Shown here in pieces: positions 1 through 51,539 of a stretch of DNA of 51,539 nt. Numbering within the stretch: position 1 is the stretch's first letter; every line of letters begins with the position of its first letter. The notes below the pieces were generated by a model. The model had not been told where the DNA came from. It ran no database searches and saw nothing but the letters and a program-made list of their open reading frames with translations. The position numbers and the translations under genes were made by a program. This DNA comes from a virus, in IMG/VR virus record IMGVR_UViG_3300025505_000001, positions 1 through 51,539 of that record, one strand, 5' to 3'.

Positions 1-186
1 TATGTTCTTGCACCCCCGAGTGTGCATCCAGATGGTTCGGTCTACGACTGGGTCCTCCCGCTCGTCGACGAAGAAACAGGCGAGACCTACCTAGCCGACC
101 TTCCTGAATGGGTCATAGAGTTCTTTGCGGAGCAGAAGGGCCTTCTGGAGAGCACGTCCTACGGGGACGAGCGCCTCTGGAAACTG
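1..186. repeat. Left copy of imperfect terminal repeat
   Basis: This stretch aligns without gaps to 51354-51539. I count about 32 mismatches (roughly 83% identity), mostly at third codon positions, so the encoded peptide differs at only a few residues. The alignment begins at the first base of the window and ends at its last base. It lies inside the primase-helicase gene. Confidence 0.9.
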
Positions 187-1197
187 AATCTTCCTGGAGG
201 TCTCAAGGACGGCGAGGGCCGAAACAACACCGCCGCCTCAGTAGCGGGCATCCTGGTCGCGTCCCTTCCTGAGGAACTGTGGGAACTAGCCGGATGGGCA
301 GGGCTAAAGGATTGGAACTTCACCAACACTCCGCCGCTCGGCGATAAGGAGTTGAGGACGACCTTCGACTCTATCGCTAACAAGGAAAGGTCTAAGAGAC
401 GTGGACAGCAAATCGAAGTCTATACTCTCGCCGAACTCCAACACTCCCGGCCTGCGCCACCCGAATTTGTTATACCATATCTGTTGGCTGTTGGTCAAAC
501 ACTGCTCGTGGGCCATCCCAAGGCGGGAAAGTCCGCTTTCTGTTTGGGGCTGGGTCTGTCGGTGGCTACAGGATTACCCCCGTTCGCGAATACGGCAGAG
601 AGTCTTGCTCACTACGGGCACGGATTTGTTTCGAATAAGGCCGGAGTCCTATACCTGGCGCTTGAAGACAATCGTCATAGGTTCTACGAGCGGACAGCCC
701 AAATGTATCTGGGGTCTTCGGCTTGGCCATCGAACTTTTATATTACGCATAAATGGCCTGCGGCCAGCGACGGCGGCAATCAAGCAATTTCCAACTTTCT
801 GGACCAGCACCCAGAAGTCAAGTTGGTTATCATTGATACGCTTCTACCCTACATTAAGAAGGTAAGCCAGAAGGGCGATGTCTTCGCGGGACAGTACCAG
901 ATGATGGAGCCGACGTTCCAGTTGGCCCACGAGAAGGGTGTGTGTGTGCTCATCATCTATCACTCCAGGAAGGGCTACACGAAGGACCCGACTGATGCCG
1001 TCGCCGGAACGAACGGCATGAGCGCGGTGCCGGACACCGTCATCAACCTGGCACGTCAGGCCGGGAGCCCGGTCGCGGACCTCATCATGTCGTCGAGGGA
1101 CTTCCAAGGAGATACGATTCACTTGAGACAGCAAGGAAGCATCGGCTGGAAACTGGAAGTCCCCCAACCGGAGGAAGCCAATGCCAAATCTGTGTGA
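1..1197 (+). CDS. Primase-helicase, C-terminal part (RepA-like AAA ATPase), 5' truncated by window start
   Basis: The frame is open from base 1; its first residues repeat those encoded at 51354 onward, so this is the continuation of the gene starting at 50961. Joined at the repeat, the full protein would be about 529 aa: N-terminal primase-polymerase domain plus RepA/DnaB-like ATPase. The ATPase shows Walker A GHPKAGKS near residues 171-178 of this fragment, a LALEDN segment, Walker B LVIIDTL near 274-282, and a YHSRKG...GTNGMSAV segment typical of RepA-type AAA_25 proteins. It probably unwinds and primes phage DNA. A GTG at 22 is not the start. The last 17 bases overlap the next gene. Confidence 0.9.
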   Translation, partial: YVLAPPSVHPDGSVYDWVLPLVDEETGETYLADLPEWVIEFFAEQKGLLESTSYGDERLWKLNLPGGLKDGEGRNNTAASVAGILVASLPEELWELAGWAGLKDWNFTNTPPLGDKELRTTFDSIANKERSKRRGQQIEVYTLAELQHSRPAPPEFVIPYLLAVGQTLLVGHPKAGKSAFCLGLGLSVATGLPPFANTAESLAHYGHGFVSNKAGVLYLALEDNRHRFYERTAQMYLGSSAWPSNFYITHKWPAASDGGNQAISNFLDQHPEVKLVIIDTLLPYIKKVSQKGDVFAGQYQMMEPTFQLAHEKGVCVLIIYHSRKGYTKDPTDAVAGTNGMSAVPDTVINLARQAGSPVADLIMSSRDFQGDTIHLRQQGSIGWKLEVPQPEEANAKSV

Positions 1198-1309
1198 CCA
1201 ATGCGGCGAAGAATCGGAGGACCTACAGAAGGTCGTACTCAAGGTTGGGTTCGACCCGGACATGGAGGTGTCGCTTTGTCCCGATTGTCGGTCCATGAAT
1301 CGAAAATGA
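1181..1309 (+). CDS. Zinc-ribbon microprotein (42 aa)
   Basis: ATG with a good SD (GGAGGA), overlapping the primase-helicase stop. The 42-aa product has two CxxC knuckles (LCDQCGEE and LCPDCRS), the layout of a small zinc ribbon. Tight coupling to the helicase suggests co-expression; function unknown. A GC-rich hairpin follows at 1334. Confidence 0.75.
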   Translation: MPNLCDQCGEESEDLQKVVLKVGFDPDMEVSLCPDCRSMNRK

Positions 1310-1333
1310 TATCCATGATTATTAACATGGGTC

Positions 1334-1357
1334 GGGGGGGGTCGAGCGACCGCCCCC
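1334..1357 (+). terminator. Probable terminator after the primase operon
   Basis: GC-rich hairpin: GGGGG at 1334-1338 pairs with CCCCC at 1353-1357, and GGTC at 1340-1343 with GACC at 1348-1351, with one mismatch between. It is followed by TCTCTGT, a weak U-tract. It separates the replication transcript from the promoter at 1487. Confidence 0.55.
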
Positions 1358-1392
1358 TCTCTGTATGTTCTCGCTTTAAGGTCCCGATTGAT

Positions 1393-1406
1393 GGGACAAA
1401 TGTCCC
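1393..1406. promoter_or_regulatory. Perfect inverted repeat GGGACA-AA-TGTCCC
   Basis: A 6+6 bp dyad about 80 bp upstream of the promoter at 1487, in a non-coding gap. The size fits a dimeric repressor site, but no second copy was recognised. The rest of 1310-1486 holds the hairpin at 1334 and no convincing gene. Confidence 0.35.
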
Positions 1407-1486
1407 GCAAAATTCTCCGATAATGAACTCAGGGCTACCCCGACACATGTAGTGGCTCATGGATATCACTTTCCGCAAAGCGGGAC

Positions 1487-1516
1487 TTGACAGATGGGTT
1501 GTGTGTGTGCTATACT
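1487..1516 (+). promoter_or_regulatory. Sigma-70 promoter of exported-protein operon
   Basis: TTGACA at 1487-1492, 18-bp spacer, TATACT at 1511-1516 preceded by an extended -10 TGC. The string GTGTGCTATACTT is also present in the late promoter at 15726. Predicted start near 1523. Confidence 0.85.
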
Positions 1517-1522
1517 TGGGGC

Positions 1523-1714
1523 GTAAGGCGAGACAGTATGCAACCTCTGTCGCAAGGCACGTTCTCTCGCTAAGCATTAGGGGCCCTGGTCCGGGTTTTC
1601 CTAGACGGCAGTCTAAATGACTGAGGTACATGGGTCCCTAAAGGTTTCAGCCTCCTCGAAGAAGAAATAGCCCTTCAACCCTCGCTTCGCGGGGAACTTG
1701 AAGAGGCTATTTTT
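1523..1714 (+). ncRNA. Structured leader RNA or attenuated small RNA
   Basis: About 190 nt between promoter and first ATG with no convincing ORF. TTAGGGGCCC (1577-1586) pairs with GGGTCCCTAA (1632-1641), 10 bp with one G-U, enclosing a CAGTC/GACTG hairpin (1609-1623). GACAG/CUGUC can pair near 1534-1554. The 3' end is the terminator at 1665-1714. AGCCTC at 1649-1654 could instead pair with GAGGCT at 1703-1708 inside the terminator, giving mutually exclusive folds as in attenuators and riboswitches. No known RNA family was recognised. Confidence 0.6.
1665..1714 (+). terminator. Intrinsic terminator directly before start codon
   Basis: AAATAGCC-CTTCAA (1665-1678) pairs with TTGAAG-A-GGCTATTT (1698-1712) around an inner hairpin closed by a TTC loop (1680-1694). 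A run of Us follows, and the ATG at 1717 lies three bases beyond. The AAGAGG that could serve as SD lies in the 3' arm. Either the downstream operon needs antitermination or the leader is itself a small RNA. Confidence 0.75.
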
Positions 1715-1716
1715 GC

Positions 1717-2724
1717 ATGAAGAGAACCCTACTTTCCCTCCTGATGGTGTTAGCGGTGCTGGCGTCCCATCCCGCGAGGGCTATAGCCGTTACGCCGAAG
1801 GCGACTCAAACCATTCAATGGAACATCTCGACCGATAAGTCGGGCCGCCTCGACCACCGATACATCGACCTCGTCTATATGTCGAAGGGAAAGATTGTTG
1901 GCTTCCAACCTCATATTGGCTCTAAGCCGAACGAACGATGGTTCGGGCTTTCAAACTCCGGCGGAGTAGCCCAATACTTTGTGTCGCCGGGGGGCTCCCC
2001 TCTGGGACCTGACATCAGCACAGTGATTGCGTCTTCGACGGGATGCGCCCCGGGATGTGTGAAGGTCGAGGACAACGGCGCAGTAGACGTAACTCTTGTC
2101 GGAGGTTCCATCTCCTTCTCTCTCCCCTTTAGCGGTCTCTCGGACCAGCAAGCCGGAACAACGGGAGCATCCATTGGCTTGATGGGCTACACCGGGGTCG
2201 ACAACTGCGGTTCAGGCTCATCGCCCTGCTTTGACCGACTCCAATCTTCTTCTGGGGCCCTGAACGTATCAGTGCAACAAGGAACATCCACGATTGGAGG
2301 CGTCAACTCGATACCGAAATACCAAGCCTACGGAGCCAAGACCCCTCTGGTCTCCCAAGCCGACTTTGCCGTCAACAACGCTTCCTGTACGGCGGTCGTC
2401 GACCCGGCCTCCTATACCGGAGGAGCCCCAAATACGGGACACTACTGCTGGAACTTCCTGGTCGGGCCCGGCACCATCTACGAGATAACCTACCAGTCCT
2501 TGTCAAACATGAATACCCTCGTGGCTGGAACCACGGTTCAATGCTTCGATAATGCCACGACCAACACAGGTGCAATCGTCTGGGAAGCGATGGCTGGCGC
2601 AGGAGGCTGGCGTCCCTTCGTAGCGCCTTACGGCAGGCCCGTCGTCAATGGCTTGACTTGCATAGCCAACCACGCCTTCGGTGTCGCCGCGAACGACTCT
2701 CTTGAGGTCATCCTGAAGAAATGA
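1717..2724 (+). CDS. Exported protein with Sec signal peptide, tail-fibre-like composition
   Basis: 335 aa. The N-terminus has KR charges, a hydrophobic run (LLSLLMVLAVLA) and an ARA cleavage site near residue 22, a classic signal peptide. The rest is rich in Gly, Ser, Thr and predicted beta structure, with several cysteines suggesting disulfides outside the cytoplasm. No family recognised. First gene of a three-gene exported operon behind the leader RNA; it overlaps the next gene by ATGA. It could be a surface or receptor-related protein or an unusual adsorption protein. Confidence 0.75.
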   Translation: MKRTLLSLLMVLAVLASHPARAIAVTPKATQTIQWNISTDKSGRLDHRYIDLVYMSKGKIVGFQPHIGSKPNERWFGLSNSGGVAQYFVSPGGSPLGPDISTVIASSTGCAPGCVKVEDNGAVDVTLVGGSISFSLPFSGLSDQQAGTTGASIGLMGYTGVDNCGSGSSPCFDRLQSSSGALNVSVQQGTSTIGGVNSIPKYQAYGAKTPLVSQADFAVNNASCTAVVDPASYTGGAPNTGHYCWNFLVGPGTIYEITYQSLSNMNTLVAGTTVQCFDNATTNTGAIVWEAMAGAGGWRPFVAPYGRPVVNGLTCIANHAFGVAANDSLEVILKK

Positions 2725-3812
2725 TTAAACGCTTTGCTTTCTTAGGCCTCGTCGTCCTGGCCGTAGCCGGGTTCGTCCTCAATCCTCTCGGGGGTCCTCC
2801 CCTTCGGGGAAGCCTAGCCCAAGCCGCCGACAGTTGGACCAACACGGGTGTCGCCTTCGACCCTATATCCCTGGCTACGACCGGGTCTGCTCCTCCGGCT
2901 ATCTCCCTGACGGGAGCCACCCCCTTCATCGGTACGACCTCAACGACAGCGGCCCTCGGTGTCTTCTCCGGGGCAACGACGGCTGACGTAGGCGGAGTCC
3001 AGTTCACTTGTGTGGGGTGCACAGCGTCTACGACGGCGGTCACGCACACCGGAGTCCTTGCCATCGTACAGCCTGCCGGAGCCAATACATATAGCCTGGC
3101 CTTCCTCGCCCCGGGAACGGCCTGCACCGGAACGACCGAATGCTTCTCGGCTGTCGCCGTCACGACGAACGGCGGCGTAACCTGGAGCATCAATACAGCC
3201 ACAGCGACCGATGGCATCAACTTCAACCATGCCGTGACGACCAACGGCGGCATCGGCATATGCACCGGACCCAACTCGATTGTCGGCTTCCAGAACGATG
3301 GCTCGAACCGAGGCTCCGTAACCTGCGCGGGTGACTGGAAGTACGGTGGCACATCGACCGGAAATCTTCTGGGGAACGCCAACTCAGGAGGCAAGGGCGA
3401 AATAGCCTCGGGAGGCGCTTCCGCTCTCGGGTCGGCAACTGCCAACACCGGAGACATCATCATCGGGGGGTCGTCCTCGGTCGCTCCTTGCGGAGCCTCC
3501 AACACTTGCGGCGGCCACCTGCATCAACCTGCCAACTTCACTTGTGCAGTAACCCTCGCGGCTGGTGTGTGTGCTACTGGAGTCCCTGAAGCGGTCCATG
3601 TGACCACGTCCACGAACGCCCTCACGACTCTTCAAGTGAACTTCTTGCAAGCGTTCACGAACGCTCCGCTCTGTCATATCCAGGACGAAACGACCAACAT
3701 CACCGGATGGCACGTCGTCATCAACAGCACGACCCAAGTCACCTTTAGCATCGCAGGAGCGGCCATCAACGATACGTTTGACGCGGGTTGCTTCTTGGGA
3801 AACGGAGCCTAA
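2721..3812 (+). CDS. Exported Gly/Thr/Ser-rich protein, possible fibre-like
   Basis: 363 aa, ATG overlapping the previous stop. N-terminal hydrophobic segment (FLGLVVLAVAGFVL) followed near residue 36 by AQA-ADS looks like a signal peptide. The body is low in charge and rich in Thr, Gly and Ala with scattered Cys; the C-terminal ~110 residues resemble a compact beta domain. Composition fits a fibre or adhesin. No catalytic motif seen. The next ATG starts directly after its stop. Confidence 0.7.
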   Translation: MIKRFAFLGLVVLAVAGFVLNPLGGPPLRGSLAQAADSWTNTGVAFDPISLATTGSAPPAISLTGATPFIGTTSTTAALGVFSGATTADVGGVQFTCVGCTASTTAVTHTGVLAIVQPAGANTYSLAFLAPGTACTGTTECFSAVAVTTNGGVTWSINTATATDGINFNHAVTTNGGIGICTGPNSIVGFQNDGSNRGSVTCAGDWKYGGTSTGNLLGNANSGGKGEIASGGASALGSATANTGDIIIGGSSSVAPCGASNTCGGHLHQPANFTCAVTLAAGVCATGVPEAVHVTTSTNALTTLQVNFLQAFTNAPLCHIQDETTNITGWHVVINSTTQVTFSIAGAAINDTFDAGCFLGNGA

Positions 3813-6041
3813 ATGCGAAGCGTTGTTAGCCTCTTCGTAGCCTCGGTCCTCTTCGCTGGCATCATGGCCTTTGGGTGTGGCTCTGACCCTTGGAGCAATC
3901 GAGGGTCTTCGTCCTGCTATTCAAACGCTCAAGGCGTCATTGTGTGTTCCGTTTCTCCGCCTCCGGCTCCGAGCCCGCCTGCGGCTTCTCCGGGACTTCC
4001 TTGTACTTACTCCGGAGGGGTCTTCACTCAATCGGGCCTGACTGCCCCCTCTATCACTCAGACGTGTGCGCCTTTTGTGCCCCCCATGCAAACTTCATGG
4101 GGTAAGTCCGGCTCAAAGACCATGCAAGATGCCACCATGAACAAGTTCTTCGTGCTCTGCCGAGACGACAGTGCCGCTATGAACGTCACGGACGCGGCGA
4201 ACTCCGAAAAGTCCTGGGCTCATGCGGTCGGGCGCATCGGCAAGGCCGGATGCTGGGCTCAATACTACACCAACCTGGCTCTAGGCGCAGACTACGTCGA
4301 CGTAGGCTGTACGGGCGTCAACCGCAACGACCATCCTCGGATGGACAACTATGACGTTGCCGCGACCCAAGGCGACTCGACCTTCACGGGCCTCAATATG
4401 TTCCAGCACGACCCGTCGCTCCATCCGTCGCCCCCGACGCCGACTCCCTCTTCGAGCAACCGAAACGGAACCGGAAACGCCGCAGGCTCAAACTGTACTC
4501 GGACGAGCGACGGCGCAATCGAGCACCCCGACCTCGAACAACTCGTCCTCAATCGGACTCCCTACGTCTTCTATTCGGCGCAACTGCGTTGGGGAACCCT
4601 CCTCAACGACGGGGGCATCCTGGCCGCAAACTACAAATGGACTAACACTCCTGCTCCCGGTGAGGCCCCGACGCCATCGCCCATCAACGGAGTCGGCTGT
4701 ACCCTCGTCTCGACGACCGGAGCCTTGACGCCCGATTGTTACTACTCGATTTACGAGGACCAATTCTCTTGCGGAAACGGTCGCGGTGGGGGCGGCGGCT
4801 TGTTCCCTGCCAGCGGACCTCCGGCTTCGATGGAACTCGACCCTACGATGTATGGCTTTGACGGCTACACCGGATGCTTCCCGGGAGTCGAGGCCGACTC
4901 AGCGGCCTTTATGTCGGTGTGGGCACACGCCAAAAGTTGTTGCCCCTTGGGTTCTGGAACCATAGCCCCGTTTTATGTGTGGTATAACGGCATTTCTACC
5001 CTTCTCGACAATACGCCTATCTCGCTGTCGTCGCCGACCGACAACACCACGGGTCACGGCGTCACATGTTCGACCACAATGGTCGGTCCATCAAACGTCA
5101 TGGGAGGAGGCATCGAAGGCGTCTTCCTACACTTTGCTCAGCCTGCGTCAGGCTCTTCCAAACGCGGAGCCAACATCGACACCGCTCCCCAAGCAATAAA
5201 TTGTGTGTCCGACATGGCGGCCCTCGGCAAGGCTACGATTCTCGAATCGTATGACCGCAACACTATCGGCGACCACGAAGACTGGAGAGTCTACGTCGAA
5301 GCGGCCTACCAGGTCGCCTGCGGAGACCTCTTTCAATACTGCGTGTTCGGAGACGACCTCTACGACGGCTCCCAGAATTGTGTCCTCTGCGGCGGCAACA
5401 ACACCGCCGAAGTCCATCCCGAGAATGGCCTCGTAGCCCTCAGTGCCCCCCTGGCGGGCGTCCGTGTAGCCTTCACCGAAGGCGGCGTTTACCCGACATA
5501 CCAAGGAAATGGGTCCTTCTGTCCTTCAGCCGGAGGAGCCTCGGGCGGAGGAGCCGAGTTCGTCGTCCGATGCGGCACCGACATTCAAGGCAATCCGGCC
5601 CCGCTCGACCTCGTCGAGTATTCCTCGTGCTCATACTTCGGAGTCATCATCGGGCCTTGTGGCTTCCTGATAAATCTGACGGACCAAAACCAGACGATTG
5701 TCGGGCTCTCCTTCGGACAGACCTACGCCCATATCGTCGACTGCAACCAAATCATCACGAACGGAAGCACTCAGCCTCAGTGCAATCCCCCGTATTACTC
5801 GGGAAGCACTCCGGCTACGCCCGCTCCTATCGGAACCGACCATTCATTCTTCGACGGAACGGCCAACGGACAGACGGGAGCAGTCATCAACTTCGGAGAC
5901 GGCACTGGCGCTGGCGGCTCTATGTGTTCAACGGCGTCGGCCCCTCATCCCTACGGGAATGTGCCTGCGGCCTGCCCGACCTGGAATCCCTCGTATGTCC
6001 TACCGAAGGACGGCGGTGCCCTCTTCATGTTCCATAACTAG
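3813..6041 (+). CDS. Large Cys-rich exported protein, possible lipoprotein or glycosidase-like
   Basis: 742 aa; SD GGAG five bases before ATG. N-terminus RSVVSLFVASVLFAGIMAFGC is a signal segment ending at Cys22, an imperfect lipobox (Phe at -2). A Pro-rich linker follows, then a long domain with many cysteines. Segments such as PFYVWYNG and ESYDRNTIGDHEDWRVY recall TIM-barrel glycosidases, but I cannot assign a family. Its TAG shares the CTAG tetranucleotide with the stop of the convergent gene at 6038. Confidence 0.7.
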   Translation: MRSVVSLFVASVLFAGIMAFGCGSDPWSNRGSSSCYSNAQGVIVCSVSPPPAPSPPAASPGLPCTYSGGVFTQSGLTAPSITQTCAPFVPPMQTSWGKSGSKTMQDATMNKFFVLCRDDSAAMNVTDAANSEKSWAHAVGRIGKAGCWAQYYTNLALGADYVDVGCTGVNRNDHPRMDNYDVAATQGDSTFTGLNMFQHDPSLHPSPPTPTPSSSNRNGTGNAAGSNCTRTSDGAIEHPDLEQLVLNRTPYVFYSAQLRWGTLLNDGGILAANYKWTNTPAPGEAPTPSPINGVGCTLVSTTGALTPDCYYSIYEDQFSCGNGRGGGGGLFPASGPPASMELDPTMYGFDGYTGCFPGVEADSAAFMSVWAHAKSCCPLGSGTIAPFYVWYNGISTLLDNTPISLSSPTDNTTGHGVTCSTTMVGPSNVMGGGIEGVFLHFAQPASGSSKRGANIDTAPQAINCVSDMAALGKATILESYDRNTIGDHEDWRVYVEAAYQVACGDLFQYCVFGDDLYDGSQNCVLCGGNNTAEVHPENGLVALSAPLAGVRVAFTEGGVYPTYQGNGSFCPSAGGASGGGAEFVVRCGTDIQGNPAPLDLVEYSSCSYFGVIIGPCGFLINLTDQNQTIVGLSFGQTYAHIVDCNQIITNGSTQPQCNPPYYSGSTPATPAPIGTDHSFFDGTANGQTGAVINFGDGTGAGGSMCSTASAPHPYGNVPAACPTWNPSYVLPKDGGALFMFHN

Positions 6042-6481
6042 GGGCGGTCCAGGATGGCGCGGACCTCTTCGAGGGAAGCGCCCTGCGTTTCAAGAACGTG
6101 CCTTAACGACCTGGCGCAAGAGGCGTTCTTTTCCTGTAAAGCGTCACGCTCGGCAAGCAACGTGTCGTAGTGCCCGCCGTACCAATCATCGGCGTGTTTA
6201 ATCTCGGCTTCCAACTCCGCGATCCGTTGCGCGTCAGAGGAGAGAGCGTCGCGGACTTTATAGAGCGTGTCTTGCAGGTCGAGGTTTTTGTAGGCGAGGT
6301 GATGTCCAATCCAAAACGTGACGCGGTTTTCGAGGTCCCCCCGCCCCGACGAAGGCTCCAAGTCCGGTTCCTCGTTGAGTTGAATACCGCCAACGCCTCT
6401 CGGACGCTTTGGGGAGTCGGTGGTGCCCTGGTCGGTCGGCTCGGGCCTGCGTATGAAAGTGCGTTTTTGGTGGATGCTCAT
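6038..6481 (-). CDS. Hypothetical coiled-coil protein
   Basis: 147 aa, last gene of the leftward accessory operon. Start chosen at the ATG at 6481, which overlaps the upstream stop (ATGA) and follows AAGGACGG. The N-terminal third is charged and Pro-rich; residues about 75-130 form a heptad-like stretch (SSDAQRIAELEAEIKHADD, then LLAERDALQEKN). Function unknown. Confidence 0.65.
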   Translation of the reverse strand: MSIHQKRTFIRRPEPTDQGTTDSPKRPRGVGGIQLNEEPDLEPSSGRGDLENRVTFWIGHHLAYKNLDLQDTLYKVRDALSSDAQRIAELEAEIKHADDWYGGHYDTLLAERDALQEKNASCARSLRHVLETQGASLEEVRAILDRP

Positions 6482-6681
6482 TTCTCGCCGTCCTTTTCGG
6501 GTAGGACCCCGCAATTCGCGAATGGGTCATCGAAGCATATCTTGTGCCGGATGACGTGGCGTAACTGCTTCCAGATAGTTTTCGCGGGCGCGAATGGGAA
6601 CGCGGTTCCGCTCCAAAGCAAGGCGTCCGCTTCTTCAGAACATGACGCACCAGCCGCGATTGCTAATTCCGTCCAAGTCAT
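6478..6681 (-). CDS. Hypothetical protein (67 aa)
   Basis: ATG overlaps the upstream stop (ATGA) and its own stop overlaps the next start in the same way, so it sits within a translationally coupled chain. No known domain; one Trp-rich N-terminal helix and two cysteines. Confidence 0.6.
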   Translation of the reverse strand: MTWTELAIAAGASCSEEADALLWSGTAFPFAPAKTIWKQLRHVIRHKICFDDPFANCGVLPEKDGEK

Positions 6682-6857
6682 TTACTGCTCTCCTCATGGG
6701 GTAGGACCGGGGCCTCGATAAAGTGCCATCCGCGTCCATTGCAAGACGGGCACACCTTGTCTTGGTCGGCCAAGATAACCCAACGCCAAAAACTCTGGTC
6801 GCGCATCCATCCGCTACCGTGACAAATACGGCAAGTCTCGCGTGTCGGCTTACTCAT
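6678..6857 (-). CDS. DnaJ-type zinc-ribbon microprotein (59 aa)
   Basis: Two CxxCxGxGW knuckles (CRICHGSGW, CPSCNGRGW) as in the DnaJ cysteine-rich region. Start taken at 6857, inside the end of the upstream gene (ATGAGTAA overlap). The C-terminus EAPVLPHEE lies in a 23-bp direct repeat shared with the upstream gene's C-terminus. Probably binds one zinc; role unknown, possibly a chaperone or host-factor adaptor. Confidence 0.7.
   Translation of the reverse strand: MSKPTRETCRICHGSGWMRDQSFWRWVILADQDKVCPSCNGRGWHFIEAPVLPHEESSK
6693..6715. repeat. 23-bp direct repeat, copy 1
   Basis: Identical to 6853-6875 (starts CTCATGGGG, ends GGGGCCT). On the minus strand it encodes the APVLPHE tail of a zinc-ribbon gene. 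The spacing equals one small gene, suggesting gene duplication or recombination between cassettes. Confidence 0.85.
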
Positions 6858-6978
6858 GGGGTAGGACCGGGGCCTTGGGTTTGTAGCCTTCACATTCGCG
6901 GCAGAGGTGGTGGCCGTCCGTTATCGTGCCCCACTCGCGACAACCGGGGCAGAGGCCGTATCCCGGCTTGCCGTTCAT
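6850..6978 (-). CDS. Zinc-ribbon microprotein (42 aa)
   Basis: Starts at an ATG behind a strong SD (AGGAGG) and overlaps the upstream stop by ATGA. CPGC and CREC pairs sit about 15 residues apart. It ends in KAPVLPHE, the same tail as the next gene. Function unknown. Confidence 0.7.
   Translation of the reverse strand: MNGKPGYGLCPGCREWGTITDGHHLCRECEGYKPKAPVLPHE
6853..6875. repeat. 23-bp direct repeat, copy 2
   Basis: Identical to 6693-6715. It spans the end of one zinc-ribbon gene and the start codon of the next. Confidence 0.85.
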
Positions 6979-7274
6979 TTGTCGTCCTCCTGGGTACGGC
7001 CCTGAACGACAGCAAGAACGGCGTCCACGACCGCACCCCATACGTCGTCGTTAGAGTCGCCGTTCGGCAGGTAGTATTTATCGCACCATGCCTCACTCGC
7101 AGCGGTTGCCGCCCGCTCTCTGCTCTCTTGGTCGGGCTTCGGCAAGGCGGAGAGATAGGCTTCTACCATTCGTTGAGCAGTATCGTCTACTGACCCAATG
7201 TCGCACGGGTCCACATCATGTTCAAGAACATTGACGGCCGCTTGGAGCGCCGTGGGGTCAAGCCTTGTAGTCAT
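6975..7274 (-). CDS. Hypothetical protein (99 aa)
   Basis: Start at 7274 chosen for its SD (GGAGGA) and ATGA overlap with the upstream stop. Mostly helical and acidic, with ALPKPDQESRERAATAASEA as a helix and a QEDDK end. No family recognised. Confidence 0.6.
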   Translation of the reverse strand: MTTRLDPTALQAAVNVLEHDVDPCDIGSVDDTAQRMVEAYLSALPKPDQESRERAATAASEAWCDKYYLPNGDSNDDVWGAVVDAVLAVVQGRTQEDDK

Positions 7275-7591
7275 CTGGTTCTTCCTCCGGTCCCCGGCGA
7301 GTTCTCTCGAAGAGCGTTGGAGCAACATCCGTCGCATCCATGCTGAGTGTCGTGGTCGCCTTGCGAAGCACGGTATGCCGCGTCATCTGGGTCAGGATGT
7401 CCGACGCCATGACCGCAGATTCGCTCCATGATTTGACGGTCCTCTCTCCAGTTCGTTGGGAAGTTCGCTAAGCGATGGAGGCTCGGTGCGTGAATCACGC
7501 AGGTCCGCTCTGCGCAGAGCAGAGGGGAATGAACTCCGTACAGCACTTGTCCCGTTCCTGTGATGTAATCGCCATCACCGAAGGTGGTCAT
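7271..7591 (-). CDS. Cys/His-rich phage protein (106 aa)
   Basis: ATG overlaps the upstream stop. The C-terminal half, ICGHGVGHPDPDD...QGDHDTQHGCDGCC, is a Cys/His-rich block of a kind I associate with small uncharacterised phage proteins and probably binds zinc. The N-terminal half has no recognisable domain. Confidence 0.65.
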   Translation of the reverse strand: MTTFGDGDYITGTGQVLYGVHSPLLCAERTCVIHAPSLHRLANFPTNWREDRQIMERICGHGVGHPDPDDAAYRASQGDHDTQHGCDGCCSNALRENSPGTGGRTR

Positions 7592-7842
7592 TTGACTATC
7601 TCGATTTTCCCTACCCCTCGGGGAGGAGAGATTTGCTTGACGCAGACGTTTGCGTCGTACCGGGCTCCGGTCTTCACATCGTAATACTTGTCCTCTGTGC
7701 AGATGCGACCAGAGTTATCGACCTTCTGCGCCTTCGGCGGAGACTGGTGGAGGCTTGGATAAGCCCCCACCCTCACACCGACCAGGAAGGCGGCCATCAC
7801 GCAGAGGACTGCGATGAGGACGTACAATCCTGGGCCGCGCAT
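7588..7842 (-). CDS. Small single-pass membrane protein (84 aa)
   Basis: Start at 7842, sharing its A with the upstream TAA. Residues about 5-28 (GLYVLIAVLCVMAAFLVGVR) form one membrane helix; the soluble remainder contains two cysteines about 20 residues apart and would face the periplasm if N-in. It follows an outer-membrane-type protein in the operon, so a spanin-like or envelope role is possible, but no motif proves it. Confidence 0.6.
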   Translation of the reverse strand: MRGPGLYVLIAVLCVMAAFLVGVRVGAYPSLHQSPPKAQKVDNSGRICTEDKYYDVKTGARYDANVCVKQISPPRGVGKIEIVK

Positions 7843-8513
7843 TAGAAGTGTATCGTCGCGGAGACGCCGTATCCCAGTTTGCCGAAGCCTGGCTTCTGGA
7901 ACGTCTCGGTCTTGTAGAGCCATCCAGCCTGGGCGTTCAGCCCTGTATGCGAGATGGGAAAGGAGAGTGTAGCGACCGGAAGGGTCTGTAGATACGGCAG
8001 AGCCGAATCATCGTGACGGACCCGAGAGGTCTCCGAATGACCGGAGAAGCGTTCATCTCCGGCGATGCCGACGCCTGCTCGTAGACCTCCGAAGAGGGCT
8101 ACGTTGTATGTCGCTGTAGCGTTGAATCTGGAGAGCAAGCCCAACTGGAAATTGGGTCCTCGTTCGTTCGGCTTCGCCGAAGGAGCCGTCGCCAGCGTTG
8201 TCGGAGCATCCATCTGGATTGCCTGCGTAGCAGGGAGCGTGCCCTCAGCCGTGTCGAGGTCCTCGCATCGGACGCCTGACAGAAGCAGCCAGTTCGCGAG
8301 TTGTGCTTTCGGGACAACGTGAACGGACATCGGGGCGATGCGGCCTATCGGCGAAGCCGAGTTGTTGACGATGGTTGTGATGCCTGTGTTGGCGTCGATG
8401 TCGCAATCGACAGCCGGAAGAGGCGCGGCCTGGACGACGGTATGCCACGAGGCTACCATCGCCATGACTACGAGGGCTTCAGCGACAGCCCGAATGACGG
8501 TTCTCTTTTTCAT
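7842..8513 (-). CDS. Secreted protein with C-terminal outer-membrane barrel signature
   Basis: 223 aa. N-terminal signal peptide (KKRTVIRAVAEALVVMAMVA...VVQA-AP, cleavage near residue 29). From about residue 118 the sequence alternates polar and hydrophobic residues as in transmembrane strands, and it ends GYGVSATIHF, with the terminal Phe typical of BamA substrates. A middle Pro/Thr linker separates a small periplasmic part. Phage-encoded outer-membrane proteins such as lambda Lom are known; this one may alter the host surface. Implies a diderm host. Confidence 0.65.
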   Translation of the reverse strand: MKKRTVIRAVAEALVVMAMVASWHTVVQAAPLPAVDCDIDANTGITTIVNNSASPIGRIAPMSVHVVPKAQLANWLLLSGVRCEDLDTAEGTLPATQAIQMDAPTTLATAPSAKPNERGPNFQLGLLSRFNATATYNVALFGGLRAGVGIAGDERFSGHSETSRVRHDDSALPYLQTLPVATLSFPISHTGLNAQAGWLYKTETFQKPGFGKLGYGVSATIHF

Positions 8514-8633
8514 TTAGTGCTTCTTTCTTGCTATGACCGCATTTCTAGCGGCAACGATTAGGTACAAGGGGATTATCACGGCCATGATACCACGAATCTG
8601 GTCAGCCGTCAAGCCCTGGGTCTCTAGGTTCAC
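8514..8633 (-). CDS. Micro membrane protein (39 aa)
   Basis: GTG start inside the upstream stop (GTGA). One hydrophobic helix (GIMAVIIPLYLIVAA) followed by a basic tail ARKKH. The stop abuts the ATG of the secreted barrel-like protein, suggesting coupled translation. Function unknown. Confidence 0.55.
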   Translation of the reverse strand: MNLETQGLTADQIRGIMAVIIPLYLIVAARNAVIARKKH

Positions 8634-8794
8634 TTGGTTCCTTTCGGCACCGGATGGGCACATTCCTCACACAAAAACATGAAGATTGTGCTCTTGAGGT
8701 ACGACCGTTTGAGAGTTGCGGGGTTCTTGCATTTGGGACGCTCGCATTGGTATACGTCCGAGTCTATGGGGGTCTCGTAGACGGAGGTAGGCAT
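8630..8794 (-). CDS. Zinc-binding microprotein (54 aa)
   Basis: Start at 8794 shares its A with the upstream TAA. CERPKC and CEEC form two Cys pairs about 25 residues apart with a basic middle (LKRSYLKS). Probable zinc finger; function unknown. Confidence 0.6.
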   Translation of the reverse strand: MPTSVYETPIDSDVYQCERPKCKNPATLKRSYLKSTIFMFLCEECAHPVPKGTK

Positions 8795-9252
8795 TACTCG
8801 TACACCCAGTAGGTAACGCCTGTCCCAGGATGGATGGCCTCGAAGCCTCCTCCGATTGAGCGGTCGCAATCCTTCTTACGGACGGCGGCCCCCTTGAGGA
8901 AGACGTTGTACTTGTTCTGTCGGTTCGTGTTCTTCTCTCGGTCTCGCATCTTCACTAGGGTTGCTTTCTGCTGAGGAGTGATGCAAGACTGGCCGCAGAT
9001 GTGCGAACATCGGATGTCGTAGTCCTTGAGGTCTACTCGTATCCAGCCCCACTTCTCCAGCAGGACAGAGCCGGACGCCTTGATTTGGGTGCAGATGTGG
9101 TATGCCTTAAACTCGTGGCCGTTGCCTCCTTTGCGGAAGGGCGGGTCGACCCTGTAGTAGCGACCATCAGGGGCGAGCCAGCCCATCTCCATCTGACCGA
9201 AGCGGACCGAAGGCTTGAGGGGTTTGTCGTAAGCGCTCATGGGGAATCTCAA
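8794..9252 (-). CDS. Phage protein, GWIRVD/HICG family, copy 1
   Basis: 152 aa. TTG start at 9252 has SD GGAGG six bases away and overlaps the upstream stop (TTGA); an ATG at 9240 lacks such an SD. It shares GWL-P-G, EKWGWIRVD and SHICGQSCIT with the gene at 11130-11624 and is more distantly like the start of 11624-12826. The His/Cys motif may bind metal. A cytoplasmic accessory factor of unknown function. Confidence 0.65.
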   Translation of the reverse strand: MRFPMSAYDKPLKPSVRFGQMEMGWLAPDGRYYRVDPPFRKGGNGHEFKAYHICTQIKASGSVLLEKWGWIRVDLKDYDIRCSHICGQSCITPQQKATLVKMRDREKNTNRQNKYNVFLKGAAVRKKDCDRSIGGGFEAIHPGTGVTYWVYE

Positions 9253-9431
9253 AGCCTACCTCCATTAAGGCTGTTCCTACGGAAGACCGTAGGGCTGAAC
9301 TTGGGGTCGCGCTCTGCAAAGAGAGCGCAAAGGTGATTGACGAGGGCTACTCGGTACATCCTCTGCATCACCTCGACAGAGGGGACGTTCTTGATTGCCT
9401 GAGCGATGGCCCGATACTCGGCCCTAGTCAC
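9249..9431 (-). CDS. Hypothetical protein (60 aa)
   Basis: GTG start just before the upstream stop; ends in TTGA overlap. Helical, basic (EYRAIAQAIKNV), no recognised domain. Confidence 0.55.
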   Translation of the reverse strand: MTRAEYRAIAQAIKNVPSVEVMQRMYRVALVNHLCALFAERDPKFSPTVFRRNSLNGGRL

Positions 9432-9624
9432 TTGGTTCGGTCTCCTCGCCTAAGGCGTCTTCCTCTTCCGAGGCCTCTTGTTCTTCTTCTTGGTCGAGTC
9501 CGTAGGCGAAGAATCTACGGACGATTTCTTCTTCGGGCAATTTGTCGATGTAGTCCGCGAGAAAGTCTGTCTCGGCATCGAGGACGAGTTCTCGCATCTC
9601 TTCCATGTCATCAGGTGGTGGCAT
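9424..9624 (-). CDS. Strongly acidic protein (66 aa), possible DNA mimic
   Basis: ATG preceded by AGGAG. I count 26 Asp/Glu against 4 Lys/Arg, with a DQEEEQEASEEEDALGEE tail. Small acidic phage proteins often mimic DNA to block restriction or nucleoid proteins (Ocr, Gam-like cases), but there is no sequence proof here. Confidence 0.6.
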   Translation of the reverse strand: MPPPDDMEEMRELVLDAETDFLADYIDKLPEEEIVRRFFAYGLDQEEEQEASEEEDALGEETEPSD

Positions 9625-9634
9625 GTCGGTGCTC

Positions 9635-9724
9635 CTAATCTATGTCAATGACGCGCTTGCGACCGCATCGACGGCAGTTGAACTCGTTGTCGTCCCAATC
9701 GTAGTACTCGACGTGACTACTCAT
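9635..9724 (-). CDS. Micro zinc-knuckle protein (29 aa)
   Basis: ATG overlaps the upstream stop by eight bases (ATGAGTAG). The product carries one CRRC knuckle followed by GRKRV. Very short; supported by tight spacing and by AGGAG of the next gene directly after its stop. Confidence 0.45.
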   Translation of the reverse strand: MSSHVEYYDWDDNEFNCRRCGRKRVIDID

Positions 9725-9854
9725 AAGCCAACAGATAATGCTCAGCAAAGGTATTGACTGCGTCCTCCATCGTGAGTACGGTTGCTCTCCACTCGCACGA
9801 GCAGGTGATGAATACCCGGTCGGTATCGATGATTGATATGCACTTGTGATGCAT
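9717..9854 (-). CDS. Small Cys/His protein (45 aa)
   Basis: Start at 9854 follows GGAGG by 11 bases; a longer frame to 9899 is possible. HHKC and CSC motifs suggest metal binding. The ~100 bases upstream contain a hairpin at 9936-9959 around the stop of the previous gene. Confidence 0.5.
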   Translation of the reverse strand: MHHKCISIIDTDRVFITCSCEWRATVLTMEDAVNTFAEHYLLAYE

Positions 9855-9955
9855 CGAAGATGAATCCTCCAGCCCCCTGCCCCTCCAGAGGAGAGGCAAG
9901 AGGCTTGACGTTTGGCTGAGCCTAGCCGGGAGGACCTAGGGGTCTGGAGCGAGAC

Positions 9956-10282
9956 CTAGAGAGAGGCGACCAACGCCTTCAGACCAGCGACCAACTTGGC
10001 GTACTTCGCCGAGTCACCGTTCGAGGAGTCGGCCTTCGGCTGGACCTTGTAGTCCGACGCGTCGAACTTGGAGCCGTTGTGCCCCTTGAAGCGGAGCGAA
10101 CCGTCCGTCTTCGAGATGCAGGTGACTTCCTGCGGGCCGTTGACGGGACGCCCGTTGACGGAGTCGATGGTGCGCCCCTTCTTCTCGATGACGATGTCGC
10201 CTTCGGCGGGCGTTCCGCCGCCGTTGTAGTTGGACTCGAAAGTCCCTGCTGCCTTACACATAATGGATAGGTACCTTTCCAT
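9956..10282 (-). CDS. Hypothetical protein (108 aa)
   Basis: Start at 10282 behind GGAGG with seven-base spacing. Small beta-rich N-terminal region (GDIVIEKKGRTIDSVNG), then a Lys-rich helix ending AKLVAGLKALVASL. No family recognised. Its stop lies in a hairpin (CTAGGGGTCT...AGACCTAG). Confidence 0.6.
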   Translation of the reverse strand: MERYLSIMCKAAGTFESNYNGGGTPAEGDIVIEKKGRTIDSVNGRPVNGPQEVTCISKTDGSLRFKGHNGSKFDASDYKVQPKADSSNGDSAKYAKLVAGLKALVASL

Positions 10283-10354
10283 GAGACTACCTCCGAAACC
10301 CCGGAGGGGGGAATGGGTCATGCTCCGGACTTGGGACCGGACGCTGGCACATTA

Positions 10355-10385
10355 CACCCCTTCCCGAAAGGGGAAGGAAGGGGTG
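10355..10385 (-). promoter_or_regulatory. Perfect 10-bp stem-loop between genes
   Basis: CACCCCTTCC (10355-10364) and GGAAGGGGTG (10376-10385) form a perfect stem with an 11-nt loop, in the leader of the 108-aa gene. No U-tract follows on the minus strand, so it is more likely an RNA-processing or translation-control hairpin than a terminator. Confidence 0.5.
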
Positions 10386-10404
10386 CCCTCTGTGAGAGGC
10401 TGGT

Positions 10405-11133
10405 TCAATCTCCTTCGTGCTGATGCAGATGGTAGGGGTACCCGATGGCCGGGTCCCGATGGTGGTCGCCCATACCGGAACGCTCCCAGGCTCCGTCATC
10501 GAGAAGCGGATTGTCCAGGCGCTCCGAATGAAGCCGAAGCAACTGCCCTCCTCCGGAGGAAGAAGGCTGAGGTCTCGCAGAGACCGGAAGTCTCCAGGAC
10601 TCCAGACCTGGCTCTTGGTCTTCAGGGCCGTCCCATTCGACTACATCGTCCGGAAGCATGATGTAGCCAGGCTTGAGAGCCTTGCTTCCCCATGTCGCCA
10701 GTTTGATGGAGCCCCGACCGACCTTGAAGAGCGTCGGTTGCCAAGCCGCGACAACCGGAGTCGGATAGAAGTCCTCGAAGCACTTGACCTTGGTGTCCTC
10801 GAAGTCTGCCATCGCCAAGACGAATTGCATCTTCGCGGCGGCTCCCTTCGTCGTCGAATGTAGATGGACCGGAGTTTCGTGGTAGTATTTGCCGAGGCAC
10901 CCCAGGGCATGCGCGACATAATCGCCGTTCACGTCCTTGAAGCCCATGTGGAAGTCGAGCCATATCTCCTCGAAGAATGGCCGGGCTCCGGCTTCGGAGG
11001 TGTCGGTGACGGACTGACCTAGGAGGATGATGGCATCGACCGGGGTCGAAGCCCACACGACCTCGTCGTCCGGACGAGCCGCCTTCATGCGCTTCATCCG
11101 GTCTTCGCGGTCGTCAACGAGTAAGACTATCAT
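10405..11133 (-). CDS. Receiver-like (cREC-type) protein
   Basis: 242 aa; start at 11133 overlaps the upstream stop (ATGA). Residues 1-115 resemble the cyclic-phosphate-processing receiver-like domain seen in phages and mobile elements: VLLVDDRE at the start, EIWLDFHMG near residue 65 (acidic acceptor position), and VHLHSTTKGAAAKM near residue 97. The last ~60 residues look compositionally odd and could reflect a frame change. Proposed to act on nucleotide phosphates, by family analogy only. Confidence 0.5.
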   Translation of the reverse strand: MIVLLVDDREDRMKRMKAARPDDEVVWASTPVDAIILLGQSVTDTSEAGARPFFEEIWLDFHMGFKDVNGDYVAHALGCLGKYYHETPVHLHSTTKGAAAKMQFVLAMADFEDTKVKCFEDFYPTPVVAAWQPTLFKVGRGSIKLATWGSKALKPGYIMLPDDVVEWDGPEDQEPGLESWRLPVSARPQPSSSGGGQLLRLHSERLDNPLLDDGAWERSGMGDHHRDPAIGYPYHLHQHEGD

Positions 11134-11624
11134 ACTGATGCTCTCACTTTCCAACCGAGGTCACTCGGCTCCATGTACGCAGTAACCAAGACTCCCTGTC
11201 CCTTCTCTTCGCACTCGTTGGAATCGGTGTCTCGGATGTCGGCTTGGGCGACGAGGTCGCGAAACACTCTTCGGTGCTTCACGACCTTTTTGCCATCGGC
11301 GGTCGTATCCGTCTCGCTGTACTCCAGACGAGCATAGACCGTCTTGAGGAAGTCATGCTGAGCCTGAGTCATGCAGTACCGATTGCCGCAGATATGCAGA
11401 GCACGGATATCGGCTTTGTCGACTCGAATCCAGCCCATCTTCTCCATGACGGTCGAGGATGCTATGCGAAACATCTCGCATATCTTGAGGGCGACTACGT
11501 CGTGCTGACCTCCGCTTGATGGGACGAACCAGAGTTCGCCCTGAGGAGAGAGCCAGCCCCATTCGGTTCCGCCGATGTCCTTGCGAGTCTTCTTGACGAG
11601 GCGGAATGTCGGTTGTTTTGGCAT
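11130..11624 (-). CDS. Phage protein, GWIRVD/HICG family, copy 2
   Basis: 164 aa; ATG shares its A with the upstream TAA. EWGWLSPQG, EKMGWIRVD and LHICGNRYCMT align with the gene at 8794-9252. The C-terminal part is unrelated to copy 1. Unknown function; the paired copies suggest duplication within the accessory operon. Confidence 0.65.
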   Translation of the reverse strand: MPKQPTFRLVKKTRKDIGGTEWGWLSPQGELWFVPSSGGQHDVVALKICEMFRIASSTVMEKMGWIRVDKADIRALHICGNRYCMTQAQHDFLKTVYARLEYSETDTTADGKKVVKHRRVFRDLVAQADIRDTDSNECEEKGQGVLVTAYMEPSDLGWKVRASV

Positions 11625-12826
11625 TAGAACGTATCCCTCGTCGGGACGATGGGGTTGCCCAAGTCGTCGACGACCTTGCCGTCGAAGTTACGCCATTCGA
11701 TGCCGCCCCAATCGCTGGTGTAGTCCACGAGTTGAGCGTCGATGGGGAACAGCCGGGCAGTTTCGAGGGCACCCCAACCGTAGGCGGGGTCTTCATGCTT
11801 GTACTGTCGGGCACTCGTGCCGAAGCACAGTTTGTAGCGGTCGAGCAGAGTCTGGGCGACACACCACTGGCTCATACCTGTGGTCGGGTTCGTCTGGGTT
11901 TCGACGACTTCACCTGTGACTTTGCGGATGTAATGGCCGTCTCGGCTGACGAAGATTTCCGTCGAGTCGAGCCAGACGCGCTCCGGCCTTTTGGTCTTCT
12001 CGGCTTTGTCGGTCACACTGTCCTTCAGGGCCTTCTTCGTGCGGTCCAACTCGACAGAGAGGTACTGCTTCGATTCAAGGGTGCCGCCCTTGTCTCGCGT
12101 CAGTTGAATCACGTCTCGATATCCCAAGCGATTGAGATAGTCGATGGCGTCTTCCTGAGAGTCCACGTCCTTGACGTAGCAGGTCCCCGTCATCTGCCAT
12201 TGGACTTTGTAACGGGGCGATTGGTTCTCCGACAAGAAGGTCTGAAGCACTTTGACTTGGTTCTCGATGTCTCCGTGAACGGAGAGTTCGTAGGGGTCGT
12301 CGTCGTACTCGGGGTTCGGCTTCCCGAAAATCTTCTGTAGGAGGGCTGTTACCTCGGAGTCGGGCAGGGCCTTGCCCTTCGGGGTGCCCGAGACGTAGGC
12401 TTGGAAACGGGTGCTCTTCTCTCTGTCGTAAGGGATTTTGACTGCCCAAAGTCCCTCACCGTTGAACATCCCGGTGATAGCCGCGAGACCGTAAAGGTCT
12501 CCGACAACACCAGGACCTGAACTGCTTCCAGCCGCAACGCGGTAGTTTGCCTGGGTGCTGAAGTTGTAGAGTTTGCAGAATGAATCGAGATTCTTGGACA
12601 AGAAGACCAGTTTCTCGACGTTTGCTTTCTGTTGGTCGGTCATGTGGTGCTCGCTCCTTCCCGCCGCATTTGCGGCGTCCCAGATATTATCGCATTTTTT
12701 TTCCGCGCTGTCAACAAAAATCGTTTTTTCGGCAGTCTGTCCGTATCTGTAGCCATACGCAACCCATTCGAACGGCTTGTCTGCTGGAACTCGCTTCAGA
12801 CCGTCGCTCCCTAGATACCAACACAC
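11624..12826 (-). CDS. Hypothetical protein; start uncertain (12826 GTG or 12644 ATG)
   Basis: Longest accessory gene: 400 aa from GTG at 12826, or 340 aa from the ATG at 12644, which has SD GGAAGGAG and a near-consensus promoter just upstream (12686-12714). The extra N-terminal part looks genuinely coding: CWYLGSDGLKRV resembles GWLAPDGRYYRV of the 8794-9252 protein, and both then reach a T-x-QQKA motif. The frame even stays open to about 13072 with no start codon. No domain recognised in the body. Two isoforms are possible. Confidence 0.6.
   Translation of the reverse strand: MCWYLGSDGLKRVPADKPFEWVAYGYRYGQTAEKTIFVDSAEKKCDNIWDAANAAGRSEHHMTDQQKANVEKLVFLSKNLDSFCKLYNFSTQANYRVAAGSSSGPGVVGDLYGLAAITGMFNGEGLWAVKIPYDREKSTRFQAYVSGTPKGKALPDSEVTALLQKIFGKPNPEYDDDPYELSVHGDIENQVKVLQTFLSENQSPRYKVQWQMTGTCYVKDVDSQEDAIDYLNRLGYRDVIQLTRDKGGTLESKQYLSVELDRTKKALKDSVTDKAEKTKRPERVWLDSTEIFVSRDGHYIRKVTGEVVETQTNPTTGMSQWCVAQTLLDRYKLCFGTSARQYKHEDPAYGWGALETARLFPIDAQLVDYTSDWGGIEWRNFDGKVVDDLGNPIVPTRDTF
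12662..12677 (-). promoter_or_regulatory. Inverted repeat at predicted transcript start
   Basis: CGCCGCA-TT-TGCGGCG, a perfect 7-bp dyad. It lies between the predicted +1 (about 12679) and the SD of the 12644 start. It could be an operator or a 5' stabilising hairpin. Confidence 0.5.
12686..12714 (-). promoter_or_regulatory. Near-consensus sigma-70 promoter inside open frame
   Basis: Minus strand TTGACA (12714-12709), 17-bp spacer with an A-tract, GATAAT (12691-12686). Only one mismatch to consensus in the -10. It would drive the lower part of the accessory operon starting with the 12644 ATG. Confidence 0.75.
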
Positions 12827-13049
12827 GTTGTCTTGTTCGAGGAAGACAGGAGGGTCGACGAGGTTGCCATCCTCGTCCTCCTGCGGAGGCTCGGGCTCGT
12901 CGTAGATGATTTTGTGGGAGAGGTGGTAAGGTGTGTAGGTCCATGAATAGATTGATTGGCGGGTTTGGGGGCTCCAAACAGGGGCGATGGGTATGTTGTT
13001 TAGAAGGGGGACGCCAGCGGCGGAGCCCCCGGGCCAAGGCCAGGACGAC
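12827..13049 (-). other. Open frame without start codon upstream of the 11624-12826 gene
   Basis: In frame with the downstream gene, this stretch reads through about 75 codons (including YHLSHKIIYDEPEPPQEDEDG) without ATG, GTG or TTG until 12826. The composition looks protein-like. It is either a lost or frameshifted N-terminus or a chance open frame in GC-rich DNA. The gene upstream stops at 13050. Confidence 0.35.
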
Positions 13050-13220
13050 TTACCAGTCGGAGATATCTTTGGTTATCTCCTTGGCGTGGGCTAACGCTCC
13101 TTGTAGGCTCTTCCGAAGTGAGATGAGCCGGAGTCTGTTCTCGACCAGCCATTTCTGGAGGTCGTTCTGCACCGTAGTCTCGTTGCCGAACTCGTCTCGA
13201 ATCAGGAGGATGTACTTCAT
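13050..13220 (-). CDS. Hypothetical protein (56 aa)
   Basis: ATG at 13220 behind GGAGAG, overlapping the previous stop (ATGA). Short beta start (KYILLIRDEFG) then a helical region. No recognised domain. Confidence 0.55.
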   Translation of the reverse strand: MKYILLIRDEFGNETTVQNDLQKWLVENRLRLISLRKSLQGALAHAKEITKDISDW

Positions 13221-13378
13221 CGTCTCTCCACCGCTTTCGCGATACGGTCGAGGTAATACCATATACCCCAACCGAACCCGTAGCCAGCAAACACACAGAA
13301 CTGGAAGTCTTGGTGTGTGAAGGCAAAGTAGATAGAGGCGGTAAACGCACAGCCTGAGTAGAACGCCCATTGGCTCAT
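13217..13378 (-). CDS. Small two-helix membrane protein (53 aa)
   Basis: ATG overlaps the upstream stop (ATGA). Two aromatic-rich hydrophobic segments (WAFYSGCAFTASIYFAFT and FCVFAGYGFGWGIWYYL) with a short polar link and a basic C-terminus. Could be a holin-like or envelope protein; unproven. Confidence 0.6.
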   Translation of the reverse strand: MSQWAFYSGCAFTASIYFAFTHQDFQFCVFAGYGFGWGIWYYLDRIAKAVERR

Positions 13379-13707
13379 TGAGCCACCTCGGCTCGCCGAA
13401 TGGCGTGGGCCGTCTTCGCACCTAGCGACCGAATCCGACCGAGGATGCGTCCTCGGTCAACCCCAAAGACTCCCCGGAGGGAGTGCGAGGGGCGGTGGGC
13501 GCACCCAGGGCAAGACTTCTCAGCATCGACGGCGGCTGAGTAGATGATGACCCAACCGCAGTTGTTGCAGGTGTAGGTCGTCTCGACCAAGCACGTCTTG
13601 GTGTAGGGGGCCGGAATGTCGAGGCCGTAGAACTTGGCGTGGCCCTTCCACTCGGCTTCGGTGAATCCTGAGACCAGTTTCTCGTGGGTCTTGGTACGTT
13701 GCTTCAT
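13375..13707 (-). CDS. Zinc-ribbon protein (110 aa)
   Basis: ATG 13707 with upstream GGAAGGA inside the preceding gene's last codons. A central CNNC...CPGC pair about 20 residues apart forms a zinc ribbon, followed by a basic C-terminal tail (GRILGRIRS). Possibly nucleic-acid binding. Confidence 0.65.
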   Translation of the reverse strand: MKQRTKTHEKLVSGFTEAEWKGHAKFYGLDIPAPYTKTCLVETTYTCNNCGWVIIYSAAVDAEKSCPGCAHRPSHSLRGVFGVDRGRILGRIRSLGAKTAHAIRRAEVAQ

Positions 13708-13709
13708 GG

Positions 13710-13895
13710 CTATACGTCCTTCCAGGATTCATCTACAGCGCCGATGGAATGGGGCATTGTCTCCAGATGGTCACGCACGTCCTCGGACTGAACGTGAGTG
13801 AGAATGGCCTTGATGTCGTCGAGGATGAGAATGGCAGGCCGCCCCTTCTCATGCTGAGCCATCAGGTCCGTGATGAGTTGGGCGTCAATCATCAT
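13710..13895 (-). CDS. Hypothetical protein (61 aa)
   Basis: Starts at one of two consecutive ATGs after GGGAGG, overlapping the upstream stop. Contains RPAILILDDIKAIL, which looks like a beta-alpha unit. No family recognised. Confidence 0.55.
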   Translation of the reverse strand: MMIDAQLITDLMAQHEKGRPAILILDDIKAILTHVQSEDVRDHLETMPHSIGAVDESWKDV

Positions 13896-14022
13896 CGTAG
13901 TCCTCCCAATCGTCGGGGCTGTGGCCCCCTGCCAAGCAGAGGAACACGAGCAGTGCTACGAAGGCCATCCCGCAGAAGAAGCCAAGGGCCCAGGCGTTGT
14001 AGGTTAGGTCATGGCAGGGCAT
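13885..14022 (-). CDS. Small membrane protein (45 aa)
   Basis: ATG at 14022 shares its A with the upstream TGA and follows GGGAGG. One long hydrophobic helix (ALGFFCGMAFVALLVFLCLA) and an acidic tail DDWEDYDDD. Confidence 0.6.
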   Translation of the reverse strand: MPCHDLTYNAWALGFFCGMAFVALLVFLCLAGGHSPDDWEDYDDD

Positions 14023-14219
14023 CAGCGTACCTCCCCTGGGAAGACGAAGTTGAGGTCCATCGGGATTAGGTCCTCGATAGGATTGCCACCGAAGACCGGA
14101 TAGGACTCCGTAGGAGGGGCTACCTTGTCCCACGCACAGGCCACGACGATTCGGGCCTTCTCTGTGATGGTTGTAGGGCCGAAGGCATCGTAGTATTCCT
14201 CGGCGTCTCCACGGGGCAT
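14022..14219 (-). CDS. Hypothetical protein (65 aa)
   Basis: ATG follows the upstream TAG directly. Soluble, with no recognised motif; its TGA overlaps the next ATG. Confidence 0.55.
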   Translation of the reverse strand: MPRGDAEEYYDAFGPTTITEKARIVVACAWDKVAPPTESYPVFGGNPIEDLIPMDLNFVFPGEVR

Positions 14220-14369
14220 CTAGATGCCCTCCAGTCCGACTTGGTGGACGGGGTAACAGGGATTGGTGTGGTTGCCGATGGCCTCTCCGCAGTAGGCGCA
14301 TTGGCTCGCCATCTCTTCGATGTGGGCCTCGCCTGCTTCGGTGAGGTAGAACCGTGTAGAGTCGTCCAT
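14220..14369 (-). CDS. Small zinc-knuckle protein (49 aa)
   Basis: Start at 14369 after AGGAG with ten-base spacing. A short helical start (TRFYLTEAGEAHIEE) precedes CAYC...C, which may bind zinc. Function unknown. Confidence 0.55.
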   Translation of the reverse strand: MDDSTRFYLTEAGEAHIEEMASQCAYCGEAIGNHTNPCYPVHQVGLEGI

Positions 14370-14371
14370 GA

Positions 14372-14536
14372 TTACCACGCTCCTGTTCTCTTGCGGTTGT
14401 ACTGCTCTTCGCGTTTCGTCCACGCCAAGAGCATGGCATCCCGAGCATCCTGGGTTCTGACGAGGTGGACTACGGGGCTGTTGAGCATCAACCCCGGGTT
14501 GCTGTACGGCGAAGCCGGAGTCAGGTTTCGAGTCAT
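14372..14536 (-). CDS. Hypothetical basic protein (54 aa)
   Basis: ATG preceded by GAGGA. Ends KREEQYNRKRTGAW. No recognised domain; placed between two coupled genes of the operon. Confidence 0.55.
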   Translation of the reverse strand: MTRNLTPASPYSNPGLMLNSPVVHLVRTQDARDAMLLAWTKREEQYNRKRTGAW

Positions 14537-14540
14537 TGGG

Positions 14541-14759
14541 TTATTCCTCTGCTAAGATGATAGTGCGTATCTGTGCAAGAGCGGCGAGAGACGGGATGCG
14601 TGGATTGTCCACGATGTCCAGCACTTGCTGGAAGCGTCTCCATGAGTCTGCTCGCTCGAACTCTATGCACAGGCAACCGACTGAGTGCTCCCGGCACCCT
14701 CGAACTTCACGAGGGGCGAGACGCATGGTTCGTTTGTGCCGCTCCCCTCGCATACTCAT
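14541..14759 (-). CDS. First gene of accessory operon, Cys-containing (72 aa)
   Basis: ATG at 14759 behind AAGGAG. Basic N-terminus (MRGERHKRTMRLAPRE), then CREHSVGCLC, a possible metal site, then a helical tail. It lies about 35 nt downstream of the predicted start of the 14802-14831 promoter. Function unknown. Confidence 0.6.
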   Translation of the reverse strand: MSMRGERHKRTMRLAPREVRGCREHSVGCLCIEFERADSWRRFQQVLDIVDNPRIPSLAALAQIRTIILAEE

Positions 14760-14793
14760 TGGGTTTCTCCTTGATGACTTGGGGTGTTTAGAA

Positions 14794-14862
14794 CTGCCTC
14801 AATTATCTCACACTTAAAGAATTAGGTGCAATCCCGGAAATCAGGGTAATTTTGTGAGGCAG
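14794..14862. promoter_or_regulatory. 8-bp inverted repeat flanking the leftward promoter
   Basis: CTGCCTCA (14794-14801) and TGAGGCAG (14855-14862) bracket the leftward promoter, one arm touching its -10. The pair could be operator half-sites. The rest of 14760-15088 has no gene that I can see. Confidence 0.4.
14802..14831 (-). promoter_or_regulatory. Leftward promoter of accessory operon
   Basis: Minus strand TTGCAC (14831-14826), 18-bp spacer, extended TGA, then GATAAT (14807-14802). Predicted start about 14795, giving a ~35-nt leader before the 14759 ATG. Confidence 0.6.
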
Positions 14863-14960
14863 ACTGTGTCTGTTTGTGCTTGTGTGCTTGGGGCAGACTG
14901 AGGGAGAGATAGGCGCCGGCTGGTCCCGCAAAACGGAACAGGGCCGGCCCGGGGCCAAAA

Positions 14961-14979
14961 GTCCTATAAAAATTAGGAC
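14961..14979. promoter_or_regulatory. Inverted repeat GTCCTA-N7-TAGGAC
   Basis: Perfect 6-bp arms around TAAAAAT, about 35 bp before the weak rightward -10 at 15014. Candidate operator for the 15089 gene. Confidence 0.45.
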
Positions 14980-15010
14980 CAAAGACCCATATACAGCCGC
15001 CCGGCAAACG

Positions 15011-15019
15011 TGCTAAGAT
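15011..15019 (+). promoter_or_regulatory. Extended -10 element for the 15089 gene
   Basis: TGC TAAGAT, similar to the TGC TATACT of the promoters at 1487 and 15726, but without a clear -35. It would start near 15026. Confidence 0.4.
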
Positions 15020-15021
15020 GA

Positions 15022-15069
15022 CGGCGTCGACCGAACGAAAAACGGCGACACGCCGCTCCTAGACGGAGC
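15022..15069 (+). promoter_or_regulatory. Structured 5' leader of the 15089 gene
   Basis: CGGCGT (15022-15027) pairs with ACGCCG (15050-15055), and GCTCC/GGAGC (15055-15069) forms a second hairpin just before the RBS. This suggests RNA stabilisation or translation control of an abundant protein. Confidence 0.4.
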
Positions 15070-15088
15070 ATGAAAGGCAAGACTAACC

Positions 15089-15457
15089 ATGTCGATTCAG
15101 AACGCTTTCACAAGCATTTACGCAACAGCCCCGGTTGCCAAGGCAAAGGGTGACCTCCCGCCGTTCGTTCGTTGGAGCGAAGCGAAGGGAATTGACCTCA
15201 CGTTCACCGGGATTCGGCTCATGGAGAAGACCCGATTCGGACCCCAATGGTTCCTCGATGTCACAATCGACGGTAAGTTGGTCACGCTGGCTATCAGCCA
15301 AAACGCCAACCGGGTCTTGGAGGCCCAATGCTTGGCGCTTCAAGAGGACAAGACGGCGGTTGGTGCGGTCCTGCAGGTCGCCGATGGCGACGCCGTCTGC
15401 CCTGTCAAGCACCTGGCGATTATCGCACCGAAGACAGGAGGCAAGGGGAGCAAGTAG
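15089..15457 (+). CDS. Hypothetical protein, possibly OB-fold DNA-binding (122 aa)
   Basis: ATG preceded by AAAGG at longish spacing. Small beta-rich protein (IDLTFTGIRLMEKTRFG, FLDVTIDGKLVTLAI) with a basic Gly-rich end (KTGGKGSK), which fits a single-stranded-DNA-binding-like fold, but no diagnostic motif is present. It stands alone between its own leader and a terminator-like hairpin, as expected for a strongly expressed early protein. Confidence 0.6.
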   Translation: MSIQNAFTSIYATAPVAKAKGDLPPFVRWSEAKGIDLTFTGIRLMEKTRFGPQWFLDVTIDGKLVTLAISQNANRVLEAQCLALQEDKTAVGAVLQVADGDAVCPVKHLAIIAPKTGGKGSK

Positions 15458-15464
15458 GCTCCCC
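15445..15464 (+). terminator. Hairpin at end of the 15089 gene
   Basis: GGGGAGC and GCTCCCC pair around the stop codon. No U-tract follows, so termination is uncertain. Confidence 0.4.
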
Positions 15465-15495
15465 CTACCCATCGTCGACGCCGAAAGGCGAGTCT

Positions 15496-15510
15496 GACCC
15501 TGCCAGGGTC
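15496..15510. promoter_or_regulatory. Perfect 7-bp inverted repeat GACCCTG-C-CAGGGTC
   Basis: Palindromic 15-mer in the non-coding stretch before the late promoter. Candidate protein-binding site. Confidence 0.4.
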
Positions 15511-15619
15511 TCGGGACACCCCCCGGGACCTTGGCTTTTCCTTTGCCCGCGCGCGGGAGGGGGGGATGGGCGTCCGCGCCGTGCGCGTCGCGGGGAGGGG
15601 CCCCATATCGACTGTGCGT

Positions 15620-15721
15620 AAAAAATTGGGTCGGGCAAACCTCGTACCGCTACGCGGAACCAATGCTTGATAAGCCAAGCGTTCTCCCGACTGAACGCTC
15701 GTCTCGTTGCGGCCTTCGGCC
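15620..15721. ncRNA. Hairpin-rich non-coding segment before late promoter
   Basis: Successive stems: ATTGG/CCAAT (15625/15664), GCTTG/CAAGC (15665/15680), AGCGTTC/GAACGCT (15678/15699), and GGCC-TTC-GGCC (15711-15721). On the minus strand the first stem is followed by TTTTTT, like an intrinsic terminator. No ORF seen. It could be a small RNA, a packaging site or an origin. The GC-rich 15540-15600 part holds the palindrome CCCGCGCGCGGG. Confidence 0.4.
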
Positions 15722-15725
15722 CGAC

Positions 15726-15754
15726 TTGACGCCTGCGGCGACGTGTGCTATACT
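15726..15754 (+). promoter_or_regulatory. Late-operon sigma-70 promoter
   Basis: TTGACG, 17-bp spacer, extended TGC, TATACT. It shares the 13-base string GTGTGCTATACTT with the promoter at 1487. Start predicted near 15761, leaving a ~38-nt leader to the first late gene. Confidence 0.85.
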
Positions 15755-15798
15755 TCAGTTGCAGGATATTCGGATAGCATCCCACGAAGCAAGAGGCC

Positions 15799-15975
15799 AT
15801 GACATCACCTAAAGCCAGATGGTCCATCGACGCTCCTCAAGCCCTCGATGATGCCGTCACCCGCAAAGCCGCAGAACTCGGCTACAGCCGGACGAAGTTC
15901 GTCCTCAAAGCCGTCGAGTGGGCGCTTTCCCTTGAGGTCGAGAAGACGAGGACGTTCAATGCGAGCCACGATTGA
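15799..15975 (+). CDS. Ribbon-helix-helix DNA-binding protein (58 aa)
   Basis: First gene after the late promoter; AAGAGG precedes ATG. RWSIDAPQALDDAVTRKAAE then a helix ending VLKAVEWAL fits the CopG/Arc ribbon-helix-helix fold: one strand followed by two helices. Such proteins bind operators as dimers; it may regulate its own promoter. It overlaps the next gene. Confidence 0.7.
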   Translation: MTSPKARWSIDAPQALDDAVTRKAAELGYSRTKFVLKAVEWALSLEVEKTRTFNASHD

Positions 15976-16198
15976 AGTCGAGGCCGATGGCCCCATACTC
16001 CCCGACGTATTCCACCGCTGGCTCCAGGAGTTTTGCGGAGCGTTCTACTCTCCCTATAACCCCCTCGAAGGGGGAGTTGTCCATATCAAGTGTATGACCT
16101 TCCACGACGATGCCCCCGTCTCGCTGCGAATGACCGACACAGAATGGGCCGCTATGGCTAAGAAGTATGGCCGTTCCAAGGAGACCCCCAATGGCTAA
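15959..16198 (+). CDS. Hypothetical protein (79 aa)
   Basis: ATG at 15959 overlaps the RHH gene end by 17 bases. Beta/alpha start (ATIEVEADGPILPDVFHRWL); no family recognised. Its last codons contain the SD (AAGGAG) and ATG of the next gene. Confidence 0.6.
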   Translation: MRATIEVEADGPILPDVFHRWLQEFCGAFYSPYNPLEGGVVHIKCMTFHDDAPVSLRMTDTEWAAMAKKYGRSKETPNG

Positions 16199-16400
16199 AG
16201 GCAAACTCCGAGTCGCCCGCTCCCTCCGGTTCCCGGCCACGCTCGACAACCGAGTCATCCAGAGGGCGACCGAGGCTGGCCGCTCCATCTCCGCTCAGTA
16301 CGAGTTCTATGCCGACCAAGGCGAGAAACTCGATAGGCTCCTCCAGGCGATTCGCGCCAAAGGAGAAGCCGTCCCGCAGGAGGTCCGCAACTTTGGCTAA
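16191..16400 (+). CDS. Second ribbon-helix-helix-like protein (69 aa)
   Basis: ATG within the upstream stop region, SD AAGGAG. VARSLRFPATLDNRVIQRAT and EAGRSISAQYEFYADQGEKL again give strand-helix-helix. Likely a DNA-binding dimer, possibly partnering or opposing the 15799 protein. Confidence 0.6.
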   Translation: MAKGKLRVARSLRFPATLDNRVIQRATEAGRSISAQYEFYADQGEKLDRLLQAIRAKGEAVPQEVRNFG

Positions 16401-16560
16401 GCCCCTCCCCCCGGCTTCGCCGGAAACCCCGCCCCCTCCGACCGATGACTTCGACTGGGACATCGACGACCCCGACTGGGACATCTCCGATGACTTCTTC
16501 GAACCCTTAATCATAGCCAAGCCAGCATACGACCGTATGCTAGAAGAACGAGACGACTAA
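16393..16560 (+). CDS. Acidic protein with Asp-Trp repeats (55 aa)
   Basis: TTG start after GCAGGAGG. A Pro-rich N-terminus precedes the near-repeat DFDWDIDDPDWDISDDFF; 17 acidic against about 4 basic residues. Candidate DNA mimic or RHH antagonist; unknown family. Confidence 0.6.
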   Translation: MAKPLPPASPETPPPPTDDFDWDIDDPDWDISDDFFEPLIIAKPAYDRMLEERDD

Positions 16561-16727
16561 TGTCATCCATATGGTTCTCAGCCTCCACCTGCCAAGACCC
16601 AGCCTGCGGCTGGAAAGAGCCCTGGTCCGTTGAACTGGCCCGCGTCGCCGACAACACCAAGGAGCACCGCGCCACGACCGGACACGTCGTCCTCATCGAG
16701 GACCGAAAGAAAGAAACCATTGGCTAA
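16560..16727 (+). CDS. Small zinc-finger-like protein (55 aa)
   Basis: ATG overlaps the upstream TAA by one base. CQDPACGW near the start and HRATTGH later give a C-x4-C...H-x5-H arrangement. Probably metal binding, function unknown. Confidence 0.6.
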   Translation: MSSIWFSASTCQDPACGWKEPWSVELARVADNTKEHRATTGHVVLIEDRKKETIG

Positions 16728-17031
16728 CACCTACATCCCCTACGGGAGCCGGGTCGTCGTTCGGTCCGACCCCCCTGCGGATAAATCTACGGGAGGAATC
16801 TACATCCCCGATTACGCAGTAGAGAAGGCCTCCTCTCGGGGAACCGTTATGGCTGTTGGCCTAGGGGAACTTCGGGAGGATGGTACCCGCGACCCGATGC
16901 CCTTCGCCGATGGCGACGTGGTCTTCTTCCAGAAGGGCGTTGGCATGGGCTTGGTCGAGGGTGACTCCAAGACCCTCATCCTCGACGTTAAGGAAATCGT
17001 AGGGATAGATGAAGCCAGCCTGGCCGGGTAG
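16720..17031 (+). CDS. GroES-like co-chaperonin, copy A (103 aa)
   Basis: TTG start overlapping the upstream stop (TTGGCTAA). The chain GSRVVVRSDPPADKSTGGIY, then YIPDYAVEKASSRGTVMAVG and GDVVFF...ILDVKEIVGI, follows the GroES order: mobile loop at STGGIYIP, roof hairpin region, and the final beta strand. A phage GroES (as T4 gp31) caps the host GroEL to fold the capsid protein. Tandem with copy B. Confidence 0.8.
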   Translation: MANTYIPYGSRVVVRSDPPADKSTGGIYIPDYAVEKASSRGTVMAVGLGELREDGTRDPMPFADGDVVFFQKGVGMGLVEGDSKTLILDVKEIVGIDEASLAG

Positions 17032-17344
17032 AGTCGTCCTAGAAATCCTCCCTGTCGGAGGCACCAAGGGCGGCATCTACGTCAACAAGAACGAGAAGAA
17101 GCCTCACGTCAAAGGCATCGTAGCCCTCGTCGGACACGGCGTCCGCGAGGACATCCAGGTCGATGACTGGGTCATCTTCTCCCGATACTCCGGACTTCCG
17201 TTCGACTTCGCCGACGACGACAAAGAGTACCTAATCTTCAATGAAAAGGATATCTGGGTGAGAGTAGAACCACCGACCTGCCCTCATGGGGTAGACCTCA
17301 AACTAGAGTGCCCCGACTGCACTCACGGAGACGAGAATGCCTGA
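17009..17344 (+). CDS. GroES-like co-chaperonin, copy B with zinc-knuckle tail (111 aa)
   Basis: Overlaps copy A by 23 bases. GRVVLEILPVGGTKGGIYV, GIVALVGHGVRED, DDWVIFSRYSG and YLIFNEKDIWVRVE keep the GroES core in a diverged form with a shortened mobile loop. A CPHG...CPDC zinc-type extension is added at the C-terminus. It could form mixed rings with copy A. Confidence 0.7.
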   Translation: MKPAWPGRVVLEILPVGGTKGGIYVNKNEKKPHVKGIVALVGHGVREDIQVDDWVIFSRYSGLPFDFADDDKEYLIFNEKDIWVRVEPPTCPHGVDLKLECPDCTHGDENA

Positions 17345-17630
17345 CGTAGCCTGCGGTCCCGGCGTCGCGTCCCCCAAAGGCCCCGAGTTGATGGCCGGGA
17401 AAGCCACCGTCAACCTGGTCTTCGACGGCCCCACAATCCTCGGAACGAAGGGAGCCTCGATGGAGTTGAGCGTCACTTGGGGAAAAGACATCAAGCCGAC
17501 CGACCTCGACAAGACTTGCCGGATGCTGGCTCAGTCCATCTACTCGACCTACAAAATCGTCCTGGGCCTCCCTCCCTTCCACGGAAGCACCCCGGAGCAA
17601 CGTCTCCGGATTCTCGGAGTCGGCAAGTGA
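17337..17630 (+). CDS. Hypothetical protein (97 aa)
   Basis: ATG overlaps copy B's stop. Beta-rich middle (KATVNLVFDGPTILGT; ASMELSVTWG) and helical end. No family recognised. Confidence 0.6.
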   Translation: MPDVACGPGVASPKGPELMAGKATVNLVFDGPTILGTKGASMELSVTWGKDIKPTDLDKTCRMLAQSIYSTYKIVLGLPPFHGSTPEQRLRILGVGK

Positions 17631-17806
17631 AGGGGCGTCAGTACCGAGCCTACCAACGCGAACAAGCCTGGACCCTCGTCGCCTGGGGCATCCTCACTGT
17701 GGTCGCATTGACTATCGTTATCAAGATTTGTGGGCAGATTGGATGGGTCCCCTCCCTCATTGTTGGGGCCGTCCTCTGGGCACTCTTCCGGGTTATCAGT
17801 GCCTAG
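17627..17806 (+). CDS. Two-helix membrane protein (59 aa), holin candidate
   Basis: GTG start overlapping TGA (GTGA). Basic N-terminus (KGRQYRAYQREQ), then two membrane helices (LVAWGILTVVALTIVIKI and VPSLIVGAVLWALFRVI). Size and shape fit small class II holins. The endolysin candidate lies 600 bp downstream. Confidence 0.55.
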   Translation: MKGRQYRAYQREQAWTLVAWGILTVVALTIVIKICGQIGWVPSLIVGAVLWALFRVISA

Positions 17807-18110
17807 AGAAGAAGGCTGGATAGGAGTAGACTTCGATGCCACTCTCGCTCGCTCCGACAACGGAGAACCCATCTTCCCTATGGTCAAGAAGGTTCGGCGC
17901 TGGCTGGACCAGGGCGCGGACGTTCGGATATTCACTGCTCGAATGGATATGGGAAAAGATTCTACGCAGGTGGCTGAGGTCAAGGAGTTTTGCCTTCGGC
18001 ACTTTGGCCGGAGCCTGCCCGTAACTAACGTGAAAGACAAAAAGATGTTCGTCCTCTATGACGACCGAGCCCGCCAGGTCGTCCGCAACACAGGAGAAGT
18101 AGTATCGTGA
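17799..18110 (+). CDS. HAD-like phosphatase (103 aa)
   Basis: GTG start inside the previous gene end. GVDFDATLA carries the DxDxT nucleophile motif, VRIFTAR the second motif, and KKMFVLYDDRA the Lys/acid motif, in the right order and length for small phage HAD proteins. Likely a phosphatase acting on nucleotides or DNA ends; substrate unknown. Confidence 0.7.
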   Translation: MPREEGWIGVDFDATLARSDNGEPIFPMVKKVRRWLDQGADVRIFTARMDMGKDSTQVAEVKEFCLRHFGRSLPVTNVKDKKMFVLYDDRARQVVRNTGEVVS

Positions 18111-18436
18111 CCAAGCCCAAAGCCAAGAAGGCCACAGAACCTCAGCCCGTCGAACCAGTCGAGGACCCCTTCGCGCCCGAAGACCCCTTCGCCGACGAAG
18201 GCGAGAGCGGCTCACTGGCCCTCTACTTCGTCTACGAGAAGGAAGGTCAAGCCCAGAAGCCCCTCGCCCGCCTGGCCTACACCCACGCTGGCTCAGAGAA
18301 GGCCTCCAAGAAACTCTCCCACGAGATAGCCCAGTTGCTGACTTCAATCTTCGCCAAGATGGAATCCATGAAGACCGGGGGGGAACCCCTCGTCGTTCTG
18401 CCCGCTGGAGAGATGGATTGGAAGAAGGACGCTTAG
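18107..18436 (+). CDS. Hypothetical protein (109 aa)
   Basis: GTG start overlapping the previous stop. Lys/Pro/Glu-rich N-terminal 40 residues with two DPFA motifs (EDPFAPEDPFADEG), then a soluble domain. Function unknown. Confidence 0.6.
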   Translation: MTKPKAKKATEPQPVEPVEDPFAPEDPFADEGESGSLALYFVYEKEGQAQKPLARLAYTHAGSEKASKKLSHEIAQLLTSIFAKMESMKTGGEPLVVLPAGEMDWKKDA

Positions 18437-18437
18437 C

Positions 18438-18896
18438 ATGAGCATGGACGCCCGTCTCGAAATCGTCGAGAGCCCCCTCAACGTGTTGACCTCCTCCCAG
18501 AGGTGCGACCTTCTCGACCCGGCCAAGACCAACTCGGAACTGATTGCCCTCATCCAATACCTCAACGCCGGGGGCTTCACGATAGGCTTCACAGCCATCA
18601 ACTCCGACCACCACTACGACGGGCCGACCGAGCATTCGGCTGGCCTAGCCTTCGACGGCTGGCCCAAGAACCTCGCAACTGGAGGCGGCTGGCTCGATGA
18701 CATCGCCCCCTACCTGGCCCACCTCGGCAAGTTCCCTAGGCTTAGGAACGTCGGGCTGGCTGGCTCAGCCTACACCCCAGGCAACCTCAAGGCCCTGGGA
18801 CTTCTATGGACACCCTACCCCGAGAACCCTCCCTTCCCGGTCGCCTTCCACGATAACGGCGGGGACCATATCCACCATAACGTCCTCTACGCCTAA
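18438..18896 (+). CDS. M15-type peptidase, probable endolysin
   Basis: 152 aa. TEHSAGLAFD (residues 64-73) matches the SxHxxGxAxD zinc motif of M15/VanY peptidases, and GGDHIHH (141-147) supplies the C-terminal HxH. These enzymes cut peptidoglycan cross-links. No signal peptide, so it needs a holin; several small membrane proteins surround it. Confidence 0.7.
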   Translation: MSMDARLEIVESPLNVLTSSQRCDLLDPAKTNSELIALIQYLNAGGFTIGFTAINSDHHYDGPTEHSAGLAFDGWPKNLATGGGWLDDIAPYLAHLGKFPRLRNVGLAGSAYTPGNLKALGLLWTPYPENPPFPVAFHDNGGDHIHHNVLYA

Positions 18897-18972
18897 AAAG
18901 GGCCAGCCCCCCTGGGCGTAGAAGACATACTTATAGGGGCAAAATCCCCTCACTTGCAAGTCAGGAGAACCC

Positions 18973-19140
18973 ATGAACAACTTCTTCACCGCCGTCTCGA
19001 TTGCTCTGGCCTTCGTGGGCCAAATCGGCGCGGCTCTCGCGGCCATCAAGGCGCACCAGGCCGTGAGCATCCCCCCGTTCAATACCTACATCGAGGGCGC
19101 GCACGTCTCAATCGGTCCGATTCCGATTAACCCTCTGTAA
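18973..19140 (+). CDS. Small membrane protein (55 aa)
   Basis: SD AGGAG then ATG. N-terminal hydrophobic helix (FTAVSIALAFVGQIGAALAA) and a short tail. The gap before it holds a hairpin AGGGG/CCCCT (18935-18950). Lysis-region protein of unknown type. Confidence 0.55.
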   Translation: MNNFFTAVSIALAFVGQIGAALAAIKAHQAVSIPPFNTYIEGAHVSIGPIPINPL

Positions 19141-19144
19141 TAGT

Positions 19145-19225
19145 ATGGACCTACTCGTTGCGCTCCTTGGCTTCGTTATCGCGATGTCCGGGGGCGGGGT
19201 CCATGTCGGCCCCTCTCACCACTAG
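19145..19225 (+). CDS. Micro membrane peptide (26 aa)
   Basis: ATG four bases after the previous stop. DLLVALLGFVIAMSGGG followed by a His/Pro tail. It resembles a single short transmembrane helix; very short, so uncertain. Confidence 0.4.
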   Translation: MDLLVALLGFVIAMSGGGVHVGPSHH

Positions 19226-19239
19226 ATAAGGAAAAACGA

Positions 19240-19410
19240 ATGACTCTCCAAGTTTGGTTCTGGGCCATCTACGTCTTGAGCATCCTCTTTGGTGGATATC
19301 GTGCCGTCAGCGACCCCAGTTCCCGCTCCTACTGGCTCAACACCGTGGTCTTCTATGTCCTAGTCGGCCTGCTGGGGCTGGCTACCTTCGGTGGCCCCTT
19401 AAAGGGCTAA
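19240..19410 (+). CDS. Two-helix membrane protein (56 aa), holin candidate
   Basis: AAGGAAAAACGA precedes ATG. Two hydrophobic stretches (VWFWAIYVLSILFGG and NTVVFYVLVGLLGLATF) separated by a short polar loop with SDPSSRS. Good holin or antiholin candidate beside the M15 peptidase. Confidence 0.55.
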   Translation: MTLQVWFWAIYVLSILFGGYRAVSDPSSRSYWLNTVVFYVLVGLLGLATFGGPLKG

Positions 19411-19469
19411 GCCTCTCGCTTCGCGAAGACACCCGAGTCGACACTCCTTTTCTATAGAAAGGCCCTCTC

Positions 19470-20033
19470 ATGTCAACAGTTATCAACGCCGATGGCACCA
19501 TCACCGAAGCCCCCGTCCCGGGTTCGACCGTCGCTGGCCCTTCCTACAATCCCGGCCAGGGTACCTCCCAGAATTACCCCGCAGGCGACCCTCGTGGTAA
19601 CGTAGGCCCAGTCTCGGTTCCCGGTCCTCAGGCTCCTGCTCCCGCAGGTTCTCCTGGCTATCCGGCAGGTGGGGCCTATACTCCGAACGCTGGTCTCGGC
19701 TTCGTCAACCCCACGGACTCTAGCAAGGCCTACGATACACTCTGCAAGGCTTGCGCGGCCATCTCGCTTGATGTACTTTTCGCGAGAGACCGGATGTCCA
19801 ACGGCAACCTCCCGGAGACTGCGCTTCGGCTGACTGAGGTCATCAACAACCTGCGGTCATCCCTGCCAGCCAACTACCAGGTGGCCCTGAACCAAGGTCT
19901 GTACGGTACGGCTCCTTCCGGCAAGACCAACGCGGACGGTAGCCCAAATGCGGGATTCACCAACGCGGACGGCTCCCACAATACGGGCACGAGAAACGCG
20001 GCAGGTCAAGTGACCCCTGCACCTAAGGTCTAG
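19470..20033 (+). CDS. Hypothetical protein with Pro/Gly-rich and TNADGS repeats
   Basis: 187 aa. The N-terminal 75 residues are Pro/Gly-rich; a helical core (DTLCKACAAISLDVLFARD) follows, then TNADGSPNAGF / TNADGSHNTGT repeats. Probably a virion or assembly protein by position before terminase. Function unknown. Confidence 0.6.
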   Translation: MSTVINADGTITEAPVPGSTVAGPSYNPGQGTSQNYPAGDPRGNVGPVSVPGPQAPAPAGSPGYPAGGAYTPNAGLGFVNPTDSSKAYDTLCKACAAISLDVLFARDRMSNGNLPETALRLTEVINNLRSSLPANYQVALNQGLYGTAPSGKTNADGSPNAGFTNADGSHNTGTRNAAGQVTPAPKV

Positions 20034-20038
20034 GCCTT

Positions 20039-20305
20039 ATGTGGTGGGACCTGGAATCAGACGAAGTTCTACTCCAAAAAATCTATCGAAGGATGGGAAA
20101 AATAATGTCACAACTCGACACACTCAACCAGGGCTTCGTTGACGCCAGTGCCAGCGTTTCGATTCTGAGCACGGACGTAGCGGCCTATATCGCCAAGGGT
20201 GGCGGAGGCACGGTTGACTTAACGGGCGCGATTCAAAACGTCGGCGCTCTCAAGGCCCAGGTCGATACTCTCGACGCTACAATCAAGGCCGCTCTCGGAG
20301 CATAA
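20039..20305 (+). CDS. Short coiled-coil protein (88 aa)
   Basis: ATG at 20039; an in-frame ATG at 20105 has AAGGATGGGA upstream and may be the true start. Core SQLDTLNQGF...VGALKAQVDTLDATIKAAL is heptad-like. In the +1 frame the sequence stays open past its stop to about 20453. Confidence 0.55.
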   Translation: MWWDLESDEVLLQKIYRRMGKIMSQLDTLNQGFVDASASVSILSTDVAAYIAKGGGGTVDLTGAIQNVGALKAQVDTLDATIKAALGA

Positions 20306-20453
20306 CCTAGATGAGGAAGGGCGGCGATGTCCAGTCGGGGGTACTGTCACCAGTAACTTCGTCGGCATCGTCAGCCGCTTCTTCAAAATCAAACTCGTCC
20401 ATCCCTACCCTTTAAGCGGGACAGGGAACCCCCCCTCGGAGTAATCTGATTTA

Positions 20454-20606
20454 ATGTGTCCCACAGAACGGGAACCTTACGAAGCCTACGACCCCGCCCT
20501 CGGCGAATGGGTCGTTTTACCTTGGCGAGGTCCGGCGGCTGATGCCGACGAAGACAACGACGGCGAGTTTCACGGGACAGCCGATGAAATCTACGAAGAG
20601 AACTGA
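20454..20606 (+). CDS. Acidic protein (50 aa)
   Basis: ATG ending in a TGATG overlap with the terminase small-subunit candidate. REPYEAYDPALGEWVVLPW, then DADEDNDGEFHGTADEIYEE. Weak SD. The 150 bases before it hold no well-supported gene. Confidence 0.5.
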   Translation: MCPTEREPYEAYDPALGEWVVLPWRGPAADADEDNDGEFHGTADEIYEEN

Positions 20607-21274
20607 TGCTCGTTCCTGGAAAGACCCTCACCGATGAACAGTTTGCCGCCTGGTTTGGAGCCATCGAGCCCGCCGACAAGTCTGACTTCTTCTATGCTAA
20701 TGGAGGTAGTCCAGATTTGGCACGGTTCGTCTGCGCCCTCGATTTATTGCTGGTGGCGGGGGCGAGACGAGGAGCCCGGAGAGGAACCGAGATTGAGGCC
20801 TACGCGATGGCTTACGGTTGTTCCCTCGAAGAAGCCAAACGAAAATACAGGGACGCCTTAAACCATGACGCAGTTGCCGGACTTCTGGACCGTCTTAGCA
20901 TTAGGGAGCGTATTCTTGCCTGGCTTGGAATCGAGTCGCATTACACTCGCCTGGTCCACGGCCTCCTTGAGCAAGCGAACGACTGGGTCGAAGACGGCCA
21001 CGACCTTACGAAGAACGAGGTCGCACTGGTAAGTGCCGCCTTGAAGGGTGCCTCGGACTTGCAGAAAGGCATCAAGATTGAACAAATCGAAGAGCGTATT
21101 GAGCGAAGCAAGAAGGGTGCCGAGAACGGCAGAGCCGCCGCGCTCGCGGCAATCAGCATTGATGGCGAAGGGGCCAAGGGGCTCCTGGAATGGTTGAAGA
21201 GCAAAGTTGGACCAGACTTCGATAAACTCGTGGCTTCAATCGGCGAAGGCTCACCAGAGGGCCCAAGAGTCTAG
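20606..21274 (+). CDS. Probable terminase small subunit
   Basis: 222 aa, directly before and overlapping the large terminase gene. An N-terminal helical region with AYAMAYGCSLEEAKRKYRDA suggests an HTH that could bind the packaging site, followed by a long charged helix (KIEQIEERIERSKKGAENGR) for oligomerisation. Assigned mainly from position and shape. Confidence 0.6.
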   Translation: MLVPGKTLTDEQFAAWFGAIEPADKSDFFYANGGSPDLARFVCALDLLLVAGARRGARRGTEIEAYAMAYGCSLEEAKRKYRDALNHDAVAGLLDRLSIRERILAWLGIESHYTRLVHGLLEQANDWVEDGHDLTKNEVALVSAALKGASDLQKGIKIEQIEERIERSKKGAENGRAAALAAISIDGEGAKGLLEWLKSKVGPDFDKLVASIGEGSPEGPRV

Positions 21275-22874
21275 GAACCTCTTTGTCTTCTGCAACGACG
21301 GCCTAGAGTTCAGAAAGCAGAACGGCGGTCTCCAGGTCCTACCCCATGTCGCCATGTGCAACTGGCTCGAAGACTTGTTCTTCCCTCTCTACCGAGAGGA
21401 CGACACAGGCGTACAGCGCCGAGGTCTGCAACTCGAACCTCGATACTCCTACAAGTCATCCATCGCCTCGAAGGGTTTGCCCCTCCTCCTCCTCGAAAAA
21501 TACCCGGACTCCGCTGGCCTGATTGACTCCCATTCATGGGACAGGTCCAAAGTTTTGCTTCGAGGTTGCAAGGACATCATTGAGAAAGATAAGCATTTTA
21601 GGGATGTCTTCGGAGACTGGGCTAAGGACGCTCCTTACTGGACTGAGTCCGGCATCATCATCAACCGAAGGACTTCCGCCGGAAGACCTGAGCCCAGTAT
21701 TGACACGACTGGCGTTGATAAAGGAATGGCCGGGGGTCACTACGATTGGATTATCGCGGACGACCTCCATGACGAACAGAATTACGAATCCCCGCGTATG
21801 CGGGAGAAGGTGAAGGGTCACATTGAAAACCTCTATCCCCTCCTCGCTCCCGGAGGTGCCCTACTACTTATTGGAACAAGATGGCACTACCAAGACTCTT
21901 ATGGAAAAATCCTACGAGACGTGGCTAATGCCGCTGAGATTGGAGGCCGAACTCCTTGGGTCACTCGAATCAAGGCCGTCGAAGACGAATTCGGAGAACT
22001 CTATTTCCCTCACAGATTGACCCGTGAGTTCATCGAGCAACAGCGTATTGACCTCAGCCCCAACAAGTTCTCGGTCTGGTACTACAACAAGCCCATCGAA
22101 GAGGGCTCCAAGACCTTCCAGAAGTCCTACATCCAAATGTTCGAAGGAGATTTCGACTATGACTGGCAACCAATCCTCAGACCCAAGACCCAGCCCGAGG
22201 GGCGTATCCCACTCCGAACAACCTTCTCCTGGGACACCGCAGGCGTCCACCCCGGAGAAGCCACGTCCTACCACGGACTCACCGTCGTCGGAACGGACGT
22301 TAAGGGCAACTGGGTCGTCCTCGTCGCCGAAGGCCTCAAGGGGACTCCTACGGAGGTTATCTCTCGGGTTGCATATCTTATCGCAGAGTACGGGATAGAA
22401 GAAGCCTCCATCGAGGACGTTCCCAACTCCCTGCTCTGGCTCGACAAACTCCAACGCTACATGGCCGACAAGGGAGCCCCCTGTCCCACTTTCAAGGCTA
22501 TCGTCCCCTCTTCGAGGATGAGGAAGACGACTCGCATCGAGACGGCCCTAGAGATGCGCTTCCGCAGACGGCAGGTCTGGATACTGGCGGGGCCCCAAGC
22601 CCGAGACGTCCTGGCCGAATTGGACCAGTTCCCCCAGGGGCCCAAACTTGATATCCTGGACGCCCTGGCCCAGCAAGACCAGATTACTCAAAATGCTACG
22701 GATGTGGCCGACGACGAGTTCTTTCAGGAGCAAAGTTGGCAGGAGCGACACCCGGAGAGGGTGAAATCTCTATCTGCACAACAAACCAGTGGGTCCTGGG
22801 TTGGCCTAGGCACCCCGCAAGGAGCAAAGAATGTCAGCAGTTTCTCGGGCCCGCAATTTGGCGGGCGAATCTAG
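21207..22874 (+). CDS. terL: Terminase large subunit
   Basis: 555 aa from TTG at 21207; no better start downstream until residue ~50. Deviant Walker A RYSYKSS, Walker B DWIIADDLHDE, motif III-like LLLIGTRWHYQDS, and nuclease acidic motif TFSWDTAG, all in order. It packages DNA into the procapsid via the portal. Its last 44 bases overlap the next ORF. Confidence 0.85.
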   Translation: MDQTSINSWLQSAKAHQRAQESRNLFVFCNDGLEFRKQNGGLQVLPHVAMCNWLEDLFFPLYREDDTGVQRRGLQLEPRYSYKSSIASKGLPLLLLEKYPDSAGLIDSHSWDRSKVLLRGCKDIIEKDKHFRDVFGDWAKDAPYWTESGIIINRRTSAGRPEPSIDTTGVDKGMAGGHYDWIIADDLHDEQNYESPRMREKVKGHIENLYPLLAPGGALLLIGTRWHYQDSYGKILRDVANAAEIGGRTPWVTRIKAVEDEFGELYFPHRLTREFIEQQRIDLSPNKFSVWYYNKPIEEGSKTFQKSYIQMFEGDFDYDWQPILRPKTQPEGRIPLRTTFSWDTAGVHPGEATSYHGLTVVGTDVKGNWVVLVAEGLKGTPTEVISRVAYLIAEYGIEEASIEDVPNSLLWLDKLQRYMADKGAPCPTFKAIVPSSRMRKTTRIETALEMRFRRRQVWILAGPQARDVLAELDQFPQGPKLDILDALAQQDQITQNATDVADDEFFQEQSWQERHPERVKSLSAQQTSGSWVGLGTPQGAKNVSSFSGPQFGGRI

Positions 22875-23031
22875 ACCCAAGCGTTCGATGGGTTCGGAGA
22901 TGGGTCAGTCCCCGAATGTCTCTGCCAAGCAGACTCCTACTGGCGGGATGGGCCAGTCTATGGGACAGTCCTCGGCTGTTCATGTGGCCGCGAACACCCC
23001 AAAAACTATGGGCAAAAGGATGGGTCAGTAA
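22831..23031 (+). CDS. MGQ-repeat protein (66 aa)
   Basis: ATG after AAGGAG, beginning within the terminase end. The short motif MGQ or MGK occurs five times (SEMGQ, GGMGQSMGQ, TMGKRMGQ). Disordered composition; the same GMG/MGQ character recurs in the gene at 33378. Role unknown. Confidence 0.5.
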   Translation: MSAVSRARNLAGESRPKRSMGSEMGQSPNVSAKQTPTGGMGQSMGQSSAVHVAANTPKTMGKRMGQ

Positions 23032-23400
23032 GTGGGCCCAGCCCTTCCGCAACCGGGAGCCCAAGGCAAGGGGAAGGCTCCTAAGGAGCCCAAGAACCCC
23101 ATCGTCCCCGGAGTGAACGACCCGCAGACCCTAGTCCAAGCCTTCCAGGCCGCGCAGAAGCAAGGTACCCAAGTTCTCTACCTGAAGCATCTTCAAGCGA
23201 CGGACCCCGAGGCTTTGGTTCGGCTTCTTCAAGTTCTCCACATGCTTCAGTCCCAACAGGGACAGCAAGGTCAATCCCCAGGCGGGCAGGGTGGTCAGCC
23301 ACCCTCTGCTCCTGGTGGAGGTCCTCCGGGAGGAGCCGCAGGAGGCCAGCCCCAAGGCGGCATGGGCGGAATGAGTCCTGGCGGTATGCCGGGTGGCTAA
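23032..23400 (+). CDS. Gly/Gln-rich protein before portal (122 aa)
   Basis: GTG directly after the previous stop, SD-like AAAGGA. A helical middle (LVQAFQAAQKQGTQVLYLKH) and a Gly/Pro/Gln-rich C-terminus with GGM repeats. Its stop overlaps the portal GTG. Possible head accessory protein. Confidence 0.55.
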   Translation: MGPALPQPGAQGKGKAPKEPKNPIVPGVNDPQTLVQAFQAAQKQGTQVLYLKHLQATDPEALVRLLQVLHMLQSQQGQQGQSPGGQGGQPPSAPGGGPPGGAAGGQPQGGMGGMSPGGMPGG

Positions 23401-25435
23401 GGAAGAATCTCTCCTCACCCCAGTCCCACCTTCGGACCTCGACCCGCCGAAGGTCAAACTCTCTAAGGCTCAGCGCCTCAAGATTGGCGAGAGCCTTTAC
23501 TCTTCTTTGATTTCGGCTCAGGCTGACCGCAAGGGTCTGACCAGGCAAATCCAAGATTGGAACAAACTCTGGGAAGGTCAAGTCGACGAGCGGGCGTTCC
23601 CGTGGCCGGGATGCGCCAACATCTACGTTCCTGTCGTCCAGACTCAAGTTCAGATGCTCACGGCAGAACTCTCTACCGTCATCTACCAGGACCGCTTCTA
23701 CACCGTTCAGGGCAATACGCCTACGGCACTATCATCGGCTCCCCAGGTCGAGAAGTTCTACAACAAAGAATACAACGACAAGAAATGGGACAAGGCCCAT
23801 TACGATTGGGCTCAATCCGGAATCCTTGACGGCGCTTGCTTCATGCAGGTCCTGTGGCGGAAAGAGACTCGCAAGCGCAACAAACTCGTCTACCAGCAAA
23901 CCAATGACGAGGGGGGCGTTCCCGTCCCTGATGGCTCGGCTTCGCCGGATGAGAAGGGCGTCGTCCCGCCTCTCGAAGAAGAGCAAGTCATCTCCATCGA
24001 CCAGGACATCTGGAACGGCGTCGAACTCAAGCCCGTTCGCTTACGCGACTTCTACATGTTTCCGGCGTGGAACCCCGAGAATCTCGACGAGCCCCAGGCC
24101 GTGGCCGTTCGCGAATGGCTCGACGAGAACATGCTCAAGAAGATGGTTCGCTCCGGTATCCTCTACAAGGATGCCGTCAAGCGAGCCATAGCCTACGCGA
24201 CCGAAACTCGCTCCGAGCGGAACCTCTCCGAGGATGGGACCGATGACATCGACGTAGGGTCTTCCATCAACATCGGCGCAGAGCAAGGCTCCCTCGATTC
24301 AGAACTCAACCCCCAGAAGGGCCAGTTGGAGGTCTTCCGCTTCCACTCTCGTCAGTTCGACCTCGACAAAGACGATGAGCCGGAAGAGAACATCTATTGG
24401 TTCTCTCGTAACTCCCGAGAACTCCTAGGTGTAGTGGCCTATCCCTATTGGGCCCCCAAGCGTCCGTTCTTCGATTGGGCTCCGATTCCGAGACCAGGCA
24501 AGGTCATCGGCTTCAGCCTCGTCGGCCTATTGGCTGGCCTCGCCAACGAGATTATGGCGATTCACAACCAGCGCAGAGACTGGACCGACCTCATCACTTC
24601 GCCGCCGCTCCTTGAGAAGCAAGGTGCTAAACTCGATACTCGGAACTATTCGTGGGGTCCTGCGGCCAAGTGGAAGGTCTCGTCTCCTGACGACGTATCT
24701 ATCCTGAAGTTGCCGGACGCGCCTGCGTCCTCGATTCAAGAGGAAGGGCTCCTCACAGGCTACGCCAAAGAACTGGCTGGAGCCGAAGACATTCAGCAAA
24801 CTGGTCAACGTCAAACCAAGGCCCAAGTCATGGCCTCTCAGTTCAAGGTCGGCATCCGGACCGCCCTGATTGCCGAGAGATTCCGAGACGCCTCCAGGGA
24901 GATTGTCAAGTTCGTCAACGAACTGAACATCCAATATGGTCCGAAGGACCAGGAAGTTCTGACCCGCAACAAGCAAGGTGCCCCCGAGACTTTCATCCTG
25001 CCCAAGAAGTCCCTCGTTGAAGACTACACCTGGGACATCAATGGCGCGGGCGGCCCCATCGACAAACAGCAGAAACTCTCTGAGTGTCTCGTCGCCTACA
25101 AGATGTTGCTTAGCAACCCCTTGGTTGCGACCGACATGCCCAAGATATACAACGTCACTCGTTGGGTCCTCGAACAGATGGATGTCCCCTCGGTCGAAGA
25201 CCTCATCGGAACCGAGAAGGATGCTCAGGCTAAGCAGAAACAAATGGAACAACAGCAGGCCCAGCAAGCGCAGATGCAATTAGCAGGAATGGCCCCCCAG
25301 GACGGTCAGCCCAATCCGGGCACTTCCGGTTCATCCGGGACCGATAACCAGGGGGGTCAACCACCCGACCCCACCTCTGGCGGAGACCCCTCCGGAGGAG
25401 ACCCCTCCGGGGGGATGGGAGGCTTAGGTGGCTAA
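23393..25435 (+). CDS. Portal protein
   Basis: 680 aa, GTG start. Follows terminase; contains the PWPGCANIYVPVVQ region and long helices (QRTQGQT-like stretch TGQRQTKAQVMASQFK), as in large podovirus-type portals. Gln-rich and Gly/Pro-rich C-terminus (QMEQQQAQQAQMQ; GGDPSGGDPSGG). Forms the dodecameric DNA entry ring. Confidence 0.8.
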   Translation: MAKEESLLTPVPPSDLDPPKVKLSKAQRLKIGESLYSSLISAQADRKGLTRQIQDWNKLWEGQVDERAFPWPGCANIYVPVVQTQVQMLTAELSTVIYQDRFYTVQGNTPTALSSAPQVEKFYNKEYNDKKWDKAHYDWAQSGILDGACFMQVLWRKETRKRNKLVYQQTNDEGGVPVPDGSASPDEKGVVPPLEEEQVISIDQDIWNGVELKPVRLRDFYMFPAWNPENLDEPQAVAVREWLDENMLKKMVRSGILYKDAVKRAIAYATETRSERNLSEDGTDDIDVGSSINIGAEQGSLDSELNPQKGQLEVFRFHSRQFDLDKDDEPEENIYWFSRNSRELLGVVAYPYWAPKRPFFDWAPIPRPGKVIGFSLVGLLAGLANEIMAIHNQRRDWTDLITSPPLLEKQGAKLDTRNYSWGPAAKWKVSSPDDVSILKLPDAPASSIQEEGLLTGYAKELAGAEDIQQTGQRQTKAQVMASQFKVGIRTALIAERFRDASREIVKFVNELNIQYGPKDQEVLTRNKQGAPETFILPKKSLVEDYTWDINGAGGPIDKQQKLSECLVAYKMLLSNPLVATDMPKIYNVTRWVLEQMDVPSVEDLIGTEKDAQAKQKQMEQQQAQQAQMQLAGMAPQDGQPNPGTSGSSGTDNQGGQPPDPTSGGDPSGGDPSGGMGGLGG

Positions 25436-25718
25436 CGTCAAACCCGCAACGGCGGAACAAACTCAGGAAGACCGGGAGCGAATAGCCGACTACCAGGGCC
25501 TCACCAACAGCCGGGGCTTTCAGCGGCTCGTCGAAAAAGAGATTAAGCCCCGTATCCGGGACGCAGTCTCTGAATTGGTGTGGGGAAAAAATCCCGAACC
25601 CGAGACCCTGAAGACCCAGGCCAAGGTTCTCTATCTGATTCTAAAGACCGTCTACGACGGAGCCGCTCTTCCCATTCCAAAAGAAATTCAAGAACTGGGC
25701 AAGCGCCAGGAGGATTAG
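25428..25718 (+). CDS. Hypothetical head-region protein (96 aa)
   Basis: GTG overlapping the portal stop. Charged helical protein (EDRERIADYQGLTNSRGF). Unknown, perhaps portal-associated. Confidence 0.55.
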   Translation: MANVKPATAEQTQEDRERIADYQGLTNSRGFQRLVEKEIKPRIRDAVSELVWGKNPEPETLKTQAKVLYLILKTVYDGAALPIPKEIQELGKRQED

Positions 25719-25722
25719 GGCT

Positions 25723-25737
25723 ACATTCATTGAATGT
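25723..25737. promoter_or_regulatory. Palindrome ACATTCA-T-TGAATGT
   Basis: Perfect 7-bp arms in the short gap between the portal-associated gene and the scaffold, followed by the AT-rich GAGTATATCAC. Possible operator or RNA hairpin controlling scaffold and capsid expression. Confidence 0.45.
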
Positions 25738-25769
25738 CTGAGTATATCACTCTGACATGAGGAATTAGC

Positions 25770-26618
25770 ATGGCGCTCGAACCCTCCCTCCTCGGTACCG
25801 CAGACGAATTTGACTTCGAGAGGATTCTCGGAGGCGACCCGGAACCGATTGTTCCCCCAGCACCCAAGACTCCAGACCCCGCTAAGCCCACTTTAGAGTC
25901 CCTTCAATCCGAACTAGCCACGGCCCAAGCGGCTATGGAAAAGTTCAAGGGCCTTGATGGCTTAGACCCCGACGACATCCGGCTGGCAATCGCCAATACC
26001 CGGGCCCAAATCAACCGACCTACCCCGGAACCCCGGGCTGAGGAAAACCGCACTGGCCTAGAGTCTCTGACTCCGGAGCAGATGCAATCCCTCATCGAGA
26101 GCACCGACCAACAGATGAAGACGGGCTCGCCCAGCAAGGTCATGTACGGGGCCCTGGCCCAAGTCGTGACCTCGCTTCGTCAAGAGATGCGGGACCTCAA
26201 CGCTTCCAGCCCTGTCGGAGCCCAAGTCGCCGAGGCCGCTATGCGGGACTTCAAGAAAGAAGCCTCGTCTGACCCCTACACTGGCAAACTCTTTCAGGCG
26301 GGCGAGAAGCGGTTCGACGAACTGATGTCCCAGTATGACCCTAGAGTCCTGGCTACGGCAACCCCCGCTCAACTAACGGCTACTCGGCAGGCTTGTCGGG
26401 AAGCGGCGATTGGCTACGCCTCGACCTTGAGCGTGAGGTCCGCGATGGAGAAACGGGGAAAGGCCGTTATCCCCGGAAGGGTGGCTCCGCACTTGAGCGG
26501 ACGCTCCACAGGAGACTCCTCAGGCTCAGATTCCCAGATGGCCCAACTTATTACCATCCTCGGTAAGGGCTCGCACCTCACCGACGATGAAATCGCTGAA
26601 CTCATCGCGGAGGACTAA
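25770..26618 (+). CDS. Probable scaffolding protein
   Basis: 282 aa, acidic, Pro-rich N-terminus, then long helices (LESLQSELATAQAAMEKFKG) and a C-terminal helix rich in acid residues. Position between portal and capsid gene and overall helical nature fit a scaffold. Assigned by position and shape. Confidence 0.6.
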   Translation: MALEPSLLGTADEFDFERILGGDPEPIVPPAPKTPDPAKPTLESLQSELATAQAAMEKFKGLDGLDPDDIRLAIANTRAQINRPTPEPRAEENRTGLESLTPEQMQSLIESTDQQMKTGSPSKVMYGALAQVVTSLRQEMRDLNASSPVGAQVAEAAMRDFKKEASSDPYTGKLFQAGEKRFDELMSQYDPRVLATATPAQLTATRQACREAAIGYASTLSVRSAMEKRGKAVIPGRVAPHLSGRSTGDSSGSDSQMAQLITILGKGSHLTDDEIAELIAED

Positions 26619-26623
26619 TCTAG

Positions 26624-27361
26624 ATGCCCCGTACTCGTAAGCAAAAAGGCCCCGGAGATTACCCTCCGATTGTCCCGAAGGGGGCCGACCAGCCCGTTCC
26701 TATCTCTCATGCTACCCCTGCGTCCAACCCTACTCCCCAGACCCTCGATATCCCGCCTCCGAAGGACTACGAGGTCGAGCAAGAGGCCGTCCGGCAGAGC
26801 CAACGAGCCTCAAGGAAGCGTGGACCCCGTATCACCTCCGTCTACGGAAAGCAACGTCCCGCAGAGGAGTACATCGACATCCGGAACGAGTACAAAGACA
26901 ACTGGTTCATGGAATTGGACGACGTAGTCTACAAGGACGAGTATGGCCGCGAACAGACCCGGCCTCACCCCAACATCGCTCGCTTGCTCAAGGACCCGAA
27001 GCCAGGCTTCCACTACGCCTGGCCTGCGGTCACGGGCGAGGGCAACATCGGGATGCGACACCGCCAGAACTACGCCGCCAAGAAGTCAATGGGCATCTAT
27101 GTCCCGGTTCATCGAGACCGCCTCAATGAGGGGGCCGGGGCCGGGCTCATCACCTATGAGGGCCAGGACACCGGGATTTACTGGTTCATGCACCAACTCG
27201 TCGAAGTGTCCCCGGCGGCCTGGAAGAAGTATTTTACGAACCCAGCCAAGGCAGGCTTAGGAATGTTGGCCCGCAGGGAGGAATCGTACCTAGAGGAGGT
27301 CGAACAAGGTTCACAAGGCCTTGCCACCGGGACGCTGGAAAAACACGGAGTTAATCTCTAG
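26624..27361 (+). CDS. Hypothetical virion protein (245 aa)
   Basis: Basic Pro-rich N-terminus, then a compact domain with GYHYAW-like segment KPGFHYAWPAVTGEGNIGMR and GIYWFMHQLVEVSP. No family recognised; between scaffold and capsid genes. Confidence 0.6.
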   Translation: MPRTRKQKGPGDYPPIVPKGADQPVPISHATPASNPTPQTLDIPPPKDYEVEQEAVRQSQRASRKRGPRITSVYGKQRPAEEYIDIRNEYKDNWFMELDDVVYKDEYGREQTRPHPNIARLLKDPKPGFHYAWPAVTGEGNIGMRHRQNYAAKKSMGIYVPVHRDRLNEGAGAGLITYEGQDTGIYWFMHQLVEVSPAAWKKYFTNPAKAGLGMLARREESYLEEVEQGSQGLATGTLEKHGVNL

Positions 27362-27395
27362 CGCAGAGGATGGGGGGGCTAAAGAGGATTTCTAA

Positions 27396-28010
27396 ATGGC
27401 CGCTCTCGCCCTCCAACCTCCCAAACTTTATATGCCGGGTCAGGGCAAAGAGCCCGACATTTTCCCTTATGGCATTACGACTGCCGCACTCCCCGCCCCG
27501 AATACGGGCGTGGCTCCTGCCGCTGGCGACCTGACTACCCTCGATAGCGCGGGCAACGCGCAAGCCTCTCTCGGTACAGCCGCCGTCAACTGGACCTCCG
27601 CCGTATCTGGCTTTATCATCGGTATCGCTCAGCACGGCTCTCTCGATATTCCCTACACGGGACAGGGTGGTAACGTCGCCATCACAGAGACGGCGTTGTT
27701 CGGTGCTTCTCCGATGCCTGCTAACTCAGGCGACTTCAATGATGTCCACGTCATCCAAGGCCATAACGGGCAACCCTTCGTCTTCTCGCTCGTAGAGGCT
27801 TGGGCCGCGAACCTCGTCGGCACGACCACCTACATCAAGAAGGATGCCACGACTGGCTTCTGGGTCTTGACTACGACCATCGGTGGTGGCGGAACGAAGG
27901 CCGTCCAGATTACTGGCAAAGTCCTCGGCGTCAACGCAAACGTCGGTACGATTGGTGATACCGGGTCTCTTGTCTACGGTTCGTTCTTACCTGCCGTGTT
28001 GGCAAACTAA
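27396..28010 (+). CDS. Probable capsid decoration/accessory protein
   Basis: 204 aa, beta-rich, Gly/Ala/Thr-rich (SGFIIGIAQHGSLDIPYTG, QITGKVLGVNANVGTIGDTG). Directly upstream of the major capsid gene, the usual place of decoration proteins in phages of this layout. Confidence 0.55.
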   Translation: MAALALQPPKLYMPGQGKEPDIFPYGITTAALPAPNTGVAPAAGDLTTLDSAGNAQASLGTAAVNWTSAVSGFIIGIAQHGSLDIPYTGQGGNVAITETALFGASPMPANSGDFNDVHVIQGHNGQPFVFSLVEAWAANLVGTTTYIKKDATTGFWVLTTTIGGGGTKAVQITGKVLGVNANVGTIGDTGSLVYGSFLPAVLAN

Positions 28011-28031
28011 TAGGGAGCATAGCAAAAACTA

Positions 28032-29003
28032 ATGCCTAACGTCGCAGGCGCAAGCGGAGTAGTCGGCTCAGATACATTTTTCCAAGCCGCTACGAAGATT
28101 GTCAACAAAACGTATCTCAAGAACCAGATTAAGGCACCGTCTTTCTACCCGAGAATCTTCTCGGTCGTAGGAAACGACAAGAGCCGTGGATTTATGACCT
28201 TCCTCCCCATCGTGGAGTTGGGCCTCTTCCCGGTTCGCCCTGAGTTCGCGGGACCCGCGTTCGATAACCCGGGTGAAGGATTGGCGACGACCTACAACTT
28301 CGTCTGCTACTCTCTTGCGTACAAAATCTCCAAAGAGGGACTCCGTCGAGACCCGATGGGCCTTATCCGAAAGATGCCAGCCATGCTGTCGTTCTCGGAA
28401 CAGGTCACGAAGGACGAGTTGTTCATCCAGATGTTGAACCTCGGCTTCACGAACTTCGCCGGAGGCGGGTACAACCTGGCTGACGGCCAGCCGCTCTTCT
28501 CTTCGAGCCATCCTCTTGGGGGCGGAACGATTGCCCAATACGGCACTCAGTCCAACCTCGTGGGCGCGGCTTCCATCTCGCCCGAGTCTATCAACCAAGT
28601 TGATATTCTCTACCAGACCCTTCTCAGCGACCGTGGGAACCCGTCGTTCCGCACCCCGCGTAAGATGATTGCTCCTCCGCAACAGCGGAAGATTGCCGAG
28701 GAAACTCTCGGCTCGTCTCACGCACCGGACAGCAACGACAACCGAATCAACACGGCCTTCGAAGCGTATGAACTCATCATCTGCCGATACCTCACGTCTA
28801 CGACGGCTTGGTTCGTCACTTCGGCCAACGGCGGAGAGGACCTCGAAACCGATACCCACTCGATGATTGTCTCCTTCCAATGGCAGAATGAGACCACGAC
28901 CTGGAGCGACCCAGGTACGGGCAACTTCAACCAGAAGGCAGAGTTCTGTTGCACCTACGGCCCTGCGGACTTCCGTGGAGCAGTCGGGTCACTGGGAGCA
29001 TAA
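28032..29003 (+). CDS. Major capsid protein
   Basis: 323 aa, typical HK97-fold size. YKISKEGLRRDP, QMLNLGFTNFAGGG, then DGQPLFSSSHPLGGG resembles the conserved DG-x-LFS-x-HP segment of Mu-type/major head proteins; RTPRKMIAPPQQRKIAEETL and TSTTAWFVTS follow as expected. Main shell subunit and likely client of the GroES-like pair. Confidence 0.85.
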   Translation: MPNVAGASGVVGSDTFFQAATKIVNKTYLKNQIKAPSFYPRIFSVVGNDKSRGFMTFLPIVELGLFPVRPEFAGPAFDNPGEGLATTYNFVCYSLAYKISKEGLRRDPMGLIRKMPAMLSFSEQVTKDELFIQMLNLGFTNFAGGGYNLADGQPLFSSSHPLGGGTIAQYGTQSNLVGAASISPESINQVDILYQTLLSDRGNPSFRTPRKMIAPPQQRKIAEETLGSSHAPDSNDNRINTAFEAYELIICRYLTSTTAWFVTSANGGEDLETDTHSMIVSFQWQNETTTWSDPGTGNFNQKAEFCCTYGPADFRGAVGSLGA

Positions 29004-29531
29004 ATGGCACTCACCGTTCCGAGCAAGACCAAGAACAAAAGCCACGACACCCATTCGGTGCAGTACGACGCGGCCTTTACTCTCCAGTTTGGCAACTTCG
29101 CTACACCGACCGGAGTCATCGCGAGTACGGCTATCCAGGCCCAGTATCTCTTGGGTTACTCCACGAAGATTCTGGCCGTCAAGGTCAACGCTGATTCCAT
29201 CACCAATGCCGCTGGTACCTTCGCCTTCAACGTAGCCGCAGGACTCGTTGCAGAGACGGGCGTCTCGCCCCTCAACGATGCGATTGCAACAGCGGGCCAG
29301 AGCATCTTTGCGGCAGACCAAATCATCGCCGTACAGGTTGCCAACGCTACACAGACCTTCGTTCCAGACCAACCGGACGCAATCTGGCTGGGCGGAACGC
29401 GGCTGACTCTACGATTCACGGTCGGAGCCGGAGGCTCAGGAGCGAACGTCACCGTAGCCTTGCTCTGCAAGACCTGGGACAACAAGGGTTCAATCAGCGT
29501 ACCAATCAACTTCGCGACAGACCTGGCATAA
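29004..29531 (+). CDS. Hypothetical beta-rich virion protein (175 aa)
   Basis: ATG right after the capsid stop. Regular beta pattern (AFTLQFGNFATPTGVIAST, TRLTLRFTVGAGGSGANVTV). Similar in style to the next gene, possibly a head fibre or decoration protein. Confidence 0.6.
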   Translation: MALTVPSKTKNKSHDTHSVQYDAAFTLQFGNFATPTGVIASTAIQAQYLLGYSTKILAVKVNADSITNAAGTFAFNVAAGLVAETGVSPLNDAIATAGQSIFAADQIIAVQVANATQTFVPDQPDAIWLGGTRLTLRFTVGAGGSGANVTVALLCKTWDNKGSISVPINFATDLA

Positions 29532-29534
29532 CCG

Positions 29535-30020
29535 ATGGGTCGTGCAAGTGGCGCAGGGGTACTCCGAGTCCCGAATACAGGGCCCCTGTATCTACTCAAG
29601 CAGGTCGCAACGAACGTCACCATCGGAGGTGCCGTTCAGCCCGTCGTGCTGATGAAGGACGCTCGGGGCTTTAGCCACTGGACGTTCCAACTTGACCCCG
29701 AAGGAACGACGGTCAATGCTACCATCAACGTCTACGGCTCCAACGACATACGTCTTTGGGGTGGACCGCTTCGGACGACAATGCAGAGTGGTGGAACTGG
29801 AAACGCCCTCCAAGATAGCATCGACTCCGGCTTGGCCTTCAGCACCCAAAACATTCCTCCCGCAGGACTGAACGTCGACACCTTAGCGAACTGGACCGTC
29901 AATGGAACGGGTCCGTTCCAGACCATCGTTTTCCTGGGGCCTCTCGTCGGAGTCTATGCTACAATCACTAACTGGGTTAGTGGAACCATCTCAGTAACAG
30001 GAATGGCCGTCCCCTCCTAG
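29535..30020 (+). CDS. Hypothetical beta-rich virion protein (161 aa)
   Basis: Starts 4 bases after the previous stop. Contains FSHWTFQLDPEGTTVNATIN, a jelly-roll-like stretch, and ends in FLGPLVGVYATITNWVSG. Unknown structural protein. Confidence 0.6.
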   Translation: MGRASGAGVLRVPNTGPLYLLKQVATNVTIGGAVQPVVLMKDARGFSHWTFQLDPEGTTVNATINVYGSNDIRLWGGPLRTTMQSGGTGNALQDSIDSGLAFSTQNIPPAGLNVDTLANWTVNGTGPFQTIVFLGPLVGVYATITNWVSGTISVTGMAVPS

Positions 30021-30053
30021 GTCCTCGCCTCGGTGGGCTAGAATAGGAGAGGT

Positions 30054-30866
30054 ATGGCATCCACAAACGTCACCACCGCATACGTCCTGGCTACCCTCCG
30101 TAATGCTCTCGCTGAGCAGAACTCCACAGGCCGTTGGACAGACCCTCTTCTCCTGAACTGGGTTGACCGTGCCCACAAGGCTCTCGTGAAGAGAGTCTTA
30201 TGGCCGTCTACAACGAACTTGATTTCCTTACAAAACGGGATAGCCACTTACGATATGTCAAGTGACACATTCTTTCCGGCTGGGATACCGCTTCGTATCC
30301 TTCGCATTACAGTGGGTGGGCAAGTCTTGGTTCCCACGACAATCGACATCATGGAGGGAACCCAGACCGATACCTTCGATGATTCCTTTACCCCGACGAT
30401 GGGCACCCAATGGGAAGCCCAAACCCCGCAAACCTATCCCGTGATAACGAACTCGGGAGACGGCCCCATTCCCCAAACGATATGGTCCGCGAACAACGGC
30501 CTTCAACGGCCTCGCTACTACATCCAAGGGCCGCTCTTGGGTATCATCCCCACCCCATCGGGGACCCCGCTCGCCCGCATCTGGAATGTTCCCTCTCCGG
30601 TTACGCTGACGAATGGAGCGTCCGAGACCCTGTTGTTCCCCGACATCGCGACGGACTATGTCGTAGCCAAGGCTCTTGAATTCGCCTATAGAAGCGACGG
30701 AGACAACGACACCGCCAACAACCAACGCTCGATTGCCAAAGAAGAAGAGAGCGAAGTTCGAGAATGGATTCAAGGTCTCCAAGGCGACTTCGGAGAGAGG
30801 CCCCACCCCTGGACGTATCGTAACGGTTTCCAAGGCGGAAGACCCTATCAACGTGGGGGCTGGTAA
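30054..30866 (+). CDS. Probable head-tail adaptor (neck) protein
   Basis: 270 aa; SD AGGAGAGG. Helical N-terminus (VLATLRNALAEQNSTGRWTD...LLNWVDRAHKALVKRVLWP) resembles P22 gp4/T7 gp11-type adaptors that start with helix bundles, then a beta domain. It overlaps the next gene's ATG by one base. Confidence 0.6.
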   Translation: MASTNVTTAYVLATLRNALAEQNSTGRWTDPLLLNWVDRAHKALVKRVLWPSTTNLISLQNGIATYDMSSDTFFPAGIPLRILRITVGGQVLVPTTIDIMEGTQTDTFDDSFTPTMGTQWEAQTPQTYPVITNSGDGPIPQTIWSANNGLQRPRYYIQGPLLGIIPTPSGTPLARIWNVPSPVTLTNGASETLLFPDIATDYVVAKALEFAYRSDGDNDTANNQRSIAKEEESEVREWIQGLQGDFGERPHPWTYRNGFQGGRPYQRGGW

Positions 30867-32782
30867 TGGCTAGTCGTACCCGCCAATCGGAACTTTCTGA
30901 TAATCAACTGCTTCTCCAGATAGGTCCGGTCGTTGGCGTCGACAACACGACCGACCCCTTTCTGCTGGATGAGCAAAGTCGCCCCATTAATGCTAGTGTC
31001 GTTGACATGTCGAACTTCGTTCCCAATAGGACGTATGGGTCCTTGACGACCGGGCAGGGGCGAACTGCCGCCTTGGCGAGTGCCATCCCCAACTGCTCGC
31101 AAGTCCTGGCTATTACGAGGTTCTTCACCGGGACGGGAACTCCGAAACTTCTGTTCGCAATCAAGACGACGGGCAACCAACTGGCCGTCTACAAGGCCGT
31201 ACCCGCAGGAGCCCCCGCACTACTCTTCTCGATAGGAACTGGAGGATTGCCCCCGACTAGAGCGCGGTTTGAAATCTACCAGAATAATTGCTATCTGTCC
31301 TACGGCCCCACGAACGGTGGATTCTCGGGGACAGGACCTCTTCGGATTGATACTTCCTTAGTCCAAAACAACTGGCAAATCGGCGCTCCCCTCAATGTCC
31401 TAGTCTTCCCCGTTCAAACGGGCGGGGGAAACCTAACGGGGGACTACTACTGGCGCTACACGTTCTCCAGCGCCGAACAAGAATCCAGCCCGACTGATTT
31501 CTTGGGAGCCGTCACGTTCGCTGGACAGTTCGCGGCTCTTACACTTCCGACCGCCTCAGCCGACCCACAAGTTTTACACATCAATATATACCGAATGGGA
31601 GGCTCCTCGTCCTCCTGGCTTCAGGTCGCCCAAGTTGCAAACGGGACGGCCACTTTCAACGACAACGTAGCCGACAACAAAATCGGAAATGGGACTCCGC
31701 TAGGCAACACTGGACAGACCCTTGTCGTCCATCGTGACGTACCTCCGTCCTTCAGGGACATGGAGATTTTCCAGGAGAGGCTTTGGGGCTGGACCGATAG
31801 CGTCGACAACGGTGGTATTCCTCCGGGGACCCCCTCGTCCCAATCGTCCTTATGGCAATCCAATCAGTTCGAATCTTGGGGATTCGACAACGTCGATAAC
31901 ATCGAACCTATCTCCGATAACCCAGGCTCTGCCAACACCAACCCCCCTGGAGACGTCGGCATAGCCCTGGCAAAAGTTGGCGGCATGATGGTCGCCTTCA
32001 AACTCAAGAGCACCTGGGCCGTTATCGGTAGTTCTCCGGAAGACACGACGTATCAGCGGCTGTTTGATATCGGTTGCATCTCGACGACCGCCGTCACCAA
32101 GGGTGGCGGGGGGCTGGTCTTCTGGCTCTCCAAGCAAGGTGGGTTCTCGTTCGACGGGACCGACGCTCCTTCAGAGACGACTAAAGACATCAAGACATTC
32201 ATCGACTCTCTAGCGGTGGCCGACTTCCAGGCCGCCGTGGGATTCTTCAGGGACCAGATTTGGTACCTCAGTTTTCCTAATCAGGGAGTGACTTGGGGTT
32301 ACCTCCTCAAAACTCAGAAGTGGCATAAACTCCCGTATGCCCTAGACGCGGTGTACTTCGATGCTGAGACCTTCGAAGTATTCGGTAGCGTTCCGGGCAC
32401 AGGCACCATAAACTCCTGGTTTCAAGCCGAGACGGACCTCGGCAATCCAATCGTCTCGACCTTGACTAGCAAAATCGAAGATAGCGGAAATCCCGAATTC
32501 GCTAAGGACTACAACTTCCTTCTCATCGAGGCTCCTGTTCAAACGGGCACTCTCTCCGTCACGATTGCTCCAGACCCTGGGAGGGCTGGCGGGCCCGCGT
32601 CCACAACACTCAACGTCGATTTGTCCTTGGGGCCGAGACAACTTCTGTCCTTGCCATCGACAATGGTCGGGACCTCGGTTCAACTTAGCCTCTCGATGAC
32701 CTCGTCCGCCAAGACAACGATTAGCAAGGTCCGTCTCTACGGTACTATCAAGAGAGAGTTCATCGGAGTGGGGCCAGGCTAA
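30866..32782 (+). CDS. Tail hub/stabilisation-like protein (P22 gp10-like)
   Basis: 638 aa, beta-rich throughout with repeated blades such as YWRYTFSSAEQESSPTDFLG and KGGGGLVFWLSKQGGFSFDG. Size, position after the adaptor and beta-propeller character match tail-hub proteins of short-tailed phages. No long tail genes occur nearby. Confidence 0.6.
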   Translation: MASRTRQSELSDNQLLLQIGPVVGVDNTTDPFLLDEQSRPINASVVDMSNFVPNRTYGSLTTGQGRTAALASAIPNCSQVLAITRFFTGTGTPKLLFAIKTTGNQLAVYKAVPAGAPALLFSIGTGGLPPTRARFEIYQNNCYLSYGPTNGGFSGTGPLRIDTSLVQNNWQIGAPLNVLVFPVQTGGGNLTGDYYWRYTFSSAEQESSPTDFLGAVTFAGQFAALTLPTASADPQVLHINIYRMGGSSSSWLQVAQVANGTATFNDNVADNKIGNGTPLGNTGQTLVVHRDVPPSFRDMEIFQERLWGWTDSVDNGGIPPGTPSSQSSLWQSNQFESWGFDNVDNIEPISDNPGSANTNPPGDVGIALAKVGGMMVAFKLKSTWAVIGSSPEDTTYQRLFDIGCISTTAVTKGGGGLVFWLSKQGGFSFDGTDAPSETTKDIKTFIDSLAVADFQAAVGFFRDQIWYLSFPNQGVTWGYLLKTQKWHKLPYALDAVYFDAETFEVFGSVPGTGTINSWFQAETDLGNPIVSTLTSKIEDSGNPEFAKDYNFLLIEAPVQTGTLSVTIAPDPGRAGGPASTTLNVDLSLGPRQLLSLPSTMVGTSVQLSLSMTSSAKTTISKVRLYGTIKREFIGVGPG

Positions 32783-33348
32783 TGGCAATTCTTCCTCATA
32801 TCGAGAACCCGCCTCCCGGAAGAAGTCTTCGTATCTGGACTCCTGGAAAGGGCTGGACGACAGCAAACGTCTCGGGCTTCGCCACGAATCCTACGGTTGC
32901 CGGGAACCAACCTCAGCCTCGTCCCGTCATTGGGAACGACGTGCAGACCGTGACCATCCATATTGCGGCCATCGCGGGTAGTTCAGGACAGCAGTTTACG
33001 GGGAGTGTCACGTTCCCTAACATTCCTCCGTTCAAGCCCAATCATCAGGACCAGGCTCTCTTTCATGTCTACCCAGTTCATCATCCTCAACTCCCGGCTG
33101 GCGTTGCCTACCAGGGGTTGGAGATACGCCCCAGGGCTTCTCAGAACTTGGGCGGTCCGTCGCTGACGGGAGGCTTTACCAGCCCGAGCGCCCCGTTGGA
33201 CCTTGTGGGGGGGCTATCCCCCGGGATAACATACCAGGGATTTTCTGCTGATATCATAGTTACAGGGCTAAACACACAACTTGTCAACTCCATAGGAACA
33301 GACGTGGTCTTCGTTTTTGGGGCCCACATCATCAACCGAACAGGTTAG
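32782..33348 (+). CDS. Hypothetical tail-region protein (188 aa)
   Basis: ATG shares its A with the hub TAA. Beta-rich, contains TVTIHIAAIAGSSGQQFTGS and DQALFHVYPVHHPQLPAG. A small stem CGCTCC/GGAGCG follows its stop. Confidence 0.6.
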   Translation: MAILPHIENPPPGRSLRIWTPGKGWTTANVSGFATNPTVAGNQPQPRPVIGNDVQTVTIHIAAIAGSSGQQFTGSVTFPNIPPFKPNHQDQALFHVYPVHHPQLPAGVAYQGLEIRPRASQNLGGPSLTGGFTSPSAPLDLVGGLSPGITYQGFSADIIVTGLNTQLVNSIGTDVVFVFGAHIINRTG

Positions 33349-33377
33349 CCGCTCCTTCGGAGCGAAGAGAAGGAAAT

Positions 33378-33677
33378 ATGAACCCGCAACTTCTGATGAT
33401 GCTGATGCAGAACCCACAACTCTTGAGGATGCTCATGCAGCATTTTCAAGGTATGGGAGGCATGGGACGCTTGGGCACAGACATGGGTCAACCCGTCACG
33501 ATGGGCGGCAACCCTCCCAAAGCCGGAGGTATCCCCGAGATGGGTGGTCCCTTCGGACTCCTCGGAGGCCACCAAGGCTTCCTCGGCGGAGACAACAGAT
33601 TGAACAGCCTAACCAAGGGCGGCTCTAAGGGCCTCGGTATGTCAGGTCCCTTCCCCGGCCAGATTGGGGCATACTAA
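33378..33677 (+). CDS. Met/Gly-rich protein (99 aa)
   Basis: Starts MNPQLLMMLMQ NPQLLRMLMQ, a perfect-looking decapeptide repeat, then a Gly/Met-rich region with MGQ and MGG. AAGGAAAT precedes ATG. Low complexity; possibly a membrane-active ejection peptide. Confidence 0.55.
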   Translation: MNPQLLMMLMQNPQLLRMLMQHFQGMGGMGRLGTDMGQPVTMGGNPPKAGGIPEMGGPFGLLGGHQGFLGGDNRLNSLTKGGSKGLGMSGPFPGQIGAY

Positions 33678-34348
33678 TGGACCCGGAGACTATTGCGGCT
33701 ATCGTCTCAGCCCTCGGCGGTATCCTCGGACAGGGCCAGCAGAACCGTGAGATAAACGCGGCTGAGGGCGGCCTCAACTATTGGGACCAGCGCATCACTC
33801 AGTTCCTCTCCTATATCAACTCGCCCAAGTTCCTCAACACCATCACTGGCCCCCTCAACCAGCAGTCTGACCTCGCCTTGAAGGACGTGATGAACAAAAT
33901 GGGCGGGGGCATCGTCAACCCTCAGGGCATGATTAACGACTGGCGCGACAAGGCGGCGAGCAACGACGTAACCGCCATAGACTCAGCCAAGTCCTGGATT
34001 GCCTCGACGACTGGCTCTATGGAGCAAAATCAAGCGGGGCAGTACCAGCAGTTGCTCAACACCATCATGGGTCAGGGTAGTCCCCTCGCCGCAGGATTGA
34101 TGGGCGTAGCCAACTCTGGAGCGCTAGAGAAACTCTTCGGCAAGAAGCCCGGCGCAACGGGCGACCCCTCCGGGATGGGGACGAATACCCCGCCGATTGC
34201 TCCTTACAATCCGGCTCCGTCTTTGCCACCCTTCGGGTCTGTCGGGCTTCCGGCGGTCAACCCGACAGCCGTGGGCGGAAGCGGATACTTCGGCGGCGGC
34301 AACGGATACGCAGGGTCGAACTACCCCAACTACTCGACGGCGGCTTAA
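33677..34348 (+). CDS. Probable internal virion protein (223 aa)
   Basis: Start codon overlaps the previous stop by one base. N-terminus ETIAAIVSALGGILGQGQQ is an amphipathic or glycine-rich helix as in P22 gp7-type ejection proteins; the C-terminus is Pro/Gly/Tyr-rich and disordered. Confidence 0.55.
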   Translation: MDPETIAAIVSALGGILGQGQQNREINAAEGGLNYWDQRITQFLSYINSPKFLNTITGPLNQQSDLALKDVMNKMGGGIVNPQGMINDWRDKAASNDVTAIDSAKSWIASTTGSMEQNQAGQYQQLLNTIMGQGSPLAAGLMGVANSGALEKLFGKKPGATGDPSGMGTNTPPIAPYNPAPSLPPFGSVGLPAVNPTAVGGSGYFGGGNGYAGSNYPNYSTAA

Positions 34349-34351
34349 CTC

Positions 34352-35734
34352 GTGGCTGACTCTACGCCAGAGCAAGCAGGATGGGGCGATGTCTGGAACA
34401 CAATTACCCAGGCTATTAAACACGCCGAAGGCACCGTCGACCACGCCCTTCAAGGGCATCATGTAGACTCCCTCTTCAAGAACTCTGACATCTACGGCCC
34501 CTCTTTGAGAGCGGCCTTGCCTCGGCACACCACGATGGGCCCTCAGCCTTCGGCTGATTACGGGCTGACGGGCCTTCCTGGCCCGAAGGCCAAGGGCTCG
34601 ATACCCGGAGCGGCAGGGCTTCTCGGTGACGCGGCCTCGATGATTCCCGGGGGACCCGGCCCGGAGTTCGAGGCCCCTCGAATCATCGCAAGCACCGAGG
34701 ACTGGCTGAAGCACGTCGCCAATCTGAAGAAGCAGTTGGGCACACGAGACCTTCTCCCGGGCTCAACTGGTTCGATGCAGGCTATCATAAATCACATCTC
34801 TAATACCCGAGACCCGGGTACCAATGTAGGAGGCATGAATGCATTTCTTAGCCAGGCTATGAGACTCGTCAACCAAACTAAAGCCCACATGGAAAACGTC
34901 CTCCGAACAACCCCCAACCGGGCTAGAATCTTGATTGAAGATTTGGAGACGGCCCTCCCCGTGATAGCCAAGACCAAGAAGTCTCTGCCTAAAGTCACGA
35001 CCGCTACAGGAGCCTTCAAACTCCTCCAAAAGGCGGGCTCGGATTTGGACCCGGTCCTTCACGCACAAATTATGGCTAAGAACGCCCTCCTGGGGTCAGT
35101 CGGTAAGGACGCCGCCAAGCAAGGGGCCGCTAATCTGGACTTCGCTCTCGACGAGAGGGCCCGAGCCAAGGCGGCTCTGACAAAGGCAACGGACGCCTCA
35201 GAGTTGGTCCCCTTCATCGAATCGACGCGCCGTGCTCCGTACCCGGGGGGGCAAGAGAATATCCTCGACCCTGAACTGCACGAAGCCTTGCTCAAGAAGT
35301 TTGATTTGCTAAGTGAGGTCGGTGAGCACCAAGGGAAGGCTTTCGCGAAGAACTTAGACAGTGCGCTCCTCACTCGGGCTCGGGCGCTGGAGCACTTGCG
35401 GAAACCTGCAAGCACTCCGGACCAATGGAGGACTGTAAGCGGCAACCTCAAACACTTGGACCCAGATGTCTACAACGCTTGGCGGCAACATGAAGCGATG
35501 GGACATTCCAACAATAATTTCCTGACTCCCGGCGAGTTCTCTCGAAGCCGTAACCCGTTCGAAGCATTCTCGACGACGGAGTGGCCCCCGTATTCTGAAG
35601 AGGCGGGGATAGGGATGCCCAAAGATGTATGGCATCATGGCCTAGAAGAGCGAACTCAAATGGACCTGATGAGACTCCTCCAGCAAATCTCCGCTAAGCA
35701 AGGCCTCAAGGACCTCCCCGGAGGCGGCCTCTAA
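34352..35734 (+). CDS. Hypothetical internal virion protein (460 aa)
   Basis: GTG start. Mostly helical with long Lys/Ala-rich stretches (ENVLRTTPNRARILIEDLET, AFKLLQKAGSDLDPVL). Shares its final base with the next ATG. Position suggests an ejected or structural protein. Confidence 0.55.
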   Translation: MADSTPEQAGWGDVWNTITQAIKHAEGTVDHALQGHHVDSLFKNSDIYGPSLRAALPRHTTMGPQPSADYGLTGLPGPKAKGSIPGAAGLLGDAASMIPGGPGPEFEAPRIIASTEDWLKHVANLKKQLGTRDLLPGSTGSMQAIINHISNTRDPGTNVGGMNAFLSQAMRLVNQTKAHMENVLRTTPNRARILIEDLETALPVIAKTKKSLPKVTTATGAFKLLQKAGSDLDPVLHAQIMAKNALLGSVGKDAAKQGAANLDFALDERARAKAALTKATDASELVPFIESTRRAPYPGGQENILDPELHEALLKKFDLLSEVGEHQGKAFAKNLDSALLTRARALEHLRKPASTPDQWRTVSGNLKHLDPDVYNAWRQHEAMGHSNNNFLTPGEFSRSRNPFEAFSTTEWPPYSEEAGIGMPKDVWHHGLEERTQMDLMRLLQQISAKQGLKDLPGGGL

Positions 35735-37056
35735 TGCGCTTTGCTTTCTACTGCACCGAGGGCTACAGCCTCTGCCTCTGGAATCGTCTTCTCGAAGAGG
35801 GCTTCGAGGTCTTGGTCTACATCGAGGCGCAGGACTACAAAGAAGTCGGAGACGGCATAGTCGAGAAAGCCGGGACCTTCGACGAATTGAAGAAATGGGC
35901 CGGAGACGATGCTGTCTGGGTCTTCGACGGAAACGGTGCGGCAGACAAGGCTGACGCCTTAAGGGCGCAGGGCCGACTGGTTATCAACGACGGCTCCTTC
36001 TCGAAGAGACTAGAGAGCGATAGAATGTGGGGAGAAGAACTTGCCAAGACCTACGGGATATCCGCTCCCGAGACCAAACGATTCAAGACGCTTGACGAGG
36101 CTATGGGCTTCCTGGAAAAGGTCGATGGCGAAGATTATTGGTACTTTAAGAGCGACAAGTACCTGGAGGGCTCTGCCACCTTCGGTACTGAAGCGGAGCA
36201 CCTTGTTCCCTACCTCACTCATCTCAAGTCTCGATTTGGAAATAGCCGCCCTTGCATCCTCCAGAAGCAACTCGAAGGGGTCGCCATCTCTACCAATGCT
36301 TGGTTTAACGGAAGCATCTTCGTTCCGCCGTTCGGCGGGACCATCGAGCATAAGAAGTTTCTCGAAGGAGACAAGGGCCCCCACACCGGATGCCAGATAA
36401 ATCTAGGGTGGCACTACGAGGATGTTCCGACGATTGCCAAGGAGTTGCACTTCGAAGAGATGGCCTCCTTCTTCCGCAAGATGAAAGCGGGTCCTGGGGT
36501 CTATGACATCAACGCCCTCATCTCGTCCGAGGACGAGAAGCCGTACTTCCTTGAGTGGACGCCCCGCTTCGGGTACGACTCCGAGGCCTCGGCCTTCAAT
36601 CGAATCAAGGGGACCCTCGGAGAGTTCCTGTACGCCCTCGCCTCGGGGACTCTCGCAGAGGCTCCGTTCGACACGGGGACCCTCGACGTATCGACCCGTT
36701 TGAGCATTCCGCCCTATCCCTGGGAACACATCGACAAGAACCCTGTAGAGCGGAAGAAGCATACCGGAACTCCCGTAGGGGGAACCGATACCCTGTCGGG
36801 GCCGCCCTTCGCGGCTTACGGGCTGGCTCGGGACGAGGAGGGCCTGTACGTTGCGGACCCCTATGGCTTAGTCGGAATAGCCTGCGCCGTAGGCACCAAT
36901 CTGGGGGCTCTCTGCGAGGAAATCAACGAGACCGCCGAGAAGATAGCCGTAGGAACCCCCAACCTCCAATGGCGAGCGGACGCCCTGGAGACCCTTCAGG
37001 GAGACCTAGATATGCTCCAGGAACTCGGATACCTGACCCATGAGGCGCTAGACTAA
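35734..37056 (+). CDS. PurD-like ATP-grasp ligase
   Basis: 440 aa. An N-terminal pre-ATP-grasp-like region with VWVFDGNGAADKADALRAQG is followed by ESDRMWGEELAKTYGI, ATP-lysine region YWYFKSDKYLEGS (about 136-147), hinge LQKQLEGVAIS (176-186), the GDKGPHTGC loop (212-220) like the GDxGPNTGG of GAR synthetase, and metal-binding YFLEWTPRFG (271-280). It joins a carboxylate to an amine using ATP. No host purD operon context: it lies inside virion genes. Substrate unknown. Confidence 0.8.
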   Translation: MRFAFYCTEGYSLCLWNRLLEEGFEVLVYIEAQDYKEVGDGIVEKAGTFDELKKWAGDDAVWVFDGNGAADKADALRAQGRLVINDGSFSKRLESDRMWGEELAKTYGISAPETKRFKTLDEAMGFLEKVDGEDYWYFKSDKYLEGSATFGTEAEHLVPYLTHLKSRFGNSRPCILQKQLEGVAISTNAWFNGSIFVPPFGGTIEHKKFLEGDKGPHTGCQINLGWHYEDVPTIAKELHFEEMASFFRKMKAGPGVYDINALISSEDEKPYFLEWTPRFGYDSEASAFNRIKGTLGEFLYALASGTLAEAPFDTGTLDVSTRLSIPPYPWEHIDKNPVERKKHTGTPVGGTDTLSGPPFAAYGLARDEEGLYVADPYGLVGIACAVGTNLGALCEEINETAEKIAVGTPNLQWRADALETLQGDLDMLQELGYLTHEALD

Positions 37057-38402
37057 TGGCTGGACTTCCCTTCCCTGGCGGGGGCGCGCCCGCTATCCAG
37101 ATGGCTAACCCCTGGGGCCAAGTAGCCCAGGCGGCTTCTCAGTTTGGACCAGCCCACGAGCAGTTCCTTCAGCAGAAGGCTCAGACCGCTGACATGCAGA
37201 TGACGGTCAACCTCAAGAAGTTGACGATGCTTCAGCAGTTGCTGAAGACGGCTCCTGCTTCGGAGGATGGCGACCCTAAACTCATAGCGACCGCGAGGGA
37301 CCTCTACTCCTCGATTGGCATGAGCCTGCCCATGAAGGGCAATATGCTCGACCGCGAAGCGATGGGCATACACGCCCCTTGGCAAGATTTGCTCTCGTCG
37401 GACTCCGCGACCTACAACTACTTCTCGGCCCTCGATGGCGGGAAGAAGGGTGATGTCGGGACCCAGCGGGACAACTGGCTCATCGCGCACAACATTGACC
37501 CCGCGTCGCTTCCGGACAGCATCCGATATGCTCCGGCTTATCAAGTCACGTCTCCGGCTGAAGCCACGACGATGTTCGACAAGGCCCAAGCCAGCATCGA
37601 AGACCTCGCTAAGGGAATTGGAGACCCTACAAACATCCAGAACGACTTACTCCATCTGGCGCTTCCAGTCGACCGTATCCTAGGTCCAGGAACTATGGAG
37701 TCCCTGGCGTCCAAATTGAGCGCCCAGATAGGGCCCTGGGTCTCGGCGAAGATTGCTCAAGCCTATAACACGGGCCAACTGGATAACTCCAAGATTCAAG
37801 AGATTGGGGCACGAATCAAGAATCTCGATTCGATAACGAACCTAGACAAGAAGAAAGCCGCCGCACAGGACATCATCAACGAGTACCTTCCGCAAACGAC
37901 TATGTCTCGGATTGCCTCGAACTACGCAAGAGTCTCGGAAGCGAGTGCCGCCGTCACCCGGGCCAATAGTTATGCCGACCAAGTCCAGAGCAACATCACG
38001 ATGGCATCTCGGATGGTTCCGAACTCAAAGCCCTGGCTGGCCGCCGTCAAGTCCCTTGATTCCGAAACGGCCAACCTTACCAAGGCACAGACCGACGCTC
38101 GGAACAAGATGTATGCGTTGGGAAACCTCGCGAATCCTACTCCCCAAGACACGGCCCATCTCGCTGTTGCTCGACAAACGGTTGCCGACCTAGGGACTCG
38201 CATCCACAGTCTTCAGGTCCAGGGAGATACTCTGAGGTCGGGGTCCGGAGTTCCTACCGCTCCTGCCTTGCCCGATACGAGTTCGTTCAGCCGACAGAAT
38301 CCTCCGGAGGACCTACAGCAAGGAACCCACGACGGGCACACCTACACTTGGGACCCCCACGCGACCGCACCTGACGGAAGCCAGGGTGCATGGACACCGT
38401 AA
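37056..38402 (+). CDS. Internal virion protein (448 aa)
   Basis: ATG overlaps the ATP-grasp stop by one base. Gln/Ala-rich helical protein (EQFLQQKAQTADMQMTVNLK; SAAVTRANSYADQVQS). Probably a DNA-ejection protein; no enzymatic motif. Confidence 0.55.
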   Translation: MAGLPFPGGGAPAIQMANPWGQVAQAASQFGPAHEQFLQQKAQTADMQMTVNLKKLTMLQQLLKTAPASEDGDPKLIATARDLYSSIGMSLPMKGNMLDREAMGIHAPWQDLLSSDSATYNYFSALDGGKKGDVGTQRDNWLIAHNIDPASLPDSIRYAPAYQVTSPAEATTMFDKAQASIEDLAKGIGDPTNIQNDLLHLALPVDRILGPGTMESLASKLSAQIGPWVSAKIAQAYNTGQLDNSKIQEIGARIKNLDSITNLDKKKAAAQDIINEYLPQTTMSRIASNYARVSEASAAVTRANSYADQVQSNITMASRMVPNSKPWLAAVKSLDSETANLTKAQTDARNKMYALGNLANPTPQDTAHLAVARQTVADLGTRIHSLQVQGDTLRSGSGVPTAPALPDTSSFSRQNPPEDLQQGTHDGHTYTWDPHATAPDGSQGAWTP

Positions 38403-41400
38403 ACGCGGCTCCGTTGCCTCTGGGCGAGGGGAATCTACAACCGCTTCCTCTTGCGGAGTCTCCATCGACGCCTTCGCCTACTCCTAAGCCGAAGAAGCCG
38501 GGGGTTCCTAAAGCCACCCCTGCTCCTAACCTGAGTCCCAAGTCCCACCCGACTGGTAAACCTGTCCCGGGGGCGCTCCCCCTGGCGGACTCTTCGCCTA
38601 TCCAACTTCAGCCGAACGCTACGGCTGGTGGTCCCCTTGGGGCTGGCGTGGACTTCGCAACTGCCGCAATCGGAGACATCGCCCAGGCGGGTGAGGCCGC
38701 GACCATTGGGGTCGGAGAGACCATTTTTCATACCGCCGTAGGGCTCGCCAACTCCCTGAATGAACACGCAGATATCGCTCCACAAGGTTCTCTTCAACAG
38801 GGCGTTCCCGCCGCCGCTAACGCCTATTGGAAACTCAGCCGAAGTTTCCCCGTTCCGGGGATGGACGGAGGCCTAGGCAAGTCCTTCACTCAGGAGGACG
38901 CCCAGAATCTTCTGGCCGAAGGCCATTACACGGGCGACGCAATTCAATCTCTCATCGAGACGGCCAGGACGCACCCCGGCACTGTAGCGGGACACGTCGC
39001 GGCTCAGGCCCTGATGACGTTCTTCCCTTATACGAGCGTTGCGAACTGGGCGGCCAAGGGTGCCGAGGCTGCTAAGGCCGCACACGCCGCCGCGTTCGGA
39101 ACCCGAATGGCTACTGACGCGGCTTTCAGCGGAGAGACCATCGAGGCCGCCGCCAATGCTCACGAGACCATGCTCGCCAGGGCGACAGGTCGAGGCTCAG
39201 CACGTCCAGGAAGCCCTGGGAAGATTTGGGCTATCGACCCGAAGTTTGACCCGAACGTCTCAGGAAGCGTAAAGCCCAAACTCTTCAATCGTTCGCGCGA
39301 TGAGGGCAAGTTCCGGAAGAAGCCCGTCGTCGCTTCGATTCGGTTGGTCCCGGGAGCAGGGGGGTCTCCTCCGCATGGAGCGGTCGGAACCCACGGAACT
39401 ACTTTCAAGTTCGGAGACCCGGTCAACGCTACTCGTCTTATCCATCAAGACGGCCACTTCGTCAATGTCTCGGGGCCGCTCTCTCAAGCCCTTAACGGCG
39501 CGGGCATTATCCTACGGGAACCCATCAAACTCGAAGACGGAACTCTCATCAAGCAACCGCTCATCTCGGCGGCGTTCGGGATGTTCGATATGTCGAAGGG
39601 CTCGACAGACCCTATCGTGGCCGCCGAACAGATGAAGTCGGTCCTCCTCGGGAAGCCCATGAGAGATATTCAGGTCTTTCATCCTGACCCGGTCATGCAA
39701 GAGATTTGGCAGAGGGCCTTTGGAATCATCCACGGTATCGACTCCCCGGCTTACGCCGTAGACCCGGACATCCTCGCCTTGGGCAAGATGGACATAAACC
39801 AGGCCGAGATAGCCGCTGGCCTGGAGTCGGTCGACCGATATAACTCTGAGAAGACCATGCAGAACCTGATGCGGGGCGAACTCGAAGCGGGCATCAAGAA
39901 GCAAGTCACGGACCACAAGACAACGCCCTCAGCGGTCGGACAGTTTACTCACGACCACGGTCGAGACTCTACGCAGGTCGTCCCGGAAGCCGCCGCCGCC
40001 AGGATGGTCGGCGCATCCTTCGATGTGATGTTTGGCTTCATGCGAAGCCTGGGGATGAAGGTCGACCTTCGTACCGACTACGTTCCGATGATGGTTGAGG
40101 AAGGCCACGCAAGCGTCAACCAGGCTCTCGACATCGCTCGCCTCATCAAGGGCGGACCACACCTCAGAGGTATCCTCATTGAGGCCGGAGTCCCTGCGGA
40201 GCATCTTCCGGACGGGTCGGCCAACAAGATGCCCGGCGCGGGTCAACGAGGCTACATCCAGTTCGGGGGACACCACGGACCCATCGACGATGAGACGGAC
40301 CTCCCGAGTCTTCTGCACTACAAACGGGGGGATGACTACCAAGACCCCTGGATGGCTAAGGGGGGCGATACTCCCATCCTCGATGCACACGGTCGTCTAC
40401 AGGACGAGGGAGAAGACGCCAAGGCCAAGTTCGTATATGACCACAAGACGGGGAAGGTTCACTTCTTTTCCCCTGCCCGGTACCATTCCGAATACGCTGG
40501 CTCTAACGGGATGGGAACCACCCACGATTACAGCACGGGGGGTATCCACGACAATACGGCCCTAGTGTATTATCACGGGACCGAGGCCTACCGCAAACCC
40601 CAAGAAGAGGGCACAGGAACATTTTGGGATTCCAACAAGGGTAAGATTCCACCGTATGCTCAAATCACTACAAAGACATTAACAGAAAAAGCCCAACGAG
40701 AGTGGAACGCCAACGGGATGTCCCCCGACGCAAACATCTCGAAACTAAAGAAGAAGGGCCAGAGGGGCTTCATCTCCACGAGGAAAGAACCTCCGAGCGC
40801 GACCAACAAGCATGACCTCCGAGGCGACCCCAAGCGCGTAATCGCTAGGGTGCTCAAGGCGGCTCGACCTGACATGGAGCCGACCGCGCTGGCTCAGTTG
40901 ATTAGCGAGACCCAGACGGCTTTGCAGGCTAAGGTTGATGAGTCCTACTTCGAAAAGGCCATCAAGATGCAACGCACTCAGGGTGTCGCAAAGGGCGGGA
41001 ACTACGGTATGACCTTGACGTTTGACCACGTCATGCACCAGGGGTCGACCTGGGAAGGCATCGAGCAACTCAGCAAAGATACGGGCGTCCCGCTCACCCC
41101 CATCCGAGAAGTGGATAGGCTTATCGGGCGACAGTTTATGAACATCGCGGACAACGTCCGGAAGGTCCGTCTGGTCAACGCACTTCGCGGAGCAAGAGTC
41201 GTTCAAGAAAAGGACGGGCCGGGGCTCGACAGAGTTGAGGTCGGAACCGATGCTATCTATCTGCCGTCGAAGGTAGCCGAGTTCGTCAAGCGGGTGATTC
41301 CTCCGCAGGAAAACTTCCAATGGTTCAAGTCCTTTCTTCGAGGAGCATCCGCCTGGTCGAAGGAGGGTACGGTAAACTGGAACCTCGCTATCCACGCGAA

Positions 41401-42568
41401 GACCCTGACGACGGGAACCCTCGCGGGTCTCGACTGGAGTGACCTCCTCAATTCTGGGGAGGACTTCATCAACGCCGTCAAAGCGGTCAAGGAGTACGGC
41501 CCCATTCTCTATGAGATGGCTCAGGCCGGAAGCAACGTCGACCACATGGTTTCGCAGTATGGTTCCATCTTCAAGCAAGCCGGAGAATACATTGAATCCC
41601 ACGCGGGCCCGCTCGGCATTACTGGCAAGCCCTTGGTGGCCTTGGGCAAGTACCAGGACACCGTTCATAAGGTTCTGTTCGATGAGTACGCTCGGTACCT
41701 CGTCGCCACGACCTATATGGGATTGAAGCGTGAGTACGGCAAGAAAGGAATGTCTGAGGCCTTCGCTCAGCGGGCGGCGGCCAAGATGTCGAACGACATT
41801 CTGGGTATCCCTTCGGACGTAGACGTAAACACCTGGCTCCCCAAGTATGGCTACCTCTTCATGTTCGCCCCGCTCTTCAAGGCCGGGTCCTTCCGCGCGA
41901 TGGGTCGGATGGCCGGAGGCTTCATCCCGGCGGCGGCCTCTCCGGCTGAACGTCAGGTTATGATGCAGAGCGCAATCAACATCAATCTGAAGGCCATGTT
42001 CATCCAGATTGTCGTGACGAACCTTCTGCAACACGCCTTGACGGGAACCTACTCTTGGCAGAACCAGCCCGGGCATCAACTCGACATCGACACCGGAATG
42101 AAGGGAGTGACCCCCTCAGGGAAGGGCGAGCACGTCTTCGTCAGGCTGAAGGACTTCAATACGGACCCCGAGGTCTTCATCATTAAGTTCTTAGCGGCTC
42201 AGGAAGAAGCGGCGGCGGCAGGCAAGAAGCCTGACCTATCGCCTATCGTATCCGAGGGCACGTCCTTGGGCGGACCCATCGAGAAGGTCATTCTGGACGT
42301 GACCGAGGCCGCCGCTCAGAAGAAACTCGACACAGACTTTGCAACGACCGAGGAACTAGAGTTCGCCACTCCCGGCTGGATACAGGGTGGGCTCAAGCCC
42401 TTCGGGGCCTTCCCTCTGCGTAGCACCGAAGCCAAGTTGCCGCCGGAAGCCTTGCTCTGGGTGGCCTTCGGCTTTAGCCCCTTCGGGGTAGCCCCTCCAA
42501 AACAGGCCTCAGGGGGTCTCGGCCTAGGAGGATTGGGCACCATGAATCCAAAAGGACCTAAACTGTAA
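38390..42568 (+). CDS. Giant internal virion protein (1392 aa)
   Basis: Largest gene. Pro-rich N-terminus (to about residue 70), a long mixed region, and a C-terminal half with alternating helices (KMSNDILGIPSDVDVNTWLP, YLFMFAPLFKAGSFRAM) typical of large ejection proteins of short-tailed phages. No lysozyme motif seen. Probably forms the channel for DNA entry. Confidence 0.6.
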   Translation: MDTVNAAPLPLGEGNLQPLPLAESPSTPSPTPKPKKPGVPKATPAPNLSPKSHPTGKPVPGALPLADSSPIQLQPNATAGGPLGAGVDFATAAIGDIAQAGEAATIGVGETIFHTAVGLANSLNEHADIAPQGSLQQGVPAAANAYWKLSRSFPVPGMDGGLGKSFTQEDAQNLLAEGHYTGDAIQSLIETARTHPGTVAGHVAAQALMTFFPYTSVANWAAKGAEAAKAAHAAAFGTRMATDAAFSGETIEAAANAHETMLARATGRGSARPGSPGKIWAIDPKFDPNVSGSVKPKLFNRSRDEGKFRKKPVVASIRLVPGAGGSPPHGAVGTHGTTFKFGDPVNATRLIHQDGHFVNVSGPLSQALNGAGIILREPIKLEDGTLIKQPLISAAFGMFDMSKGSTDPIVAAEQMKSVLLGKPMRDIQVFHPDPVMQEIWQRAFGIIHGIDSPAYAVDPDILALGKMDINQAEIAAGLESVDRYNSEKTMQNLMRGELEAGIKKQVTDHKTTPSAVGQFTHDHGRDSTQVVPEAAAARMVGASFDVMFGFMRSLGMKVDLRTDYVPMMVEEGHASVNQALDIARLIKGGPHLRGILIEAGVPAEHLPDGSANKMPGAGQRGYIQFGGHHGPIDDETDLPSLLHYKRGDDYQDPWMAKGGDTPILDAHGRLQDEGEDAKAKFVYDHKTGKVHFFSPARYHSEYAGSNGMGTTHDYSTGGIHDNTALVYYHGTEAYRKPQEEGTGTFWDSNKGKIPPYAQITTKTLTEKAQREWNANGMSPDANISKLKKKGQRGFISTRKEPPSATNKHDLRGDPKRVIARVLKAARPDMEPTALAQLISETQTALQAKVDESYFEKAIKMQRTQGVAKGGNYGMTLTFDHVMHQGSTWEGIEQLSKDTGVPLTPIREVDRLIGRQFMNIADNVRKVRLVNALRGARVVQEKDGPGLDRVEVGTDAIYLPSKVAEFVKRVIPPQENFQWFKSFLRGASAWSKEGTVNWNLAIHAKTLTTGTLAGLDWSDLLNSGEDFINAVKAVKEYGPILYEMAQAGSNVDHMVSQYGSIFKQAGEYIESHAGPLGITGKPLVALGKYQDTVHKVLFDEYARYLVATTYMGLKREYGKKGMSEAFAQRAAAKMSNDILGIPSDVDVNTWLPKYGYLFMFAPLFKAGSFRAMGRMAGGFIPAAASPAERQVMMQSAININLKAMFIQIVVTNLLQHALTGTYSWQNQPGHQLDIDTGMKGVTPSGKGEHVFVRLKDFNTDPEVFIIKFLAAQEEAAAAGKKPDLSPIVSEGTSLGGPIEKVILDVTEAAAQKKLDTDFATTEELEFATPGWIQGGLKPFGAFPLRSTEAKLPPEALLWVAFGFSPFGVAPPKQASGGLGLGGLGTMNPKGPKL

Positions 42569-42930
42569 TGTTTCACTTGACAGCAATTGCGGCTTTGCTT
42601 ACGGCTACGACCGCGACCTACACCGAGAGTATCCCTTCGGGGTTCTCCCCGCTGGTGAGCACTCTGCTGGCGGTTGCGGCGGTGCTCACGTCCCTGGGGT
42701 CCTGCATCGCGGGTATCGCATCTGTGATGGGCTACTTCAAGAGCAAGGACAACCACACCTTGGCCCTCGATACCCACGCGATGGTCGACGGTCAGCGGTC
42801 GTCTATGGTGGCTCTCGTGGATAACCTGAAAGCGACTGTCTCCCAGCAAAAGGAAGATGCCGCTGTCATCGCGGCAGGCACCTTGAAGGACGCTCAGGCG
42901 TTCGTCCCGGCTCCCCCCCCGAAGGGGTAG
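42568..42930 (+). CDS. Membrane protein at end of late operon (120 aa)
   Basis: ATG shares its A with the previous TAA. Two hydrophobic segments (LTAIAALLTATTA and LVSTLLAVAAVLTSLGSCIAGIASVMGYF), then a helical tail. Could be a holin or virion membrane protein. Confidence 0.55.
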   Translation: MFHLTAIAALLTATTATYTESIPSGFSPLVSTLLAVAAVLTSLGSCIAGIASVMGYFKSKDNHTLALDTHAMVDGQRSSMVALVDNLKATVSQQKEDAAVIAAGTLKDAQAFVPAPPPKG

Positions 42931-42962
42931 GCCCAGGGGGAAAGGGTAAGGCCCTGAGCCTA
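42928..42962. terminator. Possible hairpin between convergent operons
   Basis: TAGGC...AGGG pairs with CCCT...GCCTA across an internal loop, spanning the late operon's stop. Only a short T stretch follows. Confidence 0.35.
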
Positions 42963-42966
42963 TATC

Positions 42967-43037
42967 TTTGAGTGGAGGGAATTGAACCCCCGACTGATGG
43001 TCCCAGGCCACCCGCGTTACCACTACGCCACACCCAA
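42967..43037 (-). tRNA. tRNA-Pro-like (anticodon TGG) with C at position 33
   Basis: Full cloverleaf on the minus strand: acceptor TTGGGTG/CACTCAA (one G-T), D arm GCGT/ACGC with AGTGGTA loop, anticodon stem GGTGG/CCATC with loop CCTGGGA, 4-nt variable loop, T arm GGGGG/CCCTC with TTCAATT. T8, A14, G18-G19, A21, C56 and A58 are all present, and the discriminator is A. Position 33 is C rather than T. No CCA is encoded. Its 5' end touches the stop of the HTH gene, so it is probably cut from that transcript. Confidence 0.8.
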
Positions 43038-43211
43038 TCAGTGACGCGAAGAGTTCGCCCTGATGGTCTGCTCGACCTCCCGCACGTCGTAGTACCAAGA
43101 GTTCGATAGGCGGTATCCGACTATCCAGCCTCGCTGACGCCATCTCGTGATAGTGCCTGCGGAGACGTTTAGCAGGACGGCCAGTTCCTTCGAGCGATAG
43201 AGAGTCCGCAT
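43038..43211 (-). CDS. MerR/excisionase-like HTH protein (57 aa)
   Basis: Start at 43211 after AAGGAGGG. YRSKELAVLLNVSAGTITRW is a clear helix-turn-helix, then WIVGYRLSNSWYYDVREVEQ as the wing; length fits HTH_17/AlpA-type small DNA-binding proteins. No integrase is present, so a regulatory role is more likely than excision. Stop abuts the tRNA. Confidence 0.75.
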   Translation of the reverse strand: MRTLYRSKELAVLLNVSAGTITRWRQRGWIVGYRLSNSWYYDVREVEQTIRANSSRH

Positions 43212-43263
43212 GGGTTGGCCCTCCTTCGGAGAGATACCCATGTGGACTTTGTAGGTGTCGGGA

Positions 43264-43470
43264 TTAGAGGTCGATGTAGGGGGCATCTTGCGGCCAGCCT
43301 TTGGAGGCTTTCGGATTGAGGGCCAGGTCGCCGTCGACCTCGACTTCGGTGACATCTAGGTAGGGCATCCCCAGTGCTACGATTTTGTCTAGGGCCGCTT
43401 CCTTCGTTGAGAAGATGCCGTAGAGGTTAACGAAGTACATATCGGAGTTGCAGACTAGATAGACTTTCAA
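43264..43470 (-). CDS. Hypothetical protein (68 aa)
   Basis: TTG at 43470 overlaps the exonuclease stop (TTGA) and has GAAGG upstream. KVYLVCNSDMYFVNLYGIFS, then STKEAALDKIV, an alpha/beta fold. Unknown. Confidence 0.55.
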   Translation of the reverse strand: MKVYLVCNSDMYFVNLYGIFSTKEAALDKIVALGMPYLDVTEVEVDGDLALNPKASKGWPQDAPYIDL

Positions 43471-44300
43471 GATAGCACCTTCGCCGTCAGGCGTTCCCTC
43501 TCTCCTGTTGAGTATTTGTGGCACTTGGGATTGATGCACCAGTATTGGCGGAGCCGATAGGTCTTCAGGTTCTTGAAGCCGCGCTTCTGGGTTTTGCTTC
43601 CGCAGACGGGGCATCGAAGAGACTGGTTTGTATCCAGGGTGATGTTGGGGTGGGTGTCATCCCACGCTCTGATTCGGTCATAGAACTTCTCCGATAGGAT
43701 TACATCCTTGGCGTTGTACTTCTTCAGCAAGGCCCAGGACTTCGGGTCGCCTCGCATACAGCCCAACCACAACTCAAAGCCGTAGTGCTTGACTTTCTGG
43801 CCGATGCCGAGGGCCTTGCAGAGGTCATCTAGTTTGTTGGAGTTGAATGCGAAAACCTTCTTGATGAGTTTGAGAGTGTCGACTGTCTTGTAGGGGGAAG
43901 GGGGTGTTAGGCCATGCAGGAGGAACTGAGCATTGATGCGCTTGAGGTCGAACTTGTCGATGTTGTGGCCTACGATGAGGTCCGCTCCATCCAAGACATG
44001 CCAGAGGGCCTCCACGAGAACTTTGTCGCTGAATGGGTAATTCTTGTAGAGCGAGAAGTCCGGCAAGGCCCAGGTGACTGGGCGCTTGCCTCGCTCCTTG
44101 GACGAGAAGGAGAGCATGTATCTCTCCCTCTCGAAGGCGATGACGTTTTGCTCCCACTTGTCCCAGGTGTATCCTAGGTTGGGGGCCGTCTCGATGTCAA
44201 GGAATACGACCTTGTATCTAGGCGAAGGGATTACTGGAAGCCCCGCCGCCTGAGCCGCCTGTTGAGGCGAAGGCTTGGCCTGCCTTGAAGGTGACTTCAT
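43467..44300 (-). CDS. DnaQ-like 3'-5' exonuclease with zinc ribbon
   Basis: 277 aa, start overlapping 83 bases of the SSB-like gene; no better in-frame start exists. VVFLDIETAP (motif I), LIVGHNIDKFDLKRI (motif II), and YNAKDVILSEKFY (motif III, D) form a DEDD RNase H-like nuclease. A C-terminal RCPVCGS...YWCINPKCH zinc ribbon probably grips DNA. Likely replication or recombination end-processing. Confidence 0.8.
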   Translation of the reverse strand: MKSPSRQAKPSPQQAAQAAGLPVIPSPRYKVVFLDIETAPNLGYTWDKWEQNVIAFERERYMLSFSSKERGKRPVTWALPDFSLYKNYPFSDKVLVEALWHVLDGADLIVGHNIDKFDLKRINAQFLLHGLTPPSPYKTVDTLKLIKKVFAFNSNKLDDLCKALGIGQKVKHYGFELWLGCMRGDPKSWALLKKYNAKDVILSEKFYDRIRAWDDTHPNITLDTNQSLRCPVCGSKTQKRGFKNLKTYRLRQYWCINPKCHKYSTGERERLTAKVLS

Positions 44301-44688
44301 TGTTGTAGTCTCCCGTCTTCTTGTCTTTCTTCTCAGCCAAGAAGCAAGGCACGTCCTTACCCTCGATGAGCGGGTCGAAGAAGGCCTTCCAGGCTTCGAC
44401 TGCCTGTGTAGAGTCGTTCCTCAGCGTCGGGAAGGTTGCCGCTTTATCGCCGCCGAGCCCAATGTAGTACCGTCCTACGATGTGGCCCGCTTTCGGAGAG
44501 GGGACGACACGGACGGTATATTGCTTCGAGTCAAGGTCGCCACCCTTGAAGAGGCCCGGATACGCGATGAAGTATGTACCCGGCGTAGATTTGGATTCGA
44601 CGATTTCGCCCGGCCCGAAAGAGATTGTGTAATTCCCTTCAGGATAGGTGCTCTTTACGAGGTCGCCAATGGTTTGTGGTGCAGTCAT
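44218..44688 (-). CDS. Putative single-stranded DNA-binding protein
   Basis: 156 aa. ATG overlaps the ATPase stop, with SD inside its last codons. Beta-rich N-terminal region (GNYTISFGPGEIVESKSTPG), then EKKDKKTGDYNNEVTFKAG and a disordered Gly/Ser tail ending NPFA. Phages with Sak4-type recombinases often keep an SSB next to them; assignment rests on that and on shape. Confidence 0.5.
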   Translation of the reverse strand: MTAPQTIGDLVKSTYPEGNYTISFGPGEIVESKSTPGTYFIAYPGLFKGGDLDSKQYTVRVVPSPKAGHIVGRYYIGLGGDKAATFPTLRNDSTQAVEAWKAFFDPLIEGKDVPCFLAEKKDKKTGDYNNEVTFKAGQAFASTGGSGGGASSNPFA

Positions 44689-45461
44689 GCTTTCTCCTTA
44701 GTTACGTTTAGTGAGGTTGCAAACCTTGTTTTGCCCACGCCTGCGGGGCCGTACACAACGATTCTTTTGGGGATGGTTCCGCCGAAGGTACGCTTGATGT
44801 CTTCGATGGTTGGGTCCGGATAGATAAACGGGACAGGCTCTACGTTCTCTGGGAAGCGTCCCTTGGCTCGGTACACCGAGTTGTCGGCGCATCCTATCAT
44901 GCGGGTGCCTTCGGGGATGACGCCTCCAGCCCACTTGATGTCTTGCGGGGCCTTCATCATGTGAAGCAGGGCGTCCGTGAGGTACTCAAACGTCTCCTGC
45001 AACGCAGGATTCATGCTGACCCGAAGGGGCGTCTCCTTGGTGTCCTCGCCTGCCGTGAAGATTGTGGGGATGTCCAGCGACCTGATATAACGATAGACCT
45101 GCTTCACTAGGTTGGTAGTCTTGTTATACATGTGTCGGGCATCCCCGAACTCGTCCACGAGAGACCACGTCGTTTTGCCTGCGGTGTAGGCCTCCTTGAA
45201 TCCGATATCGAGGAAGGTGTTGTTGACCCATGCCGCCGTTGAGTCAAGGGCCATCAGGGCTACGTCCGTCAGGTCGGCTTCGTAGGTCTCGCCCGCTTGG
45301 TTCTTGCAACCCTCCAAGGGCTTGCCCTTCTTGAGCGCCCAGAAGGCCCTCTCTACGTCGTCATGGCCGTTGGCGGGGAACCAGATGACATCGCCTGATG
45401 CGATGCGACCCTGGATGGAATCGGTGCCTCGTTCAAGGTCGATGAGAAGTGTCTTACTCAT
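44685..45461 (-). CDS. Sak4-like recombinase ATPase, apparently circularly permuted
   Basis: 258 aa. It starts with KTLLIDLERGTDSIQGR, the segment that normally follows the P-loop in Sak4/AAA_24 proteins, then Walker B-like VALMALDS (67-74) and IPTIFTAGED (131-140). Walker A YGPAGVGKT (237-245) stands 13 residues before the C-terminus. Reading the C-terminus into the N-terminus restores the usual order. Such ATPases load onto SSB-coated DNA and promote annealing or strand exchange. ATG overlaps the preceding stop by eight bases. Confidence 0.7.
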   Translation of the reverse strand: MSKTLLIDLERGTDSIQGRIASGDVIWFPANGHDDVERAFWALKKGKPLEGCKNQAGETYEADLTDVALMALDSTAAWVNNTFLDIGFKEAYTAGKTTWSLVDEFGDARHMYNKTTNLVKQVYRYIRSLDIPTIFTAGEDTKETPLRVSMNPALQETFEYLTDALLHMMKAPQDIKWAGGVIPEGTRMIGCADNSVYRAKGRFPENVEPVPFIYPDPTIEDIKRTFGGTIPKRIVVYGPAGVGKTRFATSLNVTKEKA

Positions 45462-45633
45462 GCCCCTTTCTCCCGTCTCGCACCCTAGTCAATAGGTCAA
45501 TAGCCGCGTCGATGGGGCTCTTACCCGACCCTCCATTCGTAACATAGAAATCATCACAGAAGGCGCGAAAGCCCGCATCGCCTTTGTTGGGCGCGTAGTC
45601 TTCTACATAGGTAAACTGGATTTCGATTTTCAT
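45454..45633 (-). CDS. Small protein (59 aa), possibly leaderless
   Basis: ATG at 45633 sits six bases after a consensus TATAAT, so transcription should start on the ATG itself; no SD would be in the mRNA. KIEIQFTYVEDYAPNKGDAG, then SGKSPIDAAIDLLTRVR. It overlaps the ATPase start. Function unknown. Confidence 0.6.
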   Translation of the reverse strand: MKIEIQFTYVEDYAPNKGDAGFRAFCDDFYVTNGGSGKSPIDAAIDLLTRVRDGRKGHE

Positions 45634-45639
45634 AAATTG

Positions 45640-45668
45640 ATTATATCATCCTTTCAATTTTTTGTCAA
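45640..45668 (-). promoter_or_regulatory. Perfect-consensus sigma-70 promoter
   Basis: Minus strand TTGACA (45668-45663), 17-bp spacer, TATAAT (45645-45640). Its -35 overlaps the last codons of the upstream gene. It drives the recombination genes. It shares TTGACAAAAAAT with the promoter at 50894. Confidence 0.9.
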
Positions 45669-45881
45669 GTCGGCTTCGCCGAAAAATCCTTCACCACTCA
45701 TGTGGCTGAATCGAAACTCCCAACAGACACAGTGCTTGTGCTCATCGAGAATTTCGGAGTGGTAACGACAGGGACGATTTACCTTGAACCCAATCCCGAA
45801 TATCCAAAGGTATCCATCCCCCTGGTGCCAAGACGAACCATGTCCGCATCGGCACCTCGGATACGGTCCTCGGGGAATCAC
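45654..45881 (-). CDS. Cys/His-rich protein (75 aa)
   Basis: GTG overlaps the nuclease stop (GTGA). CRCGHGSSWH, CRYHSE and HKHCVCWEF give many potential zinc ligands; several small phage proteins share a similar CxCGH start. Unknown function. Confidence 0.6.
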   Translation of the reverse strand: MIPRGPYPRCRCGHGSSWHQGDGYLWIFGIGFKVNRPCRYHSEILDEHKHCVCWEFRFSHMSGEGFFGEADLTKN

Positions 45882-46789
45882 GAGGCTCTCCGGTCGAACA
45901 TCACGTTGAGGACTTCGTCGCTAAGGACGTTTCCATAGTATTCAGCAACGCAAACATCCTTGTAAGGGCATCCACCACAAGACTGACCTCCTGTTCGGAT
46001 TTCAGTTCGAGTGTAATAGCCCCTCTTATCAGCCCACTCCACCGTGGCGAGGAGATTGATAAGTTCAGATTCAAAGGTGGCGAGTTCTGCCACAGTCTTA
46101 GCAGGAACCGGGATGCGCTGGAGGTAGTCTTCAACGGCGGTCGAGGCGTTGTTAGCGGCGGGGACTCCTTTCTTGGTGAGCCTAACCTCTCGATGACCGA
46201 AGCCCGGTGGGACTTCTCGGCGTACCCGGTCGAGCATGAAGTCGACAGGTTCACCAAAGACTCTCCATCCAATGTATTGATAGAGCCAGTGTTGGAAGTC
46301 GAGGGGAAGCCAGTCGGTCTCGTCCTTGACGGAGTCGCAGGTTTTTTTGTCCACAACGAGGAGATGCCCCTCATCGCGGACCAAAGCGTCAAACGTCCCC
46401 CGGACGGTCCAGTCTCCGATTTGAACATAGATGGGCTCCTCTACTTTCAGTATCTCGTAACGGTCCTGCATTCCCTTGTGCTGGTACCAAAAATCTAACA
46501 TATCCTCCATCAGGTAGCGGTCTTCATGTGAGAAGGATTCGGGCGGATAATCTTTGTCGTGGTCGTTAAACCCTTTTCCCCAACATTGGATTAGTTCATT
46601 CTGCATGGTCCTTAGAGCAACGTCGGGGTGGGTGCGATACCCAGCCGCCCAAGCCCGGTGCATGACCGTTCCAATCAGCATCTTCCGGTTGATTGCACGG
46701 GTCTCTAGGCCTCGGACCCTCTGGTTGAACGAGCGGTACTGGCAACGCTTGAAGGTCAAGAGGTCGGACATCGAGATATCTTTAGTCAT
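45878..46789 (-). CDS. Cas4/AddB-like PD-(D/E)XK nuclease with Fe-S cysteines
   Basis: 303 aa. FKRCQYRSF at the start (C16), GTVMHRA (H44), GTFDALVRDEGHLLVVDKKT (D134, D147, K149), then FQHWLYQY, and CGGCPYKDVC (C271, C274, C280). The four cysteines match the iron-sulfur cluster of Cas4/AddB nucleases. A DNA end-processing exonuclease, probably feeding the Sak4-like ATPase. ATGA overlap at its start. Confidence 0.8.
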   Translation of the reverse strand: MTKDISMSDLLTFKRCQYRSFNQRVRGLETRAINRKMLIGTVMHRAWAAGYRTHPDVALRTMQNELIQCWGKGFNDHDKDYPPESFSHEDRYLMEDMLDFWYQHKGMQDRYEILKVEEPIYVQIGDWTVRGTFDALVRDEGHLLVVDKKTCDSVKDETDWLPLDFQHWLYQYIGWRVFGEPVDFMLDRVRREVPPGFGHREVRLTKKGVPAANNASTAVEDYLQRIPVPAKTVAELATFESELINLLATVEWADKRGYYTRTEIRTGGQSCGGCPYKDVCVAEYYGNVLSDEVLNVMFDRRAS

Positions 46790-47067
46790 CCTAGAGGGTT
46801 CCTTACATAGCGTTCAATCTGATGTTGTTGCTCCTCGGTTATGCCGACCAATCGGTGACCCCACCAAGCAACCTCTAACTCCGAATCTGTAGTCCAATTC
46901 ATAAACTCCGGGAAGAACATCTCCTTCCATTGAAGCACTTTGACTCCTAGCCCCTGGACGTAGTTCCACAAGTGAGGAGTGATAAAAACATATCTCAGAT
47001 TGGGATTGGGTATCAAGACATGTTCTCTTGGAGACCCCAAGATGTCATTCCAGGAGGTCCTAGCCAT
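46786..47067 (-). CDS. Hypothetical protein (93 aa)
   Basis: ATG overlaps the upstream TAG by eight bases. Aromatic-rich alpha/beta protein (LRYVFITPHLWNYVQGLGVK; FPEFMNWTTDSELEVAWWG). No family recognised. Confidence 0.55.
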   Translation of the reverse strand: MARTSWNDILGSPREHVLIPNPNLRYVFITPHLWNYVQGLGVKVLQWKEMFFPEFMNWTTDSELEVAWWGHRLVGITEEQQHQIERYVRNPLG

Positions 47068-47290
47068 TGATGTAGACCCGTTTCTGTTCGTCGATGACTA
47101 CGTCTTCCCACTTGAGGAGATACGGCCAGTCTTTGCCAGAGACTCTACGACGTGCTTGGCGAGCGGGCTCCAGAATCTCCTCGACGCCCTTGACCTCTCC
47201 CGTGCATCCACAGCAGGAGGACGAGACCATGACTTCGAGCCCTTGGTTCTCGACTTGCTGTAAGCAACAGATTAGTTCAATGACAGTCAC
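47060..47290 (-). CDS. Hypothetical Cys-containing protein (76 aa)
   Basis: GTG behind GAGGAG, overlapping the upstream end. CC at residues 8-9 and SSCCGC in the middle could bind metal. Unknown. Confidence 0.5.
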   Translation of the reverse strand: MTVIELICCLQQVENQGLEVMVSSSCCGCTGEVKGVEEILEPARQARRRVSGKDWPYLLKWEDVVIDEQKRVYING

Positions 47291-47639
47291 TGAGAAACTC
47301 CTCGAACGTCTCGACAGGGATATGCCAGAGGGTCGCCCATATCTTCTCGATGTTGGCTCCCTTGGATTTCTCCCAGCCGGGAAGCATCAAGACGATATCG
47401 CAGGTTGATATCTCGCGCAACTCGATGAGCATAATCTCCTGGACTAGCCGCGTTGGAATGTCCTTCGAGTCCTCGTAGCCAGTGATACCGAACTGTCGGT
47501 CGAGTTGGGCCGGGCTACAGACCTCCAGGCCCATCTCTCGGAGAGTTGCCGCACCTTCATCGAAGGCCGCGAAGTTATGCTGGGGGAGCCCCGTCATCGG
47601 GCCAGCGAGGTAGGCCCTATGAATCTTTGGGATTGACAT
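47277..47639 (-). CDS. Nucleoside deoxyribosyltransferase-like (DUF4406 type)
   Basis: 120 aa. RAYLAGPMTGLPQHNFAAFD at the N-terminus and CDIVLMLPGWEKSKGANIEK near residue 85 are the hallmarks of DUF4406, a relative of nucleoside 2-deoxyribosyltransferases. Suggests a role in nucleotide salvage or base handling. Confidence 0.7.
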   Translation of the reverse strand: MSIPKIHRAYLAGPMTGLPQHNFAAFDEGAATLREMGLEVCSPAQLDRQFGITGYEDSKDIPTRLVQEIMLIELREISTCDIVLMLPGWEKSKGANIEKIWATLWHIPVETFEEFLSDCH

Positions 47640-48090
47640 AATCGTCCAGCCACTTCGCTAAGGTCATCCGGTAGTTGATGGCGTCGAGATGGCTGTCTTC
47701 CTTGTAGTCGCCAATCATCCGAGAGTCTTTCACGTCGCAGAGAGCGGCGACGAGGATGAGACGCTTCTCTTCTTTGCAGATACCGTCCATCCCGATGACC
47801 TTCAGGACATGGTCGAGCATCGTCGTGACTTGGTTCTCAAGGGCCCAAGTGTCCTTGTACTCGCCCTCGCGTTGAGCGAAGACGGCTGAGCACTTGTCCA
47901 TCGTGGCTCGGGCGGCAGAGGGGAAGGCAGGCTCAGGCTCCGCCTCTTTGGTGACGTTGTAGGCGTCTGATTCGATGGTCTCTCCCCATGAAGAAACAGG
48001 GCGCATGATTGCACATCCCATTATACTGCAATAGATATCGTGTTGGGAGTTGTTTGCGAAGACGCAATCCTTGTCGTGTATTAATGCCAT
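47617..48090 (-). CDS. Hypothetical DUF6378-like protein (157 aa)
   Basis: C-terminal half (EYKDTWALENQVTTMLDHVL, then LILVAALCDVKDSRMIGDYK and HLDAINYRMTLAKWLDDY) is the helical arrangement I associate with DUF6378, common next to phage nucleotide genes. N-terminus has several Cys. Overlaps the polymerase end by ten bases. Confidence 0.5.
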   Translation of the reverse strand: MALIHDKDCVFANNSQHDIYCSIMGCAIMRPVSSWGETIESDAYNVTKEAEPEPAFPSAARATMDKCSAVFAQREGEYKDTWALENQVTTMLDHVLKVIGMDGICKEEKRLILVAALCDVKDSRMIGDYKEDSHLDAINYRMTLAKWLDDYVNPKDS

Positions 48091-50411
48091 TCTGGTGTTA
48101 CCTCAATGTCGGCGATGATGGGTACGTCAAGCGTGGCCCCAAAGAGTTTTTCGAGTTGAGCGGGAACGTATTGTTCCATCGTTGCTTTGATTATAGCAGA
48201 TACTGTCAAGTCGTTTTCTGGAAGGATTTCTACTCCCAGGGAATCGTGGACCTCGAAGACGATAGCCGCTCGGTACTCCTCATGGAGTCTATTGATTGCC
48301 AGCATAAGCATATCTGAAGCCACCGGGGACACTTTTGCGTTGATGGCTTGACGAAGAGCTTCTTCCCGCTCGCGAGCACCGTTGGCGTATATGTTGGGTA
48401 ATCGTCGGATTCGTCCAAGGCGGCTGACCACTCGACCCGTTGCCTTGAGTTCATCGTTAACGTGACTGTACCAGGGAAAAAACCCGGGCCATCTACGGTG
48501 GAAACTCTCATAGTAATCGTTTGCTTCCTTTTCACTTAGTCGTATGTTGTGCTCAATGAGGGCTTGCTTCCTGAAGGTGTACGGGGTGCCCCCGTAGAGG
48601 AACGCGAAGTTGCTAACCTTCGCACGGGACCGTTCCTCTTTGGTGACTTCCTCGGGGGCCTTACCCGTGATGTCTGCGGCCATCAAGAGATGAACGTCTT
48701 GTCCTTCTTGGTAGGCCTGAAGCATCCGGGTCTCTCTGGCTTCGAACGCCGCAAGCCTGAGTTCGATTTGGCTGTAGTCAGCGATGACAAGAGTCTTCCC
48801 AGGTCCCGCAGTAACGAGACGGCGGATTCTTGGGTCCCGTGGAAGTTGTTGGAGATTTGGACCTCGACAGGAGGTGCGTCCAGTAACTGTGTAGGTAACT
48901 GAATATGAAGGATGAATCCGCCCGTCACCGCCCCTAAGTTTACTGTAAGGCGTGAGGTAGGTCGTGAGGAGTTTGTTTTGCTTCCTGTATTCGAGGAGTG
49001 TATCGAGGACGGGCTCGTCGACGATGCCTTGGAGTTTTTTGAGTTGTTCTTCATCGGTCGATGCTAAGTCCTTGTCGGTCTTGCCTTGAGGAGGGAGTCC
49101 TAGTTTGTCAAATAGGAGTTTTCGGACGTGGGGATGGGAGTTGGGGTTGAACTTTGTGATGCCGAGAAGTAGTGCTTTCGATGTAAGTTCTCCACGCAGT
49201 TCCTCAACTCTTCCAGAAACAACTCGTCCCGCATCTGCAAGGTTGGGCTCCGAGATATAGACACCTCGACGCTGTATCTCGCGAAGAGCACGGCTGGCCG
49301 GAAGCATGACGTAAGAGTATATGTTTCGCGATTTTGGGTCCATCTCTGACCAAAACTTATTAGCAAGCAGGCGAGTGTAACGGCAATCGCGAGCGAGATA
49401 GGTAGCCAGTTCATCTTCCGTGGTTCCTTCCATGTTGTCCCAGTCAATCTCTTTCCAGGGCTTGACGCCTAGATGAGTCGTCGCTAGGATTTCGAGGTTT
49501 CGTTTGCCCTCTTCGTTGAGCAAGAACGACATGAGCATGGTATCGTCAAAGTGGAAATCAATGCCGAAGTGATGACGAAGCACAATACGGTCAAAGAAAG
49601 TAGCGTTGTGTCCCACCAGACGGCGGCCCATCTTCTGTAGCAATACGCACCGCTTAATTGCTTCTCGTAGATGCAATTCATCGTAGACTGTAACGAGTCC
49701 CTCGCCCTCGTCAATGCCGATAAGACGAATGTCGGACGAGTCTCCGAGGCCTCGGGTCTCGATGTCAACTGCCACGAAACCGTCCGGGCACCCCAGTTCA
49801 ACCCAGTCCACCGGACCATTGACCCAGGGGGTTCGGATGTCTTGGTAGCCATCGGTCAGTGCGGCTTTGAACTTGAGGATGTCCTCGAAAATGGACTGGG
49901 TGTATCGAGGGCTTCGAAGGGCCGCCGCAGGATGGATAGTTGGGATAACGCGGCTGAGTGAGCCCTCTCCATATACCTTATGTAAGTCATGCAACTGTCC
50001 ACGATACTTCGAAACCCCGCTCTTCCCCGTGAGGCTTCGTAGGGCAACATTCCCAAGGGAGAGAATGACTTTAGGGCGGACATCTTTTATCTCCTCGATG
50101 AGGTATGGCTTGCAGGCATTGGTCTCTTTGATGCTGGGTTCTCTCTGGGCTCGGCCAACCATAGGTGGCATACATCTAGTGGCATTAGTGAAATATAATT
50201 CATCAGGTTTAAGACCAGCGCGGGAGAGTAGGCTTCGAAGCAGGTCTCCAGTTGGTCCAACAAAGGGACGCCCAAACTTAGCCTCCTGCCAGCCAGGGCC
50301 CTGACCGACGACCATTCCCTTTGCCCCAGAGGGGCCTACGCCCCATACACAGACCGATTGCTTGGCCGAGAGATGCAAGGGACATAGGGCGCACGATGAG
50401 TTACGAGGCAT
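48081..50411 (-). CDS. Uracil-DNA glycosylase (family 4)/DNA polymerase A fusion
   Basis: 776 aa. Residues 1-190: CALC (7-10), GQGPGWQEAKFGRPFVG, C80 and C100, and IHPAA, as in iron-sulfur family 4 UDG. Residues 211-350: exonuclease with DIE (216-218), GHN (267-269) and YLARD (338-342). Residues 360-776: polymerase A with DYSQIE (545-550), RSRAKVSNFAFLYG (594-607) and VHDS (721-724). The glutamate normally after HD is Ser. Position 602 (E. coli 762 equivalent) is Phe. Replicative polymerase; SD GGAG before ATG. Confidence 0.85.
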   Translation of the reverse strand: MPRNSSCALCPLHLSAKQSVCVWGVGPSGAKGMVVGQGPGWQEAKFGRPFVGPTGDLLRSLLSRAGLKPDELYFTNATRCMPPMVGRAQREPSIKETNACKPYLIEEIKDVRPKVILSLGNVALRSLTGKSGVSKYRGQLHDLHKVYGEGSLSRVIPTIHPAAALRSPRYTQSIFEDILKFKAALTDGYQDIRTPWVNGPVDWVELGCPDGFVAVDIETRGLGDSSDIRLIGIDEGEGLVTVYDELHLREAIKRCVLLQKMGRRLVGHNATFFDRIVLRHHFGIDFHFDDTMLMSFLLNEEGKRNLEILATTHLGVKPWKEIDWDNMEGTTEDELATYLARDCRYTRLLANKFWSEMDPKSRNIYSYVMLPASRALREIQRRGVYISEPNLADAGRVVSGRVEELRGELTSKALLLGITKFNPNSHPHVRKLLFDKLGLPPQGKTDKDLASTDEEQLKKLQGIVDEPVLDTLLEYRKQNKLLTTYLTPYSKLRGGDGRIHPSYSVTYTVTGRTSCRGPNLQQLPRDPRIRRLVTAGPGKTLVIADYSQIELRLAAFEARETRMLQAYQEGQDVHLLMAADITGKAPEEVTKEERSRAKVSNFAFLYGGTPYTFRKQALIEHNIRLSEKEANDYYESFHRRWPGFFPWYSHVNDELKATGRVVSRLGRIRRLPNIYANGAREREEALRQAINAKVSPVASDMLMLAINRLHEEYRAAIVFEVHDSLGVEILPENDLTVSAIIKATMEQYVPAQLEKLFGATLDVPIIADIEVTPEWH

Positions 50412-50592
50412 GTTGCTCCACGATAGCGGAGACGATGGGGTTCCACCAACGGTCCATTGGGGGGAGACAGTCCTCCGTTACCGTGCCGTCCTGATGGTGA
50501 TGCACGGGCGCGCACTGTCCCGATTCACAACAGCAGGGGCCGTTGAGGGCCCTGATTAAGAGACCCAGCCCGGTTTCATTTAAGTCAAACAT
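50401..50592 (-). CDS. Cys/His-rich small protein (63 aa)
   Basis: Start at 50592 after GGAG, overlapping the HNH stop. CCCESGQCAPVHHHQDG followed by a further Cys looks like a metal site. Lies between endonuclease and polymerase; unknown. Confidence 0.55.
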   Translation of the reverse strand: MFDLNETGLGLLIRALNGPCCCESGQCAPVHHHQDGTVTEDCLPPMDRWWNPIVSAIVEQHAS

Positions 50593-50884
50593 GTTTCTCC
50601 AAATATCTAATAGCACTTCGCAGTATAAGTTTATTGTCCCTGAGGTGCCCAAGGCCTAAATTACACGATGAGCACAGTAGCCCTCGCACCTTCCGAGTCT
50701 TGTGGTCATGGTCTACATGTGCCTTGCTTGTCAAGTCCAAAGGGCGAAAGCAAATGGCGCACTGGTAAGCCTGTCTAAGGAGTAACTCCTTGTACTCGTT
50801 CTTGGTTATCCCGTATAGATGCTTCAAGTGCCTCCATCGGTCCAAGTTTCGTTCGCGTTCGGTTTGACATTTTTTTGGTTTCAT
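50585..50884 (-). CDS. Endonuclease VII-like HNH nuclease (99 aa)
   Basis: CAICFRPL, HVDHDHKT, then VRGLLCSSCN is the zinc-ribbon/HNH motif of recombination endonuclease VII. Start at 50884 because the promoter lies directly upstream; a longer open frame runs through the promoter. T4 endonuclease VII resolves branched DNA before packaging; free-standing HNH relatives also act as homing or packaging nucleases. Confidence 0.8.
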   Translation of the reverse strand: MKPKKCQTERERNLDRWRHLKHLYGITKNEYKELLLRQAYQCAICFRPLDLTSKAHVDHDHKTRKVRGLLCSSCNLGLGHLRDNKLILRSAIRYLEKHV

Positions 50885-50892
50885 GCTATACT
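50864..50892 (+). promoter_or_regulatory. Rightward sigma-70 promoter (primase)
   Basis: TTGACA (50864-50869), 17-bp spacer, TATACT (50887-50892). Start near 50899. Overlaps head-to-head with the leftward promoter. Confidence 0.85.
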
Positions 50893-50893
50893 C

Positions 50894-50922
50894 ACTATAC
50901 CACAAGTTCGATTTTTTGTCAA
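50894..50922 (-). promoter_or_regulatory. Leftward sigma-70 promoter (HNH/polymerase operon)
   Basis: Minus strand TTGACA (50922-50917), 17-bp spacer, TATAGT (50899-50894). Only one base separates its -10 from that of the rightward promoter. Start near 50887, about three bases before the HNH ATG. Confidence 0.85.
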
Positions 50923-50960
50923 GCGGCAAAAAAAACGCGGTATATATAGAAGGAAAAATT

Positions 50961-51539
50961 TTGGCGAATTTCGCTTCGCATCAGTTCAACTACTACCGAG
51001 AGTTCGGGCTGACTGTCATACCCGTCCAGGCTGACTCGAAGAAACCCCCGGAATCCTTGAAGTGGAAGAAATTTCTGGGAGGAGATAAGCCGACCGAGGC
51101 CATGTACGCTTGGTGGGCCAAGCAGTGGCCGTCTTGTAACTTTGGAGTCCTGACGGGCTCCTGCAATCGCCTGTTGGTGATAGATGTAGATGAGGCCACC
51201 GATGAAAACCAAGCCTTCATTTCCAAACTCCCTAGAACTAGTGTTGCCAAAACTTCCAAAGGGTACCACTATTACTTCCGTCTACCGGAGGGGCTTGCCC
51301 TCGAAACTAAGATTCGATTTCTCAAAGGCGTTGACTGCAAAGCAGAAGGAGGCTATGTACTGGCACCTCCTAGCATTCACCCAGACGGTTCGGTATATGA
51401 CTGGGTCCTCCCCCTTGTTGACGAAGAGACTGGAGAGACCTATCTAGCCGACTTGCCCGAGTGGGTGATGGAGTTCTTTGCTTCGCAGAAGGGCCTTCTG
51501 GAGTCAACCTCCTACGGGGACGAGCGACTCTGGAAACTG
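50961..51539 (+). CDS. Primase-polymerase domain of primase-helicase, 3' truncated by window end
   Basis: TTG at 50961 with SD GAAGGA six bases upstream. VIDVDE (catalytic Asp near 75 and 77), TSKGYHYYF (His 103), and VDCKAEGGYVLAPPS (124-138) are the three motifs of the bifunctional primase-polymerase (prim-pol) domain. It makes primers for the fused helicase and the polymerase. The reading frame continues at base 1 of the window after the terminal repeat. Confidence 0.9.
   Translation, partial: MANFASHQFNYYREFGLTVIPVQADSKKPPESLKWKKFLGGDKPTEAMYAWWAKQWPSCNFGVLTGSCNRLLVIDVDEATDENQAFISKLPRTSVAKTSKGYHYYFRLPEGLALETKIRFLKGVDCKAEGGYVLAPPSIHPDGSVYDWVLPLVDEETGETYLADLPEWVMEFFASQKGLLESTSYGDERLWKL
51354..51539. 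repeat. Right copy of imperfect terminal repeat
   Basis: Gapless match to 1-186 at about 83% identity; differences are mostly synonymous. See left copy. Confidence 0.9.

Follow-up and report, generated by a model that had tools for sequence, protein, structure and literature searches.

A probable circularly permuted Sak4-like recombinase encoded on a metagenomic phage contig

The gene at positions 44685–45461 of the window (the whole 51,539-nt stretch analysed, IMG/VR record IMGVR_UViG_3300025505_000001) probably encodes a natural circularly permuted phage Sak4 recombinase of the AAA_24, RecA-core type. The claim is limited to a single sequence, known from one metagenomic contig. Sak4 proteins are RecA-core, ATP-dependent annealases aided by a cognate SSB (PMC5928155). 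The colinear order of AAA_24/Sak4 proteins, in which the P-loop comes first and is followed by beta2 and Walker B, is not that of the window protein; because homology to the family is present and this order is not, we treat the protein as a permuted derivative rather than a standard member. In the arrangement that we propose, the first fold unit (beta1, P-loop and alphaA; about 25 residues) would have been relocated behind the native C-terminus via a TIPK linker, the chain would now begin at beta2, and the new ends would lie in the alphaA–beta2 loop. The gene and its parts are the following.

45462–45474, minus strand: Shine–Dalgarno-like GGGAGAAAGGGGC, abutting the ATG and supporting the recombinase start (sequence)
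44685–45461, minus strand: putative circularly permuted Sak4-like (AAA_24) recombinase gene (ORF list, profile matches)
45420–45449, minus strand: N-terminal strand LLIDLERGTD, residues 5–14, whose usual place is about 15 residues after the P-loop (alignment, AlphaFold2)
45243–45263, minus strand: Walker B strand VALMALD, residues 67–73 (alignment; AlphaFold2 strand 67–73)
44856–44864, minus strand: K200-x-R202, candidate trans-acting finger (Lys and Arg invariant in 51 normal Sak4s)
44778–44816, minus strand: native C-terminal motif DPTIEDIKRTFGG, residues 216–228 (alignment with relatives)
44688–44777, minus strand: putatively relocated segment, residues 229–258, comprising the linker TIPK, beta1, P-loop, alphaA and the tail NVTKEKA (profiles, AlphaFold2)
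44727–44750, minus strand: Walker A GPAGVGKT, residues 238–245, 13 residues from the protein end (sequence)
44694–44699, minus strand: AAGGAG within the last recombinase codons, ribosome site for the next gene (sequence)

Profile searches carry most of the argument. The whole protein matched PF13479 AAA_24 with 40.2 bits (E 4.2e-10; the curated cut-off is 27 bits) in two stretches of swapped order, residues 2–203 aligning to profile positions 23–195 and the last ~30 residues to positions 2–23. The Sak4 family PHROG 124 matched with an E-value of 5e-18, Walker A and Walker B both being present, and was split in the six-frame search of the window into 64–257 and then 43–64. When the two ends of the protein were searched separately against Pfam, the isolated N-terminal 230 aa recovered AAA_24 positions 23–195 (E 1.7e-4), and AAA_24 was the best of all Pfam families for the isolated C-terminal 34 aa (E 7.6e-5, positions 2–23). 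Against a further HMM, made from IMG/VR Sak4s of normal order, the C-terminal piece scored 12.9 bits at model positions 33–51, compared with 8.1 for the best of 2000 shuffles, and the front piece aligned to positions 54–96 and 229–264. Relatives scanned with Pfam each gave a single stretch in normal order. The Sak4/AAA_24 assignment and the permuted order, both put forward in a preliminary description of this DNA, are thus borne out by two complementary, swapped stretches in both profiles, and by the pieces taken separately.

Short P-loop pieces resemble those of many NTPases, and AAA_16, ATPase_2 and VCP also matched the C-terminal piece weakly, as might be expected if the protein's original P-loop had disappeared and an unrelated one, from another NTPase, had been added as a tail. 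We consider such an origin very unlikely, as AAA_24 outperformed the other families for the 34-aa piece by ~40-fold in E-value, the piece covers exactly the part of the profile that is absent at the front, and the P-loop piece of the phage's other ATPase (22–1197) gave no score against the normal-order Sak4 HMM. The C-terminal motif of the relatives is DPTYDKLKSVIKG or similar (DPT..G), and its counterpart in the window protein is DPTIEDIKRTFGG, after which come the linker TIPK and RIVVYGPAGVGKTRFATSL (beta1/P-loop), in that order. This is the order predicted by a permutation that fuses the old C- and N-termini, whereas loss of the P-loop and addition of a random tail would not predict it.

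The layout of motifs agrees largely with what had been noted beforehand. Walker B had been placed near residue 73, and VALMALD indeed ends at D73, although some alignments put D66 at this site instead; the protein has no Walker A other than that in YGPAGVGKT at residues 237–245 of 258, which had been described as its sole P-loop. LLIDLERGTD had been given as the very start of the chain: the strand is there and near the N-terminus, but the protein begins MSKTLLIDLERGTDS, with LLID from residue 5. Joining the two ends recreates the order of P-loop then strand, as proposed, but not with exactly natural spacing, since the Walker A Lys and the strand Asp are then separated by 22 residues, against 15 in, for example, L145. 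Because the two free tails are together ~7 residues longer than the normal loop, closure of the ATP site in cis is plausible.

The window protein keeps K200, R202, D8, G12, T13, Y237, G238, G241, G243, K244 and T245. The retention of the Walker motifs, K200/R202 and the DPT motif suggests, at the level of sequence, that the permuted protein does the same job as a normal Sak4. Several residues conserved across the PMBT14-type family are missing, as they might be from a gene that was permuted but is now inactive and decaying. We regard decay as quite unlikely, given that Walker A, Walker B and K-x-R are kept and that the ORF and its overlaps are intact; the Sak4 family is, moreover, very divergent anyway.

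The gene encodes 258 aa on the minus strand, with its ATG at 45461 and its stop at 44685–44687, where an ATGA overlap with the next gene occupies 44685–44688. The GGGAGAAAGGGGC element before the ATG and the AAGGAG and ATGA overlap at the 3′ end give both gene ends a genuine look. Within the recombinase tail the best coding frame by codon usage is the gene's own, with a weaker signal than the gene average (0.16 versus 0.52 bits per codon). Sak4 genes usually begin upstream of a P-loop, which could point to a standard Sak4 whose start was mis-called or whose frame was shifted; this reading is refuted by the sequence itself and is virtually excluded, as a six-frame scan as far as the nuclease gene found no upstream Walker A or P-loop and only nine open codons precede the ATG. 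The preliminary description had held that a missing base or a rearrangement splitting a normal gene would count against the permutation. We saw neither: the frame is open, the ends are intact and there is no P-loop upstream.

A chimeric contig, produced by assembly or amplification, could also have placed a P-loop piece behind the gene, and we know the arrangement from one metagenomic contig, with no independent copy found. Such an artefact is nevertheless unlikely. The reading frame is uninterrupted and begins behind a ribosome site; the last codons of the relocated piece also supply the ribosome site of the next gene and the ATGA shared with it; no P-loop remnant is left upstream; and the break falls exactly between positions 22 and 23 of the AAA_24 profile and at position 64 of PHROG 124. 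The permutation itself may have arisen through duplication and truncation or through a move of the 5′ segment. A 15-nt near-perfect direct repeat links 45268–45282 (the EADLT coding stretch of the recombinase) with the intergenic positions 45664–45678; it is not of the kind expected for a tandem-duplication scar, was rejected as one, and is probably due to chance. Between the nuclease and the recombinase lies a 59-aa ORF (45454–45633, minus strand) with gene-like codon usage and no Pfam family match, whose TNGGSGKS was considered as a P-loop and rejected because it is not a Walker A.

Structure prediction with comparison to Sak4 and RecA folds, which had been proposed as a check, yielded a RecA-like model whose elements are rotated relative to a normal Sak4 and which has RecA and Sak4 matches in Foldseek. 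The AlphaFold2 alignment combined core rows in natural order with P-loop fragments as separate, unmodified rows; the resulting pLDDT of 81.3 and pTM of 0.74 are to be read with the fact that rows were picked so that the Walker B and P-loop columns agree, which aids the model and is not independent evidence. The PMBT14 Sak4, modelled as a control, reached a pLDDT of 90 and a pTM of 0.86. The predicted elements of the two proteins were as follows.

Window protein: E3-8 H14-22 E25-29 H33-45 [E49-53 E59-62] E67-73 H75-93 H105-127 E133-137 H152-161 E164-170 ... E213-215 H219-225 E233-237 H244-250
PMBT14 Sak4 control: E32-37 H43-47; E54-58 H63-67 E73-77 H81-92 E100-104 H106-120 H131-154 E157-167 ... 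H188-197 E200-211 ... E250-252 H256-263

Except for one extra hairpin, the order in the window protein is a cyclic rotation of that in the control. In Foldseek searches the permuted model matched RecA 2oep (E 4e-4), with the Sak4 structure 8RC5 absent from its matches, and the control matched 8RC5 (E 2e-11). Matches to the permuted model in BFVD were phage Sak4/AAA proteins, including that of Serbin; as no TM-score (by query) exceeded 0.60, these matches include no evident example of the same topology. Moderate TM-scores are expected here, as Foldseek is an order-dependent aligner. Judged from the AlphaFold2 model and these matches, the predicted protein is of RecA-core fold.

For a permuted Sak4, it is most likely that an ordinary RecA core refolds, with the C-terminal beta1/P-loop inserting alongside the chain's own N-terminal strand; ATP would then be bound at subunit interfaces, in a site made from both chain ends. 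The solved Sak4 of phage 52A (8RC5) is described as a Rad51-like filament with ATPgammaS (PMC11846896), so 'ring', as used earlier for the Sak4 assembly, is not the most fitting term. Since Sak4 forms filaments and the P-loop piece sits at the chain end after a short linker, a 3D domain swap can also be envisaged, in which the C-terminal beta1/P-loop enters the neighbouring subunit to give two-chain ATP sites and a chain-linked filament. The AlphaFold2 monomer (pTM as above, with a pLDDT of about 80 for the C-terminal P-loop segment) favours closure in cis, and we think a swap doubtful; of the two arrangements, it would be the more novel. We give a similarly low probability to a functional permuted recombinase that hands its P-loop, tethered behind the K-x-R/DPT region, to a neighbouring subunit, with changes to ATP-site sharing and to the control of filament growth. 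That the permutation alters how subunits share ATP is speculation.

The nearest relatives are ~20% identical to the window protein, and all 80 of the 80 IMG/VR relatives examined are P-loop-first. Peptide and profile scans of IMG/VR and GTDB, and tblastn in phages and plasmids, found no permuted relative, sensitivity being low at ~20% identity. A DNA pattern scan for a start codon plus the strand returned, among the matches listed, mostly unrelated proteins and none permuted except the window's own. Alignment ends had hinted that Microbacterium phages Typher and Krampus encode permutants; both proved to be P-loop-first and were rejected. One weak IMG/VR match (L001, 3001–3132) was discarded as the UDG/polymerase linker of another phage, and we attribute to chance the DPTIEDIKR that this linker shares with the recombinase C-terminus. 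Scans with terminase and polymerase turned up no phage closely related to this one.

Known members of the Sak4 family (PHROG 124) include HK620 Sak4, 52A Sak4 (PDB 8RC5), PMBT14 gp43 and Serbin gp46. The window protein resembles them in whole-length profile homology, Walker A and B, the K-x-R strand, the C-terminal DPT motif, operon partners and a RecA-like model, but differs in a P-loop that is not first (238–245 of 258), a chain that runs from beta2 and an identity of only about 20–25%. The best phage tblastn match, the RecA-like recombinase gp48 of the Goodmanvirus Typher, aligns colinearly between beta2 and the DPT motif but has the normal order, with its P-loop at about residue 57 and longer tails at both termini. 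The permuted P-loop proteins known so far belong to the RsgA/YqeH type of GTPase; YjeQ/RsgA, YqeH and CpgA share with the window protein a P-loop NTPase core with rotated motif order, but belong to the unrelated GTPase (TRAFAC) class and are not RecA-family recombinases. Our literature search found no circularly permuted Sak4 or RecA/Rad51-type recombinase, in keeping with the statement in the preliminary description that no such Sak4 was known. If the permutation is real, moving the Walker A unit of a RecA core apparently costs little, the protein offers a natural way to test which connections of the chain ATP-gated filament assembly requires, and pipelines that expect P-loop-first proteins can miss such genes.

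The setting of the gene, a polA – PD-(D/E)XK nuclease – Sak4 block, is the same in Serbin, PMBT14 and the Manatee Spring phage MW202455.1, whose Sak4 proteins are all P-loop-first. The neighbours in the window are the following.

44218–44688, minus strand: 156-aa protein with a Gly-rich tail, candidate SSB partner on positional grounds only
45878–46789, minus strand: PD-(D/E)XK (Cas4/RecB-like) exonuclease, syntenic partner (profiles, synteny)
48081–50411, minus strand: fusion of a family-4-like UDG, a 3′-5′ exonuclease and a family A DNA polymerase, syntenic partner (profiles)

Together with these replication and recombination genes, the permuted Sak4 is predicted to act as an ATP-dependent single-strand annealing recombinase. 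An ssb gene adjoins up to 80% of sak4 genes (PMC5928155); the 156-aa neighbour, which overlaps the recombinase and matched neither an SSB family nor any other, may be its SSB partner. The UDG domain of the polymerase is N-terminal, and relatives of this protein align over nearly the full length, the UDG part included. Elsewhere in the window, the largest gene of the phage (38390–42568, plus strand) encodes a 1392-aa protein with no Pfam match, and a 440-aa protein with a GARS_A (PurD-like ATP-grasp) domain is encoded at 35734–37056 (plus strand), inside the structural gene cluster.
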